Source of the DNA: Erwinia sp. E_sp_B01_1
GTDB taxonomy: Bacteria; Pseudomonadota; Gammaproteobacteria; Enterobacterales; Enterobacteriaceae
NCBI RefSeq assembly: GCF_036865545.1
Contig: NZ_CP142208.1
Span: 3,596,001-3,660,000 of the forward strand
Length of the DNA: 64,000 nt
Reading direction: 5' to 3'
Below, piece after piece: positions 1 through 64,000 of this stretch. The notes below the pieces were generated by a model. The model was not told the origin of the DNA and ran no database searches. It was given only the letters and a program-made list of their open reading frames with translations. The position numbers and the translations under genes are program-made. How positions within the stretch are numbered: the first letter of the stretch is position 1; each line of letters opens with the position of its first letter.

Positions 1-118
1 ACCAGACCCGGATGTTTTAACATTGGCGGAAAACTACCAGTTATTGTCAGGGCCGCCACTTTATCAGTTTGATGCTGCTTCTTACAATCATCAGACACTT
101 ACAAAGGAGATGGTACTC

Positions 119-553
119 ATGCCAAGTTTAATCAGAGACATTCCACCGGCATCCCCTGCTGAATCCCTGCAGCACTTCAGCCGCCGTTTAGCTTTTGAGA
201 CCGATTGCTCCGATGTTTACCAGAGCCAGAAAACAGGCCATGCAGACTATGTGTTAGTGGATGTCAGGAGCAGTGAGGCTTATTCAAAAGTGCATGTCCC
301 TGGGGCGATCACTCTCCCGACGCGCTCTATCACCGAAGAGCGGATGTCCGCGTACCCACGCGATACACTGTTTGTGGTTTACTGTGCCGGCCCCCACTGT
401 AACGGCGTACACCGTGCCGCAGTCCGTCTGGCGGGTCTGGGTTTTTCGGTTAAAGAGATGATTGGGGGCCTGACCGGCTGGGTTGACGAAGGGCTTCCCC
501 TGCAGGGAGAACATGTTCCCGCCCCTGCCAATGGATTCTCCTGCGAATGTTAA
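119..553 (+). CDS. Rhodanese-like domain protein
   Basis: Single-domain rhodanese of 144 residues, probably a cytoplasmic sulfur-carrier or thiosulfate sulfurtransferase-type protein. The fold is shown by LVDVRSSEAY near residue 46, HVPGAITLPT near 59, and the active-site loop VVYCAGPHCNG, whose likely nucleophile is Cys89. A C-terminal GGLTGW motif precedes a short Cys-ending tail. I chose the ATG at 119 because AGGAG lies 9 bases upstream. The frame is open back to the window edge, with a TTG at 23 and an ATG at 110, so an N-terminal extension cannot be excluded. The stop overlaps the start of the acetyltransferase at 547, suggesting translational coupling. Substrate is unknown. The domain call is firm, the biological role is not. 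Confidence 0.85.
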   Translation: MPSLIRDIPPASPAESLQHFSRRLAFETDCSDVYQSQKTGHADYVLVDVRSSEAYSKVHVPGAITLPTRSITEERMSAYPRDTLFVVYCAGPHCNGVHRAAVRLAGLGFSVKEMIGGLTGWVDEGLPLQGEHVPAPANGFSCEC

Positions 554-1056
554 ATCCCGCCATTACTCTCCGGGCAGCGTTGCCCGGAGATGTGCCTGAT
601 TTGCTCAGGCATATGCGTTCACTGGCGGATTTCGAGCATTATATTAACGACTTTACTGTCGATGAAAAATCGCTGTTAGCGCGCGCATTTGGGCCTCAGC
701 CTGAATGCCATATTTTTGTCGCAGAGTGCAGCGATGGCATTATTGGTTATGCAGTAGGGTTGGTTATTCCCTTCACTTACGATTTAAAAAATACGCTGGT
801 CTTAAAAGAGTTTTTTGTGGATTCAGGTTACCGGGGACAAGGCGTCGGTTCTGCGCTTTTTCGCCACGTGGTTGCCTGGGCTCTCTCTGAAGGCGGCGGA
901 CGACTAAAATGGGACGTGCTGGCCGGAAATCAGAAAGCGGAGACCTTTTACAAAAAGCATGGCGGTTGTCCTGATAGTAAGTGGATACCTTACGTTATGG
1001 ATGAAGACGCGTTAAACGCGGCTGCCGGACTGAATAGTGAAGTAAAATCACAGTAA
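547..1056 (+). CDS. GNAT family N-acetyltransferase
   Basis: Acetyl-CoA-dependent acetyltransferase of 169 residues. The acetyl-CoA pyrophosphate loop RGQGVG is at residues 96-101, preceded by the beta-4 strand LVLKEFFVDSGY and followed by an AETFYKKHGG segment typical of motif B. The overall pattern (LLRHMRSLADFEHY near the N-terminus, WDVLAGNQKAETFY later) resembles the polyamine/diamine acetyltransferase branch, but the substrate cannot be fixed from sequence. The ATG overlaps the last bases of the upstream rhodanese gene, so the two are almost certainly co-translated. No terminator is visible before the next gene, about 130 bases on. Confidence 0.85.
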   Translation: MLNPAITLRAALPGDVPDLLRHMRSLADFEHYINDFTVDEKSLLARAFGPQPECHIFVAECSDGIIGYAVGLVIPFTYDLKNTLVLKEFFVDSGYRGQGVGSALFRHVVAWALSEGGGRLKWDVLAGNQKAETFYKKHGGCPDSKWIPYVMDEDALNAAAGLNSEVKSQ

Positions 1057-1189
1057 GTCGTTAGCCACGTCATCTGCAGATAATATGGCTGCGCACGATA
1101 AAGTTGCTGCCCGAAGGGTTTAACATCAAGATTCACCTGTAAAAACAGTATGCTCTGACCAGAAGTGAATAAGGAGGACAAGCCAAAAT

Positions 1190-1747
1190 ATGGAAATTAT
1201 TCTGATGCGCCACGGTAAACCGGGCTTTGCTGGTGCGCAAAAAGTCGCTGCTCATGAAATGGCGGGTTGGATTAACCAATATGATCTGTCTGGTATTGGC
1301 GATGACCAACCACCTGAAGCCAGCCGGGAGCTGGCGCGCAGTGTGCTGATGGTTATAAGCAGCCCCCTGCCCAGAGCAATTTCGTCTGCACGCAATCTTA
1401 ATCTGGAGCCAGAAATAATTGACAGGGTATTCAGAGAGGCGGAGCTGCCGGTATATCTTATCCCTGTCGTTAAGTTATCCCCCTTCAGCTGGGTTATTTT
1501 ATTTCGTCTGATGTGGCTTTGCGGCATGTCGAAAAAAACTGAGTCTTTTACGATGGCAAAAAGTCGTGCCCGACGAGCTGCAGGCATACTGTTAAAAAAT
1601 GCCAGAGAGCATAATGGGCCCGTGCTCATGATGGGACATGGCATTATGAACCGGCTCATAGCAAAAGAGTTAACATCGCTGGGTTGGAAAGAGCGCACCC
1701 GTGCCGGAAAAGGATATTGGGGAGCCGGTGTTTTTGAGCTTCCTTAG
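1190..1747 (+). CDS. Histidine phosphatase superfamily protein
   Basis: Phosphatase of the phosphoglycerate-mutase/SixA superfamily, 185 residues. The phosphohistidine motif RHG is at residues 7-9, a second conserved arginine lies in SSPLPRA (Arg62), and the second catalytic histidine is His150 in MMGHGIMNRL. All catalytic landmarks are present, so it should be active, but the substrate is unknown. It is not clearly CobC, GpmB or SixA. A hydrophobic stretch around residues 92-112 is unusual for the family and may only be a buried helix. An AAGGAGG sequence about a dozen bases before the ATG supports the start. It stands alone, 133 bases after the acetyltransferase gene. Confidence 0.8.
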   Translation: MEIILMRHGKPGFAGAQKVAAHEMAGWINQYDLSGIGDDQPPEASRELARSVLMVISSPLPRAISSARNLNLEPEIIDRVFREAELPVYLIPVVKLSPFSWVILFRLMWLCGMSKKTESFTMAKSRARRAAGILLKNAREHNGPVLMMGHGIMNRLIAKELTSLGWKERTRAGKGYWGAGVFELP

Positions 1748-1998
1748 CCACCAGGGGATGCATAGTTTCTGCTTTTGGGACAAAAAAATCAGACACAAGC
1801 AGATGATCCGCCAGGAGCGAATAGTGGACTGTTAAAATATCCATCAAACTATTATTTCATTCTGGTCGGGTACAGGCCGATTATTCTTGAAAGGGATGCG
1901 GCAGATTTTTTGTTGTTAATTCGTGGGTAAGCGCATCACTTTCTATTCTCGCGACCGAACGCTAATCTCAAACCGCTCAGCTTAAGCAAGGAAATCTG

Positions 1999-2904
1999 AT
2001 GCATACCGAAAATATCCGTGCGTTGATTAGAGGGACTCTTTTATTAATGTCAGTCTTAGTCCCGGCGTTCGCAGCTCAGTCTGTACCTTCAGAACATCCG
2101 AACTCGCAGCGTATCTCTGTACAGACGCAAGGCTCAGGAACGGATGTCATTTTGATTCCCGGGCTGGCGTCGTCTCGCGAAGTTTGGGTCGATTTAGCAT
2201 CAGGTTTACGTAAGAGCCACCGCATTCATCTTATAGAACTTGCCGGCTTTGCGAGTACACCTGCCATCTCCAACCCGGACGGGAGGGTCATCGCTCCGGC
2301 AGTTGACGCCATCGCTGAATATATCCGCAACCAGCACATCAAGGCACCCGTGATCATTGGCCATTCTCTTGGGGGGGAGATTGCATTGATGCTTGGGGCA
2401 CGTCATCCCGACCAGGTCGGTCGCTTGATGATCGTCGATGCTTTGCCGTTCTATACGCTGATGATTGACCCTGCGGCGACCAGCAAAACTGCTGCCCGGC
2501 GCGCTACTACCATGCGGGACTGGCTACTGGGACAGTCGCAGGAGCAATTTGTAGAGTTTCAGAAGACATCCGTAGACCGTTTAGCCAAGACCGAGGCGGT
2601 AAGACCTGCTCTGGTGGCTGCAGGGATCAATTCCGATCGCAAAACCGTGGCTGATGCAGTTTATGAATTGATGATTACCGATTTGCGTCCCGATCTTAGC
2701 CACATCAGAGCGCCGATTGAGGTCGTGTACGCGTATGATTATTTATTCGGGGTACCTTTAGCCAACGTTGAGGCGATGTATCGTCAAGCCTATGCCTCTG
2801 CACCGGATATCCATTTCACGCGGATCGATAATAGTTTTCACTTTGTTATGCTTGATCAGCCAGAAAAATTTTCCACCGCGGTTAATTCATTCTTAAATGA
2901 ATGA
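1999..2904 (+). CDS. Secreted alpha/beta hydrolase
   Basis: Exported alpha/beta-hydrolase-fold enzyme of 301 residues. The first 26 residues form a signal peptide (a short charged segment, a hydrophobic run LLLMSVLVPAF, then AxA-type cleavage near AFA-AQ). The oxyanion strand ILIPGLASS, nucleophile elbow GHSLGGE (Ser123) and C-terminal catalytic histidine in NSFHFVMLD (His281) are all present, with an acidic residue expected in the APIEVVYAYDY region. Esterase, lipase or lactonase activity is likely and the substrate is unknown. AAGGAAA precedes the ATG by about eight bases. The gene is monocistronic; the 250 bases before it hold no recognisable gene. Confidence 0.85.
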   Translation: MHTENIRALIRGTLLLMSVLVPAFAAQSVPSEHPNSQRISVQTQGSGTDVILIPGLASSREVWVDLASGLRKSHRIHLIELAGFASTPAISNPDGRVIAPAVDAIAEYIRNQHIKAPVIIGHSLGGEIALMLGARHPDQVGRLMIVDALPFYTLMIDPAATSKTAARRATTMRDWLLGQSQEQFVEFQKTSVDRLAKTEAVRPALVAAGINSDRKTVADAVYELMITDLRPDLSHIRAPIEVVYAYDYLFGVPLANVEAMYRQAYASAPDIHFTRIDNSFHFVMLDQPEKFSTAVNSFLNE

Positions 2905-3127
2905 AGGTTGCTCAGGGCGCACATCAGGTCGACGTTGCAATAGCATCTTTGTGATCAACGTCCACTTCTGGCACAAAACAGAGAGTGAGCAGGCGTTGTA
3001 CACCCGCTTTCCGGCACAAAAGTCCGCTGTTGCGGATGCCCCTGTTTCATCTCTCCTTCTGTTCCAATATGGGATATATTAAGGGCATTATCGTCAAATT
3101 TTCTCTTTGTAACAGGTAACAACGGCA

Positions 3128-3475
3128 ATGGCTCTGATCCCGAAAAACTATGCGCGGCTGGAAAGCGGCTACCGTGAGAAAGCACTCAAAATCTATCCGT
3201 GGGTATGTGGACGCTGCTCGCGGGAGTTTGTTTATTCAAACCTGCGTGAATTAACGGTCCACCACATCGATCATGACCACACCAATAACCCGGCAGATGG
3301 CAGTAACTGGGAGCTGTTGTGTCTCTATTGCCATGATCACGAACACTCGAAGTACACTGAAGCTGACCAGTACGGCACAAACGTTGTGGCGGGTGAGGAT
3401 GCGCAAAAAGATGTTGGTGAAGCAACCTATAACCCGTTCGCCGATTTAAAGTCGATGCTTAATAAGAAGAAATAA
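3128..3475 (+). CDS. yajD: YajD family HNH nuclease
   Basis: Small HNH-type protein of 115 residues, the same length as E. coli YajD, which it closely resembles as I recall it. A zinc knuckle is formed by CGRC (Cys27, Cys30) and CLYC (Cys65, Cys68). The HNH core is the VHHIDHDH segment (His45, His46) and the HDHEHS segment after the second Cys pair. Family members are putative nucleases; the physiological role is unknown. The C-terminus is lysine-rich. The gene is monocistronic and is closed by a strong bidirectional terminator shared with katG. In E. coli yajD lies elsewhere, so its place here marks a rearranged neighbourhood. Confidence 0.88.
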   Translation: MALIPKNYARLESGYREKALKIYPWVCGRCSREFVYSNLRELTVHHIDHDHTNNPADGSNWELLCLYCHDHEHSKYTEADQYGTNVVAGEDAQKDVGEATYNPFADLKSMLNKKK

Positions 3476-3516
3476 CAGGTGCTCCACCCTGCTCCCTGAG
3501 CCTGCACTTTGTCGAT

Positions 3517-3552
3517 AAAAAAAGCCCGCTCAGTTTCCTGAGCGGGCTTTTT
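3517..3552. terminator. Bidirectional intrinsic terminator between yajD and katG
   Basis: Perfect 11-bp stem AGCCCGCTCAG/CTGAGCGGGCT with a TTTC loop, preceded by an A run and followed by a T run, so it can end both yajD (+) and katG (-) transcripts. Confidence 0.9.
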
Positions 3553-3571
3553 ACTTTCAGAACTCTGAATA

Positions 3572-3594
3572 TCAGGTTTCAGGTTTCAGGTTTC
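3572..3594. repeat. Heptamer TCAGGTT repeated three times
   Basis: Three consecutive copies of TCAGGTT between the terminator and the katG stop codon. It is a short slippage-prone repeat with no known function. Confidence 0.8.
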
Positions 3595-3638
3595 CGAACT
3601 CAAAATTTTCAGCCGCCCGTAACAGCGGCTAAAACCTG

Positions 3639-5935
<2,297 letters not shown>

Positions 5936-6117
5936 CTGTTCCCGTGATATTTGAAGAAGAATTGTGAGGAGGGAGACAAAAAAAATGCTGAGGGCATCAC
6001 GCTGGATTTTGATTTTCATCATGTCCCCCAGGCCGTTCCGCGTGGGCAAATTCCCCCTGACAGAGGGCAAGGCTTCAGTAATAATGAAATTCGCCTGTTA
6101 ATGCCGGAGTTGTCATC

Positions 6118-7017
6118 GTGAGCGTTCCCCAAACCATCCTGCCCATTTTCCTGTTGATCATTCTGGGTTATGTTCTGGCCCGACGGGGTGCACTGGATCC
6201 ACACGCCAACAAAGCGCTGGGAGGTCTGGCATTTAAGCTGTTTATGCCGATGGTATTGTTTACGGGAATGGTGAATGCGCCGCTGCACAACGGATTGAAC
6301 ATACGCAATCTGGTGGCCTACTTTGTTCCCGCGCTGATCATTTTTGCCGTAGTGAACTTTTTCACCCACCGCAGCCTGAAGCACCCCACTCCCTTTGGCC
6401 TGACCGCTTCGTTTTCTAACAACGTGCTGATCGGTCTGGCTATGGTTGCCGGGCTGTACGGGGATGCGGGATTAGTGCTGCTGTTTACCGTGCTGGCGGT
6501 ACACAGCCTGATGTTGTTCAGCTTCCAGAGTCTGTATAGCTGCCTGACCAGTAGCGAACCCTTCAAACCCAGCGTATTACTGGCAAGCCTGGCTAATCCC
6601 ATGATTATCGGGCTGCTGCTGGGTACAGCGGTGAATCTTGCGGGAATTGGCCTGCCGGACTGGAGTATGAAACTGGCCACCTGGCTGGCACAGGCCGCAC
6701 TGCCCTGCGCGCTGATTGTTTTGGGGGCGAATCTCTCCGGTTACAAACTGCGTCCGGACGGATATGTAGTGGCTGTTACTGTCGCCAAGCTGGCCGTGAT
6801 GCCGCTGCTGGTTTTGCTGGCCTGCCTGCTACTGGAGATCGACGGGATGCCGCGCGCGATCCTGGTCCTGATGGCGGCCAATCCCTCTGGCATCAACGTG
6901 CTGGGTTTTTCCCGCTCGCTGCAGGACACCCAGAGAACCAGTTCAGCCATCTGCCTTACCACCCTGCTGTCGATGGCTACGCTCCCTTTATGGATCTGGA
7001 TTAATGGTCTGATTTGA
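6118..7017 (+). CDS. AEC (auxin efflux carrier) family transporter
   Basis: Integral inner-membrane permease of 299 residues with about ten hydrophobic helices, of the bile acid/AEC-type fold. Landmarks are the N-terminal TILPIFLLIILGYVLARRG, the mid-protein GLTASFSNNVLIGLAM (an asparagine-rich broken helix), and the C-terminal AANPSGINVLGFS motif in the second crossover helix. Family members export or import small organic acids such as malate or malonate; the substrate here is unknown. I accept the GTG start at 6118 because GGAG lies about nine bases upstream and the first hydrophobic helix begins immediately. It is monocistronic, preceded by 260 bases without a convincing gene. Confidence 0.85.
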   Translation: MSVPQTILPIFLLIILGYVLARRGALDPHANKALGGLAFKLFMPMVLFTGMVNAPLHNGLNIRNLVAYFVPALIIFAVVNFFTHRSLKHPTPFGLTASFSNNVLIGLAMVAGLYGDAGLVLLFTVLAVHSLMLFSFQSLYSCLTSSEPFKPSVLLASLANPMIIGLLLGTAVNLAGIGLPDWSMKLATWLAQAALPCALIVLGANLSGYKLRPDGYVVAVTVAKLAVMPLLVLLACLLLEIDGMPRAILVLMAANPSGINVLGFSRSLQDTQRTSSAICLTTLLSMATLPLWIWINGLI

Positions 7018-7111
7018 GGTGACAGATGATACTCATGATCGGGCGACAATGATCCAGCTGAAAAATGCTTGAAAGCGCGCTTCCAGAATGACTCACCTTC
7101 CCGTTGAATAT

Positions 7112-8014
7112 TTAAGGCTCCTGGTATTCAGAAAACCGTTCAGCGAGCCAGTCGATAAACAGCCTGAGCCGGACATTAAGCTGCCTGGTGGGGGGATAGA
7201 TAACAGAAATCGGGATGCGTAAGTTGGTCATATCATCCATTACGGTAACCAGCTCCCCTGACCGGATGAACCGGGCGGCCACTGATGCGTGCGTTTGTCC
7301 AACGCCCAGACCGTTGACGAGCATATTTATCTGCGATGCGCTGTCATTGGCGGCTATATCAAAGCGAACCAGAAATTTTTCCGCGCCCCGGTTACGGAAA
7401 CGGAGCGGCCAGACCTCCCCCGTTGCAGCGCTGAAATAACCTATGATTTTATGGTTGCTCTCAAGATCTGTCAGACTTTCTGGAATGCCATAACGTTCAA
7501 GATAACCCGGACTTGCACAGGTTATCAGCCGATCCTTGTAGAGCGTTTTTGCTTTCAGCGAAGAGTCAGCCAATTCTCCGGCACGTATCACGCAATCAAC
7601 GCCCTCTTTAATAAGATTGACCGGCCTGTCACCGACGCCGAATGCCAATTGTATATCCGGATAACGTTCCCGGAACTCTCCCAGCATGGGGATTAATACG
7701 AAGCTCGCCATTGAAGAATGCAGATCTATGCGCAGCCGCCCTTTTGCGGCTGTGCCCATATCGCGCATCGCCGCTTCGGTTTCATCAATTTTTGTAACAA
7801 GCCTGCTTATCCGGCGGTAATACTCCGCGCCTTCCGTCGTCAGGATCACGGATCGGGTTGTTCGCTGTATCAGCCTGATGCCCAGATGGGCCTCAAGATC
7901 CCGTAAAGCTTTACTGACGGTTGAGCGAGGCATACCGAGGTGAGCCGCAGCCTTTGTAAAAGAGCGCGTTTCAACAATGCGCTGAAACGTACGTATAGCA
8001 ATTAGATGATCCAT
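7112..8014 (-). CDS. LysR-type transcriptional regulator
   Basis: Typical LysR regulator of 300 residues. The N-terminal winged HTH (about residues 1-60, with SFTKAAAHLGMPRSTVSKALRDLE) is followed by a linker helix and a periplasmic-binding-protein-like effector domain starting near residue 90. It belongs to the YafC/DmlR-like group by its opening DHLIAIRTFQRIVETRSF. GAAGGAG lies ahead of the ATG. It is transcribed divergently from the nitroreductase gene at 8142, with 127 bases between them, so by the usual LysR arrangement it probably controls that gene and itself. The inducer is unknown. Confidence 0.9.
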   Translation of the reverse strand: MDHLIAIRTFQRIVETRSFTKAAAHLGMPRSTVSKALRDLEAHLGIRLIQRTTRSVILTTEGAEYYRRISRLVTKIDETEAAMRDMGTAAKGRLRIDLHSSMASFVLIPMLGEFRERYPDIQLAFGVGDRPVNLIKEGVDCVIRAGELADSSLKAKTLYKDRLITCASPGYLERYGIPESLTDLESNHKIIGYFSAATGEVWPLRFRNRGAEKFLVRFDIAANDSASQINMLVNGLGVGQTHASVAARFIRSGELVTVMDDMTNLRIPISVIYPPTRQLNVRLRLFIDWLAERFSEYQEP

Positions 8015-8141
8015 ACCTCTGCATCTCCTTCTTGGTTATTGTGCATCTGTATGGAAACAGAAGGCAGAAAAGCGGGGATTATCTGGCTGCGAATCCCCGG
8101 TATTCTTCAGTCATTAAGCCACAACTCTGGAGATAAGATCT

Positions 8142-8993
8142 ATGCCCCTGTCTGAAGATAAGCTGGCAGCGCTGCTTGACCAACGTTACGGTGCAGCCCA
8201 GCAAAAGCCCGAAAATATTATCCTTACCCCTCAGGTAGAAGCCATGCTGAGGCATAAATCCGTTCGTACCTTTCTGCCGGATGCCCTTCCGGATGGTGCG
8301 ATCGAAACGATGGTTGCCGCAGCGCAGTCTGCATCTAATTCATCGGGACTTCATCAGTGGAGCCTGGTAGCGGTAACGGATAAGCAACTGAAACAGAAAA
8401 TTGCTGATACCGTTGCACGTACCGTACCTACTGACCGTATCCCCTATCTTGAGGAAGCCCCCGTGCTGCTGCTCTGGGTTGCAGACTTATCCCGTGGAGC
8501 GGATATCACCAGGGAGAGAGGTGAAGAACCGATCGTATTTGACTACCTCGATTCCTTTTTAATGGCGTCAGTAGATGCGTCCCTTGCCTCACAAAACGCA
8601 GCCTTGGCCGCTGAGTCTATGGGGCTTGGGATTGTCTATATGGGACTGATGCGAAATGCTGCAAGAGAAGTGGCAGAGCTGATCAATCTGCCACAACACA
8701 GCTTTGTCACTTTTGGTATGGTGGTAGGAAAACCCGACAGTACCCGTACCAGCAGCATTCGCCCCCGTCCGGCTCAGCCTGTGGTTCTGCATTACAATCA
8801 GTACGATCCCAGGCGTTATCGTGATTATCTGGCAGGTTTTGAACAAGCTTTTCTCGATTTCCGCACCACACAGAATATGAATCCCAGGACCTGGCAGGAT
8901 GCTGTCCATGAATCGGCCACCAGCATGGATTACATGGGCGGCAGGGAAAAGCTGCGTGACACAGTAGAATCGCGCGGTTTTAAACTGAAATAA
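8142..8993 (+). CDS. NfsA-like NADPH-dependent nitroreductase
   Basis: FMN-dependent oxidoreductase of the nitroreductase family, 283 residues, probably a cytosolic homodimer. The FMN-binding segment HKSVRTFLPD is near residue 45, AAQSASNSSGLHQWSLVAV near 65, and AALAAESMGLGIVYMG near 165. The C-terminal part contains the arginine-rich segment SIRPRPAQPVVLHYNQYDPRRY, reminiscent of NfsA/Frp enzymes that use NADPH. Nitroaromatics, quinones or flavin could be substrates. CTGGAGA precedes the ATG. It pairs divergently with a LysR regulator, suggesting inducible expression. A 45-bp hairpin repeat begins four bases after its stop codon. Confidence 0.87.
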   Translation: MPLSEDKLAALLDQRYGAAQQKPENIILTPQVEAMLRHKSVRTFLPDALPDGAIETMVAAAQSASNSSGLHQWSLVAVTDKQLKQKIADTVARTVPTDRIPYLEEAPVLLLWVADLSRGADITRERGEEPIVFDYLDSFLMASVDASLASQNAALAAESMGLGIVYMGLMRNAAREVAELINLPQHSFVTFGMVVGKPDSTRTSSIRPRPAQPVVLHYNQYDPRRYRDYLAGFEQAFLDFRTTQNMNPRTWQDAVHESATSMDYMGGREKLRDTVESRGFKLK

Positions 8994-8996
8994 AAA

Positions 8997-9041
8997 AACT
9001 GCACCTTACTCAGTTGGGTTTCCAACTTTTGGGGTGCAGTT
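8997..9041. repeat. 45-bp nested hairpin repeat, copy 1
   Basis: Outer arms AACTGCACC/GGTGCAGTT are exactly complementary, and an inner hairpin AGTTGG-GTTT-CCAACT lies inside. A second, same-orientation copy lies at 9661-9705, so the pair brackets about 620 bases. Read on the minus strand, the segment ACTGCACCCCAAAAGTTGG resembles terminal inverted repeats of IS3-family (IS150-type) elements as I remember them. No transposase is present. Confidence 0.85.
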
Positions 9042-9092
9042 CCACCTGCTCTTCAGGACTAATCATATCGAAGGGTTCTTTGAGAGGAGGCA

Positions 9093-9305
9093 TTACTTGT
9101 GTTCACCTCGAACCTTTCCCAAAAAGTAACTTACGAGATATACAATGGCGAAAGATCCGATAAAAGCAGTAAACTTCAAAGCAATATTGTCGAATATAAA
9201 TAAAGAAAAAATCGCAATAAAGCTCATTACTACTGTTACAGTTCCTTGTAATGCATGAGCAAAAAACCAACCAAGGGCTTTACTCAGCCATGTTACAAAT
9301 TTCAT
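9093..9305 (-). CDS. Small membrane protein of unknown function
   Basis: I do not recognise this 70-residue protein. It has an amphipathic N-terminus (MKFVTWLSKALGWFFAHALQG) and two hydrophobic segments (about residues 22-40 and 45-62), so it is probably an inner-membrane hairpin, ending in a positively charged tail KVRGEHK. Its ATG lies inside the 3' end of the upstream gene (26-base overlap, different frame) with AAGGAT a few bases before it, indicating translational coupling. Base composition is clearly AT-richer than in surrounding genes, suggesting acquisition by transfer. Immunity protein, holin-like protein or small toxin are all possible; nothing in the sequence decides. Confidence 0.6.
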   Translation of the reverse strand: MKFVTWLSKALGWFFAHALQGTVTVVMSFIAIFSLFIFDNIALKFTAFIGSFAIVYLVSYFLGKVRGEHK

Positions 9306-9564
9306 TATTAATCCTTTTGCACATTTCTGGTTGGCTGCTGATGAATTCCAGATAGGGTTTTAGCTGGTCTTCTACAACAAAGTAAACCATGTCCAGTCCT
9401 TCGCGCTGCACTTTCCAGTAGATTACCGGGTAATGATTCTTCATCCTGCGGCTTGCTAATGCGGCTTCTTCAATTAATCCCTGCCACATCCCGGCACTGA
9501 GTGTGAAACTGGCTCTTGCACCATATAATGTTCTCCATGCATAGGTGCCCCTGGCATGTTTCAC
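9280..9564 (-). CDS. Unknown small protein, possibly the 3' remnant of a longer gene
   Basis: An unrecognised soluble protein of 94 residues if the GTG at 9564 is used. It is rich in Arg and aromatic residues early (KHARGTYAWRTLYGARASF) and has a mixed C-terminal half (HYPVIYWKVQREGLDMVYF). No convincing ribosome binding site precedes the GTG. The frame stays open for 24 more codons upstream to a TAA at 9637-9639, with plausible coding content (VGHGGQLLASQVIATTIV). The adjacent frame reads GGIGYKQLGTAGW just before, so a one-base frameshift near 9614 may have broken a longer gene truncated by the repeat at 9661. It overlaps the small membrane protein gene, which it probably drives by coupling. 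Confidence 0.5.
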   Translation of the reverse strand: MKHARGTYAWRTLYGARASFTLSAGMWQGLIEEAALASRRMKNHYPVIYWKVQREGLDMVYFVVEDQLKPYLEFISSQPEMCKRINNEICNMAE

Positions 9565-9660
9565 GATGGTTGTTGCTATTACTTGAGAAGCTAATAACTG
9601 ACCGCCGTGACCTACCAGCCTGCCGTTCCCAATTGCTTATAGCCAATACCACCCCAAAAA

Positions 9661-9705
9661 AACTGCACCTTACTCAGTTGGGTTTCCAACTTTTGGGGTA
9701 CAGTT
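9661..9705. repeat. 45-bp nested hairpin repeat, copy 2
   Basis: Same orientation as the copy at 8997 and identical over the 45 bases except G to A at 9700, which breaks one pair of the outer stem. It lies directly upstream of the two small minus-strand genes and after the guaA end. Confidence 0.85.
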
Positions 9706-9805
9706 CTTAAAGCGGGCTTCAGAAGGTGACTTACTGGTTCATACCGGGCCAGCCTGATTGTTTCCACCCTGAACCTATTACTGCCAGGCTAACCCGGCAG
9801 CAAAA

Positions 9806-11386
9806 TCATTCCCACTCAATCGTCGCTGGTGGTTTACCGGAGATATCGTAAACCACGCGGGAGATGCCGTTGATCTCGTTGATGATGCGGTTAGAGACGC
9901 GGCCCAGGAATTCATATGGCAGGTGCGCCCAGTGTGCGGTCATAAAGTCGATGGTTTCCACTGCACGCAGTGAAACAACCCAGTCGTATTTACGGCCATC
10001 GCCCATCACGCCTACAGAACGCACTGGCAGGAACACGGTGAAGGCCTGGCTGACTTTGTTGTACAGGTCGGCTTTGTGCAGTTCTTCAATGAAGATTGCA
10101 TCAGCACGGCGCAGCAGATCGCAGTACTCTTTCTTCACTTCACCCAGTACGCGCACGCCCAGACCCGGACCCGGGAACGGGTGACGGAACAGCATGTCGT
10201 GCGGCAGACCCAGTTCCAGACCGATTTTACGCACTTCGTCTTTGAACAGCTCTTTCAGCGGCTCAACCAGACCCAGCTTCATCTCTTTCGGCAGGCCACC
10301 CACGTTGTGGTGTGATTTGATCACGTGCGCTTTGCCGGTGGCAGAAGCGGCAGATTCAATCACATCCGGATAGATGGTGCCCTGTGCCAGCCATTTCACG
10401 CCTGGCAGAGCCGTAGCGTGCTCGTCGAACACTTCCACAAAGACGCGACCAATGATTTTACGTTTTGCTTCCGGCTCTGCTTCACCCGCCAGCGCATCCA
10501 GGAAACGAGCTTCCGCTTCCACATGGATGATGTTCAGGCCGAAGTGGTCGCCAAACATGTCCATAACCTGGGTAGCTTCGTTCAGACGCAGCAGGCCGTT
10601 GTCCACAAATACGCAGGTCAGACGGTCGCCAATTGCACGGTGCAGCAGCATCGCGGTCACGGAAGAGTCCACGCCGCCAGAGAGGCCCAGAATCACTTTG
10701 TCGTTGCCTACCTGCTCACGCAGACGTTCAACGGTATCTTCAATGATTTTCGCAGGCGTCCACAGCGCTTCGCACTGGCAGATATCACGGATAAAACGCT
10801 CAAGCAGACGCAGACCCTGACGGGTGTGGGTCACTTCCGGGTGGAACTGCACGCCGTAGAAACGTTTTTCTTCATTGGCGATAATCGCAAACGGGCAGCT
10901 TTCGGTGCTGGCTACGGTAACAAAGTCAGACGGGATAGCCGACACTTTGTCGCCGTGGCTCATCCACACATCCAGCAAGGGTTTACCCTCTGCACTCAGT
11001 GAGTCTTCGATATCGCGGGTCAGGGCACTTTTCACTGCCACTTCAACCTGCGCATAACCGAATTCACGCTCGTTAGAGCCTTCCACTTTGCCGCCCAGCT
11101 GCATAGCCATAGTCTGCATACCGTAGCACACACCCAGCACTGGAACACCGGCGTTAAAGACGTAATCTGGCGCACGCGGGCTGGCGTGTTCAGTGGTACT
11201 TTCCGGGCCACCTGACAGGATGATGCCGTTCGGGTTGAACCCACGGATCTGCTCTTCGGTGACATCCCACGCCCAGAGTTCACAGTAGACGCCCAGTTCA
11301 CGCACGCGGCGTGCCACCAGCTGCGTATACTGCGAGCCGAAATCAAGGATCAGAATGCGATGTTTATGAATATTTTCCGTCGTCAT
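9806..11386 (-). CDS. guaA: GMP synthase (glutamine-hydrolysing) GuaA
   Basis: Converts XMP to GMP using ATP and glutamine, the last step of de novo GMP synthesis, in the cytosol. The length of 526 residues fits the family. The class I glutamine amidotransferase domain (residues 1-200) has nucleophile Cys87 in GVCYGMQTM and the His/Glu pair in FHPEVTH. The ATP-pyrophosphatase domain has the P-loop [10 protein letters not shown] near residue 233, and the dimerisation domain ends in the conserved KPPATIEWE. It lies 81 bases downstream of guaB in the guaBA operon, with a hairpin in the gap. No anomalies. Confidence 0.98.
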
Positions 11387-11431
11387 TGGGCTATTCCAGA
11401 GCGATATATCAAATTCAGGGAGAAGGAGTAA

Positions 11432-11452
11432 AACGCCCGGCTGAGCCGGGCG
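11432..11452 (-). terminator. Terminator-like hairpin in the guaB-guaA gap
   Basis: Minus-strand GC-rich stem CGCCCGGC-TCA-GCCGGGCG (11434-11452) followed by TTTTA. Because guaA has no obvious promoter of its own in the gap, this is probably a partial terminator or a 3'-end stabilising hairpin that lowers guaA relative to guaB. Confidence 0.55.
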
Positions 11453-11467
11453 GATAATGCTGGGGTA

Positions 11468-12934
11468 TTACGAACCCATGCGGTAGTTCGGGGATTCTTT
11501 AGTGATGGTCACATCGTGAACGTGACTTTCCGAAATACCGGCGCCGCTGATGCGGACAAATTCCGCTTTGGTGCGCAGGTCGTCGATAGTAGCACAGCCG
11601 GTCAGACCCATACAGGAGCGCAGGCCGCCCATCTGCTGGTGAACAATCTCTTTCAGCAGGCCTTTGTAAGCCACGCGACCTTCAATCCCTTCCGGCACCA
11701 GTTTGTCTGCTGCGTTATCGGTCTGGAAGTAGCGGTCTGAAGAGCCTTTGGACATCGCGCCCAGAGAACCCATGCCACGGTAGGATTTGAAAGAGCGACC
11801 CTGGTAGAGTTCGATTTCGCCAGGAGATTCATCGGTACCAGCCAGCATAGAACCGACCATCACGGCGGAAGCACCAGCCGCGATAGCTTTAGCGATATCG
11901 CCAGAGAAGCGGATGCCGCCATCAGCGATAACCGGGATACCGGTGCCTTCCAGCGCCGCTACTGCATCAGAGACTGCGGTGATTTGTGGAACACCAACGC
12001 CAGTTACGATACGGGTAGTACAGATTGAGCCTGGGCCGATACCGACTTTCACTGCGCTCACGCCCGCTTCAACCAGTGCCAGAGCACCAGCGCCAGTAGC
12101 GACGTTGCCGCCCACGATTTGCAGGTCAGGATATTTAGCACGGGTTTCACGAATACGTTGCAGAACGCCTTCGGAATGGCCATGTGAAGAGTCGATCAAC
12201 AGCACGTCAACGCCCGCAGCGACCAGCGCATCCACACGCGTTTCGTTACCCGCGCCAGCGCCTACAGCAGCACCCACACGCAGACGGCCATGCTCGTCTT
12301 TACAGGCGTTAGGTTTACGCTCGGCTTTCTGGAAGTCTTTAACGGTGATCATGCCCAGCAGATGGAAACTGTCATCCACCACCAGCGCTTTTTCCACACG
12401 CTTTTCGTGCATCTTGTGCAGCACGACTTCGCGGGCTTCACCTTCACGCACGGTAACCAGACGATCTTTAGGCGTCATTACGGCAGAAACAGGCAGGCTC
12501 AGGTCGGTCACAAAGCGCACGTCACGGCCGGTGATGATCCCGACCAGTTCGTTTTCGCCGTTAACGACCGGGTAACCGGCAAAGCCGTTACGTTCGGTCA
12601 GCGCTTTCACATCGCTCAGGGCGGTGGTCGGCAGAACGGTCTGCGGATCGGTAACCACTCCACTTTCATGCTTCTTCACCCGGCGAACTTCTTCTGCCTG
12701 GTGTTCGATAGACATGTTTTTGTGGATAAAGCCCATGCCGCCTTCCTGCGCCAGTGCGATAGCCAGGCGTGAATCGGTCACGGTATCCATGGCAGCAGAG
12801 AGCATAGGAATGTTCAGTCGGATGTTTTTGGTAAGCTGGGTGCTGAGGTCAGCCGTGTTGGGTAACACAGTGGAATGTGCAGGAACGAGCAGAACGTCGT
12901 CAAATGTCAGGGCTTCTTTAGCGATTCTTAGCAT
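11468..12934 (-). CDS. guaB: Inosine-5'-monophosphate dehydrogenase GuaB
   Basis: NAD-dependent oxidation of IMP to XMP, the committed step towards guanine nucleotides; 488 residues, the normal length for enteric GuaB. A TIM barrel is interrupted at about residues 95-205 by two CBS domains ([27 protein letters not shown]) that bind adenine nucleotides. The catalytic loop [13 protein letters not shown] carries the nucleophilic cysteine near residue 305, the phosphate site is [13 protein letters not shown], and the mobile flap [10 protein letters not shown] is near 412. It is the first gene of guaBA and divergent from xseA. A promoter with a PurR-like box and an upstream CRP site is readable. 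Confidence 0.98.
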
Positions 12935-12986
12935 GGCAATATCTCAACCTCAGGGTGAATGAGAACTTGTAAAATATTGCCGCGGC

Positions 12987-13012
12987 ATTATACAGGCCGT
13001 AATCGATTGCGC
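12987..13012 (-). promoter_or_regulatory. guaBA promoter with PurR box
   Basis: Minus-strand consensus -10 TATAAT (12987-12992) lies 53 bases before the guaB ATG. The PurR-like palindrome 12997-13012 matches 11 of 16 positions of ACGCAAACGTTTGCGT, including the central CG, and fills the spacer between -10 and -35, so PurR binding would block polymerase. Confidence 0.7.
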
Positions 13013-13089
13013 CCAGCATTATTTACGAAAAGTTCTTGATCCCTCCAGTAAGGACTGTAGTATCGGTCAATTAACCCTCTGATTTAAAG

Positions 13090-13105
13090 TTTGATCTTCA
13101 TCACA
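13090..13105 (-). promoter_or_regulatory. CRP site upstream of guaBA
   Basis: Minus-strand TGTGA-N6-TCAAA, centred about 117 bases upstream of the predicted guaB transcription start. E. coli guaBA is reported to have a CRP site at about this distance. The site overlaps the A of the xseA start codon. Confidence 0.6.
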
Positions 13106-14484
13106 TGTCGCTACCGCCAAATGCCAATATTTTTACCGTCAGCCGTCTGAACACCACAGTGCGAAAGCTGCTGGAGATGGAAATGGGCCAGGTCTGGCTG
13201 AGTGCTGAAATCTCCAACTTCTCCCAGCCCTCTTCCGGCCACTGGTATTTCACCTTAAAAGATGACGGCGCCCAGGTGCGTTGCGCGATGTTCCGCAACA
13301 GCAATCGCCGGGTCTCTTTCCGTCCGCAAAACGGGCAGCAGATTCTGGTCAGGGCGACCATTACGCTGTACGAACCGCGGGGGGATTACCAGCTGATTGC
13401 CGAGAGTATGCACCCGGCTGGTGAAGGGTTGCTGCAACAGCAGTTTGAGCAGCTCAAGCAGAAGTTGCAGGGTGAAGGTCTTTTTGAACAGAGTCACAAG
13501 CAGGCGCTTCCCGATCCGGCGCATCAGGTTGGGGTCATCACCTCCTCCACCGGTGCAGCCCTGCATGACGTGCTGCGCGTATTGCACCGCCGCGATCCCT
13601 CATTGCCTGTCATTATTTACCCTACCCCGGTTCAGGGTGTTGATGCTCCGGCAAGCATTGTCCGCGCAATTGAAGTGGCTAACGCCCGTGGCGAGTGCGA
13701 CGTGCTGATTGTAGGCCGTGGCGGTGGTTCGCTGGAAGATCTCTGGAGCTTTAACGATGAGCGCGTCGCCCGCGCCATTTATGCCAGCCGCATCCCCATC
13801 GTCAGCGCCGTAGGGCATGAGACGGATGTGACCATTGCCGATTTTGTTGCCGATCTGCGTGCGCCTACCCCCTCAGCCGCTGCGGAACTGGTCAGCCGCA
13901 ACCAGATTGAGCTGCTGCGCCAGTTGCAGTCACAGCAAACCCGGCTGGAGATGGCGATGGATTATTTCCTCGCCCAGAAGAACCGCATTTACACCCGTTT
14001 GCAGCATCGCCTTCAGCAGCAACACCCTCAGTTACGCCTGGCACGGCAGCAGACCTCGCTGATGCGCCTGCAACGCCGCCTGGACGACGCAATCCAGCTA
14101 AGGGTGCGTCAGGCTACTCATCGGCAGGAACGCGCTGAGCAGCGTCTGAGCGCGATTCAGCCGCAGACCCGCATTCACCGCTCACAGCAGCAACTGCAGC
14201 AATGGCAATATCGTTTGCAGCAGGCAATGCAGACGCAGCTCAACGGCGGTAAACAGCAATTTTCCACCCTGACCGCCCAGCTGGAAGGCGTCAGTCCTTT
14301 GGCTACCCTGGCACGAGGATTCAGCGTGACTACGGCGGCAGATGGTCAGGTGGTGAAAAAGACCCGTCAGTTGCAGACCGGGGATACGCTGAAAACCCGT
14401 CTGGACGATGGCTGGGTAGAGAGTGAAGTGACCGCGATCACGCCAGTTAAAAAAACACGCGCGAGTAAAAAGAGCTCTGATTAA
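13105..14484 (+). CDS. xseA: Exodeoxyribonuclease VII large subunit XseA
   Basis: Catalytic subunit of exonuclease VII, a processive single-strand DNA exonuclease that works in both directions with several XseB subunits. Length 459 residues, usual for the family. The N-terminal OB-fold (about 1-100) contains [31 protein letters not shown] residues. The catalytic domain carries the conserved [16 protein letters not shown] segment near residue 208 and [25 protein letters not shown] near 236. A long Gln/Arg-rich coiled coil (about 270-390) binds the small subunit. It is divergent from guaBA. In E. coli yfgJ and der follow; here a protease/inhibitor pair and gcd intervene. Confidence 0.97.
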
Positions 14485-14491
14485 CTCCTCA

Positions 14492-14525
14492 CGGCCTGAC
14501 GATCCTCTCCCTCCCCGTCAGGCCG
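14492..14525 (+). terminator. Hairpin downstream of xseA
   Basis: Perfect 10-bp inverted repeat CGGCCTGACG/CGTCAGGCCG with a 14-base loop just after the xseA stop. There is no T run, so it may be a factor-dependent terminator or 3'-end stabiliser rather than a classical intrinsic terminator. Confidence 0.45.
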
Positions 14526-14643
14526 AAGTATGGCAACTCTGAATGACAATTTGACCACCTGGAAAGTAAGGGTTTAATCCCTGCCCTTCCGCTTGATGGC
14601 GACTATACTTCCCTGACACTTACCCAAGACCAGGGAGCCTGTT

Positions 14644-15660
14644 ATGCGCTATGGCATCATTCCCCCCTATATACTGCGCAATATTGTTGATAACGGTTCC
14701 GGCCATCAGCAAAGTTGTGCGCTGCAAACCCTGACGCATGTCCAGTCGCTGATGGCTGAGAGCTTGATAAAACCCGAAGCCGCCCCAACCACCGTGCCGG
14801 GTGTTGTGCAGCGGGAAATTTACGACTCGGCTCAGACCCAGAACCTGCCGGGAACGCTGGTGCGCAGTGAAGGCCAGCCCGACAATAACGATGTGGCAGT
14901 CACCGAAGCCTATGACTATTTAGGCTTCACTTACGATCTCTTCTGGCAGGTATACCAACGCAACTCCCTGGACAACAAAGGCTTGCCGCTGAAAGGAACA
15001 GTGCATTACGGCAAGGAGTATCAGAATGCTTTCTGGAACGGTCAGCAGATGGTCTTCGGGGATGGCGATGGCGAAATCTTTAACCGCTTTACCATTGCGA
15101 TGGATGTGGTGGGCCATGAGCTGGCGCATGGCGTCACAGAGACCGAAGCGGGACTTATCTACTTCGAACAGGCTGGCGCGCTCAATGAATCGCTGTCGGA
15201 TGTCTTTGGCTCACTGGTGAAGCAGTTCCACCTGAAACAGACTGCCGACCAGGCTGACTGGATCATTGGTGAAGGGCTGCTGGCTGAAGGCATCAACGGT
15301 ATAGGGCTGCGTTCGATGTCAGCCCCCGGCACCGCTTACGACGATCCCCTGCTGGGCAAAGATCCTCAACCTGCGACTATGCAGGACTATATCCAGACCC
15401 GCGAAGATAATGGCGGCGTTCACCTCAATTCTGGTATTCCCAATCATGCCTTTTATCTCGCTGCGAAAGCGCTGGGCGGTTATGCCTGGGAACTGGCGGG
15501 CTACGCCTGGTACGACACCGTTTGCGATAAAACGCTGCCGCAGGATGCCGACTTCAAAACCTTTGCCGGGTTTACGATACAACACGGACAGAAGCGGTTT
15601 AATAAGGCGGTTGGACAGGCCATAGAGGATGCCTGGAGAGAGGTCGGCGTATTATCATGA
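14644..15660 (+). CDS. Protealysin-like M4 metalloprotease
   Basis: Zinc metallopeptidase of the thermolysin (M4) family, protealysin branch; 338 residues. The zinc motif HELAH is at residues 158-162, the third zinc ligand is the Glu in GALNES (Glu182), and the catalytic histidine lies in GGVHLNSGIPNHAFY. No signal peptide is present. A short N-terminal propeptide of about 50 residues, beginning MRYGIIPPYIL, is typical of protealysins, which are made as intracellular precursors. The stop overlaps the emfourin gene by four bases, so protease and inhibitor are co-translated. Serratia protealysin cleaves actin and has been linked to host-cell invasion; a similar role here is inference. Confidence 0.93.
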   Translation: MRYGIIPPYILRNIVDNGSGHQQSCALQTLTHVQSLMAESLIKPEAAPTTVPGVVQREIYDSAQTQNLPGTLVRSEGQPDNNDVAVTEAYDYLGFTYDLFWQVYQRNSLDNKGLPLKGTVHYGKEYQNAFWNGQQMVFGDGDGEIFNRFTIAMDVVGHELAHGVTETEAGLIYFEQAGALNESLSDVFGSLVKQFHLKQTADQADWIIGEGLLAEGINGIGLRSMSAPGTAYDDPLLGKDPQPATMQDYIQTREDNGGVHLNSGIPNHAFYLAAKALGGYAWELAGYAWYDTVCDKTLPQDADFKTFAGFTIQHGQKRFNKAVGQAIEDAWREVGVLS

Positions 15661-15989
15661 ACGCATTACCGGAACTCAGCGACGATGCGGTTATCGACGT
15701 GGCGCGCGAAGGTGGGTTTGCCTATATCCCCAAACTCTCTGGCCCCAGAAGGATCGCCCTGGCGCAGCTCAGCCTGCCTCAGCGTGAACATGTCTGTAGC
15801 GTGTTGCGTCAGGCGATCTCACTGGGCGAACCTCCAGGAGCGGATAACCGCGCAGGCCAGGGCGATCAACGTTATTTTCGTATTGAGATCAGCTATGCCA
15901 CCTCGCAGCAGGTGGGCAATATCGTGCTGATTATTCCTGAGGAGCAGGCTCCACCAGAGCTGGTTGAGTTGTGGAAGGAGGGGCAGTAG
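15657..15989 (+). CDS. Emfourin, protealysin inhibitor
   Basis: Small protein of 110 residues in the protealysin-associated inhibitor (emfourin) family, which binds M4 proteases tightly in the cytoplasm. The identification rests on the position (ATGA overlap with the protease gene, as in Serratia), size, and the family-like opening VIDVAREGGFAYIPKLSGPRRIALAQL, which contains the beta-hairpin thought to enter the protease cleft. No signal peptide. Together with the protease it forms a self-contained protease/inhibitor cassette, probably keeping intracellular protease silent until release. Confidence 0.85.
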   Translation: MNALPELSDDAVIDVAREGGFAYIPKLSGPRRIALAQLSLPQREHVCSVLRQAISLGEPPGADNRAGQGDQRYFRIEISYATSQQVGNIVLIIPEEQAPPELVELWKEGQ

Positions 15990-16059
15990 CGCCTTCTGCA
16001 TCAGACGCATCCTGAATCATTAGCATCACCTGCCCTGTCACCCGGCGGGAACAAACCAT

Positions 16060-16089
16060 AAAAAAAGCCCCTTCATTGCCGAAGGGGCT
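16060..16089 (-). terminator. gcd intrinsic terminator
   Basis: Minus-strand stem AGCCCCTTC/GAAGGGGCT (6-base loop) followed by seven T residues, 110 bases past the gcd stop. Confidence 0.8.
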
Positions 16090-16140
16090 CAGACTATTTA
16101 CAAACTCCGAAGCGGTGGGAGTCTGCACTTTGTCAGTAAT

Positions 16141-16169
16141 CTAAGCCCCTCCGTTGCTGAGGGGCTTAG
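16141..16169. terminator. Second hairpin in the emfourin-gcd gap
   Basis: Perfect 11-bp stem CTAAGCCCCTC/GAGGGGCTTAG with a 7-base loop. It shares its GCCCCT core with the neighbouring terminator and may back it up or stop plus-strand readthrough. There is no clear T run on either side. Confidence 0.5.
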
Positions 16170-16199
16170 CTGTCAGACGTCAGGGTTTCCCCTCAAAGC

Positions 16200-18632
16200 T
16201 TATTTATCCAGTGAGAAAGCAATCACGTAGTCACCACGATCCGGTGACTGACGTGCGCCGCCAGCACTGATCAGGATGTACTGCTTACCATTTTTTGGAG
16301 AAACGTAGCTGATTGGGCCGCCCTGGCTACCTACTGGCAGACGGGCTTTCCAGACTTCTTTACCGGTAGAGGTATCGAAGGCGCGCAGGTAGTAGTCCTG
16401 CGTTCCCGCGATAAACACCAGTCCGCCCTGAGTTGCCAGCGTACCGCCCAGCGTAGGCATACCAACCGGCATCTGCGCACGCATTTTGATACCAAAAGGA
16501 CCGGTATCCTGCACGGTGCCAACCGGAACCTGCCACACCATCTTCTGCGTTTTCAGATCGATGGCAGAAAGCGTACCAAACGGCGGCTTCTGGCAAGGGA
16601 TGCCCAGCGGAGACATAAAGCGGTTTTTGTTGACGGCAAAAGGCGTCCCTTTTAACGGCACAGCGCCCATACCGGTATTGATAGCTTCACCACCATTACT
16701 GCCGCGTGCGATAGCGCCAGTATTAGCCGGGATCATCTGCACCCACAGGCCAAGACGCATATCGTTAACGAAGATATAGTGATTGTTCGGATCGGTAGAG
16801 AGGCTGCCCCAGTTCATACCACCCAGCGAGCCTGGGAAACTCAGCGCCTTATCAGTGCCCGGTACGGTATACAAACCGTCATAACGCATCGATTTAAAGG
16901 CCACACGGCAGGCGAGCTGATCGAACGGCGTCGCGCCCCACATATCAGACTCTTTCAGCGTTTCTGCGCCAATCTGCGGCATACCTACAGACTTAGGCTG
17001 CGTTGGGGTGTACTGCTCGTCCGGGATGTTGCCTTTTTTGACCGGAACTTCTTTGACTTCGGTCAGCGGCTTGCCGGTCATACGATCCAGCACGAAAATC
17101 TGCCCCGCTTTGGTGCCGATGACCACGGCTGGCTTGCTGGTGCCGTCTTTCATCGGGAAGTCGATCAGACTTGGCTGCATCGGCAGGTCAAAGTCCCACA
17201 GATCGTTATGGACGGTCTGATAAACCCACTTCTCTTTACCGGTAGTCGCATCAACAGCCAGGACAGAAGCGCCATATTTATGGTTCAGCGCGGTACGCGT
17301 TGCGCCATACAGGTCTACCGAAGAGCTTCCCATTGGCATAAACACGGTGTTCATGGATGGATCGTAGGACATCGGAGCCCAGGAGTTAGGCGTACTGCGG
17401 GCATAGTCCTGGCCCGGCTGCAATTTTGCATTCGGATCGTCGTTGCCCGTATCAAATGCCCAACGCATCTGTCCGGTGATCACGTCGAAACCGCGAATCA
17501 CGCCGCCAGGCATATCGGTCTGGACGTTATCCGCTACGCGGCCACCAATTACCACGGTAGTTCCAGCCAGGGTTGGCGCAGAGGTCAGCTGATATTTTGG
17601 ATCCTGCGCTTCGCCCAGGCCCGCTTTCAGGTCAACCACGCCGTGGTCGCCGAAGTTCTGGCACAGCTCGCCATTATCGGCATTGATCGCCATCAGGCGC
17701 GCATCGATGGTATTCATCAGCAAACGGCGCTGACAGGTGTCACCAGCGGCCAGCGTCGCCTGCGGCACTGGTGTAGAACCAGGAGCGGAAGGCTGAGTCA
17801 GCGGTTTAGTGGCATCGAAATAGGCCAGACCACGACAACGGTTCCAGACTTCTGCCTGTGCATTGACCACGTGTTCCCAAATCTTTTTACCCGTATCGGC
17901 TTGAACCGCGATCACGTTATTGTGCGGCGTACACAGATAGAGCACGTTGCCAATTTGCAAAGGCGTTTGCTGATCTTCCGCACCGTTGCCGGTTGGGCTT
18001 TCAGGAATGTCTCCGGTATGGAAAGTCCAGGCTACTTTCAGATCTTTCACGTTATCGCGGGTAATCTGATCCAGTGCCACAAAACGGCTACCTTCCGGCG
18101 TGTTGCCGTAGTTATCCCAGTTTTTCTGCTGCTGGTCTTTTGCAACCGGCACCAGAGGCAATTCCTGACCGTCAGCCACGGTTGGGTGAGGCTGGAACAT
18201 CTGGAACAGCGTCACCAGCAGGCCAGCAACCAGTACCACGGAAACGGCGTAAGCGGGTTTGGCAGCAGAAGATTTACCTTCACGCTTGCGCAAGGCAGGC
18301 AGGGTAATCAGCGCCAGCAGCAGTAAACCTGCCAGGGTCATCAGACGTGATACCAGCGGCCAGAAATCGATGCCGGCATCCTGCACGGCCCAGATGGCCG
18401 AGCCGATAAACACCAGCGCAAAAATAATCACGGCGGAGGATTTGCGGCGGAAGAATTGAATAGCGGAAAGGACGGTGAACACGCCGGCAATCACGAAATA
18501 CCAGCTGCCGCCCAGTGAAACCAGTTTCCCACCACCAATCACAAAGAAAAGGCCGGTCGCCAGTAATACTAAGCCCAGCACAACGCACCACAAGCTCAGC
18601 CATTTTGACGGCCGGGCATTCGTTTGAGACAT
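16200..18632 (-). CDS. gcd: PQQ-dependent membrane glucose dehydrogenase Gcd
   Basis: Oxidises glucose to gluconolactone in the periplasm, passing electrons to ubiquinone; needs pyrroloquinoline quinone. It has 810 residues, a little longer than E. coli Gcd. Five hydrophobic helices occupy about residues 10-145. The remainder is an eight-bladed PQQ beta-propeller with repeated W-docking motifs (TGKKIWEHV, TGKEKWVYQ, TGKEVWKARL) and the conserved GSSSVDLYGATR and HNDLWDFDLPMQPSL segments. The enzyme is useful only if the cell makes or takes up PQQ; no pqq genes are in this window. Its place between emfourin and der differs from E. coli. It is closed by its own terminators. Confidence 0.96.
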   Translation of the reverse strand: MSQTNARPSKWLSLWCVVLGLVLLATGLFFVIGGGKLVSLGGSWYFVIAGVFTVLSAIQFFRRKSSAVIIFALVFIGSAIWAVQDAGIDFWPLVSRLMTLAGLLLLALITLPALRKREGKSSAAKPAYAVSVVLVAGLLVTLFQMFQPHPTVADGQELPLVPVAKDQQQKNWDNYGNTPEGSRFVALDQITRDNVKDLKVAWTFHTGDIPESPTGNGAEDQQTPLQIGNVLYLCTPHNNVIAVQADTGKKIWEHVVNAQAEVWNRCRGLAYFDATKPLTQPSAPGSTPVPQATLAAGDTCQRRLLMNTIDARLMAINADNGELCQNFGDHGVVDLKAGLGEAQDPKYQLTSAPTLAGTTVVIGGRVADNVQTDMPGGVIRGFDVITGQMRWAFDTGNDDPNAKLQPGQDYARSTPNSWAPMSYDPSMNTVFMPMGSSSVDLYGATRTALNHKYGASVLAVDATTGKEKWVYQTVHNDLWDFDLPMQPSLIDFPMKDGTSKPAVVIGTKAGQIFVLDRMTGKPLTEVKEVPVKKGNIPDEQYTPTQPKSVGMPQIGAETLKESDMWGATPFDQLACRVAFKSMRYDGLYTVPGTDKALSFPGSLGGMNWGSLSTDPNNHYIFVNDMRLGLWVQMIPANTGAIARGSNGGEAINTGMGAVPLKGTPFAVNKNRFMSPLGIPCQKPPFGTLSAIDLKTQKMVWQVPVGTVQDTGPFGIKMRAQMPVGMPTLGGTLATQGGLVFIAGTQDYYLRAFDTSTGKEVWKARLPVGSQGGPISYVSPKNGKQYILISAGGARQSPDRGDYVIAFSLDK

Positions 18633-19097
18633 GGTAAAAATACTCCTGAATAAAATAGGGCTTAAGCACGAACTTCATTTTCTCTGCCCCCTGAAACCGG
18701 CTGGCTTCTGGATCTGAGAGAAATGATCAATCTACTTAAGTCACTACACTCATTAACAATTCGATACGGGCTGCTCCCGTCATTTGTCACCTTAGGCCAG
18801 GGCTGACGCCACTTTAACGCGACTGAGGCCCGCAGATAACCGAAAAAGTGTACCATGTGGTTCGTAAATAAATAAACACAAACTTAACAAACTTCACACT
18901 TCCAGCCTTTTTACCGGGCAGGGTAAAAACGCCTGTGAATAGTTCAGGTTCACAATTATTCATTGTAGCTGATACAAAGAAAGGAATTTAACGATGAAAA
19001 AAGAGAGGTAAAACGCGAAGAAAAACGTCAAAGAGCAGGAGTAATAATAATAGAAGGAATAAATAAAGCGGCTTATATCTGCATGAATGGAATAAAC
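18633..19097. other. gcd upstream region, 465 bases without a gene
   Basis: AT-rich spacer between der and gcd. It must contain the gcd promoter, which I cannot place with confidence. A ribosome-binding-site-like AAAGGAA precedes an ATG at 18994, but that frame ends after five codons. Nothing else recognisable. Confidence 0.5.
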
Positions 19098-19118
19098 AAA
19101 AGGGGCCATCAGGCCCCT
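19094..19118 (-). terminator. der intrinsic terminator
   Basis: Minus-strand AGGGGCC-TGAT-GGCCCCT (19101-19118) followed by TTTTGTTT, just past the der stop. Confidence 0.85.
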
Positions 19119-19124
19119 CAGGTA

Positions 19125-20618
19125 TTAACGTTTGTTTTTCTTTAAATGACTCATCAAACGCTGGCGCTTACGCTGCTGGTTCGGGGTCAGCAGGTTGCGT
19201 TTCCCTTCATACGGGTTATCCCCTTCCTTAAACTGGATGCGGATAGGCGTACCCATCACTTCCAGTGAACGACGGAAATAGTTCATCAGGTAGCGTTTGT
19301 AAGAATCCGCCAAATCTTTCACCTGATTACCATGGATAACCACGATAGGTGGGTTGTATCCACCAGCGTGGGCATATTTCAGCTTCACGCGGCGACCACG
19401 AACCAGCGGCGGCTGATGGTCATCCGCGGCCATGTGCATGATGCGGGTCAACAGAGAGGTGCTGACACGACGCGTTGAGCAGTCATAAGCTTCGGTTACC
19501 GATTCAAACAGATTACCCACGCCGCTGCCATGCAGGGCAGAGATGAAGTGAATACGGGCGAAGTCGATAAAGCCCAGACGGAAGTCCAGCGTCTCTTTCA
19601 CTTCGTCACGTACTTCCTGCGACAGGCCATCCCATTTGTTAACCACAATCACCAGCGAACGTCCGCTGTTGAGGATAAAGCCCAGCAGTGACAGATCCTG
19701 ATCGGAGATGCCTTCACGGGCATCAATCACCAGCATCACCACGTTTGCATCTTCAATAGCCTGCAGCGTTTTGATCACCGAGAATTTTTCAACGGTTTCG
19801 GTAACCTTGCCGCGCTTACGCACACCGGCCGTATCAATCAGGATGTACTCGCGATCGTCGCGTTCCATCGGGATATAGATACTGTCACGGGTGGTGCCGG
19901 GGGCATCAAATACCACCACACGATCTTCACCCAGAATGCGGTTGGTCAGCGTGGATTTACCCACATTTGGACGACCCACAATCGCCAGTTTGATCGGCAG
20001 ATCCAGCGGGTTGAAGTCATCTTCGGCTTGCGCCGCTTCTGCTTCGTCCTTCTCTTCCGCCTCTAACTCAGCCCAGTAGGCCGCGTTAGCTTCTTCATCT
20101 GTGAGAGGTACCGCTTCTGCTTCATCTTCCCGATATGGCAGTAGAACTTCTTCCAGCAGGCTGGTGACGCCACGGCCATGAGAAGCAGCAATCGCATGAA
20201 TCTCGCCCAGGCCCAGGGAATAAAAATCGACTACGGCAGAATCAGGATCCATGCCGTCGGTTTTATTCGCCACCAGGAAGGTGGGTTTCTCACGCGAGCG
20301 CAGATGCTGGGCAATAGCTTTATCAGCAGGCATCAGGCCGGCACGGGCATCGACCATAAACAGCACAATATCCGCTTCTTCAATTGCCAGCAGAGACTGG
20401 GTAGCCATGCGCGTTTCCACGCCTTCTTCGTTGCCATCAATACCGCCGGTATCGATGCAAATAAACTCCTGCCCTTCAACTTCCGCACGACCATACTTGC
20501 GGTCACGCGTTAGCCCAGGAAAATCCGCCACCAGCGCATCTCGGGTGCGCGTTAAACGGTTAAACAGGGTGGATTTTCCCACATTGGGACGCCCGACAAG
20601 CGCGACCACAGGTACCAT
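19125..20618 (-). CDS. der: Ribosome biogenesis GTPase Der (EngA)
   Basis: Essential GTPase with two tandem G domains that acts in late assembly of the 50S subunit; 497 residues. G domain 1 starts with [14 protein letters not shown] at about residue 8, with [12 protein letters not shown] and NKTD motifs. G domain 2 repeats [14 protein letters not shown] near residue 215, with [18 protein letters not shown] and NKWD. The acidic linker between them (about 160-205) is long and Glu-rich. A KH-like domain and a basic tail [11 protein letters not shown] close the protein. It is the last gene of the minus-strand run after bamB, about 170 bases on, with a hairpin between. Confidence 0.98.
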
Positions 20619-20725
20619 ATTGAAGCCTCATTACAAAAAATTAAGCGCCTCATACAGAATAGACATGTATGACAAATAAAGTGCTGATGCACGCGCTGAA
20701 GGCGTAAGAATACCACGCCCGGAGA

Positions 20726-20758
20726 AAAACGAAACGGCCCCTGACGAATCAGGAGCCG
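20726..20758 (-). terminator. bamB intrinsic terminator
   Basis: Minus-strand stem CGGCTCCTGA-TTCG-TCAGGGGCCG (20735-20758, one mismatch or wobble), UUCG-type tetraloop, followed by TTTCGTTTTT. Confidence 0.8.
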
Positions 20759-20785
20759 TTGCAGAGCAAAGTCAGAGCGGTGAAA

Positions 20786-21967
20786 TTAGCGGGTGAACGC
20801 GTAAACTTCGCCACCCTTTGCCTGAATTAACAACTTGTCACTGGCTACCACTGGCTCGGTCTGGAAGCCTGAGCTGTCCACATCCTGCTGAGCAACAAAG
20901 CGACCATCGTCAGTATTGATCCAGTGCAGATAACCTTCGGCATCACCTACAACCAGGTAGCCATTATAAAGCACCGGTGAAGTCAGGTTACGGTGCAGCA
21001 GATCGCTCTGGCGCCAGATGGTCACGCCACCTTCCGTATTCAGGGCCACTACGCGGTCATCCTGATCGATCAGGTAGATACGTCCACCGTCTACGATCAG
21101 ATCGTGAACAGAACCGATTTCACGCTTCCACAGAATCTGACCAGAACGCAGATCCATCGCGGTCAGGTTGCCATTGTAAGCCAGGGCATAAACAACACCG
21201 TTAACCACTACCGGCGTGGTATCCACGTCCGAGAGGCGATCGATCTCTGTTGCGCCGCTAGGCTGAGAAATACGCTGCTGCCAGATAATCTGGCCCTGGT
21301 TCATCATTACCGCACTGACGCGGCCATTATCACCACCCACAATAGCGGCACCAAAGGCTGCGGTAGGGGCCGATTCGCCACGCAGTGACAGCGCAGGCAC
21401 ATCCAGATTTACCGACCACTTCACCACGCCGCTGGTTTGATCCAGACCCTGCAGCATGCCGTTACTGGTATGAACCAGCACCAGGCCATCGCTGACGACC
21501 GGACGGGAAAGCACTTCACCGGCAGCTTTAGTCTGCCAGGTAACGGAACCATCACTGGTGCTCAATGCATAAACCTGACCACGTTCGCTGCCAATGTAGA
21601 TCTGACTTGCATCAACGGTTACGCCACCCGAAAGCAGCGCAGGACGGTTGCGGGAGAAGAAGCCCGTTTTCTCAGAGAGATCCACTTTCCACTGCTCTTT
21701 CCCGTCGCCCGCATTCAGGGCTTTCACGATGCCATGACGATCGGCGGCATAAACGGTACTTTCTGCCCAGGCCGGATGCAGGTTTGAGTAGTAATCACCC
21801 ACACCATCCCCTACTGAGGTGCTCCAGACTTTTTCCGGGGTAAACTGATTTTCGACTTTTGGCAGCGGTGACATTTTAACCACGTCTTCTTCGCCGCTGA
21901 ACCATGAACATCCGCTGAGTAAAGTGACTGAAATCAGTCCCGGCAGAAGTATCTTACGCAATTCCAT
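20786..21967 (-). CDS. bamB: Outer membrane assembly lipoprotein BamB
   Basis: Periplasmic lipoprotein of the BAM complex that scaffolds BamA and assists insertion of beta-barrel proteins; 393 residues. The signal peptide ends in lipobox LLSGC with the lipidated Cys20. The rest is an eight-bladed beta-propeller with repeated W-motif blades (GKEQWKVDL, GSVTWQTK, GVVKWSVNL, GQILWKREI). It begins 44 bases after the yfgM stop and belongs to the yfgM-bamB-der run. No anomaly seen. Confidence 0.97.
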   Translation of the reverse strand: MELRKILLPGLISVTLLSGCSWFSGEEDVVKMSPLPKVENQFTPEKVWSTSVGDGVGDYYSNLHPAWAESTVYAADRHGIVKALNAGDGKEQWKVDLSEKTGFFSRNRPALLSGGVTVDASQIYIGSERGQVYALSTSDGSVTWQTKAAGEVLSRPVVSDGLVLVHTSNGMLQGLDQTSGVVKWSVNLDVPALSLRGESAPTAAFGAAIVGGDNGRVSAVMMNQGQIIWQQRISQPSGATEIDRLSDVDTTPVVVNGVVYALAYNGNLTAMDLRSGQILWKREIGSVHDLIVDGGRIYLIDQDDRVVALNTEGGVTIWRQSDLLHRNLTSPVLYNGYLVVGDAEGYLHWINTDDGRFVAQQDVDSSGFQTEPVVASDKLLIQAKGGEVYAFTR

Positions 21968-22011
21968 GAAATCCCTCTTGAGCCTGTGGAGGCAATTTTA
22001 TACCGCGGAAT

Positions 22012-22632
22012 TTAACCGGGTAGATTATTCATTTTCATCTGCAGCATCTCTTTCAGCGCCGGAGACGCGTCAGAAGCGATGCCTTTACTCCAGGCCTCGC
22101 GCGCGCCCTTCGCGTCGCCCTTGCTGAGCAGGGCTTCTCCGCGTACGTCCGCTACGATTGCCGTCCAGCCATCACCTTTGATGGCATCGAGGGTTTTCAC
22201 CGCCTCGTCAGCTTTTTTCTGCTGAACCTGAATACGCGCCAGGCGCAGATTCAGTACGGCTTGCAGGTTAGCGTCTTTAGTATCTTTCAGACCGCTTTGC
22301 AGCTGGCTGGCCGCTTTATCGAGCTGGTTGCTGTCGACATAACGCTTAGCCAAATCCAGAGAAGCCAGCGCACCATAGGTGTTGCTGTTTTCACTGGCAA
22401 ATTTCGCCGCTGCTTCCAGCGTGGCTGGCTTGCTGCTGTCCAGCGCGCCTGAGACTTGCTGATAAGCCGCAGAGGCTTCACGGCTGCTGCCATCCTGATG
22501 GCTGCTCCAGTAGTGCCAGCCCGTCAGTGCGCCAATCCCAATAATCACGCCGACCACCAGCGCTTTACCGTTCTGGGCAAAAAAGCCGCGTAACGCATCT
22601 ACCTGTTCGTTTTCGTTGCTATAGACTTCCAC
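22012..22632 (-). CDS. yfgM: Periplasmic chaperone-associated protein YfgM
   Basis: Inner-membrane protein of 206 residues with a short cytoplasmic N-terminus, one helix at about residues 24-44 (ALVVGVIIGIGALTGWHYW) and a periplasmic TPR-like domain. In E. coli YfgM associates with SecYEG and PpiD and influences periplasmic folding and the Rcs response. Helical repeats such as YGALASLDLAKRYVDSNQLDKAASQL show the TPR character. The start follows AAGGAG in the 38-base gap after hisS, so the two are co-transcribed. Confidence 0.95.
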   Translation of the reverse strand: MEVYSNENEQVDALRGFFAQNGKALVVGVIIGIGALTGWHYWSSHQDGSSREASAAYQQVSGALDSSKPATLEAAAKFASENSNTYGALASLDLAKRYVDSNQLDKAASQLQSGLKDTKDANLQAVLNLRLARIQVQQKKADEAVKTLDAIKGDGWTAIVADVRGEALLSKGDAKGAREAWSKGIASDASPALKEMLQMKMNNLPG

Positions 22633-22670
22633 GCAAACCTTCTCCTTTAAAACCGCGATACCGCTAAGGC

Positions 22671-23945
22671 TTATTTCAACATCGCTGCCAGTGTTGCTGC
22701 AGCATCACGCTGCGCCAGCGTCTGTTGCTCGCCATTGCGCAAATCTTTAATTGTTACCTGGTCTTTGGCCACTTCATCTTCACCCAGCATCAGTGCCACG
22801 CGAGCGCCCCACTTGTCTGCACGGGCAAACTGCTTCTTGAAGTTACCGCCGCCAAAGTTGGTCATCAGTTTCAGTGAGGGGTCCATATCGCGAACCTGTT
22901 CGGCCAGCAACATGGCCGCAGACTGCACGCCCTGCCCCGAAGCGATAACATAGACATCGACAATGCGCGTCGGTTCAAATTCCGGGTTAACTGCCTGAAC
23001 CAGCAGCACCAGACGTTCGAGGCCCATGGCGAAACCAACGCCTGGCGTGGCACGGCCACCGAGTTGCTCAACCAGACCATCGTAACGGCCTCCGCCACAT
23101 ACGGTGCCCTGTGAACCCAGGCTGGTGGTTACCCACTCAAAGACCGTACGGTTGTAATAATCCAGACCGCGCACCAGGCGCTGATTAACTTTGTAAGCGA
23201 TACCCGCCGCATCCAGCAACTGACACATGCCCGCAAAATGTTCACGCGACTCGGTGTCCAGATAGTCACTGAGTTCCGGCGCAGAATTCAGCAGCGCCTG
23301 AACCTCAGGATTTTTGCTGTCCAGCACCCGCAGCGGATTGGTGTACATGCGACGCTTGCAATCTTCGTCCAGCACATCCTGATGCTGCTCAAGGAAGGCG
23401 ATCAGCGCATCACGGTAATTTGCACGCGCTTCCAGTGAGCCGATGGAGTTCAATTCCAGGCTTACGTGGTCGGCAATGCCCAGCGCCTTCCACCAGCGGG
23501 CAGTCATCATGATCAGTTCAGCATCGATGTCCGGCCCCTGCAGGCCAAACACTTCAACACCCATCTGATGGAACTGGCGATAGCGCCCTTTCTGCGGACG
23601 CTCGTAGCGGAACATGGGGCCAACGTACCAGAGACGCTGTTCCTGATTGTACAGCAGACCGTGTTCGATACCGGCACGCACGCAGCCTGCCGTTCCTTCC
23701 GGACGCAGCGTCAGGCTTTCGCCGTTACGGTCGTCAAAGGTGTACATCTCTTTTTCAACCACGTCGGTGACTTCACCGATAGCGCGTTTGAATAACGGGG
23801 TCTGCTCTACAATCGGCAGGCGGATTTCACTGTAGCCATAGCTGGCCAGCACCTGTTTGAGGATCTGCTCAATGCGTTGCCATACTACGGTTTCCGCAGG
23901 AAGGTAATCATTCATACCGCGGATAGCCTGGATATTCTTCGCCAC
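22671..23945 (-). CDS. hisS: Histidyl-tRNA synthetase HisS
   Basis: Class II aminoacyl-tRNA synthetase charging tRNA-His; 424 residues as in E. coli. Motif 2 is [19 protein letters not shown] at about residues 107-125, the histidine-binding loop is [15 protein letters not shown] near 258, and motif 3 is [11 protein letters not shown] near 304. A C-terminal anticodon-binding domain follows (about 330-424). It lies between ispG and yfgM, as in E. coli, with a gap of about 97 bases to ispG. Confidence 0.98.
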
Positions 23946-24042
23946 TTTTTATTCTCTTATTAACTCAGGGGCTGGATAAATGCCCGCCCGATAACCTGAC
24001 AGCGGTCATCACAGTAGCCGTTATACCAGCCCAAAATACGAT

Positions 24043-25164
24043 TTATTTTTCAACCTGCTGAATTTCAATACGGCGGCTTTCGTCCATCATTGACGCTTTG
24101 GCACGAATACGGGCCTCAAGCTGGTCGATCATGTCGTCATTATCCAGACGCTCGCGCAGGCGCACACCGTCTTCATAGAAACCGCTTTTCTTATTGCTTC
24201 CGGTCACACCTAAGGTGGAAACCAGCGCTTCACCGGGACCATTGACCACGCAGCCGATAATGGAAATATCCATCGGGGTGACAATATCCTCCAGACGCTG
24301 CTCCAGCGCGTTGACTGTTCCGATCACATCAAATTCCTGACGTGAACAGGTTGGACAGGCAATAAAGTTGATGCCGCGTGAGCGAATGCGCAACGACTTC
24401 AGGATATCAAAGCCGACCTTCACTTCTTCTACCGGATCGGCGGCCAGTGAGATACGCAGGGTATCGCCGATGCCTTCAGAAAGCAGCAGACCCAGCCCGA
24501 TGGCAGATTTAACCGATCCCGCGCGCGCGCCACCAGCTTCAGTGATCCCGAGGTGCAGAGGTTGATCGATCTGCTTAGCCAGCAGGCGATAAGATTCCAC
24601 GGCCAGGAAGACATCGGAAGCCTTTACGCTGACTTTGAACTGATCGAAGTTGAGACGATCGAGATGATCCACATGGCGCATAGCGGATTCCAGCAGCGCC
24701 TGAGGAGTAGGCTCGCCGAATTTTTCCTGCAGATCTTTTTCCAGCGATCCGGCGTTAACGCCGATGCGGATAGGAATATTGTAATGACGCGCGCAATCCA
24801 CCACCTGGCGGATACGTTCTTCATTGCCGATATTACCGGGGTTGATACGCAGGCAGTCAACGCCGTACTCGGCAACTTTCAGTGCAATGCGGTAATCGAA
24901 ATGGATATCAGCCACCAGCGGAACATCGACCTGCTGCTTGATCAGGCGGAAAGCTTCTGCGGCATCCATGGTAGGAACGGAAACGCGAACAATATCGACA
25001 CCGACACGCTCAAGCGCTTTGATTTGATTGACGGTCGCGGCCACATCTGTAGTTCGCGTATTCGTCATGGACTGCACGGCTATTGGTGCGCCGTCGCCCA
25101 CTGGCACCTTGCCGACGTAAATGCGCGTTGATTTGCGACGGGTAATGGGTGCTTGGTTATGCAT
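24043..25164 (-). CDS. ispG: 4-hydroxy-3-methylbut-2-en-1-yl diphosphate synthase IspG
   Basis: [4Fe-4S] enzyme of the MEP isoprenoid pathway that converts MEcPP to HMBPP; 373 residues from the chosen start. Cluster ligands are the two cysteines of [13 protein letters not shown] near residue 270, with a third in [12 protein letters not shown] near 305. The TIM barrel occupies the N-terminal two thirds. I chose the ATG at 25164 ([12 protein letters not shown]) over an upstream start because GGAGAAAG lies just before it and the upstream extension would overlap the rodZ stop. This enzyme needs cluster delivery, which matters given the reduced isc locus at 40 kb. Confidence 0.97.
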
Positions 25165-25198
25165 AGTCTTTCTCCACAATTCCTCGCGATCGAATGCG

Positions 25199-26191
25199 TT
25201 ATTGCGCACCGACTGACAGGCGAGCAACCTGGTTGGAACGAATGAAACGGCTCAGATCTACTGGCTGTCCCTGGTACTGGATTTGTACTGCGCCCGGCGC
25301 GCCAATTTTCAGGCGGTAAGGGGCTGTGCCGGCCAGACTGAGCTTACCACCGCTGCGCTGCATTCCGCTGAACAGTTTTTTACCTGTAGCATCGGTAACT
25401 TCCAGCCAGCAATCTTTATTAAAATTCATCACCAGCGCATTAGGGTCAACGGCAGGCGCGCTAACGCCTGCAGAACCGGTAGGCATCTGGCTGTTAGCCG
25501 TATTGTCCACGGGCGCCTGTGAAGGCGACACGGCTACGGGCTGCGTGTTAGCTGCGGCATTAGTCGCCGGGGCCGATGGCGCTGCTGGGGTGTTCGACGC
25601 CACAGGAGCAGAATTTTCAACAGGTGCCTGAGCACCTGTATCAACCGGCACGCTCTGGGCAGACGTATTGTCTGCCGGCGTGCTGTCATTGCTGTTATCA
25701 CCCAGCGGGATAGACTGGCTGTTATCCCCGCTGGAGACCGAGTTTTGATCGGCCATTGATACCAGGTCATCCTGAGCCGCCTTGTGGTTTTGCCACCACC
25801 AGGCGCCTGTCAGTCCAACTACGACGAACAGTACCAGCCAGGTGAAGATCATTAACCAGCCGTCACGCTTTTTACGGCGTTTTCCCAGTGAAAAGCTCTG
25901 CATCGGCTCCACTTTTGCGGCACGAACAGGCGCCTGCTTAGCCATCATCGGCAGCAGTTCCTCTTCTGGCACATGCACCAGACGGGCATAAGAACGGATA
26001 TAACCACGCAGGAAGGTCGATGCCAGATCGGCAGGCGCCTTGTCCTCTTCGAGATCCCGGACGGTGGAAAGTTTCAGGCAGAGGCGCTCAGCAACATTCT
26101 GCTGGGTCAGTCCCATTTGCTCACGGGCACTGCGCAGGCGCTCGCCTGTTGAATTTACTGCTGATTTATCTTGAGTGGCTTCAGTATTCAT
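25199..26191 (-). CDS. rodZ: Cytoskeleton protein RodZ
   Basis: Bitopic membrane protein linking MreB filaments to the cell-wall elongation machinery and required for rod shape; 330 residues. The N-terminal HTH domain (about residues 17-85, [20 protein letters not shown]) binds MreB. A basic juxtamembrane segment KRRKKRDGW precedes the single helix at about 112-133. A low-complexity Ser/Thr/Pro/Ala-rich periplasmic linker (about 140-245) leads to the C-terminal DUF4115 beta domain. The start overlaps the end of pilW by 11 bases, and ispG starts 34 bases after its stop. Confidence 0.96.
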
Positions 26192-26912
26192 TAGCTAAAT
26201 AATGCAGATGCTGTTTCGATTGTGGAAAATTTCGCGCCAGCTGCTGCCCCGCCTGCTTAATGCGTTCGGGGTGCTGCGCCAGCGCGGCGAAGCGAATCTC
26301 TAACCACAGACTCTCTGCCGAAGCAGAAAAATTATGGTGATAAACATCTAAAAGGAGCCGCGATATTTCGTGCTCATTCTTTCCAAATCGCCTTTCGGCT
26401 TCTGCCAGCAAAACTCTGCCTTTGTCCACAGCGTTTTGTGTCGCCTCAGTCAGCGCGATACGTGCCTTATCCTGCTCTCCGGCCTGCAGATAACAGTAGC
26501 CGGCATTTTCCCTTGCATCGGCACGTACGCCGTTTTCAGGGAGTTCAGCGGCTTTGCTGAACTGCTGTTGAGCCGCATCATACTGCCCTAAACTACAGAG
26601 AAACGCACCGTAATTATTGATTACGTCGCGGTTTTGTCCCGCCAGCAGCAGCGCCTTCCGGTAATGCTCGCTGGCAGCCCCTCTGTCCTCTGAACGCTGG
26701 TAAAACCGCGCCAACGCCAGATGAGTACGATAATCCTGCGGCGATAAGGTCACTGCCTGCTGCAGATTACGCTGAGCGGCGGGCAAATTATCCCTTGCCA
26801 GATAATCAAGCCCCAGCTGCAGCCGGATCTGAGTCAGTTCGCCAGGGTACTGAGTCTGCTGGCAACCTGTGAGTAACAGAAGTGCCAGCCAGAGTGGGAA
26901 TCCTTTGCCCAT
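26181..26912 (-). CDS. pilW: TPR lipoprotein of the PilW/PilF family
   Basis: Predicted lipoprotein of 243 residues with lipobox LLTGC (Cys17) and several tetratricopeptide repeats ([56 protein letters not shown]). In pilus-bearing relatives PilF/PilW helps PilQ secretin assembly at the outer membrane; in enterobacteria lacking such pili the role is unclear. The gene sits between rlmN and rodZ as in E. coli and overlaps rodZ by 11 bases. The family call is solid, the function uncertain. Confidence 0.9.
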
Positions 26913-26995
26913 GTTGCCTCCTGATTTGCGTCAGGCGATATAGTACGCCTTTCAAATCAGGGCTGACAGCGACTGCCAGCGTTGACGCTCAGGTT

Positions 26996-28165
26996 TCAGA
27001 GCGCTTTCACAGAAATGGATTCACCGGCCATTTTTTTACGCAATGTCCGTTTGGTACGGTCAATCACTTCCCCGGCCAGCTGCCCACAGGCGGCATCGAT
27101 ATCGTCGCCACGCGTCTTACGCACAATAGTGGTAAAACCGTAATCCATCAACACTTTAGAAAAGCGGTCGATGCGACTGTTCGAACTGCGACCATAAGGT
27201 GCCCCCGGGAAGGGGTTCCACGGGATCAGGTTGATTTTGCACGGGGTGTTCTTTAACAGTTCCGCGAGCTCATGAGCATTGTCCGTGCTGTCATTCACAT
27301 GATCCAGCATAACGTACTCAATCGTAACCCGGCCCTGATTGGCGTTAGATTTTGCAATGTAACGGCTGACCGCGCCCAGGAACGTCTCGATATTGTACTT
27401 TTTATTGATCGGCACAATTTCGTCACGGATCGCGTCATTCGGTGCATGCAGTGAGATTGCCAGCGCAACGTCAATCATGTCGCCCAGTTTATCCAGCGCA
27501 GGGACCACGCCAGAAGTTGAAAGCGTAACTCGGCGTTTAGACAGGCCAAACCCAAAGTCATCCAGCATGATTTCCATCGCTGGTACAACATTCTTCAGAT
27601 TGAGCAGAGGCTCGCCCATGCCCATCATGACCACGTTAGTGATTGGCCGCTGACCAGTGACTTTAGAAGCCCCTATGATTTTTGCTGCACGCCAGACCTG
27701 ACCAATAATTTCGGAAACACGCAGGTTACGGTTAAATCCTTGCTGAGCCGTGGAACAGAACTTACATTCCAGTGCGCAGCCAACCTGCGAAGAGACGCAG
27801 AGAGTGGCACGATCTTTCTCAGGGATGTATACGGTTTCAACCTGTTGACCGCCCACGTTAATGACCCATTTGATGGTGCCATCGGTTGAGCGATGTTCTT
27901 CAGACACTTCCGGTGCGCGGATTTCGGCCAGCTCTTTCAGCTTGCCGCGGAAAACTTTATTGATGTCGGTCATCTCATCAAAATCATCACTGCAGTAATG
28001 ATACATCCACTTCATCACCTGATCGGCACGGAAAGGTTTCTCGCCCAGACTGGCAAAAAACTCGCGCATTTGCTGACGATTCAGATCGAGCAGGTTGATT
28101 TTTTCTTTGTTTGGCGTGGTGATGACGGGTGATGCGGACGACGGAGTCAAAATTTGTTCAGACAT
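26996..28165 (-). CDS. rlmN: Dual-specificity RNA methyltransferase RlmN
   Basis: Radical-SAM enzyme that methylates C2 of adenosine 2503 in 23S rRNA and A37 in some tRNAs; 389 residues. The radical-SAM cluster motif is CALECKFC (CX3CX2C) near residue 128, followed by [11 protein letters not shown]. The methyl-carrying cysteine is in [12 protein letters not shown] near residue 358. The extra N-terminal NTD (about 20-100) binds RNA. It heads the downstream minus-strand run and is separated from pilW by 83 bases. It needs a [4Fe-4S] cluster. Confidence 0.97.
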
Positions 28166-28337
28166 AATATTCTCTGGCCTCGTTATTACACGTTATGGCT
28201 CTGGGGGACGAAAAGTAGTTACCCTTGGGACATCAGACTGCATGGCATTGGCAACGGTGTGGCTCCCAATAAGTTTAGTAAACCTTTGGGTAAGTGAGCG
28301 CAACCAACTCACCGGCAAATTGAACGACCTCAGGTAA

Positions 28338-28375
28338 AGAAGCGCCCCTGATGAGCAGGCTCATATCAGGGGCGC
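28338..28375 (-). terminator. ndk intrinsic terminator
   Basis: 11-bp stem GCGCCCCTGAT/ATCAGGGGCGC with a 12-base loop, followed on the minus strand by a weak T tract (TTCTTT), between ndk and rlmN. Confidence 0.65.
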
Positions 28376-28455
28376 ATTATAATACTAGCGTGAGGCAGCA
28401 GGTTAAAGTGCGTTACGGAAATAAATTGTAAACGCCCTGCTTCCCGTGCCGGGTA

Positions 28456-28887
28456 TTAACGGGTGCGTGGGCAAACTTCGCCTTCGCCGAAGAAGTAAGC
28501 GATTTCACGGGCAGCAGACTCAGCAGAGTCAGAACCGTGGGTCGCGTTCTCGGTGAAGCTGTCAGCGTAATCTGCACGCAGAGTACCCGCCAGAGCGTTA
28601 GCCGGGTTAGTTGCGCCCATCAGGTCACGGTGACGCTGAACGGCGTTCTCGCCTTCCAGTACGGAAACTACAACCGGGCCAGAAGTCATGAACTCTACCA
28701 GACCGTCGAAGAACGGCTTGCCCTGGTGCTCAGCGTAGAAACCTTCAGCCTGCTCTTTGCTCAGGTGCAGCATTTTGCTGCCTACAATTTTGAAGCCAGC
28801 GCTTTCAAAACGGTTGAAGATGGCACCAATAACGTTTTTTGCCACCGCGTTCGGTTTTACGATAGAAAAAGTACGTTCGATAGTCAT
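28456..28887 (-). CDS. ndk: Nucleoside diphosphate kinase Ndk
   Basis: Transfers the gamma-phosphate of ATP to nucleoside diphosphates through a phosphohistidine; 143 residues, full length. The active-site histidine is His117 in ATHGSDS, and the Kpn-loop region and RALMGATNP-type segment ([16 protein letters not shown]) are conserved. It is monocistronic, with a terminator behind it and about 175 bases between its start and pbpC. No anomaly. Confidence 0.98.
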
Positions 28888-29061
28888 ATGGACCCCTGTT
28901 TGATGTCGAATTTGGCCGGTGGAAAGGCTCCCCGGCCTGGAAAATGGCGCCGATTATAGGGGGCATCGCCGCCCTTGCCTATCGGAGATTCAACAAATTA
29001 CTAAAAAAAGCCGATCTTTAAATCCACAATTTTACAGCGGTTTTGTTTACCAAACTCACAA

Positions 29062-31386
29062 TCACTCCAAAGTAAAAGTGGCTGCGGCGACTTGCCCACC
29101 TTCATCCAGCACCGTTAACTGGTAACTTCCGGCTTTGGACAGCGATAAACTCATCCTGTTTTGGGACTTTTCAGACGCAAGCGGTTTGCCGTCAAGGAAC
29201 CACCAGCGTTGAGTTCCCTGGCCTCCCTGAACACTGGCCTCAGTTTCGAGCGCGCTTTTACCCGGTAGCCGGTGAAAGAGTTGTCCCTCACGCACACCGG
29301 TTAAAACCAGCGGTACCGCATTGCCAATTTCCAGCGGCGGACACTCTGGATCAACTGCGGGTAACCGCTGGGCTCTTCTTTCCGCACGGGGAAGCCAGGG
29401 TTCGAGTGGCAGAGGCCACAGGACGCGGCTTTCTAACCTGGCCTGCGGGCAATCCGCAGCAACCCGCAATCCCGCCTTATTAACCCAGACAGGCTGACGC
29501 AAACCCGCGAGATTCTCCTGGCCCGTTGCCAGTAATGTAGGGGGTGCTGTGCCCTCCAACAGCCAGCTTTTTCTCCGCTGACGGCAGTTGTTGTCCCCCT
29601 GCTCCAGAGCCTGCCCGCCTGGCCAGCACAAAGAAGCAGCCGTTACCGAAGCAGGACGTGGATCGGCCGGAAGCCAGTTGCCCCGAACACCCGGAGATGT
29701 CGCTACCATGTTATTGATTTGATTAAGCACGGGGACGGCGCTTGCAAAACCATACTGCCCGGCAACCGGCGTTCCATCAGGCCTTCCGACCCAGACACCA
29801 ATGACATACCGGGGCGTAATACCTACCGCCCAGGCATCACGATAGCCATAACTGGTGCCCGTTTTCACCGCCAGTGGCGCTACGCCAGGTAAAAGGTCAT
29901 CACTCACGGGTTTTGCCTCACCGGCCAGAATGCGGCGAATAATCCATGCCGAGCCGGGCGAAAGTAAGGGCCTTTCCATCAGCGGTTGCTGCGGCATAAA
30001 ACGCAAACCAGTAGCCTGCCCTTTACGGGCAAAAGCACTGTAGGCCGCGACAATTTCATCCATTCTTGCGCCGGTTCCTCCCAGCACCAGAGAAAGATTA
30101 GGCTCTGCGGCCGGTGGGAAACGTAACCTCAACCCGACATTGCGCAGTCTGGCGGTTAAATATTTTGGCCCCAGAGCTTCCAGCAGCTGTACAGCAGGAA
30201 GATTAAGCGAACGGGTTAAGGCTTCGCTGGCGCTGACAGGCCCGTGAAAACCGGAATCAAAGTTGCCGGGACGGTAATCTCCAAAGCGACGCGGAACATC
30301 CTGCAGCAAGGATTCAGCAGCGATCAGCCCCTGATCCAGAGCCATGCCGTAGACGAAGGGTTTTAGTATCGAGCCGGGAGAACGGATACTGCCGATCATA
30401 TCTACATGACCAAACCGGGAGTCATCATCAAGATCTACTGACCCCAGATAAGCCCTGACTTTCATGGTGGCGTGATCCACAACCAGAATGGCCATTGATG
30501 TTCGGGGAGGTAGCTGGTTTTTCCAGCCAGCGGCCAGCGCCTCAATCTGGCGTTGCATTGAGGCATCCAGGGTTGAAACCACTTTCTGCTGACCGGACAT
30601 AGTCAGCAGCCGCCGGGAAAACAGTGGCGCCAGCTGCGGCATCTGCCGGGGAGCCAGCCAGACAGGTTCCTGATAGATTTCTTTAACCTGCTCTTCAGGC
30701 CAGACGCCCAGAGAGACCATGCGTTCAAGCACTTTATTCCGCGCAGCCTGCGCCCTCTCCGGCCAGCGATCTGGCCGTAACCAACTGGGCGCCTGAGGCA
30801 GCACGGCCAGCAAGGCGGCTTCACTCCGCGTCAGCTGTGAAGGCGGTTTCCCCAGCCAGGTCCAGCTTGCTGCTCCCACCCCTTCTACCGTTCCGCCAAA
30901 AGGGGCACGGTTCAGATAGAGCGTCAGGATTTCGCGCTTGGAGAGGTGCCATTCAAGCTGGACAGCACGCCATGCCTGCCAGAGCTTGGCGGTAAAGGTT
31001 CTTGGCCGGGGATCGATAAGGCGGGCAACCTGCATAGTTAAGGTGCTGCCCCCTGAAACAATCTCTCTACCCCACAAATCCTGCCAGGCAGCGCGAACAA
31101 TCGAGAGAGGATTGATGCCTGGGTGATACCAGAACCAGCGATCCTCATAAGTCAGCAAAGCCTGGAGGTAAGATGGGGAAACCTCTTCAGGCGTAACAGG
31201 ATAGCGCCAGACCCCCTGCGCATCCGCAAACCGCCACAGTGGGGTGCCATCTTCGGCTACCACCACACGCGCTGGCTGCAACTCTCTAAGGGGCAGCGGC
31301 CACTGGCGGTCTGCCAGCAATAAAAGCAGCGCCATAAAAAGCGGGATAGACAGCCAACGGGCATAACGCCATAGAGTCATCATCAT
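29062..31386 (-). CDS. pbpC: Penicillin-binding protein 1C PbpC
   Basis: Bifunctional class A PBP, 774 residues, anchored by one N-terminal helix (about residues 12-26). The glycosyltransferase domain shows EDRWFWYHPGINP, GGSTLTMQVARL and the REILTLYLNRAPFGG segment. The transpeptidase domain has the SxxK motif in PGSILKPF, SLN, and KTGTSYGYRDAW. A C-terminal PbpC-specific domain (about 690-774) follows. It starts 31 bases after yfhM. Pairing PBP1C with a bacterial alpha-2-macroglobulin is a conserved arrangement thought to repair envelope breaches where a foreign protease has been trapped. Confidence 0.96.
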   Translation of the reverse strand: MMMTLWRYARWLSIPLFMALLLLLADRQWPLPLRELQPARVVVAEDGTPLWRFADAQGVWRYPVTPEEVSPSYLQALLTYEDRWFWYHPGINPLSIVRAAWQDLWGREIVSGGSTLTMQVARLIDPRPRTFTAKLWQAWRAVQLEWHLSKREILTLYLNRAPFGGTVEGVGAASWTWLGKPPSQLTRSEAALLAVLPQAPSWLRPDRWPERAQAARNKVLERMVSLGVWPEEQVKEIYQEPVWLAPRQMPQLAPLFSRRLLTMSGQQKVVSTLDASMQRQIEALAAGWKNQLPPRTSMAILVVDHATMKVRAYLGSVDLDDDSRFGHVDMIGSIRSPGSILKPFVYGMALDQGLIAAESLLQDVPRRFGDYRPGNFDSGFHGPVSASEALTRSLNLPAVQLLEALGPKYLTARLRNVGLRLRFPPAAEPNLSLVLGGTGARMDEIVAAYSAFARKGQATGLRFMPQQPLMERPLLSPGSAWIIRRILAGEAKPVSDDLLPGVAPLAVKTGTSYGYRDAWAVGITPRYVIGVWVGRPDGTPVAGQYGFASAVPVLNQINNMVATSPGVRGNWLPADPRPASVTAASLCWPGGQALEQGDNNCRQRRKSWLLEGTAPPTLLATGQENLAGLRQPVWVNKAGLRVAADCPQARLESRVLWPLPLEPWLPRAERRAQRLPAVDPECPPLEIGNAVPLVLTGVREGQLFHRLPGKSALETEASVQGGQGTQRWWFLDGKPLASEKSQNRMSLSLSKAGSYQLTVLDEGGQVAAATFTLE

Positions 31387-31417
31387 TCAGTTGTGCCCGG
31401 CCACCGGGCACATTCAC

Positions 31418-34400
31418 TCAGTGAATAGTCAGGCTGGCAGGCGTAATCCCCAGCGCCCGCCAGTCAGGAACATACATCGATTCCACCTGCGGGGGTGGCA
31501 TCCGGTATTGCCCTGGCGTGACCGCCCTGGCCAGATACAACAGGCTCACGGGACGGTAGCCATCAACATCTACGGCGGCTACAAAACGGTCGTCCCGGAA
31601 CTCGATATGTTTGATGTTAGCCTGCTGCATATCCCCCATCAGCTCCTGAACGGCTGCGGCACTCTCCTGCAGGCTGGCGCTGCTGTTAGCCAGATTCTGA
31701 TTTTCCAGCTCCAGCCCTGCAGGAAGCAGATCGACCACCAGCGCATCCGGTACACGTCGATCGGCCCAGACTTTGAGACTGACCAGCACCAGATCACCGC
31801 TTTTCAGGTTCATCAGAGAGATCTCTTTGCCCTGAATGTCCATGTATTTACGTGAAATCTGCAGAACATGGTTGTAAGGCTCGGGCGTTGTAGCGGGATA
31901 ACCCACCACATCCACTCGTCCGTATACTGCATCCACCCCATTGTTTTGCAGCTGGAAACCGTTCGATAACTGCTGCGGAGTCAGTGGCGTTGTGACCGGA
32001 CCCTTTCCACGAAGTGGGCCCATGCCCTCGTTCGTATCTACCTGCCACTCACTGCCTGTGGCCTCATTCAACGTTCTTGCTACCAGGAACAACGCATTAT
32101 TTTCCTGCGTCGAGAGCCAGCGCTGACCGTTAAGCTGCTGTGTCAGACTCAACAGCAACCGATCCTGAGCCTCTGGGAGCAGGTGATTTTCTGACAGCAA
32201 TACGTACATCATCGCCTTATCACGGATTACGCTGCCATAGTCTTCAAGCCCCGCTGCCTGCGCGCTGCGGGCAGTTGCCACTCCTTTAGCCAGCGCCTGA
32301 TTTGCCCGAGGCTCATCCCCCATCAGTTTCAGCGCTACGCCGAGTTGCACCAGCGAGAGGCCGGTTTTAGCCTGGTCGTTTTTGTCGAACAACGCGCGCA
32401 GTGCCCCCAGCGGGGCCTTTTGCTGGCGGGCCAGCACCAGACCGGCATAGGCCTGAACGCCAAAACGCACAGCCGTGGGTTCGCCGTAATAAACATCGAT
32501 CTGGCTGGGATCCTGCAAATAACGCAGCAACCGTTGACTGGCATTCTCAATCACGGATTTTTCGACGCCATAACCCTGCTCGTTGGCGCGCACCAGGAAG
32601 TCCGTGACATAAGCGGTCAGCCAGAACTCTTCCGGACTCTCTTTACTCCACAGGCCAAAGCCGCCGTTCGCTCGCTGCATTCCTGCCAGTCTGTCGATGC
32701 CAACATCAATGGATGCCCGTCGTGCAGCATCCGTACTGCTCCTGATGCCCAGCGCTTTCAGCTGCATCTGATTGGTGAACAGCGAAGGATAGAGGCCGCT
32801 GGTTGTCTGCTCAAGGCAACCATAGGGATAGGCATACAGCCCGGAGATATAGCGGGCTATATTCAACGGGGGCTTATTGCTGAGCACCAGCTGGCCTTGC
32901 AACGTCTGCGGCACAAGGCCGTTTACAGCTTCACCTGGCAGGCTCCAGGGAAGGTTTGTATGGAGTACCGGCGTAAAGCTTCTGGTCTCTGCCGGCCAGG
33001 CAGGCCGTACCCCAATTTTCCACTGCTGTTTCAGTGGCGGCAGGGTTTCACCCGGCAGTGAGAGGCCGGTGATTTCCGTGCCGATCTCTCCCTCGCCAAA
33101 CCCTTCCGCTGCCTCGATTGGCAGGAACAGGGTTTTACGCTCCCCGGCCTGCAGGATCAGAGAATGCGTCTGCGCATCAACCAGATTAACCAGGCCGGAA
33201 GCCCTGGCGGCAATTTGCAGAGTTTGTGGTTGAGGCGTCAGGTTAGTCACATCCATTGCCAGCCTTGCACTGTCACCGCCAGCCATAAAGCGCGGCGTGG
33301 CGAGTTCACTGACCAGCGGGGCGGCCACCACCACTTTTTTCTCCGCCGAGCCAAAGCTGCTGTCACTCCAGGCCTGCGCCATCAGTCGCAATTCGCCATT
33401 AAACTCGGGTACCTGCAGGTCGAGCGTTCCTTCCCCGTTAGCATCAAGCGTCACGGCCTGAAGCTGCTGCGCCACAATATTGACCTGCGTCACCGGTTTT
33501 TTACCGCCCCGGGCCAGGGGATCTTCATCACCGTCACCGCCATAACGTAGCGTTGCTAACCGTCCACTGCCTTCGATCAGTTGCCCATAGACATCGTACT
33601 GATCGGCGTTATAGCGCTTACGGCCAAAGAACGCCCCCCAGGGATCGGGCGTTTTATAATCAGTAATACTCAATACGCCGCTGTCTACTGCGGAGAGCAG
33701 CACCGTGATTTTTGCCGGAACCGGCCCATTCTCTGTCGCGGCCTTAACCTTCACTTTCAGCGTCTGCTGTGGCCGGACTTTGTCAGTGGCCTCAAGGCTA
33801 AGAGTCAGACGGCGGTTTTCCTGCGCCAAAGGCAGATGCAATAATCCTACGGCACGTTTCGGCGTGCTCGCCTGCGATTTATCTCCGGGGCGGATAACCA
33901 AAGCACTGAGATAGAGATCGTGACGTTTCCAGTCACTCTCCACCGGAACGTCAACGTCGACCCCACCTTCGGGAACCGTAATTTCTTTCCACCACAGTGG
34001 GCCGTTGCTGGATTCCACCATCAGATAGCCTTTACCTGGCGCAGGTGATTCAACGTGAACGGTAGCTTTTTCTCCGGGCTGATACGAGGGCTTGTTCAGC
34101 TTCAGCTTCACCTGGTCGGGGCGCAATGCTCCCGAGCCGTCGGTATTATCCTGCCAGCTGTATCCGGCCCAGAATCGCACGCTGCTGACGGCGCTGTTTT
34201 CCTTAGAACGGACTTCCAGGCGGTAAGAGCCCCAGTCCACCGGATACTCAACCCGCGCCGTACCCTCTGCGGTAATCGACACGCTACGCTCGTCCTCAAC
34301 CAGATCTTTCTGCTCAAAACGAGACTGCCAGCCTTCGCTGTCTGAGAAACTCCAGTAGTAATCCCGCCGCTCATGGATCAGACGCACATCAAGGTTTTCT

Positions 34401-36382
34401 GCCGCCAGCTTTTTTCCCTTGCTGTTGGTGAAGATCAGGTCAAAAGCGGCTGTACTGCCCTCTTCAACCATTGGCTGACTGTGATAACTGTCGCTGCGGT
34501 AGTCATACACCTCCTTGTTGCCAAACAAAGGACGAATCCCGGCCAGGGCTTCTGCTGGCCAGACAGCCTGTGTGGCGCGACGAGTGACGGGTCGCCCACC
34601 GGTTTCCAGCAGGCTGGCCTGAAGGATGACATTCAGTGGGGAATGCGCATCTTTCCAGGAAGATTCAGCGATTAAACTGCTGTTACCCTTAGCATCCAGC
34701 TTGAGGTCAACTTCATCCAGGTTGCGTTTGAGATCGGCCTCATTAATGTCGCCAAACTGGTAGCCTGGCAAACTGGCTACGGCCTCTCTGAGGGGACGAA
34801 TGAACAGCTGGCCCTGTAAGCTATTTCCGGCGGCAGGAGCGCCGTAGAGATAGCGGCCATTAACCTGGAAGGTGGCATCCTCATCCATTGCCAGAGGTGT
34901 TGGGACGGTTTTCAGGCTCAATGCCATCCGCTCTGGCATGAAGTCTTCTACATTGAAAGCCCAGCTCCGTTTATGGCCATCGCCCGTGTCCATACGGAAA
35001 GACCATTTCCCGGTTGAAGCGGATTCAGGCAGGGCGAAACGATATTGATACAGGCCGTTTTCGGGCTGCAAGACCAGCGTACGCGCAACTTCACCATCTG
35101 GTTTAACCACTTCCAGCTTCACGGGTTGCGGCGGCAAAGGCTGACCATCGGCATCACGCATCAGGGCATTTATCACCACTGTTTCACCTGGCCGGTAGAG
35201 ATCGCGTGGGCCAAATATAAATACCTGTTTGTCATAACCTTCCGGCCCGGCGACGGCAAATTCAGCCAGATCCAGTGCCGGACGGGTCAGATCAAGGAGT
35301 GTGGTTTGTTCACCCTGCTTTGCGAGCACTAATCTGGCTTTGGAAAACGCGGCAAAATCAGCATGCCCCTGAGCATCCGTACGGGTTTCTGCCAGTATCT
35401 GGCCTTTTTCATCCAGTAGTGAAAGCAGGGTGCCGGACAGGGCCGAACCGTTCTCCAGACTTTGCGCAAACAGTGAGAGTTTTTCAGGGAACTGGTGCAG
35501 GGAGAGACCAATATCGCTCAGCGTAAACAGGGTCGCAGGGTTGCTGTAATTATAGGAGCCAGCCTGCTTCATCACCGCCAGATAAACACCAGGCTGCTTA
35601 AGCGCCTCAACAGTGCCGATTGGCAACTGCAATTTTTCACGTGTATTGCGCTGGGGATTGAGATCAAAACGGCCGCTATATACCAGCTCAGCTTTGCTCA
35701 TCACTTCGGTTGACTGCCAGGTAGAGAGCTGAGTGCTGTACTGCCACGAGGCGAGAAATGAAGGCAGCGAGGCCGGTTTAACCCGGAAAAAGTCGACATC
35801 GATGCTGTTAATATTCAGGGCCAGGACAGGCAAACCCTGAGTGATTCGCGCAGGCAGTAAAGAACCCCGACTGGCAAATCCCACCATCGGCTGGATATCA
35901 CGCGTGTCGATTTTTTGCTGAAAGCTTTGTTCCAGCGTGGCGCCATTTGCTGCCTTCAGGCCACTGTCCACCGAGACAATCAGCTCACGGGCAGGCTCAA
36001 GATGACGAAAACGAAGTTCTCTGCGATTGGCTGACAGCTCCCATCCCCCTTCAACAGCCCCGCTTTTACTGTCAATAAGATGCAGCTGACTGGCATAGTT
36101 TTGCTGATCATCCAGCGCCACAGAAAAGGTCAGTACCAGCGTTGCTGCGCCGTCCAACTGAACTTCGGAAGCATCAAGAATGGTTACGGGTTTGCCGGCA
36201 TCCCGCTTTGCCGCTGCTGAACGCTGCGCTTCAGTGAGTGCCGGGGGTTTGCTGGCGCTGGCGGGAGCGGAAGCGCTCTGGCTGGGTTTTGCAGACGAAA
36301 TTTTATCTTTATCATCGCAACCGCTCAGCAAAATCAGCGAAAATAGCGCCGCAAGGCTGAATAGCGTCCTGTTAACGTTCAT
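31418..36382 (-). CDS. yfhM: Bacterial alpha-2-macroglobulin lipoprotein YfhM
   Basis: Large periplasmic protease trap of 1654 residues. Signal peptide with lipobox LLSGC (Cys22), MG-type beta-sandwich domains through the first two thirds, a bait region, and the thioester motif CLEQ beginning at residue 1189 (GCLEQTTSGLYPS) in an alpha/alpha thioester domain. Attack by a protease in the bait region exposes the thioester, which covalently traps it. The ATG at 36382 is preferred over a GTG two codons upstream because GGAG lies five bases before it. It is co-transcribed with pbpC. It is close to E. coli YfhM in length, with the thioester intact. Confidence 0.96.
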   Translation of the reverse strand: MNVNRTLFSLAALFSLILLSGCDDKDKISSAKPSQSASAPASASKPPALTEAQRSAAAKRDAGKPVTILDASEVQLDGAATLVLTFSVALDDQQNYASQLHLIDSKSGAVEGGWELSANRRELRFRHLEPARELIVSVDSGLKAANGATLEQSFQQKIDTRDIQPMVGFASRGSLLPARITQGLPVLALNINSIDVDFFRVKPASLPSFLASWQYSTQLSTWQSTEVMSKAELVYSGRFDLNPQRNTREKLQLPIGTVEALKQPGVYLAVMKQAGSYNYSNPATLFTLSDIGLSLHQFPEKLSLFAQSLENGSALSGTLLSLLDEKGQILAETRTDAQGHADFAAFSKARLVLAKQGEQTTLLDLTRPALDLAEFAVAGPEGYDKQVFIFGPRDLYRPGETVVINALMRDADGQPLPPQPVKLEVVKPDGEVARTLVLQPENGLYQYRFALPESASTGKWSFRMDTGDGHKRSWAFNVEDFMPERMALSLKTVPTPLAMDEDATFQVNGRYLYGAPAAGNSLQGQLFIRPLREAVASLPGYQFGDINEADLKRNLDEVDLKLDAKGNSSLIAESSWKDAHSPLNVILQASLLETGGRPVTRRATQAVWPAEALAGIRPLFGNKEVYDYRSDSYHSQPMVEEGSTAAFDLIFTNSKGKKLAAENLDVRLIHERRDYYWSFSDSEGWQSRFEQKDLVEDERSVSITAEGTARVEYPVDWGSYRLEVRSKENSAVSSVRFWAGYSWQDNTDGSGALRPDQVKLKLNKPSYQPGEKATVHVESPAPGKGYLMVESSNGPLWWKEITVPEGGVDVDVPVESDWKRHDLYLSALVIRPGDKSQASTPKRAVGLLHLPLAQENRRLTLSLEATDKVRPQQTLKVKVKAATENGPVPAKITVLLSAVDSGVLSITDYKTPDPWGAFFGRKRYNADQYDVYGQLIEGSGRLATLRYGGDGDEDPLARGGKKPVTQVNIVAQQLQAVTLDANGEGTLDLQVPEFNGELRLMAQAWSDSSFGSAEKKVVVAAPLVSELATPRFMAGGDSARLAMDVTNLTPQPQTLQIAARASGLVNLVDAQTHSLILQAGERKTLFLPIEAAEGFGEGEIGTEITGLSLPGETLPPLKQQWKIGVRPAWPAETRSFTPVLHTNLPWSLPGEAVNGLVPQTLQGQLVLSNKPPLNIARYISGLYAYPYGCLEQTTSGLYPSLFTNQMQLKALGIRSSTDAARRASIDVGIDRLAGMQRANGGFGLWSKESPEEFWLTAYVTDFLVRANEQGYGVEKSVIENASQRLLRYLQDPSQIDVYYGEPTAVRFGVQAYAGLVLARQQKAPLGALRALFDKNDQAKTGLSLVQLGVALKLMGDEPRANQALAKGVATARSAQAAGLEDYGSVIRDKAMMYVLLSENHLLPEAQDRLLLSLTQQLNGQRWLSTQENNALFLVARTLNEATGSEWQVDTNEGMGPLRGKGPVTTPLTPQQLSNGFQLQNNGVDAVYGRVDVVGYPATTPEPYNHVLQISRKYMDIQGKEISLMNLKSGDLVLVSLKVWADRRVPDALVVDLLPAGLELENQNLANSSASLQESAAAVQELMGDMQQANIKHIEFRDDRFVAAVDVDGYRPVSLLYLARAVTPGQYRMPPPQVESMYVPDWRALGITPASLTIH

Positions 36383-36469
36383 TATCACTCCATGGCCAGT
36401 GCCAGAAAATTATGCAGCATAGTATGACGGGAATAGCTGTAAAAAAAGCCTCTGCATTCATTTCTGGTA

Positions 36470-36525
36470 ACGTTTCGCAATCTTTTTAAGCTTCGTTCAT
36501 GACGTTACATTCCACTGCGAAACGT
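36470..36525. repeat. 10-bp inverted repeat upstream of sseA and yfhM
   Basis: ACGTTTCGCA (36470-36479) and TGCGAAACGT (36516-36525) are exact complements, 36 bases apart, in the divergent yfhM/sseA spacer. They could be an operator pair or an RNA hairpin; no known regulator motif is recognised. Confidence 0.5.
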
Positions 36526-36633
36526 CTTCAGAATCTCACGTAATATCATTTGCATAGTGCAGAACATCTTGTGATGGCTGGAGAGCGCGTTACACTGAAC
36601 TTCAGATCCTTTATTGCCCCTAGCGAGGCCGTT

Positions 36634-37479
36634 ATGACTTCCTCTTTTTTCGTTACTGCCGACTGGCTGGCAGAGCATCTCTCCGATCCAGATTTGCAGG
36701 TTGTGGATGCCCGCATGTTGCCGCCAGGTCAGGAAAATCAGCGTGACATCCAGGCGGAATACCAGGCAAAACATCTACCAGGCGCACCCTTTTTTGATAT
36801 CGAAGCGCTGTCCGACCACACCAGCGCTTACCCCCATATGCTGCCCAGGGCAGAGACATTTGCCGTAGCGATGCGTGAACTGGGTATCAGCAGCGATAAA
36901 CATCTGGTGGTTTATGACGAAGGCAATCTGTTCTCTGCCCCACGAGCCTGGTGGATGCTGCGCGAGTTTGGCGCGGCAAAGGTTTCTATTCTTGCTGGCG
37001 GCCTGAAAGGGTGGGAAGAGGCAGGGTTTGAGCTGGAAAGTGGTGCGGTAACGCTGCCGGAAGCCGAGTTTGAAGCGCATTTTGATACGCAGGTCGTCAA
37101 ACGCCTGACGGATGTTCTGCTGATCAGCCACGAAGGTGGCGCGCAGATTGTAGATGCCAGAGCGGCTAACCGCTTTAAAGGAGAAGTCGATGAGCCACGC
37201 CCGGGCTTACATCGTGGACGTATTCCTGGCAGCCTGAATGTGCCCTGGAATACGCTGGTGGATGAGGGCCAGCTTAAATCGTCTGAACAGCTAAAAGCTA
37301 TATTCAGCGCACAAGGTGTTGATCTGACCAAACCGATCGTGACCAGTTGTGGCTCTGGCGTCACTGCGGTGGTGGTAATTCTGGCGCTGACCACGTTGGG
37401 AATTGAAAACGTCAGGCTGTATGACGGCTCATGGGGAGAATGGGGAAGTCGTGATGATTTGCCGATTGCGGTGGGCTGA
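36634..37479 (+). CDS. sseA: 3-mercaptopyruvate sulfurtransferase SseA
   Basis: Two-domain rhodanese of 281 residues, the length of E. coli SseA, transferring sulfur from 3-mercaptopyruvate to thiol acceptors or cyanide. The inactive N-terminal domain has VVDARMLPPG and HLPGAPFFDIE; the catalytic C-terminal domain carries CGSGVTA (active cysteine near 237), the loop that distinguishes mercaptopyruvate from thiosulfate enzymes. I chose the ATG at 36634 (MTSSFFVTADW), which matches the family start; the frame extends upstream without a better site. It is divergent from yfhM and convergent with sseB. Confidence 0.96.
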   Translation: MTSSFFVTADWLAEHLSDPDLQVVDARMLPPGQENQRDIQAEYQAKHLPGAPFFDIEALSDHTSAYPHMLPRAETFAVAMRELGISSDKHLVVYDEGNLFSAPRAWWMLREFGAAKVSILAGGLKGWEEAGFELESGAVTLPEAEFEAHFDTQVVKRLTDVLLISHEGGAQIVDARAANRFKGEVDEPRPGLHRGRIPGSLNVPWNTLVDEGQLKSSEQLKAIFSAQGVDLTKPIVTSCGSGVTAVVVILALTTLGIENVRLYDGSWGEWGSRDDLPIAVG

Positions 37480-37542
37480 GAAAGGCAGGCAAAACAAAGT
37501 CATGCCGGGCTGCTTCAGGGCTTCGTGATCCCCCGTTGTCTG

Positions 37543-37580
37543 CGCCTCCGGATGTCAGGGCAAAGTCTGACATCCGGGGC
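37543..37580. repeat. Inverted repeat between sseA and sseB
   Basis: Exact 11-bp arms CCGGATGTCAG/CTGACATCCGG around an 8-base loop in the convergent gap. There is no T run, so REP-like or stabilising hairpin is as likely as terminator. Confidence 0.6.
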
Positions 37581-37651
37581 GTAGATTTAACCAGCTACGT
37601 GGCTTTGTGAAGAGTATCCAGGCTTACAGAGGTTTTGCTGCCTGGCTAAAT

Positions 37652-38431
37652 TCAGGAAGGCTTATCCGTAGCCTTGAACTCTCGCAGGAAACTGCCCCAC
37701 TTACGCTCGTAAAACGGGGTGATATGAGCGGTAAAAAAGTGGCTGATGCCCTTGTCGTTTTCCACCACTTCGCAAATATCCACCGGTTCATCTTCCAGTA
37801 GCGTATCCGTAGCCACGCTGCCTGCCGCCTGAATGATTGCATCAATATCACTGTCAGCCTCTATGCCTATCAGCAGGTTGGGCTGCTCTTCAGCGGATTC
37901 TTTGATATGCGCAACATAAGCCCGGCGAACCTGCTTGTATTTGGCAAACAATTGGGTCAGCGAAGCGATCATCTGAGCAGGTGGCTCTGCAATTTCTGAC
38001 AGCAGGAGTGACGTTCCCCCTTCCAGTACCGTCTGCTGGCTCAATGCACTGGCTCCTTCGCCTAACAGACTGGTTATTTCACGCGGTGAGAACTCTTTAC
38101 CTGACTCAAGTTTAGGGTTCAGAAACAGCGTTTCTCCCATCGTCATTTCAAACAAAGTGCGCACGGGCATAACAAGGAAGGGTTGTTCCCCGGTAACTGC
38201 CTGTTCCAGCGCAGTGAAAGAGGTAAAGAAAGGGATGATGCTGGTGCCATCATCTTTCTCCCAGTGCTGTAAATCTACCTGGGTTTCTGCCGTTACCGGC
38301 TGTTGTTCAGGGCTTTCACCCGGCACCCAAACGCTGGATTCCAGCAGCAGAGTGAAAAATTCAGGACGATGGGCAGGCTCAGTGGCCGCCAGTTTTAGCA
38401 CCTCTTCAAGGCGCTGGTTGGTTTCGTTCAT
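37652..38431 (-). CDS. sseB: SseB family protein
   Basis: Protein of 259 residues homologous to E. coli SseB, whose loss or gain alters serine sensitivity; the molecular function is unknown. The N-terminal SseB domain (about residues 1-120, NQRLEEVLKLAATEPAHRP, then IIPFFTSFTALEQAV) and a C-terminal enhanced-serine-sensitivity domain (IGIEADSDIDAIIQAAG) are both present. I chose the ATG at 38431 (MNETNQRL), matching the usual N-terminus; the frame is open for 25 further codons upstream. It lies 85 bases after pepB as in E. coli. Confidence 0.9.
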   Translation of the reverse strand: MNETNQRLEEVLKLAATEPAHRPEFFTLLLESSVWVPGESPEQQPVTAETQVDLQHWEKDDGTSIIPFFTSFTALEQAVTGEQPFLVMPVRTLFEMTMGETLFLNPKLESGKEFSPREITSLLGEGASALSQQTVLEGGTSLLLSEIAEPPAQMIASLTQLFAKYKQVRRAYVAHIKESAEEQPNLLIGIEADSDIDAIIQAAGSVATDTLLEDEPVDICEVVENDKGISHFFTAHITPFYERKWGSFLREFKATDKPS

Positions 38432-38516
38432 CAGCTCGATCCGCTTCACAAAATCAGGCGGGCTTACCCCGCCTCTGAGGACAATCGCACCATCTGCCCC
38501 CGACATAATTCTGCTG

Positions 38517-39800
38517 CTATTTCAGCAGCATATTGGCTACGGTACGCACTCCCAGGCCTGTAGCCCCGGCAGACCACTGATCCACAGCGCCTTTACGGTA
38601 GGTCGCAGAGCAGTCGATATGCAGCCAGCCCTTCTGATAATTTTTCACAAAATGGGAGAGGAAGGCTGCTGCGGAACTGGCTCCGGCGGTGTGGGAAGGC
38701 GCAGCGATGTTGTTCAGATCGGCAAAATTCGACGGCAGATAGCTGCGGTGGAATTCCGCCAGTGGCAGACGCCAGAAAGGTTCGTTTTCACCGGTGGCAC
38801 TGCTCATCAGCGACTGGGCCAGTTCGTCATCAAAACTGAACAGCGCATGGTAATCATTCCCCAGTGCCGTTTTAGCCGCACCGGTCAGAGTGGCCGCATC
38901 AATCAGCAGCTCAGGGTTCTGCTCGCTGGCATCAATCAGACCATCAGCCAGCACCAGGCGGCCTTCCGCATCCGTGTTCATCACTTCCACGGTTTTGCCA
39001 TTACGGTAGCTGATGATATCGCCCAGACGGAAAGCATTGCCGCTGACCATATTGTCGGCGCAGCAGAGGTACAGTTTAACGCGTTTGGTCAGTCCACGGC
39101 TGATAGCCAGAGCCAGGGAGCCGGTCAGCGTGGCGGCACCGCCCATATCTGACTTCATGGAGTCCATTGAGCCGCTGGGTTTCAGGCTGTAACCACCGGT
39201 ATCGAAGGTGATGCCTTTGCCAACAAGGCAGGCAAACACCGGCGCTTTTTCATCTCCGGTAGGGTTGAAATCCAGCGCGAGCAGAGCCGGGCTGCGGGTT
39301 GAACCCCGGCCAACGGTATGCAGGCCCATATAGCCCTGCTTACGCAGATCTTCGCCTTTGGTGATACGGTAGCTGACGTTGTTACTGCCCACGCCACTCA
39401 GCAAATCTACCGCACGCTGCGCCAGTTGTTCCGGGCTCAGATCTTCTGCCGGAAGGTTGATGGTGTCGCGCACCCAGTTGATGATCTTCATCCGGCTGTC
39501 GAACTCAGCGCGGTCGCTGTCATTCAAAGGTGCCCACTCCACGGTGCGCTCGCCTTTCGGGCTGCGATAGCCCTGCCAGAATGCCCAGCTTTTTTCTAAG
39601 TCCCAGTCGCCGCTCAGGCTGACATGACGGATGCCTTGTGCATCAATTTTTCGCGCGGCACGCTGAATAGTGGTCAAAGCATCGCCGCCGGTCAGATGAA
39701 TAGTCATGCCGCTGTTGTTGCTGGTCAGGGTCGCTTTTTCGCCCCAACGTGCGTCTGCCGCTGCCGTTGACAGCGTTATTTTCATTGGTGTGGTTGTCAT
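38517..39800 (-). CDS. pepB: Aminopeptidase B PepB
   Basis: Leucyl-aminopeptidase-family (M17) metallopeptidase of 427 residues, the E. coli length, that removes N-terminal residues from small peptides and takes part in Cys-Gly turnover. The catalytic signature [13 protein letters not shown] is near residue 275. The metal and catalytic lysine region is [29 protein letters not shown] near 195-225. AAAGGAG precedes the ATG. In E. coli iscX lies immediately upstream and the fdx-hscA-hscB-iscA-iscU genes before that. Here the upstream neighbour is iscS, separated only by a terminator and about 165 bases, so pepB must have its own promoter. Confidence 0.97.
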
Positions 39801-39904
39801 CGACTGGCTCCTTTAGTAGGTAAAAAAGTGCTCCGTCCTGAAAACGGTCGGTCACTACAATAAACCTTTATTGGCTTTCGTCTAACCAGACTAACAGAAA
39901 TCAT

Positions 39905-39934
39905 GTAAAACGGGCTGAATGTGGATTCAGCCCG
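39905..39934 (-). terminator. iscRS intrinsic terminator
   Basis: Minus-strand perfect 10-bp stem CGGGCTGAAT/ATTCAGCCCG (loop CCAC) followed by TTTTA, starting 33 bases past the iscS stop. It closes the shortened isc transcript directly after iscS. Confidence 0.88.
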
Positions 39935-39966
39935 TGGGGTCATTCTGCGGTCATAAGCCCGAAGGC

Positions 39967-41172
39967 TCAGGAATGGGTGGCGGCTTTAAGACCGGATTTT
40001 TTGAACGCCAGCCATTCCGGGGAGAGCTCGCGCAGACGGGCAATCGACTTCTGTACCAGTTGAATGGCGTAATCGATCTCCTCTTCGGTGGTAAAACGCC
40101 CTAAAGAGAAACGCAAAGAACTGTGTGCCAGCTCATCGTTCAGCCCCAATGCCCGCAGGACGTAGGAGGGTTCAAGACTGGCGGAGGTACAGGCAGACCC
40201 GGAGGAGAGAGCCAGATCCTTCAGCGTCATGATCAGGGATTCACCGTCAACGTAGTTGAAGCTGATGTTAAGAATATTGGGCGCGCCTGCCACAAGATCG
40301 CCATTAAGGTAGACTTCCTCAATAGCACTGAAGCCGGTCCACAGCTTATTTCGCAGCGCACTAAGCCTGGCCATTTCTTCCGCCATCTCTGCTTTTGCTA
40401 TACGAAAGGCTTCGCCCATCCCGACAATCTGATGCACCGGCAGCGTGCCGGAACGCATGCCGCGCTCGTGCCCGCCACCGTGAATCTGAGCTTCCAGACG
40501 GATCCGCGGCTTACGACGCACATATAATCCACCAATCCCTTTGGGGCCGTAAATTTTGTGGGCGGAAAAAGAGGCGAGATCTACCGGCAGTTGACTGACA
40601 TCAAAGGGTAATTTTCCGACGCTTTGCGTGGCATCAACATGGAAGAGGATCCCGCGCGACTGGCAGATTTCCGCAATTTTAGCGATATCCTGCACCACAC
40701 CCGTTTCATTGTTCACATGCATGATGGAAACCAGAATCGTGTCGTCGCGCATGGCGGCCTGCAATTTATCAAGGTCAATGACGCCGTTGCTTTGCGGCGC
40801 AAGGTAAGTTACCTCAAAGCCTTCACGCTCCAGCTGAATACAGGTATCCAGAACCGCTTTATGTTCAGTCTGACTGGTGATGATATGCCTGCCCTTCTCA
40901 CGGTAGAAGTGGGCAGCGCCTTTTATGGCGAGATTATCGGATTCGGTTGCGCCGGAGGTAAACACTATTTCACGGGGATCGGCCCCGATAAGCTCAGCGA
41001 CCTGATTACGGGCAATATCCACAGCTTCTTCGGCCTGCCAGCCAAACCGGTGTGAGCGGGAAGCGGGATTGCCAAAGGTGCCGTCCAAGGTCAGGCACTT
41101 GATCATTTGCGCGGCTACGCGAGGATCGGCAGGAGTTGTTGCGGCGTAATCGAAGTAGATCGGTACTTTCAT
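39967..41172 (-). CDS. iscS: Cysteine desulfurase IscS
   Basis: PLP-dependent enzyme that takes sulfur from cysteine as a persulfide for Fe-S clusters, tRNA thiolation and cofactors; 401 residues from the ATG at 41172, which GGAG precedes and which matches the family start [14 protein letters not shown]. The PLP lysine lies in [15 protein letters not shown] near residue 206, and the active cysteine loop [21 protein letters not shown] near 328 is intact. The last 15 or so residues ([15 protein letters not shown]) are unlike the E. coli tail ending in SIEWAHH, a region reported to contact IscU. No iscU, iscA, hscBA or fdx follows, so its main roles here may be TusA/ThiI-type sulfur transfer (inference). 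Confidence 0.95.
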
Positions 41173-41289
41173 TGCTCTCGAACTCCATACATCAGCAAAA
41201 TGTAAGTCATTCAATGCGTACCGATCTTAAATTATCCTGCCACCACCGGCTTATGGCACGCTGAGCCAGTGGGCAACGGTTAGCGACAA

Positions 41290-41787
41290 TCAGGCACGCA
41301 GATTGACGTTAATGGTTTCATGCACGCGGCCAGAAGAGACGCGGGCTTTCTCAGTATTGTTCTGACGGTCGGCCACATCCAGGATCTCCTGGTTGTTCAC
41401 CAGCTCTGCCAGCGTAATGTTATTCAGGAAGTCGCTGATACGCTCACTCAGGTCACGCCACAGCACGTGCGTCAGGCAGCGCTCGCCGCCCTGGCAGCCT
41501 TCTTTGCCCTGACATTTAGTCGCATCCACAGACTCATCAACAGCGGTAATTACCGCGCCGACAGCAATCGCATCAGAGCTTTTACCCAACAGATAACCAC
41601 CACCCGGACCACGAACGCTGGCTACTAGACCGTTTTTACGCAGGCGTGAGAACAGCTGCTCCAGATAAGAGAGAGAGATGCCCTGGCGCTCTGAAATATC
41701 AGCTAACGGCACCGGCCCTTCGTGAGAGTGAAGTGCAACGTCGAGCATAGCAGTAACAGCATAACGGCCTTTGGATGTCAGTCTCAT
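41290..41787 (-). CDS. iscR: Iron-sulfur cluster regulator IscR
   Basis: Rrf2-family transcription factor that senses Fe-S status and represses its own operon when carrying a [2Fe-2S] cluster; 165 residues. The winged HTH is at residues 1-80 ([40 protein letters not shown]). The cluster motif [19 protein letters not shown] has all three cysteines and the histidine ligand, so it can be cluster-bound. I chose the ATG at 41787 over an upstream in-frame start because it is the family start. It is followed by iscS after 117 bases. Three IscR-like sites lie upstream. Confidence 0.96.
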
Positions 41788-41850
41788 GGCGTAAACGACC
41801 TCAGTAGAACCCTGGGTGGGTGTTAACAAAAAGATGGTCGCAAGTCTGAC

Positions 41851-41925
41851 ATTCCCGAGTAAATTGGTCAAGTATTTAACCTAGTAAAACACTCAACTAT
41901 TTAACCAAGTGTTTTACTCAAGTAT
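41851..41925 (-). promoter_or_regulatory. iscR promoter with three abutting IscR type 1-like sites
   Basis: Read on the minus strand, three consecutive 25-bp units (41925-41901, 41900-41876, 41875-41851) each begin ATAC/GTTGA and follow the IscR type 1 pattern ATASYYGACTRWWWYAGTCRRSTAT. By my count the promoter-proximal unit matches 22 of 25 positions and the other two 20 of 25. The proximal unit contains a TTGACC -35, with CAGACT 17 bases further as a possible -10. Confidence 0.75.
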
Positions 41926-41952
41926 TAACCTTATCGAACGGGCTGAATGGGG

Positions 41953-42681
41953 TTACTTTTCGCCTTTGGGCTTTTCCAGCGAAGAGAGCATTCCACGCAG
42001 AATGTTCAGTTCATCACGCTCCGGACGTGCCCGGGTGTAAAGGCGGCGCATTTTGCTCATCACCTGCCCCGGGCTGCCTTCACGGATAAAGCCGCTGTTT
42101 ACCATCATCTGTTCCATGTGCTGGTAGAAGCGCTCGAGATCGTCAACCAGGGGATAAGGTGACTCTTCGTAGTCCTGCTGCGCGGTCTCCTGCGACTGCA
42201 GAAACGCCATACGCACTTCATAAGCGATAATCTGAACCGCCATCGCCAGGTTCAGCGAGCTGTATTCCGGGTTAGCAGCGATTGCCACATGATAATGACA
42301 CTTCTGCAGTTCTTCGTTAGTCAGCCCCACGCGCTCGCGGCCAAACACCAGTGCAACTGGCGCCTGCTGCCCTTCCTGCACGCTCTTGATCCCGCACTCG
42401 CGAGGATCGAGCATCGGCCAGGGCAGTGAACGGGAGCGGGCACTTGTTCCCACCACCAGACTACAACCTGTCAGGGCTTCATCGAGGGTATCGACAATCT
42501 TCGCTTCACCAATGACATCGCTGGCGCCCGCAGCCAGAGCGATGGCCTGAGAGTCAGGCTTAACCAGAGGGTTAACCAGATAAAGGTTGGTCAGGCCCAT
42601 GGTTTTCATCGCGCGAGCGACGGAACCCATGTTGCCGGTGTGAGAGGTTTCAACCAGCACAATACGGATGTTTTGCAGCAT
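41953..42681 (-). CDS. trmJ: tRNA (cytidine/uridine-2'-O-)-methyltransferase TrmJ
   Basis: SPOUT-class methyltransferase of 242 residues that makes the 2'-O-methyl group at position 32 of several tRNAs. The trefoil-knot SAM site is spread over [22 protein letters not shown] at the N-terminus, [14 protein letters not shown] near residue 115 and [17 protein letters not shown] near 145. A C-terminal helical dimerisation/tRNA extension follows. It precedes iscR in the same direction with 165 bases between, and is divergent from suhB as in E. coli. Confidence 0.96.
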
Positions 42682-42750
42682 AAGGATTCAGGTCTGTGAG
42701 ATTATTTGTGGATGCTATCATATTTTCAGGACATTTTACGATCTCCCTGC

Positions 42751-42756
42751 TATAAT
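42751..42756 (+). promoter_or_regulatory. suhB promoter -10 element
   Basis: Consensus TATAAT followed by a GC-rich discriminator CCGCGCC, 43 bases before the suhB ATG. The -35 hexamer is weak. Confidence 0.6.
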
Positions 42757-42799
42757 CCGCGCCGTTTTCCTGTTCTTTAACATCCAGTGAGAGATAACG

Positions 42800-43603
42800 A
42801 TGCATCCAATGCTCAACATTGCCGTGCGCGCTGCGCGCAAGGCCGGAAATTTAATTGCCAAGAATTATGAAACCCCGGACGCCGTCGAAGCCAGCCAGAA
42901 AGGCAGCAACGACTTCGTAACTAATGTTGACCGCGACGCCGAGCGCCTGATTATTGAGGTGATTCGTAAGTCCTATCCGAAGCACACCATTATTACCGAA
43001 GAGAGTGGTGAATTACCCGGAGAAGACCAGGATGTACAATGGGTTATCGATCCACTGGATGGCACCACTAACTTCATCAAGCGTCTGCCTCACTTCTCCG
43101 TTTCTATCGCCGTGCGCATCAAAGGCCGTACTGAAGTCGCTGTGGTTTACGATCCAATGCGCAATGAGCTGTTCAGCGCGGTTCGTGGTCAGGGTACCCA
43201 GCTGAATGGTTACCGTCTGCGCGGCAGCACTGCCCGCGACCTGGATGGCACCATCCTGGCTACCGGCTTCCCGTTCAAACTCAAGCAGCACGCTACCCCT
43301 TACATCAACATCGTAGGCAAACTGTTTACTCAGTGTGCTGATTTCCGCCGCACCGGTTCCGCTGCGCTGGACCTGGCTTATGTCGCTGCTGGCCGCGTTG
43401 ATGGCTACTTTGAAATTGGTCTGAAACCCTGGGATTTCGCTGCCGGTGAACTGCTGGTGCGTGAAGCTGGCGGCCTGGTGACCGACTTTGTGGGCGCACA
43501 TGGCTATCTGACTTCAGGTAATATCGTTGCCGGCAATCCACGTGTGGTAAAAGCCATGCTGGCTAGCATGCGTGAAGAACTGAGTGAAGCGCTGAAGCGC
43601 TAA
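42800..43603 (+). CDS. suhB: Inositol-1-monophosphatase / Nus factor SuhB
   Basis: Magnesium-dependent phosphatase of the inositol monophosphatase family, 267 residues, which in E. coli also joins the rRNA antitermination complex with NusA. The metal site is shown by TEESGE near residue 68 and DPLDGTTNFIKRLPHFSVSIAV near 85. The second motif GYFEIGLKPWDFAAGELLVREAGG is near 200. N-terminal MHPMLNIAVRAARKAGNLIAKNYE-type residues are as in E. coli. It is transcribed alone, with a clear terminator behind it. Confidence 0.97.
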   Translation: MHPMLNIAVRAARKAGNLIAKNYETPDAVEASQKGSNDFVTNVDRDAERLIIEVIRKSYPKHTIITEESGELPGEDQDVQWVIDPLDGTTNFIKRLPHFSVSIAVRIKGRTEVAVVYDPMRNELFSAVRGQGTQLNGYRLRGSTARDLDGTILATGFPFKLKQHATPYINIVGKLFTQCADFRRTGSAALDLAYVAAGRVDGYFEIGLKPWDFAAGELLVREAGGLVTDFVGAHGYLTSGNIVAGNPRVVKAMLASMREELSEALKR

Positions 43604-43628
43604 TCCCTCGCGGGTCATTCAGATAAAT

Positions 43629-43659
43629 AAAGGCGGAGTTTATCACTCCGCCTTTATTC
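43629..43659 (+). terminator. suhB intrinsic terminator
   Basis: Stem AAAGGCGGAGT/ACTCCGCCTTT (loop TTATC) ending in TTTATT, 26 bases after the suhB stop; the A/T flanks allow function on both strands. Confidence 0.85.
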
Positions 43660-43662
43660 GTT

Positions 43663-43773
43663 CTGCTTACCGCAGAAATATCGAGCTTATCCTTCCGGAC
43701 TGCTTACCGCAGAAACATCGGTATTATCCCTCCGGACTGCTTACCGCAGAAACATCGGTCTTATCCCTCCGGA
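43663..43773. repeat. Three tandem 37-bp repeats covering the 3' end of the NicO permease gene
   Basis: Units 43663-43699, 43700-43736 and 43737-43773 follow one another without spacers, each starting CTGCTTACCGCAGAAA and ending TCCGGA. They differ at a handful of positions, and unit 1 is the most diverged. The third unit contains the last ten codons and stop of the permease gene on the minus strand, so the other two are duplicated copies of a gene tail. Confidence 0.92.
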
Positions 43774-44742
43774 CATCGCCGGCTGGGCGCTGAACCATAA
43801 CATCAGCCCGACGGCTACCAGCAGCACTCCCCCTGTCAGCGATAATCCTGACCAGCCTACTTTCTGCCAACCGGCCGGAGAGGTTCCTTTGCTTAGTTTC
43901 AACGCCAGCGCGCGGGAAAGCTGAACCAGCAAAGCCATGGCCGAAACGGTCATCGCCGTCCCCACTGCCATTGCCAGCGCCGAAAGCACTCCCCAACCAT
44001 AAACACCGATCACTTTCGAAAACAGCAGCATCATGATCGCTCCGGAACAGGGCCGAAGCCCCATTGACAGCACCACCATCGCTTTGGTTTTGCCGCTAAC
44101 CGCCGTCTCCAGCATCTGATTATCCGGCACGTGTTGATGCCCACAACCACAGTTTTCACTGTGCTGATGGTCGGGTGCAATCCGCAGGATTTTCATTGCC
44201 GGTGCAGGACGCAGCGCCTGCACAATGTTACGTATAGCGCGCCAGCAGAGCCAGAGTCCCAGACCCACCACCAGCAGGTAACTCCCCTTCTCCAGCCAGT
44301 AACTGCTGAGGTGCAGTTGTCGGGATGAGAGGCCAAGCACCACCAGCATCAGCGTCACCAGCAAAATGGCCACGCCCCCCTGCACCACGGACGCAGCCAG
44401 CGTCAGTTGCAGACTGGTTCTGACTTTCGTCGGATGAGTTGCCAGAAAAGTCGCGATCACCACTTTACCGTGGCCGGGCCCCAGTGCGTGCAGCACGCCA
44501 TAAAGCAGACTAAAGCCCATCAGAGTCAGGCCTGCCTTATGAGGATGCGTGGCAACCTGCTGAAGCAACACCGTCATCTGCTGATGCAGGGTTTTCTGCC
44601 AGAGAATACTTTGCAGCAGGATCTGCGGCCAGTGCTGCCAGACCGCACTCCCGGCGGCGGCAAACAGCAGGACCATCACATACAGCGGCCAGGCCTGGAG
44701 CCAGCTGCGTCCTGAACGACGTGGAAAAGAATTTACTGACAT
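43741..44742 (-). CDS. zevB: NicO-family metal permease, probable zinc transporter ZevB
   Basis: Inner-membrane protein of 333 residues with about six to seven helices of the NicO/RcnA type. The signature HALGPGHGKVVIATFLATHPTK is near residue 87, a His/Cys-rich cytoplasmic loop HQHSENCGCGHQH is near 190, and the motif LSMGLRPCSGAIMML is near 228. The partner gene upstream encodes a DUF1007 periplasmic protein and overlaps it by ten bases, the arrangement of Haemophilus ZevAB zinc uptake. A Zur-like operator over the promoter supports zinc rather than nickel or cobalt. The last codons lie in a 37-bp tandem repeat. Metal specificity is inferred from context. Confidence 0.75.
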   Translation of the reverse strand: MSVNSFPRRSGRSWLQAWPLYVMVLLFAAAGSAVWQHWPQILLQSILWQKTLHQQMTVLLQQVATHPHKAGLTLMGFSLLYGVLHALGPGHGKVVIATFLATHPTKVRTSLQLTLAASVVQGGVAILLVTLMLVVLGLSSRQLHLSSYWLEKGSYLLVVGLGLWLCWRAIRNIVQALRPAPAMKILRIAPDHQHSENCGCGHQHVPDNQMLETAVSGKTKAMVVLSMGLRPCSGAIMMLLFSKVIGVYGWGVLSALAMAVGTAMTVSAMALLVQLSRALALKLSKGTSPAGWQKVGWSGLSLTGGVLLVAVGLMLWFSAQPAMSGGIRPMFLR

Positions 44743-45365
44743 GTCAGGGTTACCGTTTGAGCAAACTGCCGGCCCAGATCCATATCTTCCGGTGGCGCGT
44801 CGGCTTTATCCAGCGACAGCGCATAAGCCTGCATGGATGAATCCGGCTTCGGCGTTTTCAGCGTGAATTTGCATTGCTGAGCCAGTTCAGCCGGTATGTG
44901 CAGTGATTTTTCAGAATCGTAATACATATCAACAAAATAAGTTGGATCGAAAGTGGAGAATACATAGCGCTGACCCGCCAGAGGCTGCGGCTCCCCCAGG
45001 GGTAAAACAAAATCCAGCACTGCCTGATGCCCCTGACGTGAAAGATGGTACTCAGGGGGTAAATTATCGAACTTTACCGGCTTTCCCTGGTGCCAGAACT
45101 CACTAAAGTAGTGTTGCCCCAGCACGTTTGCCATCACTTCAGCCGCCAGCTTTTTCCAGACAACGGAATCGGGTTTTGCATCACCGGCATCGTAAAGCAG
45201 ATCGGCTGAGGTGATTTCATCCATCACCCAGTGCATTTTCAGCCCGGTGATCTGATTGTCTTTGTGCACCAGCGTCGCCTGCATATCAATAAAGCTGTGC
45301 GGATGGGACCAGGCTACCGGTGATAACGTCAGCGTTGACGCCAGCAACAATAGCTTAACAGACAT
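44733..45365 (-). CDS. zevA: DUF1007 periplasmic protein, probable ZevA
   Basis: Exported protein of 210 residues: signal peptide with hydrophobic run KLLLLASTLTLSPVAWS and cleavage near AWS-HP, then a DUF1007 domain starting HPHSFIDMQATLVHKDNQITGL, with a potential metal-binding HPH at the mature N-terminus. It pairs with the NicO permease as in ZevAB. The ATG at 45365 is chosen because the predicted transcription start lies only about eight bases upstream. A TTG at 45380, with GGGAA before it, would lie outside that transcript. A Zur-like box covers this start region, so the gene should be induced when zinc is scarce. Confidence 0.75.
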   Translation of the reverse strand: MSVKLLLLASTLTLSPVAWSHPHSFIDMQATLVHKDNQITGLKMHWVMDEITSADLLYDAGDAKPDSVVWKKLAAEVMANVLGQHYFSEFWHQGKPVKFDNLPPEYHLSRQGHQAVLDFVLPLGEPQPLAGQRYVFSTFDPTYFVDMYYDSEKSLHIPAELAQQCKFTLKTPKPDSSMQAYALSLDKADAPPEDMDLGRQFAQTVTLTCQ

Positions 45366-45408
45366 GTTATAACGTAACAAATTCAGTTCCCTTCCCTTTT
45401 TTGATCAA
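45364..45408 (-). promoter_or_regulatory. zevAB promoter with Zur box
   Basis: Minus-strand -35 TTGATC (45403-45408) and -10 TGAATT (45380-45385) with a 17-bp spacer predict a start near 45373. The palindrome ATGTTATAACGTAACA (45364-45379) matches 14 of 16 core positions of the enteric Zur consensus and lies over the start, well placed for repression. Confidence 0.65.
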
Positions 45409-45478
45409 AAATTCTGTGACCTGCCCTGAAAGCTATAAATAAATCTGGCCTCTTTTAACTGCCCGAAAGCCAGGCACG

Positions 45479-45485
45479 CTATGCT
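45479..45485 (+). promoter_or_regulatory. Possible sigma-S type -10 of csiE
   Basis: CTATGCT, close to the sigma-S -10 CTATACT, lies about 35 bases before the csiE ATG. E. coli csiE is known to be stationary-phase induced. Confidence 0.35.
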
Positions 45486-45518
45486 TAGCGAGGTTACTTT
45501 TCACTGAGATTGCAGACG

Positions 45519-46787
45519 ATGAGTTTATCCTCACCAGAGCCTTCTGCCCTCTCCAGTCCGCAGCGTCATTGCCATCTGCTTTTGCTACTTTATCTCCCTG
45601 AGCTTTCCGTGACCCTCGACAGTATGTCTCAGATTAACAGGGTTGATCGGTCGGTTACCCGGCAAGATATAGCGGAGGTGGAGGCAGAAATCCAGCGCTA
45701 TCACCGGCTTGCCCTGCAGCAGGATACTGAAGGGAACTACCGGATTAGCGGAGCGGAACTGGATCAGAGGCTGTGCCTGTTCTACTGGCTGCGCCGTGCG
45801 TTGCGGCTGGCGCCTGATTTTGTGCAGCAGCATTTTGCGCCGCAGGTTAAGCAACAGCTTAAGACCAGGCAGATTGAAAAAGCGCTCTATGATGAGCGTA
45901 ATCTTCATGCGCTGGTGCAACATTGTGCACTGGGGCTGGCCCGCGACTTTACCCAGAGAGATCGGCATTTCCTGCAGCTGTTTATGCAGCACTCATTGTG
46001 CCGACAGGCCAGCACCACTTTCACCGAATCACAAAGGGAATGGCTACTCGCCAGAACGGAACATCGGGTAGCTGAAGAGGTGGTCCGGCACTGGCAAAAA
46101 CGCTGCAAAAACGCGCCTGACAGCAGTGAGTCGCTGCTTTTCGCCCTGCTGTTCTGCCAGATGCACGCGCCCAATGCGCAGGATGTCCGGCATGATTACG
46201 AACACCAGTTGTTGCAGGCCGTGCAGTTGATGATTACGCGCTTTCAGTTGCTTTCCGGCATGCGTTTCAGTAACGAACAGGGGCTGTGCAGCCAGCTCTA
46301 TACCCATCTGGCTCAGGCGCTGGAACGCTCTCTGTTTGGGGTCGGGATCGATAATAATCTGACGGAAGAAGTGACCCGCCTCTATCCAAAATTATTGCGC
46401 ACGACTAAAGCAGCCGTGTCTGATTTTGAGCAAGAGTATGCGCTGACCTTTTCTGAGGAGGAAATGGGCCTTATTGCGATTATTTTCGGTGGCTGGCTGA
46501 TGCAGGAAAATGCCCTGCAGGAGAAGCAGGTGCTGCTACTGACCGGAAAAAATCCGCAGCTTGAGCAGGAAGTCGAGCAACAGGTCCGTGAGCTGACATT
46601 ACTGCCACTCAATATCAAATATCTGGATGTGGCCGAGTATCAGCACCACAGCGCACCTAAAGGCATCGCCCTGGTCATCACCCCCTACGCCACCCCCCTG
46701 CCGCTCTACTCTCCGCCATTAATCCATGCTGAGTTACCACTGCAGTCTCATCAACAGCACCGCATCCGTATGCTGCTGGAGTCCTGA
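45519..46787 (+). CDS. csiE: Stationary-phase inducible protein CsiE
   Basis: PRD-containing protein of 422 residues from the ATG at 45519; a TTG three codons upstream is an alternative. The N-terminal winged-helix part (SPQRHCHLLLLLYLPELSVTLDSMSQINR) is followed by two PRD-like helical domains (HALVQHCALGLARDF; HLAQALERSLFGVGIDNNL, LYPKLLRTTKAAV) and a degenerate PTS IIB-like end. CsiE is RpoS- and CRP-dependent in E. coli but has no established function. The gene stands alone and is convergent with glyA. Confidence 0.9.
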   Translation: MSLSSPEPSALSSPQRHCHLLLLLYLPELSVTLDSMSQINRVDRSVTRQDIAEVEAEIQRYHRLALQQDTEGNYRISGAELDQRLCLFYWLRRALRLAPDFVQQHFAPQVKQQLKTRQIEKALYDERNLHALVQHCALGLARDFTQRDRHFLQLFMQHSLCRQASTTFTESQREWLLARTEHRVAEEVVRHWQKRCKNAPDSSESLLFALLFCQMHAPNAQDVRHDYEHQLLQAVQLMITRFQLLSGMRFSNEQGLCSQLYTHLAQALERSLFGVGIDNNLTEEVTRLYPKLLRTTKAAVSDFEQEYALTFSEEEMGLIAIIFGGWLMQENALQEKQVLLLTGKNPQLEQEVEQQVRELTLLPLNIKYLDVAEYQHHSAPKGIALVITPYATPLPLYSPPLIHAELPLQSHQQHRIRMLLES

Positions 46788-46865
46788 GTCGCTGAATGCC
46801 ACTACTCAGGGTTTAAGTTGAGATTTCAGTGGTTTAAATAGACGCAAGAATAAGCCCCGCCTTAA

Positions 46866-46897
46866 AAAAGAAAAACCCCACGTGAAAACGTGGGGTT
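46866..46897 (-). terminator. glyA intrinsic terminator
   Basis: Minus-strand AACCCCACGT-TTTC-ACGTGGGGTT followed by TTTCTTTTTT, about 80 bases past the glyA stop; possibly also serves csiE on the other strand. Confidence 0.85.
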
Positions 46898-46974
46898 CTT
46901 TAGCCAGCATAACAGGATATGCATCCCGGCTGTTTGCTTCCAGCCCCTCTTTTAACCGGAGGAGCTACGCAATA

Positions 46975-48228
46975 TTATGCGTATACCGGGAAGCGGGCGC
47001 AGATTTCCAGCACCTGCTTCTTCACGCGTTCCTGCGTGCCTTCATCAGCGATATTGTCGAGAATATCGCTGATCCAGCCAGCCAGCTCGCGAACTTCAGC
47101 TTCTTTGAAACCACGACGGGTAACAGCCGGAGAACCGATACGGATGCCAGAAGTCACAAACGGGCTCTTAGGATCGTTAGGTACGCTGTTTTTATTCACG
47201 GTAATGTTAGCGCGACCCAGTGCTGCGTCTGCTTCTTTACCGGTCAGGTTTTTATCAACCAGATCCAGCAGGAACAGGTGGTTATGGGTGCCACCGGAAA
47301 CCACTTTGTAGCCGCGCTCCAGGAACACTTCCACCATCGCTTTGGCGTTTTTAGCAACCTGCTGCTGGTACACCTTGAACTCAGGCTCCATCGCTTCTTT
47401 CAGCGCTACCGCTTTACCGGCAATCACGTGCATCAGCGGGCCGCCCTGGCCGCCAGGGAACACCGCAGAATTCAGCTTTTTATAGAGATCTTCATCACCG
47501 CCTTTTGCCAGGATCAGGCCGCCACGCGGACCTGCCAGGGTTTTGTGGGTGGTGGTGGTAACGATATGGGCATGAGGAACCGGGTTTGGATAGACGTCAG
47601 CCGCGATCAAACCTGCCACGTGCGCCATATCAACAAACAGGTAAGCCCCGATGCTGTCAGCGATTTCACGCATTTTAGCCCAGTCACAGATGCCGGAATA
47701 AGCAGAGAAACCGCCGATGATCATTTTAGGCTTGTGCTTCTGAGCCTGTGCCGCCAGATCTTCGTAATCAATTTTACCGGTCTCATCAATACCATAAGGC
47801 ACGACATTGTAGAGTTTACCGGACAGGTTGACTGGAGAACCGTGGGTCAGGTGACCACCGTGCGCCAGGTTCATCCCCAGAATGGTGTCGCCCGGTTGCA
47901 GCAGCGCGGTGTAAACAGCGAAGTTAGCCTGAGAACCTGAGTGAGGCTGCACGTTAGCGTAATCTGCGCCGAACAGCTCTTTTGCACGGTCGATAGCCAG
48001 TTGCTCAACGATGTCCACATACTCACAGCCGCCGTAGTAACGCTTGCCCGGATAGCCTTCAGCATATTTGTTAGTCAGCTGAGATCCCTGTGCCTGCATG
48101 ACGCGCGGACTGGTGTAGTTTTCAGAAGCAATCAGTTCAATGTGCTCTTCCTGACGCACTTTTTCCTGCTCCATTGCCTGCCATAACTCGGCATCATAAT
48201 CGGCAATATTCATATCACGCTTTAACAT
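46975..48228 (-). CDS. glyA: Serine hydroxymethyltransferase GlyA
   Basis: PLP enzyme interconverting serine plus tetrahydrofolate with glycine plus methylene-THF, the main source of one-carbon units; 417 residues, exactly the E. coli length from the ATG at 48228, where AGGAG lies six bases upstream. The PLP lysine is in [15 protein letters not shown] near residue 229, with [14 protein letters not shown] near 97 and the C-terminal ICARFPVYA. It is divergent from hmp over 331 bases containing a PurR box on the glyA side. Confidence 0.98.
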
Positions 48229-48341
48229 CCGCATCTCCTGACTCAGCTAACAAATAATCGATATTTAACGACCCGTATGGGCGAAGGCCAACAGTGTAAA
48301 CTGTTTTGCCTGCTGAGGGGTAGCCACAAAGCGCGCTTTTT

Positions 48342-48357
48342 CCGCAAACGATTGGCT
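48342..48357 (-). promoter_or_regulatory. PurR box upstream of glyA
   Basis: CCGCAAACGATTGGCT matches 12 of 16 positions of the PurR consensus, including the central ACG, about 115 bases before the glyA ATG. glyA is a known PurR target in E. coli. Confidence 0.65.
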
Positions 48358-48514
48358 ACAGCAGTGGCAAGGGTTGATTACAGTTTTTGCAAGCGGTTAA
48401 TCCTGTAAATCTTCTGATTCTGGCGCAGCAGAATTGCCAGGTTGTGAGTGAAAGCGTTACCAAAAAATGCCCCTGCGCCTGAAGGGTCTATTTACACGCC
48501 GCAGAAGGGGTTAT

Positions 48515-48537
48515 AAGATGCATTTAAAATGCAACTT
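48515..48537 (+). promoter_or_regulatory. NsrR operator at hmp
   Basis: The 23-bp imperfect palindrome starting AAGATGCATTT and ending GCAACTT matches about 21 of 23 positions of the NsrR consensus, 24 bases before the hmp ATG and over the likely -10. NsrR binding here should repress hmp until nitric oxide appears. Confidence 0.8.
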
Positions 48538-48560
48538 TAAGCATCCTCCAGGAGTCACCT

Positions 48561-49745
48561 ATGTTAGACGCAAAAACTATCGCCACCGTAAAAGCTTCTA
48601 TCCCTGCCCTTGTTGCTACTGGTCCCAGACTTACCGCCCATTTTTACGATCGGATGTTTGCCCATAATCCAGAGCTGAAAGACATTTTCAATATGAGTAA
48701 TCAGCGTAACGGCAATCAGCGCGAAGCGTTGTTTAATGCCATTTGCGCTTATGCCAGCAATATTGAAAATCTGGCCGCCCTGTTACCCGCCGTAGAAAAA
48801 ATCGCCCAAAAACATACCAGCTTTGCTGTAAAGCCTGAGCAATATCAGGTTGTCGGTACCCACCTGCTGGCCACGCTGGATGAATTACTCAGCCCTGGTC
48901 AGGAAGTTCTGGATGCCTGGGGCAAAGCTTACGGCGTGCTGGCCGGTGTTTTTATCCAGCGTGAAGAGCAGTTGTATGAGCAGGCGGAACAAAAGGCGGG
49001 AGGATGGCGTACCCCGAGAACGTTTCGTATCAGCGAGATCGCCTCACAAAGTGAAATCATCAAAAGCTTTATTCTTACCCCTACAGATGGCCAGCCCGTG
49101 GCGGATTATCAGCCGGGGCAGTATCTGGGCGTCTGGGTGCGTAATAAAACCTTCGCTAATCAGGAGATCCGCCAGTATTCACTGACGCGCGCGCCAAACA
49201 AAAAAGATTATCGCATTGCCGTACGCCACGAGCCGGGCGGCACCGTCTCAGGCTGGCTGCATCAGCACGCACAGGTGGGTGATGAAATTCAGCTTGCAGC
49301 ACCGGCCGGGGACTTTTTCCTGACCCTGAACCCGGAAACTCCGGTCACTTTGATTTCGGCTGGGGTGGGCCAGACGCCGATGCTGGCTATGCTGGATGTG
49401 CTGGCTGCTCAACCGCACCCTTCACGCGTGCAATGGTTCCACGCCGCAGACAACGGCAAGCGCCATGCCTTCCGCGAAGAAGTGGTGACGTCGGCGAAAA
49501 AACTGCCGCTCTTTTCACAACATATCTGGTACCGCGAACCTCTTGAGCAGGATGATGGGCACTATGACAGTAAAGGACTGATGGATTTGCTGCCGCTGGA
49601 GAGCCAGCTAAGTGACCCGGCGACGCACTACTATCTGTGTGGCCCGCTGGGCTTTATGCAGCAGATTGCCGCGCAGTTGGTGAAGGTGGGCATTGAGGAT
49701 GACCGTATTCATTATGAAGTTTTTGGCCCACACAAGGTGTTGTAA
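48561..49745 (+). CDS. hmp: Flavohemoprotein Hmp (nitric oxide dioxygenase)
   Basis: Detoxifies nitric oxide to nitrate using O2 and NAD(P)H; 394 residues. The globin domain (1-140) has the proximal heme histidine in [12 protein letters not shown] near residue 85. The FAD domain starts with [16 protein letters not shown] and holds [10 protein letters not shown] near 206. The NAD domain has [14 protein letters not shown] near 270 and the C-terminal [15 protein letters not shown] six bases before the ATG supports the start. It is divergent from glyA, as in E. coli, and carries an NsrR operator. Confidence 0.97.
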
Positions 49746-49760
49746 CCGGGCCAGAAATGC

Positions 49761-49788
49761 TATCGCCGCCCTGTAAAGGACGGCGATA
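49761..49788. terminator. Hairpin between hmp and glnB
   Basis: Stem TATCGCCG-c-CCT/AGG-a-CGGCGATA with a GTAA loop in the convergent gap. The T tracts are poor, so efficiency is uncertain. Confidence 0.5.
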
Positions 49789-49815
49789 TTGACCGGCAGG
49801 AGAAGGGGCAGGAAC

Positions 49816-50166
<351 letters not shown>

Positions 50167-50286
50167 TTATTCCCTCCGTGGCCGGAGAGTCTTCTCTGTT
50201 CAGTATAAGTGAGGCCCCGCTGTGCGGTATGACTCTTTTTCAGCTTGCTAAGCTATCATATCCCGGCACCGAAGCGGCACAGAAAA

Positions 50287-51621
50287 CTACTCTTTAAAAT
50301 CAGACGCATCCAGCTCGTGGCGTGAAAGTAGCTTATAGAATTCCGTGCGGTTACGTCCGGCAAGGCGTGCGGCATGGGTCACGTTGCCTTTGGTCATCTG
50401 TAACAGCTTGCGTAAATAGTTGAGTTCAAACTGATTACGGGCTTCCACAAATGTCGGCAATGCGGTGTTTTCCCCTACCAGCGCTTGCTCCACCAGCGCC
50501 TCGCCAATCACCGGAGCGGAACTCAGTGCCACACACTGCTCAATCACGTTAACCAGTTGACGAACATTTCCCGGCCAGCTCGCCGCTATCAGACGCTTCA
50601 TGGCGTCGGTAGAAAAACTGCGGACAAAGGGTTTATGCCGCTCGGCCGACTGCTTCAGCAGATGGTTGGCCAGCAAAGGAATGTCTTCTGCCCGTTCATG
50701 CAGCGCCGGGATCTTCAGATTGACCACGTTCAGGCGGTAGAAAAGATCTTCGCGAAACTCTTTCTTCTCCATAGCTTTAGGCAGATCGCGATGGGTAGCA
50801 GAGAGGATACGAACATTGATATCCTGGTCGTGGTTGCTGCCTAACGGACGAACTTTACGCTCCTGCAACACGCGTAGCAGCTTGACCTGAAGCGCCTGAG
50901 GCATATCGCCAATCTCATCGAGGAACAGGGTTCCTCCTTCTGCCGCCTGGAACAACCCTTCACGATGGCTCACGGCGCCGGTAAAAGCGCCCCTGGCATG
51001 ACCAAACAGTTCTGATTCAAGCAGTTGTTCAGGCAACGCGCCGCAGTTAATGGCAATAAACGCATGGTCTGCGCGAGGGCTGGCAGCATGGATGGCCTGC
51101 GCCAGAATTTCCTTCCCCGTCCCGCTCTGCCCGTTGATCAGTACGCTGACGTCAGACTGCGCCACCATCCTTGCCTGCTCCAGCAGGCGCAGCATGATCG
51201 GGCTACGGGTGACAATACTTTCACGCCAGGCGTCATCACTGGCCGGAGCACGGTGCGCAAGGGCCTGATCGATAGCGCTGTATAAGGCATCGCGGTCAAC
51301 GGGTTTGGTCAGAAAGCTGAAGACGCCCTGCTGGGTAGCGGAGACGGCCTCAGGGATTGAGCCATGCGCCGTCAGAATAATTACCGGCATTCCAGGCTGC
51401 TGTTTCTGCACTTCGCTGAACAGCGCAAGGCCATTCATTTCATCCATCCGCAGATCGCTGATCACCAGATCGATCTTCTCACGCTGCAACAGACGCAGCG
51501 CTTCCGGCCCACTACCGGCGGTCTGAACGCTGAAACCTTCGCTGCTCAGACGCATGCCTAACAGCTTTAACAGGCTGGGATCGTCATCCACCAGCAGTAA
51601 ATTAGCGGATTTTTTGATCAT
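50287..51621 (-). CDS. glrR: Response regulator GlrR (QseF), sigma-54 activator
   Basis: NtrC-type regulator of 444 residues. The receiver domain has the phospho-acceptor Asp56 (VISDLRMDE). The AAA+ domain shows Walker A GQSGTGKEILAQAIH near residue 166, the GAFTGAVSHREG loop that contacts sigma-54, and Walker B GGTLFLDEIGDM. A Fis-type HTH (GNVTHAARLAGRNRTEFYKLL) ends the protein. Phosphorylated by GlrK, it activates glmY and, in E. coli, rpoE. Its ATG overlaps the qseG stop by four bases. Candidate GlrR sites upstream of glmY at 54.2 kb fit this role. Confidence 0.97.
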   Translation of the reverse strand: MIKKSANLLLVDDDPSLLKLLGMRLSSEGFSVQTAGSGPEALRLLQREKIDLVISDLRMDEMNGLALFSEVQKQQPGMPVIILTAHGSIPEAVSATQQGVFSFLTKPVDRDALYSAIDQALAHRAPASDDAWRESIVTRSPIMLRLLEQARMVAQSDVSVLINGQSGTGKEILAQAIHAASPRADHAFIAINCGALPEQLLESELFGHARGAFTGAVSHREGLFQAAEGGTLFLDEIGDMPQALQVKLLRVLQERKVRPLGSNHDQDINVRILSATHRDLPKAMEKKEFREDLFYRLNVVNLKIPALHERAEDIPLLANHLLKQSAERHKPFVRSFSTDAMKRLIAASWPGNVRQLVNVIEQCVALSSAPVIGEALVEQALVGENTALPTFVEARNQFELNYLRKLLQMTKGNVTHAARLAGRNRTEFYKLLSRHELDASDFKE

Positions 51622-52325
51622 GGCTGGGCTGTTTCCTCTGGGTCTGTAGCCGGTGCCTTACTCTCTGGCTGACCGTTTTTTTCAGCGTGGCCGGAATCGG
51701 AGGCATCCGGAGAGCGGCGGGAAGAGAGCTGCCTTTCGATATCGGTCAGGGACTCCAGCTTACGGCGGGTGACGCTGAGCTCTTTGGTCAGGTTGACCTG
51801 CTGATGACGCAGGGCATCCAGCTCCGCATCGTGGCTCTGCTGCAAATGATGATAGCGCGTGCGCTCTTCAGAAAGCTGCAGCAGCCCCATCTGATCGTCG
51901 CGCCACAGCTGAATTAATGGCCTTGCTGAGGAGGGAAAGTCTGAGCTGAAGGCATCCAGCCGCAGCATAAATTGTCGCCGCTCAACGGGAGTGACGTTGC
52001 CGTTCGCCAGCAATACGCCCTGTTTAAACGCATTTTCCCAGTTAACCGCAGGCCAGCGTCGTGCTTCGGCACGCGCCTCGGCAGGCGAGAGACGTAACGC
52101 GCAATCCATGGCCCGCAGCCAGTAGAGCGAATTGGTCATCGCTTTGTCATTGTCGATGTCCCAGACATGGCCACAGTCCACCAGTTGAAAATCGACAATT
52201 TTAATTTCAGGTTCAGCCAGGGGTTTACCGTTGACGGTCATTGCCGGGTCGGGATGTTTACTGCTACAGGCCGCCAGCATCATGGCCAGCACGGTCAAAG
52301 CAGCGGAAAAGGGGAGCGTTCTCAT
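51618..52325 (-). CDS. qseG: Outer membrane lipoprotein QseG (YfhG)
   Basis: Lipoprotein of 235 residues between glrK and glrR. Lipobox MLAAC with the lipidated Cys20, then the family segment VDFQLVDCGHVWDID and a long helical region ending in a coiled coil (about residues 160-205, LQQSHDAELDALRHQQVNLTK) and a Pro/Glu-rich tail. In E. coli QseG interacts with and modulates the GlrK/QseE kinase. It starts two bases after glrK and overlaps glrR, so the three genes form one operon. Confidence 0.93.
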   Translation of the reverse strand: MRTLPFSAALTVLAMMLAACSSKHPDPAMTVNGKPLAEPEIKIVDFQLVDCGHVWDIDNDKAMTNSLYWLRAMDCALRLSPAEARAEARRWPAVNWENAFKQGVLLANGNVTPVERRQFMLRLDAFSSDFPSSARPLIQLWRDDQMGLLQLSEERTRYHHLQQSHDAELDALRHQQVNLTKELSVTRRKLESLTDIERQLSSRRSPDASDSGHAEKNGQPESKAPATDPEETAQP

Positions 52326-52327
52326 TA

Positions 52328-53755
52328 TTATGCCTTCCCGACTATGGCGTTGAGTTCGATACGAAAACAGACGTCGGCCTTTTCACTGCTCACCAGTTGC
52401 AGATCGCCCTGCAGACGATGAATACAGTCTCTGGCTATGCTGAGGCCAAGCCCGCTACCTTTCACGGCACCCTTGCGCTGCTGGTTGCCCTGAAAGAAAG
52501 GCTCAAAAATCATTTTTTTCTCAGTTTCAGGAATTGGCGTACCGGTATTGGCTACCTCAATCAGCACTTTCCGCCCCTGCTGGCGACTGCGGATCCAGAT
52601 GGTACCGGATTCGCCGCCATAGTGTATCGCATTCGAATAGAGATTATCGATGGCCCGCGTCAGAAGCGTGGCATCGGCCCGACAGGCACTGACCGGAAGC
52701 GTCACTTCCGTCTGCATCATTTTAGCGCGTGCCGTCAGGCTGTGGGAGCTGACAATGCTGTTTATCAGCGGCTCAAGCTGCACCTCGCCCATAGCCACGG
52801 GCGCTTCGGAGAGTTTGCGGTTGTAATCCAGCAGCTGTTCAATCAGCCGCTGCAGATGCCGGCTGCTTTGATCCAGGATGCTGACCACTTCCTGCTGATC
52901 GGGCGTCAGCTTGCCTACCACCTCATCCGCCAGCAGTGCCGTTCCTTCACGCATACTGGCGAGCGGCGTTTTCAGCTCATGGGAGATATGACGCAGAAAC
53001 TCATGGCGCTGGGATTCCAGCCACGCCAGTCGCTCACTGAGCCAGAGGATCCGTTGCCCGAGGGAGCGTAACTCACGCGGGCCTTTATAGGCCAGATTAT
53101 GGCTCAGCGGCCTGCCCTCCCCTAACCGGTTGATCATCTTCTCCACCGCTTTCACTGGCCCGATAATCATCCGGGTAAACAGCAGAACCAGACCCAGGCT
53201 GAGCAGGAAGAGGATCAGCGCCTGCCAGCCAAAATACTGGCCGCGCTCGGCTATTTCACGCTGAAGTTGAAGACCGCGTGAAAACACCACTTCACGGGTG
53301 GACTGCACCAGTTGGGCATTTGCCTGCGAGAACGCTTCCAGTGCGGCGGCGGAGGTTTTAACAGGACTACTGTTATCACAGCTGATTTTGTTCAGCTGGC
53401 TGAGTGAACGGTGGAGGGTATCAGTGATTTGACTGCCAGGCAGTACGGAAGCTTGTTCATCAAGCATCTGGCTGTATTTGGTACGCTGAGTCTGATAGAG
53501 ATTGGCCAGCATGGCATCGTCAAGCACACAGTATTGCCGGTAGCTGCGTTCCAGCTCCAGCGCAGTTCGCGCCATAGCTTCGCTGCGACGGACGTCGGTC
53601 AGGGTTGTGCGGTTGGTATCGGCCGCTCGTTCACTGAGGGCTGAAAGACTCTCCCACGCCTGCCAGGCAAGCACTAGCAGCGGCAGTAATACCAGCAGGA
53701 AGGCCATCAGTACAAGCTGACGCAGGGAACGGGGGAATAAACGCCATTTTTTCAC
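52328..53755 (-). CDS. glrK: Sensor histidine kinase GlrK (QseE)
   Basis: Membrane histidine kinase of 475 residues. The first helix is at about residues 14-33, a helical periplasmic domain follows to about 170, and the second helix is near 173-193. A HAMP-like segment precedes the HisKA domain with the phospho-accepting histidine in FLRHISHELKTPLASM. The ATPase domain shows NLYSNAIHYGG (N box), IEVANTGTPIP and KGSGLGLSIARD (G boxes). It phosphorylates GlrR. It is the first protein gene downstream of glmY, as in E. coli. Confidence 0.95.
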   Translation of the reverse strand: MKKWRLFPRSLRQLVLMAFLLVLLPLLVLAWQAWESLSALSERAADTNRTTLTDVRRSEAMARTALELERSYRQYCVLDDAMLANLYQTQRTKYSQMLDEQASVLPGSQITDTLHRSLSQLNKISCDNSSPVKTSAAALEAFSQANAQLVQSTREVVFSRGLQLQREIAERGQYFGWQALILFLLSLGLVLLFTRMIIGPVKAVEKMINRLGEGRPLSHNLAYKGPRELRSLGQRILWLSERLAWLESQRHEFLRHISHELKTPLASMREGTALLADEVVGKLTPDQQEVVSILDQSSRHLQRLIEQLLDYNRKLSEAPVAMGEVQLEPLINSIVSSHSLTARAKMMQTEVTLPVSACRADATLLTRAIDNLYSNAIHYGGESGTIWIRSRQQGRKVLIEVANTGTPIPETEKKMIFEPFFQGNQQRKGAVKGSGLGLSIARDCIHRLQGDLQLVSSEKADVCFRIELNAIVGKA

Positions 53756-53829
53756 AAGAGTCTCTCAGGTTACGCGCTGTTTCGATGCTAGCTGAGTAAC
53801 GCCCCTGAGGAAAGCCCTGTATCCCAAAC

Positions 53830-54054
53830 GAAAAATGGCAGATTCCAGGAATCTGCCATTGCCGCTGTGACGAAGTGATCATCACAGAAAATAGGTGGTG
53901 CCTAACTCAACGTTGCGTCCGAAGTTTGATAAAGCCACAAAGTGGTCTGTTATCGGTTTGGTGGACGGCAGGCACCGTATTGTGCGTCATTCGGGTTGTT
54001 ATGAAGCGCTTGTCCGCTTTCGCAGGGCTGTCGTAACCAGGTGAATGAGCCACT
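53830..54054 (-). ncRNA. glmY: GlmY small RNA
   Basis: Hfq-independent sRNA that titrates RapZ and thereby protects GlmZ, which activates glmS; expressed when glucosamine-6-phosphate is low. Evidence: position between purL and glrK on the glrK strand as in E. coli; a near-perfect sigma-54 promoter at 54066-54081; a 5' end AGTGGCTCATTCACC that agrees with my memory of E. coli GlmY; and a Rho-independent terminator AATGGCAGATTCC/GGAATCTGCCATT followed by TTTTTCG at 53830-53860. The predicted primary transcript is about 225 bases, longer than the roughly 184 bases reported in E. coli. The ends are inferred. Confidence 0.82.
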
Positions 54055-54062
54055 GCAGAGAC

Positions 54063-54081
54063 TATAGCAACAAGCGTGCCA
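54063..54081 (-). promoter_or_regulatory. Overlapping sigma-54 and sigma-70 promoter of glmY
   Basis: Minus-strand TGGCAC-GCTTG-TTGCT matches the sigma-54 consensus TGGCACN5TTGCW at every fixed position and predicts a start near 54054. A TATAGT -10 overlaps its end, as in the dual promoter of E. coli glmY. Confidence 0.88.
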
Positions 54082-54177
54082 GATGTTTAAATTTTTTTTA
54101 ACTGCATGAATAAAAAGAATTTATTTAGACGTGGTTTTAACAGGGGTATGCGTTTCGGACTGGCTGGTCAAAAGAAC

Positions 54178-54291
54178 TGTCGCCAATTGGAAACGGTCTT
54201 AGGATAAATCGCATTGGTGCAACTAAATCAACAGGTTATATGTCACCTATCGGCGACACCTTCTGAGCGCTTCTGTCGCAATATTGCAACA
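54178..54291. promoter_or_regulatory. GlrR activator sites upstream of glmY
   Basis: TGTC-N10-GACA is perfect at 54241-54258. A near match with AACA as second arm is at 54274-54291, and a half match is at 54178-54195. They lie about 125-240 bases upstream of the glmY start; three such sites are described for E. coli. Confidence 0.7.
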
Positions 54292-54298
54292 CACCTTT

Positions 54299-54334
54299 AA
54301 AGATAAAAGGGCAACCGTATCAGGGTTGCCCTTT
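54299..54334 (-). terminator. purL intrinsic terminator
   Basis: Stem AAAGGGCAACC/GGTTGCCCTTT (7-base loop, 54306-54334) with TTTATCTTT following on the minus strand. Confidence 0.85.
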
Positions 54335-54341
54335 GAACTAC

Positions 54342-57300
54342 TTAACCAAGCTGTTTACGCGCATTGCGGAAGATACGCATCCACGGGCTGTCTTCGCCCC
54401 ACTCTGCCGGATGCCAGGAGTTGCTGACGGTACGGAACACACGTTCCGGATGCGGCATCATGATGGTCACACGACCACTTTCGTTGGTTACGGCGGTGAT
54501 ACCATTCGGTGAACCGTTAGGGTTCGCCGGATAGTGCTGGGTAACCTTGCCGAAGTGGTCAACGAAACGCAGCGCCACCAGACCTTTACTCTCCAGCGTG
54601 GCCAGATGCGAATTATCACGCACCTCAACAAAACCTTCCCCGTGAGAAACGGCGATTGGCATCCGCGATCCCACCATGCCATCCAGCATCAGTGAAGGGC
54701 TTGCGGCCACTTCCACCAGGCTGAAGCGCGCTTCGAAACGCTCGGACTGGTTGCGCACAAAGCGTGGCCAGGCTTCGCTGCCAGGGATCAGTTCACGCAG
54801 ATTCGACATCATCTGGCAACCGTTACAGACGCCCAGCGCCAGCGTTTGCGGACGGTGGAAGAAGGTTTCAAACTCATCACGCACGCGGGTATTGAAGAGA
54901 ATGGATTTCGCCCAGCCTTCCCCAGCGCCCAGCACGTCACCGTAGGAGAAGCCGCCACAGGCCACCAGCGTCTGGAAATCTTCCAGGCCACGACGTCCTG
55001 CCAGCAGATCGCTCATATGCACATCTACCGCATCGAAACCGGCGCGATGGAATGCCGCGGCCATTTCAATGTGAGAGTTCACGCCCTGCTCACGCAGCAC
55101 GGCAACTTTAGGACGTGCGCCGGTAGCAATGTAAGGTGCCGCGATATCTTCTTCCGGCTTAAACGTCAGATCTACGTTCAGGCCCGGATCAAGGTCGTTC
55201 TTCTTGGCTTCATGTTCCTGATCGGCACATTCAGGGTTGTCGCGCAGACGCTGCATCTGCCAGGTGGTTTCAGCCCACCAGGTACGCAGTGTGGTACGGC
55301 TTTCGCTGTAGACTGCTGAGTCACCCGAAGTGATGACAAAACGGTCGCCCTGCAGCGCCTTGCCCAGGAAGTGAACACATTTACCCAGACCCTGATCTGC
55401 AAACACCTGCTCAACGTGAGCACGGTCGGCAGCAGCGACCTGAATCACTGCACCCAGTTCTTCATTAAACAGGGCAGCAAGAGCATCGCTGCCCAGCGAG
55501 GCGATATCCGCTTCGATGCCGCAATGCCCGGTGAAGGCCATCTCGGCCAGCGTGACCAGCAGTCCACCGTCTGAACGGTCGTGATAGGCCAGCAGTTTGC
55601 CTTCGGCAACCAGCGCCTGCATGGCGTTGAAGAAGCCAGCCAGCTGCTGCGCATCACGCACATCGGCAGGCTTGTCACCCAACTGACGGTAAACCTGTGA
55701 CAGAGCGGTCGCGCCCAGCGCATTTACGCCCTGGCCGAGGTCGATCAGCAACAGCGCATTGTCCTGCTGAGGTTGCAGCTGAGGAATTACCGTGCGGCGA
55801 ACATCTTCAACACGGGCAAAGGCGGTGATCACCAGCGACATCGGAGAGGTCATCTCGCGCTGTTCGGTGCCGTGCTGCCAGCGGGTTTTCATCGACATGG
55901 AATCTTTGCCGACCGGGATAGTAATCCCCAGCGCCGGACAAAGCTCTTCACCCACGGCTTTAACCGCTTCATATAAGCCAGCATCTTCACCAGGGTGACC
56001 GGCAGCGGCCATCCAGTTAGCAGAGAGCTTGATACGCTTGAGCGATCCAATCTGCGTTGCCGCGATGTTGGTGATCGCTTCGCCCACGGCCAGACGGCCA
56101 GAGGCTGCGAAGTCCAGCAGGGCAACCGGTGCACGTTCGCCCAGCGCCATCGCTTCGCCGTAGTAGCTGTCGAGGCTGGCAGTGGTCACTGCACAGTTAG
56201 CTACCGGGATCTGCCAGGGTCCGACCATCTGGTCACGAGCGACCATCCCGGTAACGGAACGGTCGCCGATGGTCACGAGGAACGTTTTTTCCGCCACAGC
56301 AGGCAGGTGCAGTACGCGATTCACGGCGTCAGCGACGGTAATGCCTTCACGGACCAGAGCCTCACCCTGCGCCTTAAGCGTGGTGACATCGCGGGTCATT
56401 TTAGGCGTTTTACCCAGCAGCACGTCCAGCGGCATATCAATAGGTTTGTTATCGAAGTGGCTGTCAGAAAGGGACAGGTGCATCTCTTCAGTAGCTTCGC
56501 CGATCACCGCATAAGGCGCACGTTCACGCTTACAGAGTGCATCGAACTGTGCCAGCTTCTCGGGAGCCACGGCCATGACGTAACGTTCCTGAGATTCATT
56601 ACACCAGACTTCCAGCGGGCTCATGCCCTGCTCATCGTTCAGGATATCACGCAGGTTGAAACGGCCACCGCGCTCGCCATCACTGACCAGTTCCGGCATG
56701 GCGTTAGAGAGCCCGCCCGCACCTACGTCATGGATGAACAGAATCGGGTTGTCCTGGCCCAGCTCCCAGCAACGGTCAATCACTTCCTGACAGCGACGCT
56801 CCATTTCCGGGTTGTCACGCTGTACTGAAGCGAAATCCAGATCGGCATCGGACTGGCCGGAGGCCATTGAAGAAGCTGCGCCGCCGCCCAGACCGATATT
56901 CATCGCCGGGCCACCCAGCACAATCAGTTTGGCGCCGACGGTGATTTCACCTTTCTGCACGTGATCGGCACGGATGTTGCCAATCCCGCCTGCCAGCATG
57001 ATCGGCTTGTGGTAGCCACGTAGCTCAACGCCATTGTGGCTGTTGACCTGCTCTTCGTAGGTACGGAAGTAGCCATTCAGGGCAGGACGGCCAAATTCGT
57101 TGTTAAAGGCTGCTCCGCCCAGTGGACCTTCGGTCATGATATCCAGCGCGGTAACAATGCGGTCTGGCTTCCCAAAATCTTCTTCCCACGGCTGTTCAAA
57201 GCCAGGAATACGCAGGTTAGAAACGGAGAAACCCACCAGGCCCGCTTTAGGTTTTGCGCCGCGACCGGTTGCACCCTCATCACGGATTTCGCCACCTGAA

Positions 57301-58229
57301 CCGGTAGCCGCACCCGGCCAGGGGGAGATTGCCGTTGGGTGGTTGTGCGTTTCAACTTTCATCAGGATATGCGCTTCTTCCTGATGGAAATCATACTGGC
57401 CCTTCTCTGCGTCAGCGTAGAAGCGACCAACCTGAGAGCCTTCCATTACCGCGGCGTTGTCTTTATAGGCAGACAGCACGTGGTCCGGCGTTTTCTCAAA
57501 GGTGTTTTTGATCATTTTGAACAGCGATTTAGGCTGTTGCTCGCCATCAATCACCCAGTCGGCGTTGAAGATCTTGTGGCGGCAGTGCTCAGAGTTGGCC
57601 TGAGCAAACATGTACAGCTCAATGTCGTTCGGGTTGCGCCCCAGTTTTTCAAACGCTGCCAGCAGATAGTCGATCTCATCATCGGCCAGCGCCAGACCCA
57701 GTTTACGGTTGGCTTTATCCAGCGCTTCACGGCCTTCGCCCAGCACATCAACACTCTGCAGCGGAGCGGGCTGGTGGTGAGCAAATAATTGCTCAGCCTG
57801 GCTGAGTTCACTGAGAACGATTTCCATCATGCGATCGTGCAGCAGAGCGGCCAGCTGTGACCACTGTGCTTCAGTCAGCTGTGGCGCTTTTACATAGAAG
57901 GCCAGACCACGCTCAAGACGAAGTACCTGAGGTAAATCGCAGTTGTGTGCGATGTCGGTCGCTTTAGAAGACCACGGCGAAATCGTTCCAGGACGAGGCG
58001 TGACCAGAATCAGGCGCCCTTCCGGAGTATGTTCGGCGAGAGAGGGACCGTATTTCAGCAGGCGCTGTAAACGGGCTTTTTCATCCGCGTTAAGAGGCGT
58101 GCTGACGTCGGCGAAATGGACGTACTCAGCGTAAATATCACTCACCGGCAGGTGAGCGTCCTGAAAGCGAGCCAGCAGTTTGGTAATACGAAATGCCGAC
58201 AGAGCGGGCGAACCACGCAGAATTTCCAT
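54342..58229 (-). CDS. purL: Phosphoribosylformylglycinamidine synthase PurL
   Basis: Large single-chain FGAM synthase (fourth step of purine synthesis, FGAR plus glutamine plus ATP), 1295 residues, exactly the E. coli length from the ATG at 58229 ([11 protein letters not shown]). The N-terminal domain is followed by two AIR-synthase-like ATP domains ([47 protein letters not shown]) and a C-terminal class I glutaminase with the nucleophile in [13 protein letters not shown] and the His/Glu pair in [10 protein letters not shown] longer in-frame start at 58280 is not supported. The promoter carries a PurR box. Confidence 0.98.
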
Positions 58230-58297
58230 CAATAAAGATCTCTCGTCTGGAAGCGCCGGGCGACGCTTCTTTGGGCGCAACAGGGAAAACGGGCGGT

Positions 58298-58336
58298 ATT
58301 ATAGAGAATCCCCACCCATTACGAAACCGTTTGCGC
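58298..58336 (-). promoter_or_regulatory. purL promoter with PurR box
   Basis: Minus-strand -10 TATAAT (58298-58303), and ACGAAACCGTTTGCGC at 58321-58336 matching 13 of 16 positions of the PurR consensus and overlapping the -35 region. Confidence 0.75.
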
Positions 58337-58500
58337 AGAATTTATCGGTCCAGGCAATTGGATGAATTTCACCCAATCCACTTTGAATTCAGTTGCGCAG
58401 GACCACCGAGTTGCGCAGAATGCCTCAGGCTCAGGATCCATTATAGACATCAAATACTGCCGTTACAGACAGAACCTGAGAGACATCGAGAGATAACCAT

Positions 58501-59958
58501 TTGAAACGCCTTAAATTTAATTATCTGTTTATCGGTCTGGTTACCGTGCTGCTTGCGCTGGCACTGTGGCCTGCCATCCCCTGGTATGGGGGACAGCAGG
58601 ACCAGATAGAACAGATAAAATCACGGGGAGTGCTACGTGTCAGCACCCTGAACTCCCCGCTGACTTACTACACAATCAATAAAGCCCCAGCGGGAATGGA
58701 TTATGAGCTGGCGAAACGCTTCGCCGATTATCTGGGGGTGAAACTGAAAATCACCGTGCGCCAGAACCTCAGCGACCTGTTTGACGATCTGGAAGATGAT
58801 AAGGCGGACGTTCTGGCAGCAGGATTAATTTACAACAACGATCGCTTTTCTCATTTCCGCACTGGCCCTACTTATTACTCTGTCTCCCAACAGCTGGTTT
58901 ACCGGATGGGGAAACCCCGGCCTAAAAGCCTGGGGGATATTCATGGCCGCCTGACCGTGGCTTCTGATTCTGCCTATCTCGCCACGCTGCGCGGTATCAA
59001 GCAGAACCAGTATCCCGACCTGGACTGGGCTATTTCCACCGATCAGAGCCCTACCTCGCTGCTTGAAGCTGTGGCCGATGGAAAACTGGACTACACCGTG
59101 GGTGATTCAGTTTCCATAGCCCTGCTGCAACGCATCCACCCACAGCTGGCCGTGGCTTTTGATATCACCGATGAAGAGCCCATCACCTGGTATATGCAGC
59201 GCGATCAGGATGACAGCCTGAACGCGGCTCTGCTCGACTACTTCAACCAGATGGGTGAAGAAGGGGCGATGGCACGGCTGGACGAGAAGTATCTCGGTCA
59301 TGTGGGCACCTTTGATTATGTCGATACGCGCACTTTCCTGCGGGCAATTGATGGGACGTTGCCGGATATTCGCCCTCTGTTTGAAAAATATGCCAGCGAG
59401 ATAGACTGGCGGTTGCTGGCGGCAATTTCCTATCAGGAGTCGCACTGGAATCCTCAGGCAACGTCGCCGACCGGGGTACGGGGCATGATGATGCTGACGC
59501 GCAATACTGCGGAAAGCCTCAACGTCAGCGACAGAACCGATCCTGAGCAGAGTATCCGTGGCGGCAGCCAGTACCTGACGCGAATGATGGAAAAAGTGCC
59601 ACCAACCATCCCGGAAGATGAGCGTATCTGGTTTGCGCTGGCGGCGTACAACATGGGTTATGCCCATATGCTGGATGCCCGCAAGCTGACAGAGAAGCAA
59701 AAAGGCAACCCGGACAGCTGGGCGGATGTGAAGCAGCGTCTGCCGATGCTGAGCCAGAAGCGTTACTACAGCCAGACCAACTACGGCTATGCACGGGGTC
59801 AGGAAGCCTATAACTACGTGGAGAATATCCGCCTCTATCAGATGAGCCTGGTTGGCTATCTGCAGGACCAGGAACGTAAACTGGCCCAGCGTGCGGCGTA
59901 TGAAGCTGAGATGGGTGAAGGCTATCCGGTCGTGGCGCCAAAAATTGCCCTGAATTAA
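58501..59958 (+). CDS. mltF: Membrane-bound lytic murein transglycosylase F MltF
   Basis: Cleaves peptidoglycan glycan strands to anhydro-muropeptides at the outer membrane; 485 residues. An N-terminal hydrophobic export segment ([20 protein letters not shown]) precedes an SBP_bac_3-type regulatory domain (about 40-265, [19 protein letters not shown]) and a C-terminal goose-lysozyme-like domain with the catalytic Glu in [19 protein letters not shown] near residue 314. The start is TTG at 58501; the protein aligns with E. coli MltF from its first residue. The C-terminus is about 30 residues shorter than in E. coli, ending after the domain core, which should not affect activity. Confidence 0.94.
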
Positions 59959-59965
59959 TGCAATA

Positions 59966-59995
59966 AAAACGGGCGGAAGCCTTTCGCTTTCGCCC
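59966..59995 (-). terminator. tadA intrinsic terminator
   Basis: Minus-strand GGGCGAAAGC/GCTTCCGCCC (one G-T pair) followed by GTTTTTATT, between mltF and tadA, which converge here. Confidence 0.8.
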
Positions 59996-60003
59996 GCTCA
60001 GAT

Positions 60004-60546
<543 letters not shown>

Positions 60547-61185
60547 TTACTCAAGCTGTTGCAGTTCGCCCTGTGGCGTGACGCGCCAGCGATGCTGGCA
60601 GAAAAAGAGCAGCGGGTTATCCTGCTTACTGTCGCTGTAACCGCTGTAAAGCTGAAGAGGCGTGCCAATCTGCTCTTCCAGACGGGCGACTTTCTCATGT
60701 CCCAGGCAGCGCATAGCCAGCACTCTTCCACCGTAACCCCGGCTCATCTGGCTGGCGATCAGTTTTACCTTGGGCAAAAATGCCGAATCAAAATAGACCT
60801 GCTGAACCAGTGATTCAGGCGATCCGGTAATTAACCAGACGTCAGCATCCGAACTGTTCAGGTAGTCCGTAAGGCGTTGCTGAACCACAGGGAATGCGGT
60901 GACCCGCTTGCGGAACCATTCGGCAAAGTTTTTCTCGCGCGCCCTCAGGCTGTTTTCGCTGTGACCAAAGGTGATGGACCATAACAGCAGGCTCATCGGC
61001 CACCTGGCGGCCCTGCCTTTAATCAGTAAACCTGCGCCAATCACCGGCAGCAACGGCACCACTAAAAGCAGGTTCAGCGGCTGACGCCACAGTAAATAGC
61101 GCATAAAAGTGCCGAACATATCCTGCTGATGCAGCGTGCCGTCCAGATCGAAAAACACCACGCGTCGTTCCTGACCAGTTATCAA
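60547..61185 (-). CDS. pgpC: Phosphatidylglycerophosphatase C PgpC (YfhB)
   Basis: HAD-superfamily phosphatase of 212 residues that removes phosphate from phosphatidylglycerophosphate in phospholipid synthesis. HAD motif I is FFDLDGTLHQQD (Asp13, Asp15), motif II is WLITGSPESLVQQVY near residue 117, and motif IV is YSGYSDSKQDNPLLFF near 180. Two hydrophobic stretches around residues 30-60 (LLVVPLLPVIGAGLLIKG) anchor it in the inner membrane. It starts only three bases after murP, so here it is probably transcribed with murQP, unlike in E. coli. Confidence 0.92.
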   Translation of the reverse strand: MITGQERRVVFFDLDGTLHQQDMFGTFMRYLLWRQPLNLLLVVPLLPVIGAGLLIKGRAARWPMSLLLWSITFGHSENSLRAREKNFAEWFRKRVTAFPVVQQRLTDYLNSSDADVWLITGSPESLVQQVYFDSAFLPKVKLIASQMSRGYGGRVLAMRCLGHEKVARLEEQIGTPLQLYSGYSDSKQDNPLLFFCQHRWRVTPQGELQQLE

Positions 61186-61188
61186 AAA

Positions 61189-62547
61189 TTACTCCTCAGG
61201 GTCATTGAATCCCATAAACCAGGCAAAGAGAAAACCGCAGACTACCGCAGTCAGCCACCCTGCCAGATAGAGCATTACCTTACCAGAGATGATAGTGAGC
61301 GCCAGCGGCAGTCCGGAAATGCCAAAAGTGATCACGGTGGCCACTTTTGCGTATCCGATTACCGCCCCACCCACTGCCCCACCAAGGCAGGCTGCAATAA
61401 AAGGCCGTCCCAGCGGCAGCGTTACGCCGAATATCAGCGGTTCGCCAACGCCCAGGATACCCACGGGCAGTGCTCCCTTCACCAACTTTTTCAGACGGGC
61501 ATTGCGCGTTTTCAGCAATACCGCCAGCGAAGCGCCGACCTGCCCCACGCCAGCCATCGCCAGAATGGGCAGCAGCGCGTTATTACCATGTGCCTGCACC
61601 AACTCGACGTGAATAGGCACCATCCCCTGATGCAACCCCGTTAATACCAGTGGCAAAAACGTCCCCGCAAGCACGGCCCCCACCACCATTCCACCCCGAT
61701 CGATTGCCAGCGTTGCCCCCTGTGCAATGGCCTCCGATATGAGGCCGCCCAGAGGTTGCAACGCCACTATGGCAAGCGAAGCAGTTATAAGTGTAGTCAG
61801 AAGCGGGTTAAGGATCAGCTCAACTGACTCTGGCAGCCACTGACGCAGCCTTTTTTCAATCCAGCACATCAACACGACCACCAGCAGCACCGCAATAACG
61901 CCACCTCTTCCCGGCTGCAGCTTTTCACCAAACAGGGTGATTTGCGCCAGCGCCGGACTGGAAAGAATGCCAGCCATCACCCCGCCCAGGGCGATCGACC
62001 CGCCAAAAACTCGCGCCGTATTCACCCCCACCAGAATATTCATGATAGTAAAAATAGCGCTACCAAAAATGGCTGCCAGCCCAAGAAGATTGGGGTACTG
62101 AGTGGCAAAGTCACCGACGATATCAGGACGCTTGAGAATATTGATGATCCCGGTAATCAGCCCGGAAGCGATAAAAGCCGGGATGAGGGGAATAAATACG
62201 TTAGCTAACTGGCGCAGGGCATCGCTCATTGGCGCTTTGTATTTCTGTTTAGTCTGCGATCTCATCTGGCTGATGGAGGGTGAAGCTGTAGCGGGCGAGG
62301 CAAGAAGCGTACGCATGGCTTCGACCACTTTAGCTGCGGCTCCCGGTCCGACAATAAACTGGTGCTGGTTTCCCTGCCTGACGTACCCCTTTATCCCCTC
62401 AAGCTGGCGTAGCTGGCCAGGGACAAGTCGATCATCGTCATTGACCTCTACCCGCACCCGGGTCATACAATTTTCCAGACGGACAATATTTTCCGCCCCG
62501 CCTATACCCTGTAATAATTCGCCAGCAAGCCGGTTCGCCTTTTCCAT
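61189..62547 (-). CDS. murP: PTS N-acetylmuramic acid transporter MurP (EIIBC)
   Basis: Phosphotransferase permease that imports and phosphorylates N-acetylmuramic acid; 452 residues. The N-terminal EIIB domain carries the phosphorylated cysteine in NCMTRVRVEV (Cys28), followed by about ten membrane helices of the glucose-superfamily EIIC domain, with GVGEPLIFGVTLPLGRPF near residue 365. It lacks an EIIA domain and so needs EIIA-Glc (Crr). It follows murQ after three bases and precedes pgpC after three bases, a tight operon. The pairing with murQ decides MurNAc over other EIIBC sugars. Confidence 0.92.
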   Translation of the reverse strand: MEKANRLAGELLQGIGGAENIVRLENCMTRVRVEVNDDDRLVPGQLRQLEGIKGYVRQGNQHQFIVGPGAAAKVVEAMRTLLASPATASPSISQMRSQTKQKYKAPMSDALRQLANVFIPLIPAFIASGLITGIINILKRPDIVGDFATQYPNLLGLAAIFGSAIFTIMNILVGVNTARVFGGSIALGGVMAGILSSPALAQITLFGEKLQPGRGGVIAVLLVVVLMCWIEKRLRQWLPESVELILNPLLTTLITASLAIVALQPLGGLISEAIAQGATLAIDRGGMVVGAVLAGTFLPLVLTGLHQGMVPIHVELVQAHGNNALLPILAMAGVGQVGASLAVLLKTRNARLKKLVKGALPVGILGVGEPLIFGVTLPLGRPFIAACLGGAVGGAVIGYAKVATVITFGISGLPLALTIISGKVMLYLAGWLTAVVCGFLFAWFMGFNDPEE

Positions 62548-62550
62548 GGA

Positions 62551-63450
62551 TTACCCTCTGTCTTCAAGCGCTGCGCGCAAAAATCCCTGATGTTCAGCCA
62601 GTTTTTCTTTAGCTTTCTCAGCCGTATAACCACTCAATACCATCAGAATGGCCGTTTTGACCTCATAGTGGGTCTGCTTTAATGCCGTTTCCGCTTCCTC
62701 AGGCAGACAGCCTGTAGCCTGACAAACCATTCTGCAGGCGCGATCCACCAGCTTAATGTTGGTTGCCTGCATATCCACCATCAGATTCTGATAAACCTTG
62801 CCAGTCCTGACCATGGCACCGGTTGAAATCATATTCAGCACCAGCTTTTGCGCGGTGCCAGACTTGAGCCGCGTTGAACCGGTCAGCGCTTCGGGTCCCA
62901 CAACAGGAGAGATAGCGATTTCAGCTTCATGCGCAATGGGTGAGCCGGGATTACAGGAGAGAGCAGCTGTACGGCACCCCAACTGCCGGGCAAAGCGCAA
63001 AGCACCGATAACGTAAGGGGTTCGGCCTGAAGCAGCAATGCCCACAACCATATCTTCGGGTTTCAGGTTTATCGCCCGCAGATCGCTGATGCCGAGTTCC
63101 TGATTGTCTTCAGCTCCTTCCACGGCTTTCAGCAGCGCGCCAGGCCCACCAGCAATCAGTCCCACCACGACACCGTGCGGCACACCAAAAGTGGGAGGAC
63201 ATTCTGAAGCATCCAGCACGCCAAGCCGTCCGCTGGTGCCTGCTCCCATATAAATCAGCCTGCCACCCGCCATCAGTGAGGCGGCAGCGGCATCAACGGC
63301 TCTGGCCACCTCGGGCAGCGTCAGGCGGACAGCTTCCGCTACCGTCGCATCCTGCTGGTTGAACTTCGTTACCATCTCAAGGGTGGACAAATTGTCCAGA
63401 TCCATTGTGTCGCCATTTCGCGTTTCTGAAACCAGTGCACCCAGATCCAT
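62551..63450 (-). CDS. murQ: N-acetylmuramic acid 6-phosphate etherase MurQ
   Basis: Cleaves the lactyl ether of MurNAc-6-P to give GlcNAc-6-P and D-lactate in cell-wall recycling; 299 residues. The SIS domain has [25 protein letters not shown] near residue 65, the catalytic Glu lies in VEGAEDNQE near 115, and [17 protein letters not shown] is near 135. GAGGATGAT precedes the ATG. It is the first gene of the murQ-murP-pgpC run and divergent from yfhH, which probably regulates it. Confidence 0.96.
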
Positions 63451-63465
63451 ATCATCCTCGTCTTT

Positions 63466-63511
63466 GAATTTTTAATTCTTATCAATAGATAAATTTGAGA
63501 ATATTATATTC
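63466..63511. promoter_or_regulatory. Two palindromes in the murQ-yfhH spacer, possible YfhH operators
   Basis: GAATT-TTT-AATTC (63466-63478) and GAATAT-T-ATATTC (63499-63511) are both exact palindromes with centres 33 bases apart, about three helical turns, in the AT-rich divergent spacer. RpiR-type regulators usually bind such inverted repeats. No experimental consensus for YfhH is known to me. Confidence 0.4.
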
Positions 63512-63646
63512 CCAGCGAACCAGAATTTACCTAATTTTAATCATGGAATGTGATAAATGCGGCGATAAACTTACTGCCTGTCGCGCAGCAAGCTATTATC
63601 TGTCCTGATAATTCAAGCTGTTGGCTCGACAACTGGAGAGAGAACG

Positions 63647-64000
63647 ATGAGTTCACTGCTGCGCATTCGTCAGTTATACCCGGCACTGGCAATGAATGAA
63701 CGCCGACTGGCCGATTTTCTGTTATCTCAGCCAGACCGTGCCCGCCACCTCAGTTCGCAAAAACTGGCTGAAGAGTCTGGCGTCAGCCAGTCCAGCGTGG
63801 TGAAGTTTGCGCAGAAACTGGGTTACAAAGGGTTTCCCGCCCTTAAGCTGGCGCTAAGCGAGTCGCTGGCGGATAAAGATGCCATCACCGTGCATAACCA
63901 GATCCTCAGTGATGATCCGTTGAAAATCGTCGGTGAAAAATTGCTTTCCGAAAAGCACTCCGCTATCCGCGCAACGCTGGATATCAACAGCGAAGAGATG
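63647..64000 (+). CDS. yfhH: RpiR-family regulator YfhH (partial, runs off the window)
   Basis: First 118 codons of an RpiR/MurR-type regulator, cut by the window end. The N-terminal HTH_6 domain includes KLAEESGVSQSSVVKFAQKLG and GFPALKLALSESLA. The SIS sugar-phosphate-binding domain would follow. It resembles E. coli YfhH (opening LIRIRQRYPDLA, then DTARHLSSQQLA as I recall) more than E. coli MurR, which begins differently. GGAGAG precedes the ATG. It is divergent from murQP, so it probably senses MurNAc-6-P and controls those genes. That role is inferred from position. Confidence 0.85.
   Translation, partial: MSSLLRIRQLYPALAMNERRLADFLLSQPDRARHLSSQKLAEESGVSQSSVVKFAQKLGYKGFPALKLALSESLADKDAITVHNQILSDDPLKIVGEKLLSEKHSAIRATLDINSEEM

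Follow-up and report, generated by a model that had tools for sequence, protein, structure and literature searches.

In Erwinia sp. E_sp_B01_1, the isc locus consists of iscR and iscS alone. The SUF system appears to have taken over Fe-S cluster assembly while IscS would survive as the sulfur donor for tRNA thiolation, a reading to which we assign a probability of roughly 0.87 from gene content and sequence comparison. The loss of the other six isc genes is true, general and recurrent; it is ordinary in kind, unexpected in this group, and has left an unusually clean record of partner-specific decay and of frataxin co-loss.

The isc locus and the gene content of the genome

The window, the whole stretch of 64,000 nucleotides that was analysed, covers positions 3596001-3660000 of a genome closed in one contig of 4803726 bases (4.80 Mb). 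Five minus-strand genes define the locus, each scoring above its own curated NCBIfam equivalog cut-off: trmJ (41953-42681; NF011694, 493 bits) on the left flank, iscR (41290-41787; NF008110, 331 bits), iscS (39967-41172; TIGR02006, 706 bits against a cut-off of 643.2), pepB (38517-39800; NF003450, 752 bits against 437) on the right flank, and sseB (37652-38506; NF008624, 445 bits) beyond it. The preliminary description had read this as a locus cut down to iscR-iscS between flanks in ancestral order, with pepB following iscS after 166 bases. All of this was borne out by the window and, for the six missing genes, by family searches of the whole genome. The 166-bp junction (39801-39966, minus strand, read directly) occupies the site of iscU-iscA-hscB-hscA-fdx-iscX in relatives. 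An IscR type-1-like site lies upstream of iscR (41851-41875, minus strand) and agrees with the consensus at 22 of 25 positions, scored without a shuffle control.

The junction had been described as holding a terminator and the pepB promoter region. A strong hairpin with a short T run 3' of iscS, at about 39910-39935 on the minus strand, is a probable terminator (81-nt fold of -29.8 kcal/mol, z -4.45). A consensus pattern scan, in which this hairpin is unlisted, gave a weaker terminator-like site at 39833-39847 and zero promoter-like sites in the junction, so the promoter reading is unsupported. A tblastn search of the window junction (E 0.05), using the six proteins of as many as nine intact loci, recovered no remnant. 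The earlier statement that none exists therefore holds for this junction but fails for some other genomes of the genus.

Across the whole genome, there were 0 matches to IscU (PF01592), HscB (HscB_C), IscX and the isc-type ferredoxin (Fdx_isc), and nothing above cut-off for IscA or HscA. The single sub-cut-off HscA match was taken as DnaK, its score being close to that of the second match, likewise taken as DnaK, in IscU-bearing genomes. Two A-type proteins were found, one of them SufA, as opposed to three in 17/17 IscU-bearing genomes. The genome thus has neither the IscU scaffold nor the HscA-HscB chaperones nor Fdx, and the full-genome search for these proteins and IscA, which the preliminary description had proposed, disclosed no translocated copy. 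The companion search for sufABCDSE found the operon complete, with sufA, B, C, D, S and E in a single run of genes and all six above their equivalog cut-offs. The intact operon fits the suggested reliance on the Suf route, in which SUF would be doing the work.

Spread and number of the losses

IscU (PF01592) was absent from 35 of the 36 genomes searched in the window's genus and was matched in all 24 genomes taken from the order's other families, in one of them weakly. A survey of 294 genomes of the family gave a PF01592 match in 207 and none in 87. Outside the genus, 24 of the 83 PF01592-negative genomes are at least 3 Mb, and many of the others are small and probably belong to symbionts. Three of the 207 matching genomes (G192, G349 and G268) gave a weaker PF01592 match (E about 1e-46), probably to a NifU-type protein; we counted them as IscU-less because the match comes without HscA above cut-off. 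Among 80 named loci, eight show iscS and then pepB without the six genes, including those of Erwinia persicina, Pantoea anthophila, P. stewartii and Lonsdalea quercina. The operon is retained in Mixta and in Erwinia sp. OLFS4, the latter without an iscX match, and the loss extends to other Enterobacterales, namely Pantoea, Lonsdalea and further genera. It is thus neither strain-specific nor local but nearly genus-wide and recurrent.

Some operons depart from the usual content in other ways. In L018, G089 (probably the genome of L018), G123 and G240, the isc operon encodes IscU, HscA and Fdx, but IscX went unmatched. In two gammaproteobacterial metagenome-assembled genomes (L077 and L092), iscA directly follows iscS, with no iscU matched and hscBA present.

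A tree of the flanking proteins TrmJ, IscR, PepB and SseB (142 rows, 1090 columns) scattered the IscU-less rows. The FastTree topology implies nine losses if loss is irreversible, and its row set requires seven changes by parsimony; the well-supported branches of a 35-row tree, the output of which warns of two long rows, cannot be reconciled with fewer than six changes. The count varies because it depends on the tree, and our best estimate is that ISC was lost six to nine times.

Remnants were found in several junctions. Genus g158 shows three states: the operon is complete in G284, the iscS-pepB interval of G349 contains an hscA piece, and in that of G192 nothing was recognised. In four genomes of the window's own genus (G020, G031, G018 and G024), a remnant of iscX persists in the iscS-pepB interval (E 3e-8 to 2e-10), which is direct evidence of in-place deletion. 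These four form a separate branch, and their loss may be a separate one because the position of that branch relative to the window's is unsure. Eight further junctions gave weaker matches to iscX or hscB (E 0.013 to 3e-4). The clean deletion first read from the window fits these remnants in relatives and the lack of a translocated copy, and the comparison of junctions among Erwinia, Pantoea and relatives that had been suggested revealed recurrent loss, in some cases recent enough for remnants to persist.

The IscU-bearing L199 (G284, of g158), related to genomes with a recent loss, sits on a long branch (0.35) in the isc gene tree, and the end of its IscS differs slightly, as would fit the onset of decay. 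L115 (G097, 2.4 Mb) has, roughly 3.5 kb beyond iscS and close to the position expected for fdx, a 117-bp fdx-like piece with two stops (G097:C1:849002-849118; E 5.9e-4).

Co-loss of frataxin and changes in the retained IscS and IscR

We counted partner proteins above cut-off in 80 genomes, 63 IscU-less and 17 IscU-bearing. CyaY, the bacterial frataxin, was found in 0/63 of the former and 17/17 of the latter, as were HscB, Fdx and IscA, each with the same counts. IscX was found in 0/63 and 14/17, and HscA, in a slightly different genome set, in 0/61 and 19/19. The cyaY gene is not linked to isc: in G030 their positions are 3.87 Mb (cyaY) and 1.12 Mb (iscU). SufB was present in 70/70 IscU-less and 9/10 IscU-bearing genomes. 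The exception, G073 of the same family, is the opposite case, with IscU and HscA present and no SufB match.

IscS itself (E at most 1e-100) was found in 71 of 79 IscU-less genomes, the eight without it being only 0.3-0.6 Mb in size; the curated IscS cut-off was passed by only 32 of the 80 genomes of the same survey. In a second survey IscS was present in 33/33 genomes, 32 of them above cut-off. TusA exceeded its cut-off in all 63 IscU-less genomes of at least 1.8 Mb, in none of the eight small genomes without IscS, and in one of seven further small genomes with IscS. Since five of these seven gave no TusA match, TusA is not the sole possible reason for keeping IscS.

We compared IscS between 58 IscU-less and 82 IscU-bearing rows; the latter for the most part represent each genus by one or a few rows, drawn from among the matches listed, the genomes of the HscA search and the named loci. 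K206 and C328 were unchanged in 58/58 and 82/82 rows, as were H104, D180 and Q183, which we take to be active-site residues. According to passages of PMC2854127, IscS passes sulfur directly to TusA and ThiI without IscU, and its C-terminal helix helps to bind IscU. The TusA-side residues W45, E49, D52, R55, R220, R237 and M239 were likewise invariant in both sets, and D65 was retained in 57 of the 58 IscU-less rows. All 82 IscU-bearing rows have 23 residues after R381, with EW among the last eight; EW occurs there in only one IscU-less row, L204, a recent loss. In the window, a diverged tail (39967-40029, minus strand) replaces the conserved EW-type end, as judged from the row comparison and the contact region given in the relevant passage of PMC2854127. 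R112, placed opposite ferredoxin by a docking model (partner contacts taken from passages of PMC2854127 and PMC3750173), is R in 82/82 IscU-bearing rows and changed in 57/58 IscU-less rows.

The window's IscS belongs to the IscS subfamily by its equivalog score, K206 and C328. It retains the TusA-contact residues and lacks the C-terminal IscU-binding tail; among the sites examined, it differs in the tail and by R112I, K101Q and E309D. All ten of its published CyaY/IscX sites are unchanged, so the decay there characterises the group and not yet this strain. Its IscS is 84.0% identical to that of Trabulsiella, versus 92.5% for that of G030, while the flanks give 75.2% for both.

The IscS core (residues 1-375) accumulated 387 inferred changes per unit of flanking-gene branch in loss lineages versus 98 in isc-bearing lineages, a side that takes in outgroup branches, and thus evolved about four times faster. 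At the published Fdx sites, 52 changes fell in loss lineages and 3 in isc-bearing lineages (permutation among slow sites, p 0.0004). The corresponding counts were 54 and 1 at the CyaY/IscX sites (p 0.010), 44 and 0 at the ThiI sites, the footprint of which overlaps that of CyaY (p 0.038), and 1 and 0 at the TusA sites. Change at the IscU contact sites 309-316 and 347 alone was not significantly enriched (p 0.10). Six CyaY-side sites chosen after seeing the residue table gave 68 and 1; our conclusions rest on the full published sets, with weaker p-values than those of the six sites first picked. The Fitch counts are approximate because some changes at 309 and 112 were placed on IscU-bearing inner branches, even though all 82 such rows agree. 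Across six independent row pairs, R112 tracked the loss in 5.8 on average and the tail in 5.6, never reversed (median sign test p 0.031 each); K101 tracked it in 5.4 and R116 in only 3.5, and R220 and C328 differed in none. By this comparison, the retained IscS carries the footprint of the loss at its Fdx and CyaY/IscX sites and in its tail.

IscR, by comparison, has C92, C98, C104 and H107, presumably its cluster ligand positions, in 58/58 IscU-less and 82/82 IscU-bearing rows, including the window, and its rate hardly differs between the two (median identity 0.821 versus 0.791; flanks 0.753 versus 0.743). Upstream of sufA, an IscR type-2-like match of 18/23 and a Fur-like match of 15/19 to the consensus sequences exceed the shuffled 95% values of 17 and 13, and IscR may thus control suf here. 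Altered control of the suf promoter after the loss was considered and set aside: the IscR type-2-like and Fur-like scores, the latter 12-18/19 in 13 IscU-less and 13-16 in 8 IscU-bearing genomes, are too weak and the genomes too few.

Explanations and comparison with known systems

In the ancestor of the Erwinia lineage, iscUA-hscBA-fdx-iscX would have been deleted in place and cyaY lost elsewhere, leaving sufABCDSE as the sole general Fe-S assembly system. IscS would have been retained for its supply of sulfur to TusA, and perhaps to ThiI, in tRNA thiolation; IscR would have stayed as an Fe-S-sensing regulator of iscRS and probably of suf. Freed from IscU, Fdx, CyaY and IscX, IscS would then have gathered changes on the surfaces of those partners. 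The gene losses, their recurrence, the remnants and the site pattern are supported directly, as is the retention of IscS, TusA, SufB and the ligands of IscR. That SUF carries all clusters and is essential, and that tRNA thiolation accounts for the retention of IscS, we infer from them. We regard it as fairly probable that ISC was dropped repeatedly, with frataxin each time, and that decay of the surfaces for IscU, Fdx, CyaY and IscX reduced IscS to a desulfurase for tRNA thiolation.

The missing genes could in principle have been moved elsewhere or lost from view through a misjoined contig. The genome is closed and holds none of the six families above cut-off, same-genus genomes carry remnants in place, and an assembly artefact is excluded because iscS is followed by pepB without the six genes in many other assemblies; we therefore treat translocation and assembly error as ruled out, with a probability close to nil. 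A different account would make the losses older and less numerous, with horizontal transfer returning isc to the IscU-bearing Erwinia, to Mixta and to others. Change counts alone cannot separate gain from loss, and the clade tests, the p-values of which are optimistic because the groups were named after seeing a tree, did not reject a single loss for Erwinia and Pantoea (p 0.192) or for the L119/L124/L204/L205 and g123/g49/g59/g134 groups together (p 0.086), but did reject one uniting Erwinia/Pantoea with Lonsdalea (p 0.0027), Lonsdalea with the L119/L124/L204/L205 group (p 6e-45), and the g158 group with its neighbours (p 0.026). The IscU-bearing Erwiniaceae group together as a single clade of the isc gene tree (support 1.0), next to other enterobacterial isc genes; their isc genes appear to sit where descent would put them and occupy their native place. 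The hscA piece of L204 and the iscX pieces of the four same-genus genomes further indicate that native copies were deleted. Regain by transfer is thus unsupported by the gene tree and quite improbable.

The role of the lone IscS leaves more room for doubt. It might act as a secondary sulfur donor for SUF or tune SUF expression rather than serve mainly tRNA thiolation, and a lone IscS does affect suf expression in Mycobacterium tuberculosis, as PMC10848736 reports. The TusA-side residues were nevertheless retained while the IscU-binding tail decayed along with the sites for Fdx and for CyaY/IscX, and sufS and sufE are intact in this genome, so we consider such a role unlikely and favour a desulfurase kept for tRNA thiolation.

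Most bacteria have one Fe-S system, most often SUF, according to PMC11559095. The window's genome would resemble these SUF-only bacteria in having SUF as its only general assembly system, but differs in that the state was reached secondarily, in a group with model species in which ISC is the housekeeping system. A closer likeness is M. tuberculosis, where ISC is cut down to iscS beside a complete SUF (PMC10848736). Unlike there, iscR is retained, and close relatives still possess both ISC and SUF. The loss has also happened repeatedly here, some of it so recently that remnants survive, and IscS has decayed in a partner-specific way. We found no description of ISC loss in Erwinia, Pantoea and relatives in titles and abstract openings, within incomplete journal coverage, nor in the passages seen of PMC8593673, PMC9035817, PMC10946135 and PMC2682760; a broad ISC/SUF survey may tabulate it. 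SUF with a lone IscS is thus already known elsewhere, while the repeated loss together with frataxin and the interface-specific decay look new.

In a survey of 2742 genomes, CyaY occurred only with IscU (passages of PMC4440780), as it does here. What the present comparison adds to that broad survey is that the unlinked cyaY is missing in every tested IscU-less close relative while IscS and SUF stay. This absence bears on the open question of the role of bacterial frataxin. CyaY was reported in 2024 to bind and inhibit SufS in E. coli (passages of PMC11446229), and the absence bears likewise on the claim that it also regulates SUF: genomes with SUF alone manage without CyaY. If our reading is true, frataxin would have no selected role outside ISC in these bacteria. 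The loss lineages would likewise offer a natural mutagenesis map of the partner sites of IscS, separating through natural variation the residues that serve IscU, Fdx and CyaY from the ones that TusA requires.

Escherichia coli is the textbook case in which ISC is the housekeeping and SUF the stress system. The window shares with its iscRSUA-hscBA-fdx-iscX operon the order trmJ-iscR-iscS ... pepB-sseB and the identity of the genes, but six of the eight genes are gone and the C-terminal tail of IscS is lost. Whole genera of the order to which E. coli belongs would thus have reversed the roles of ISC and SUF, probably more than once.
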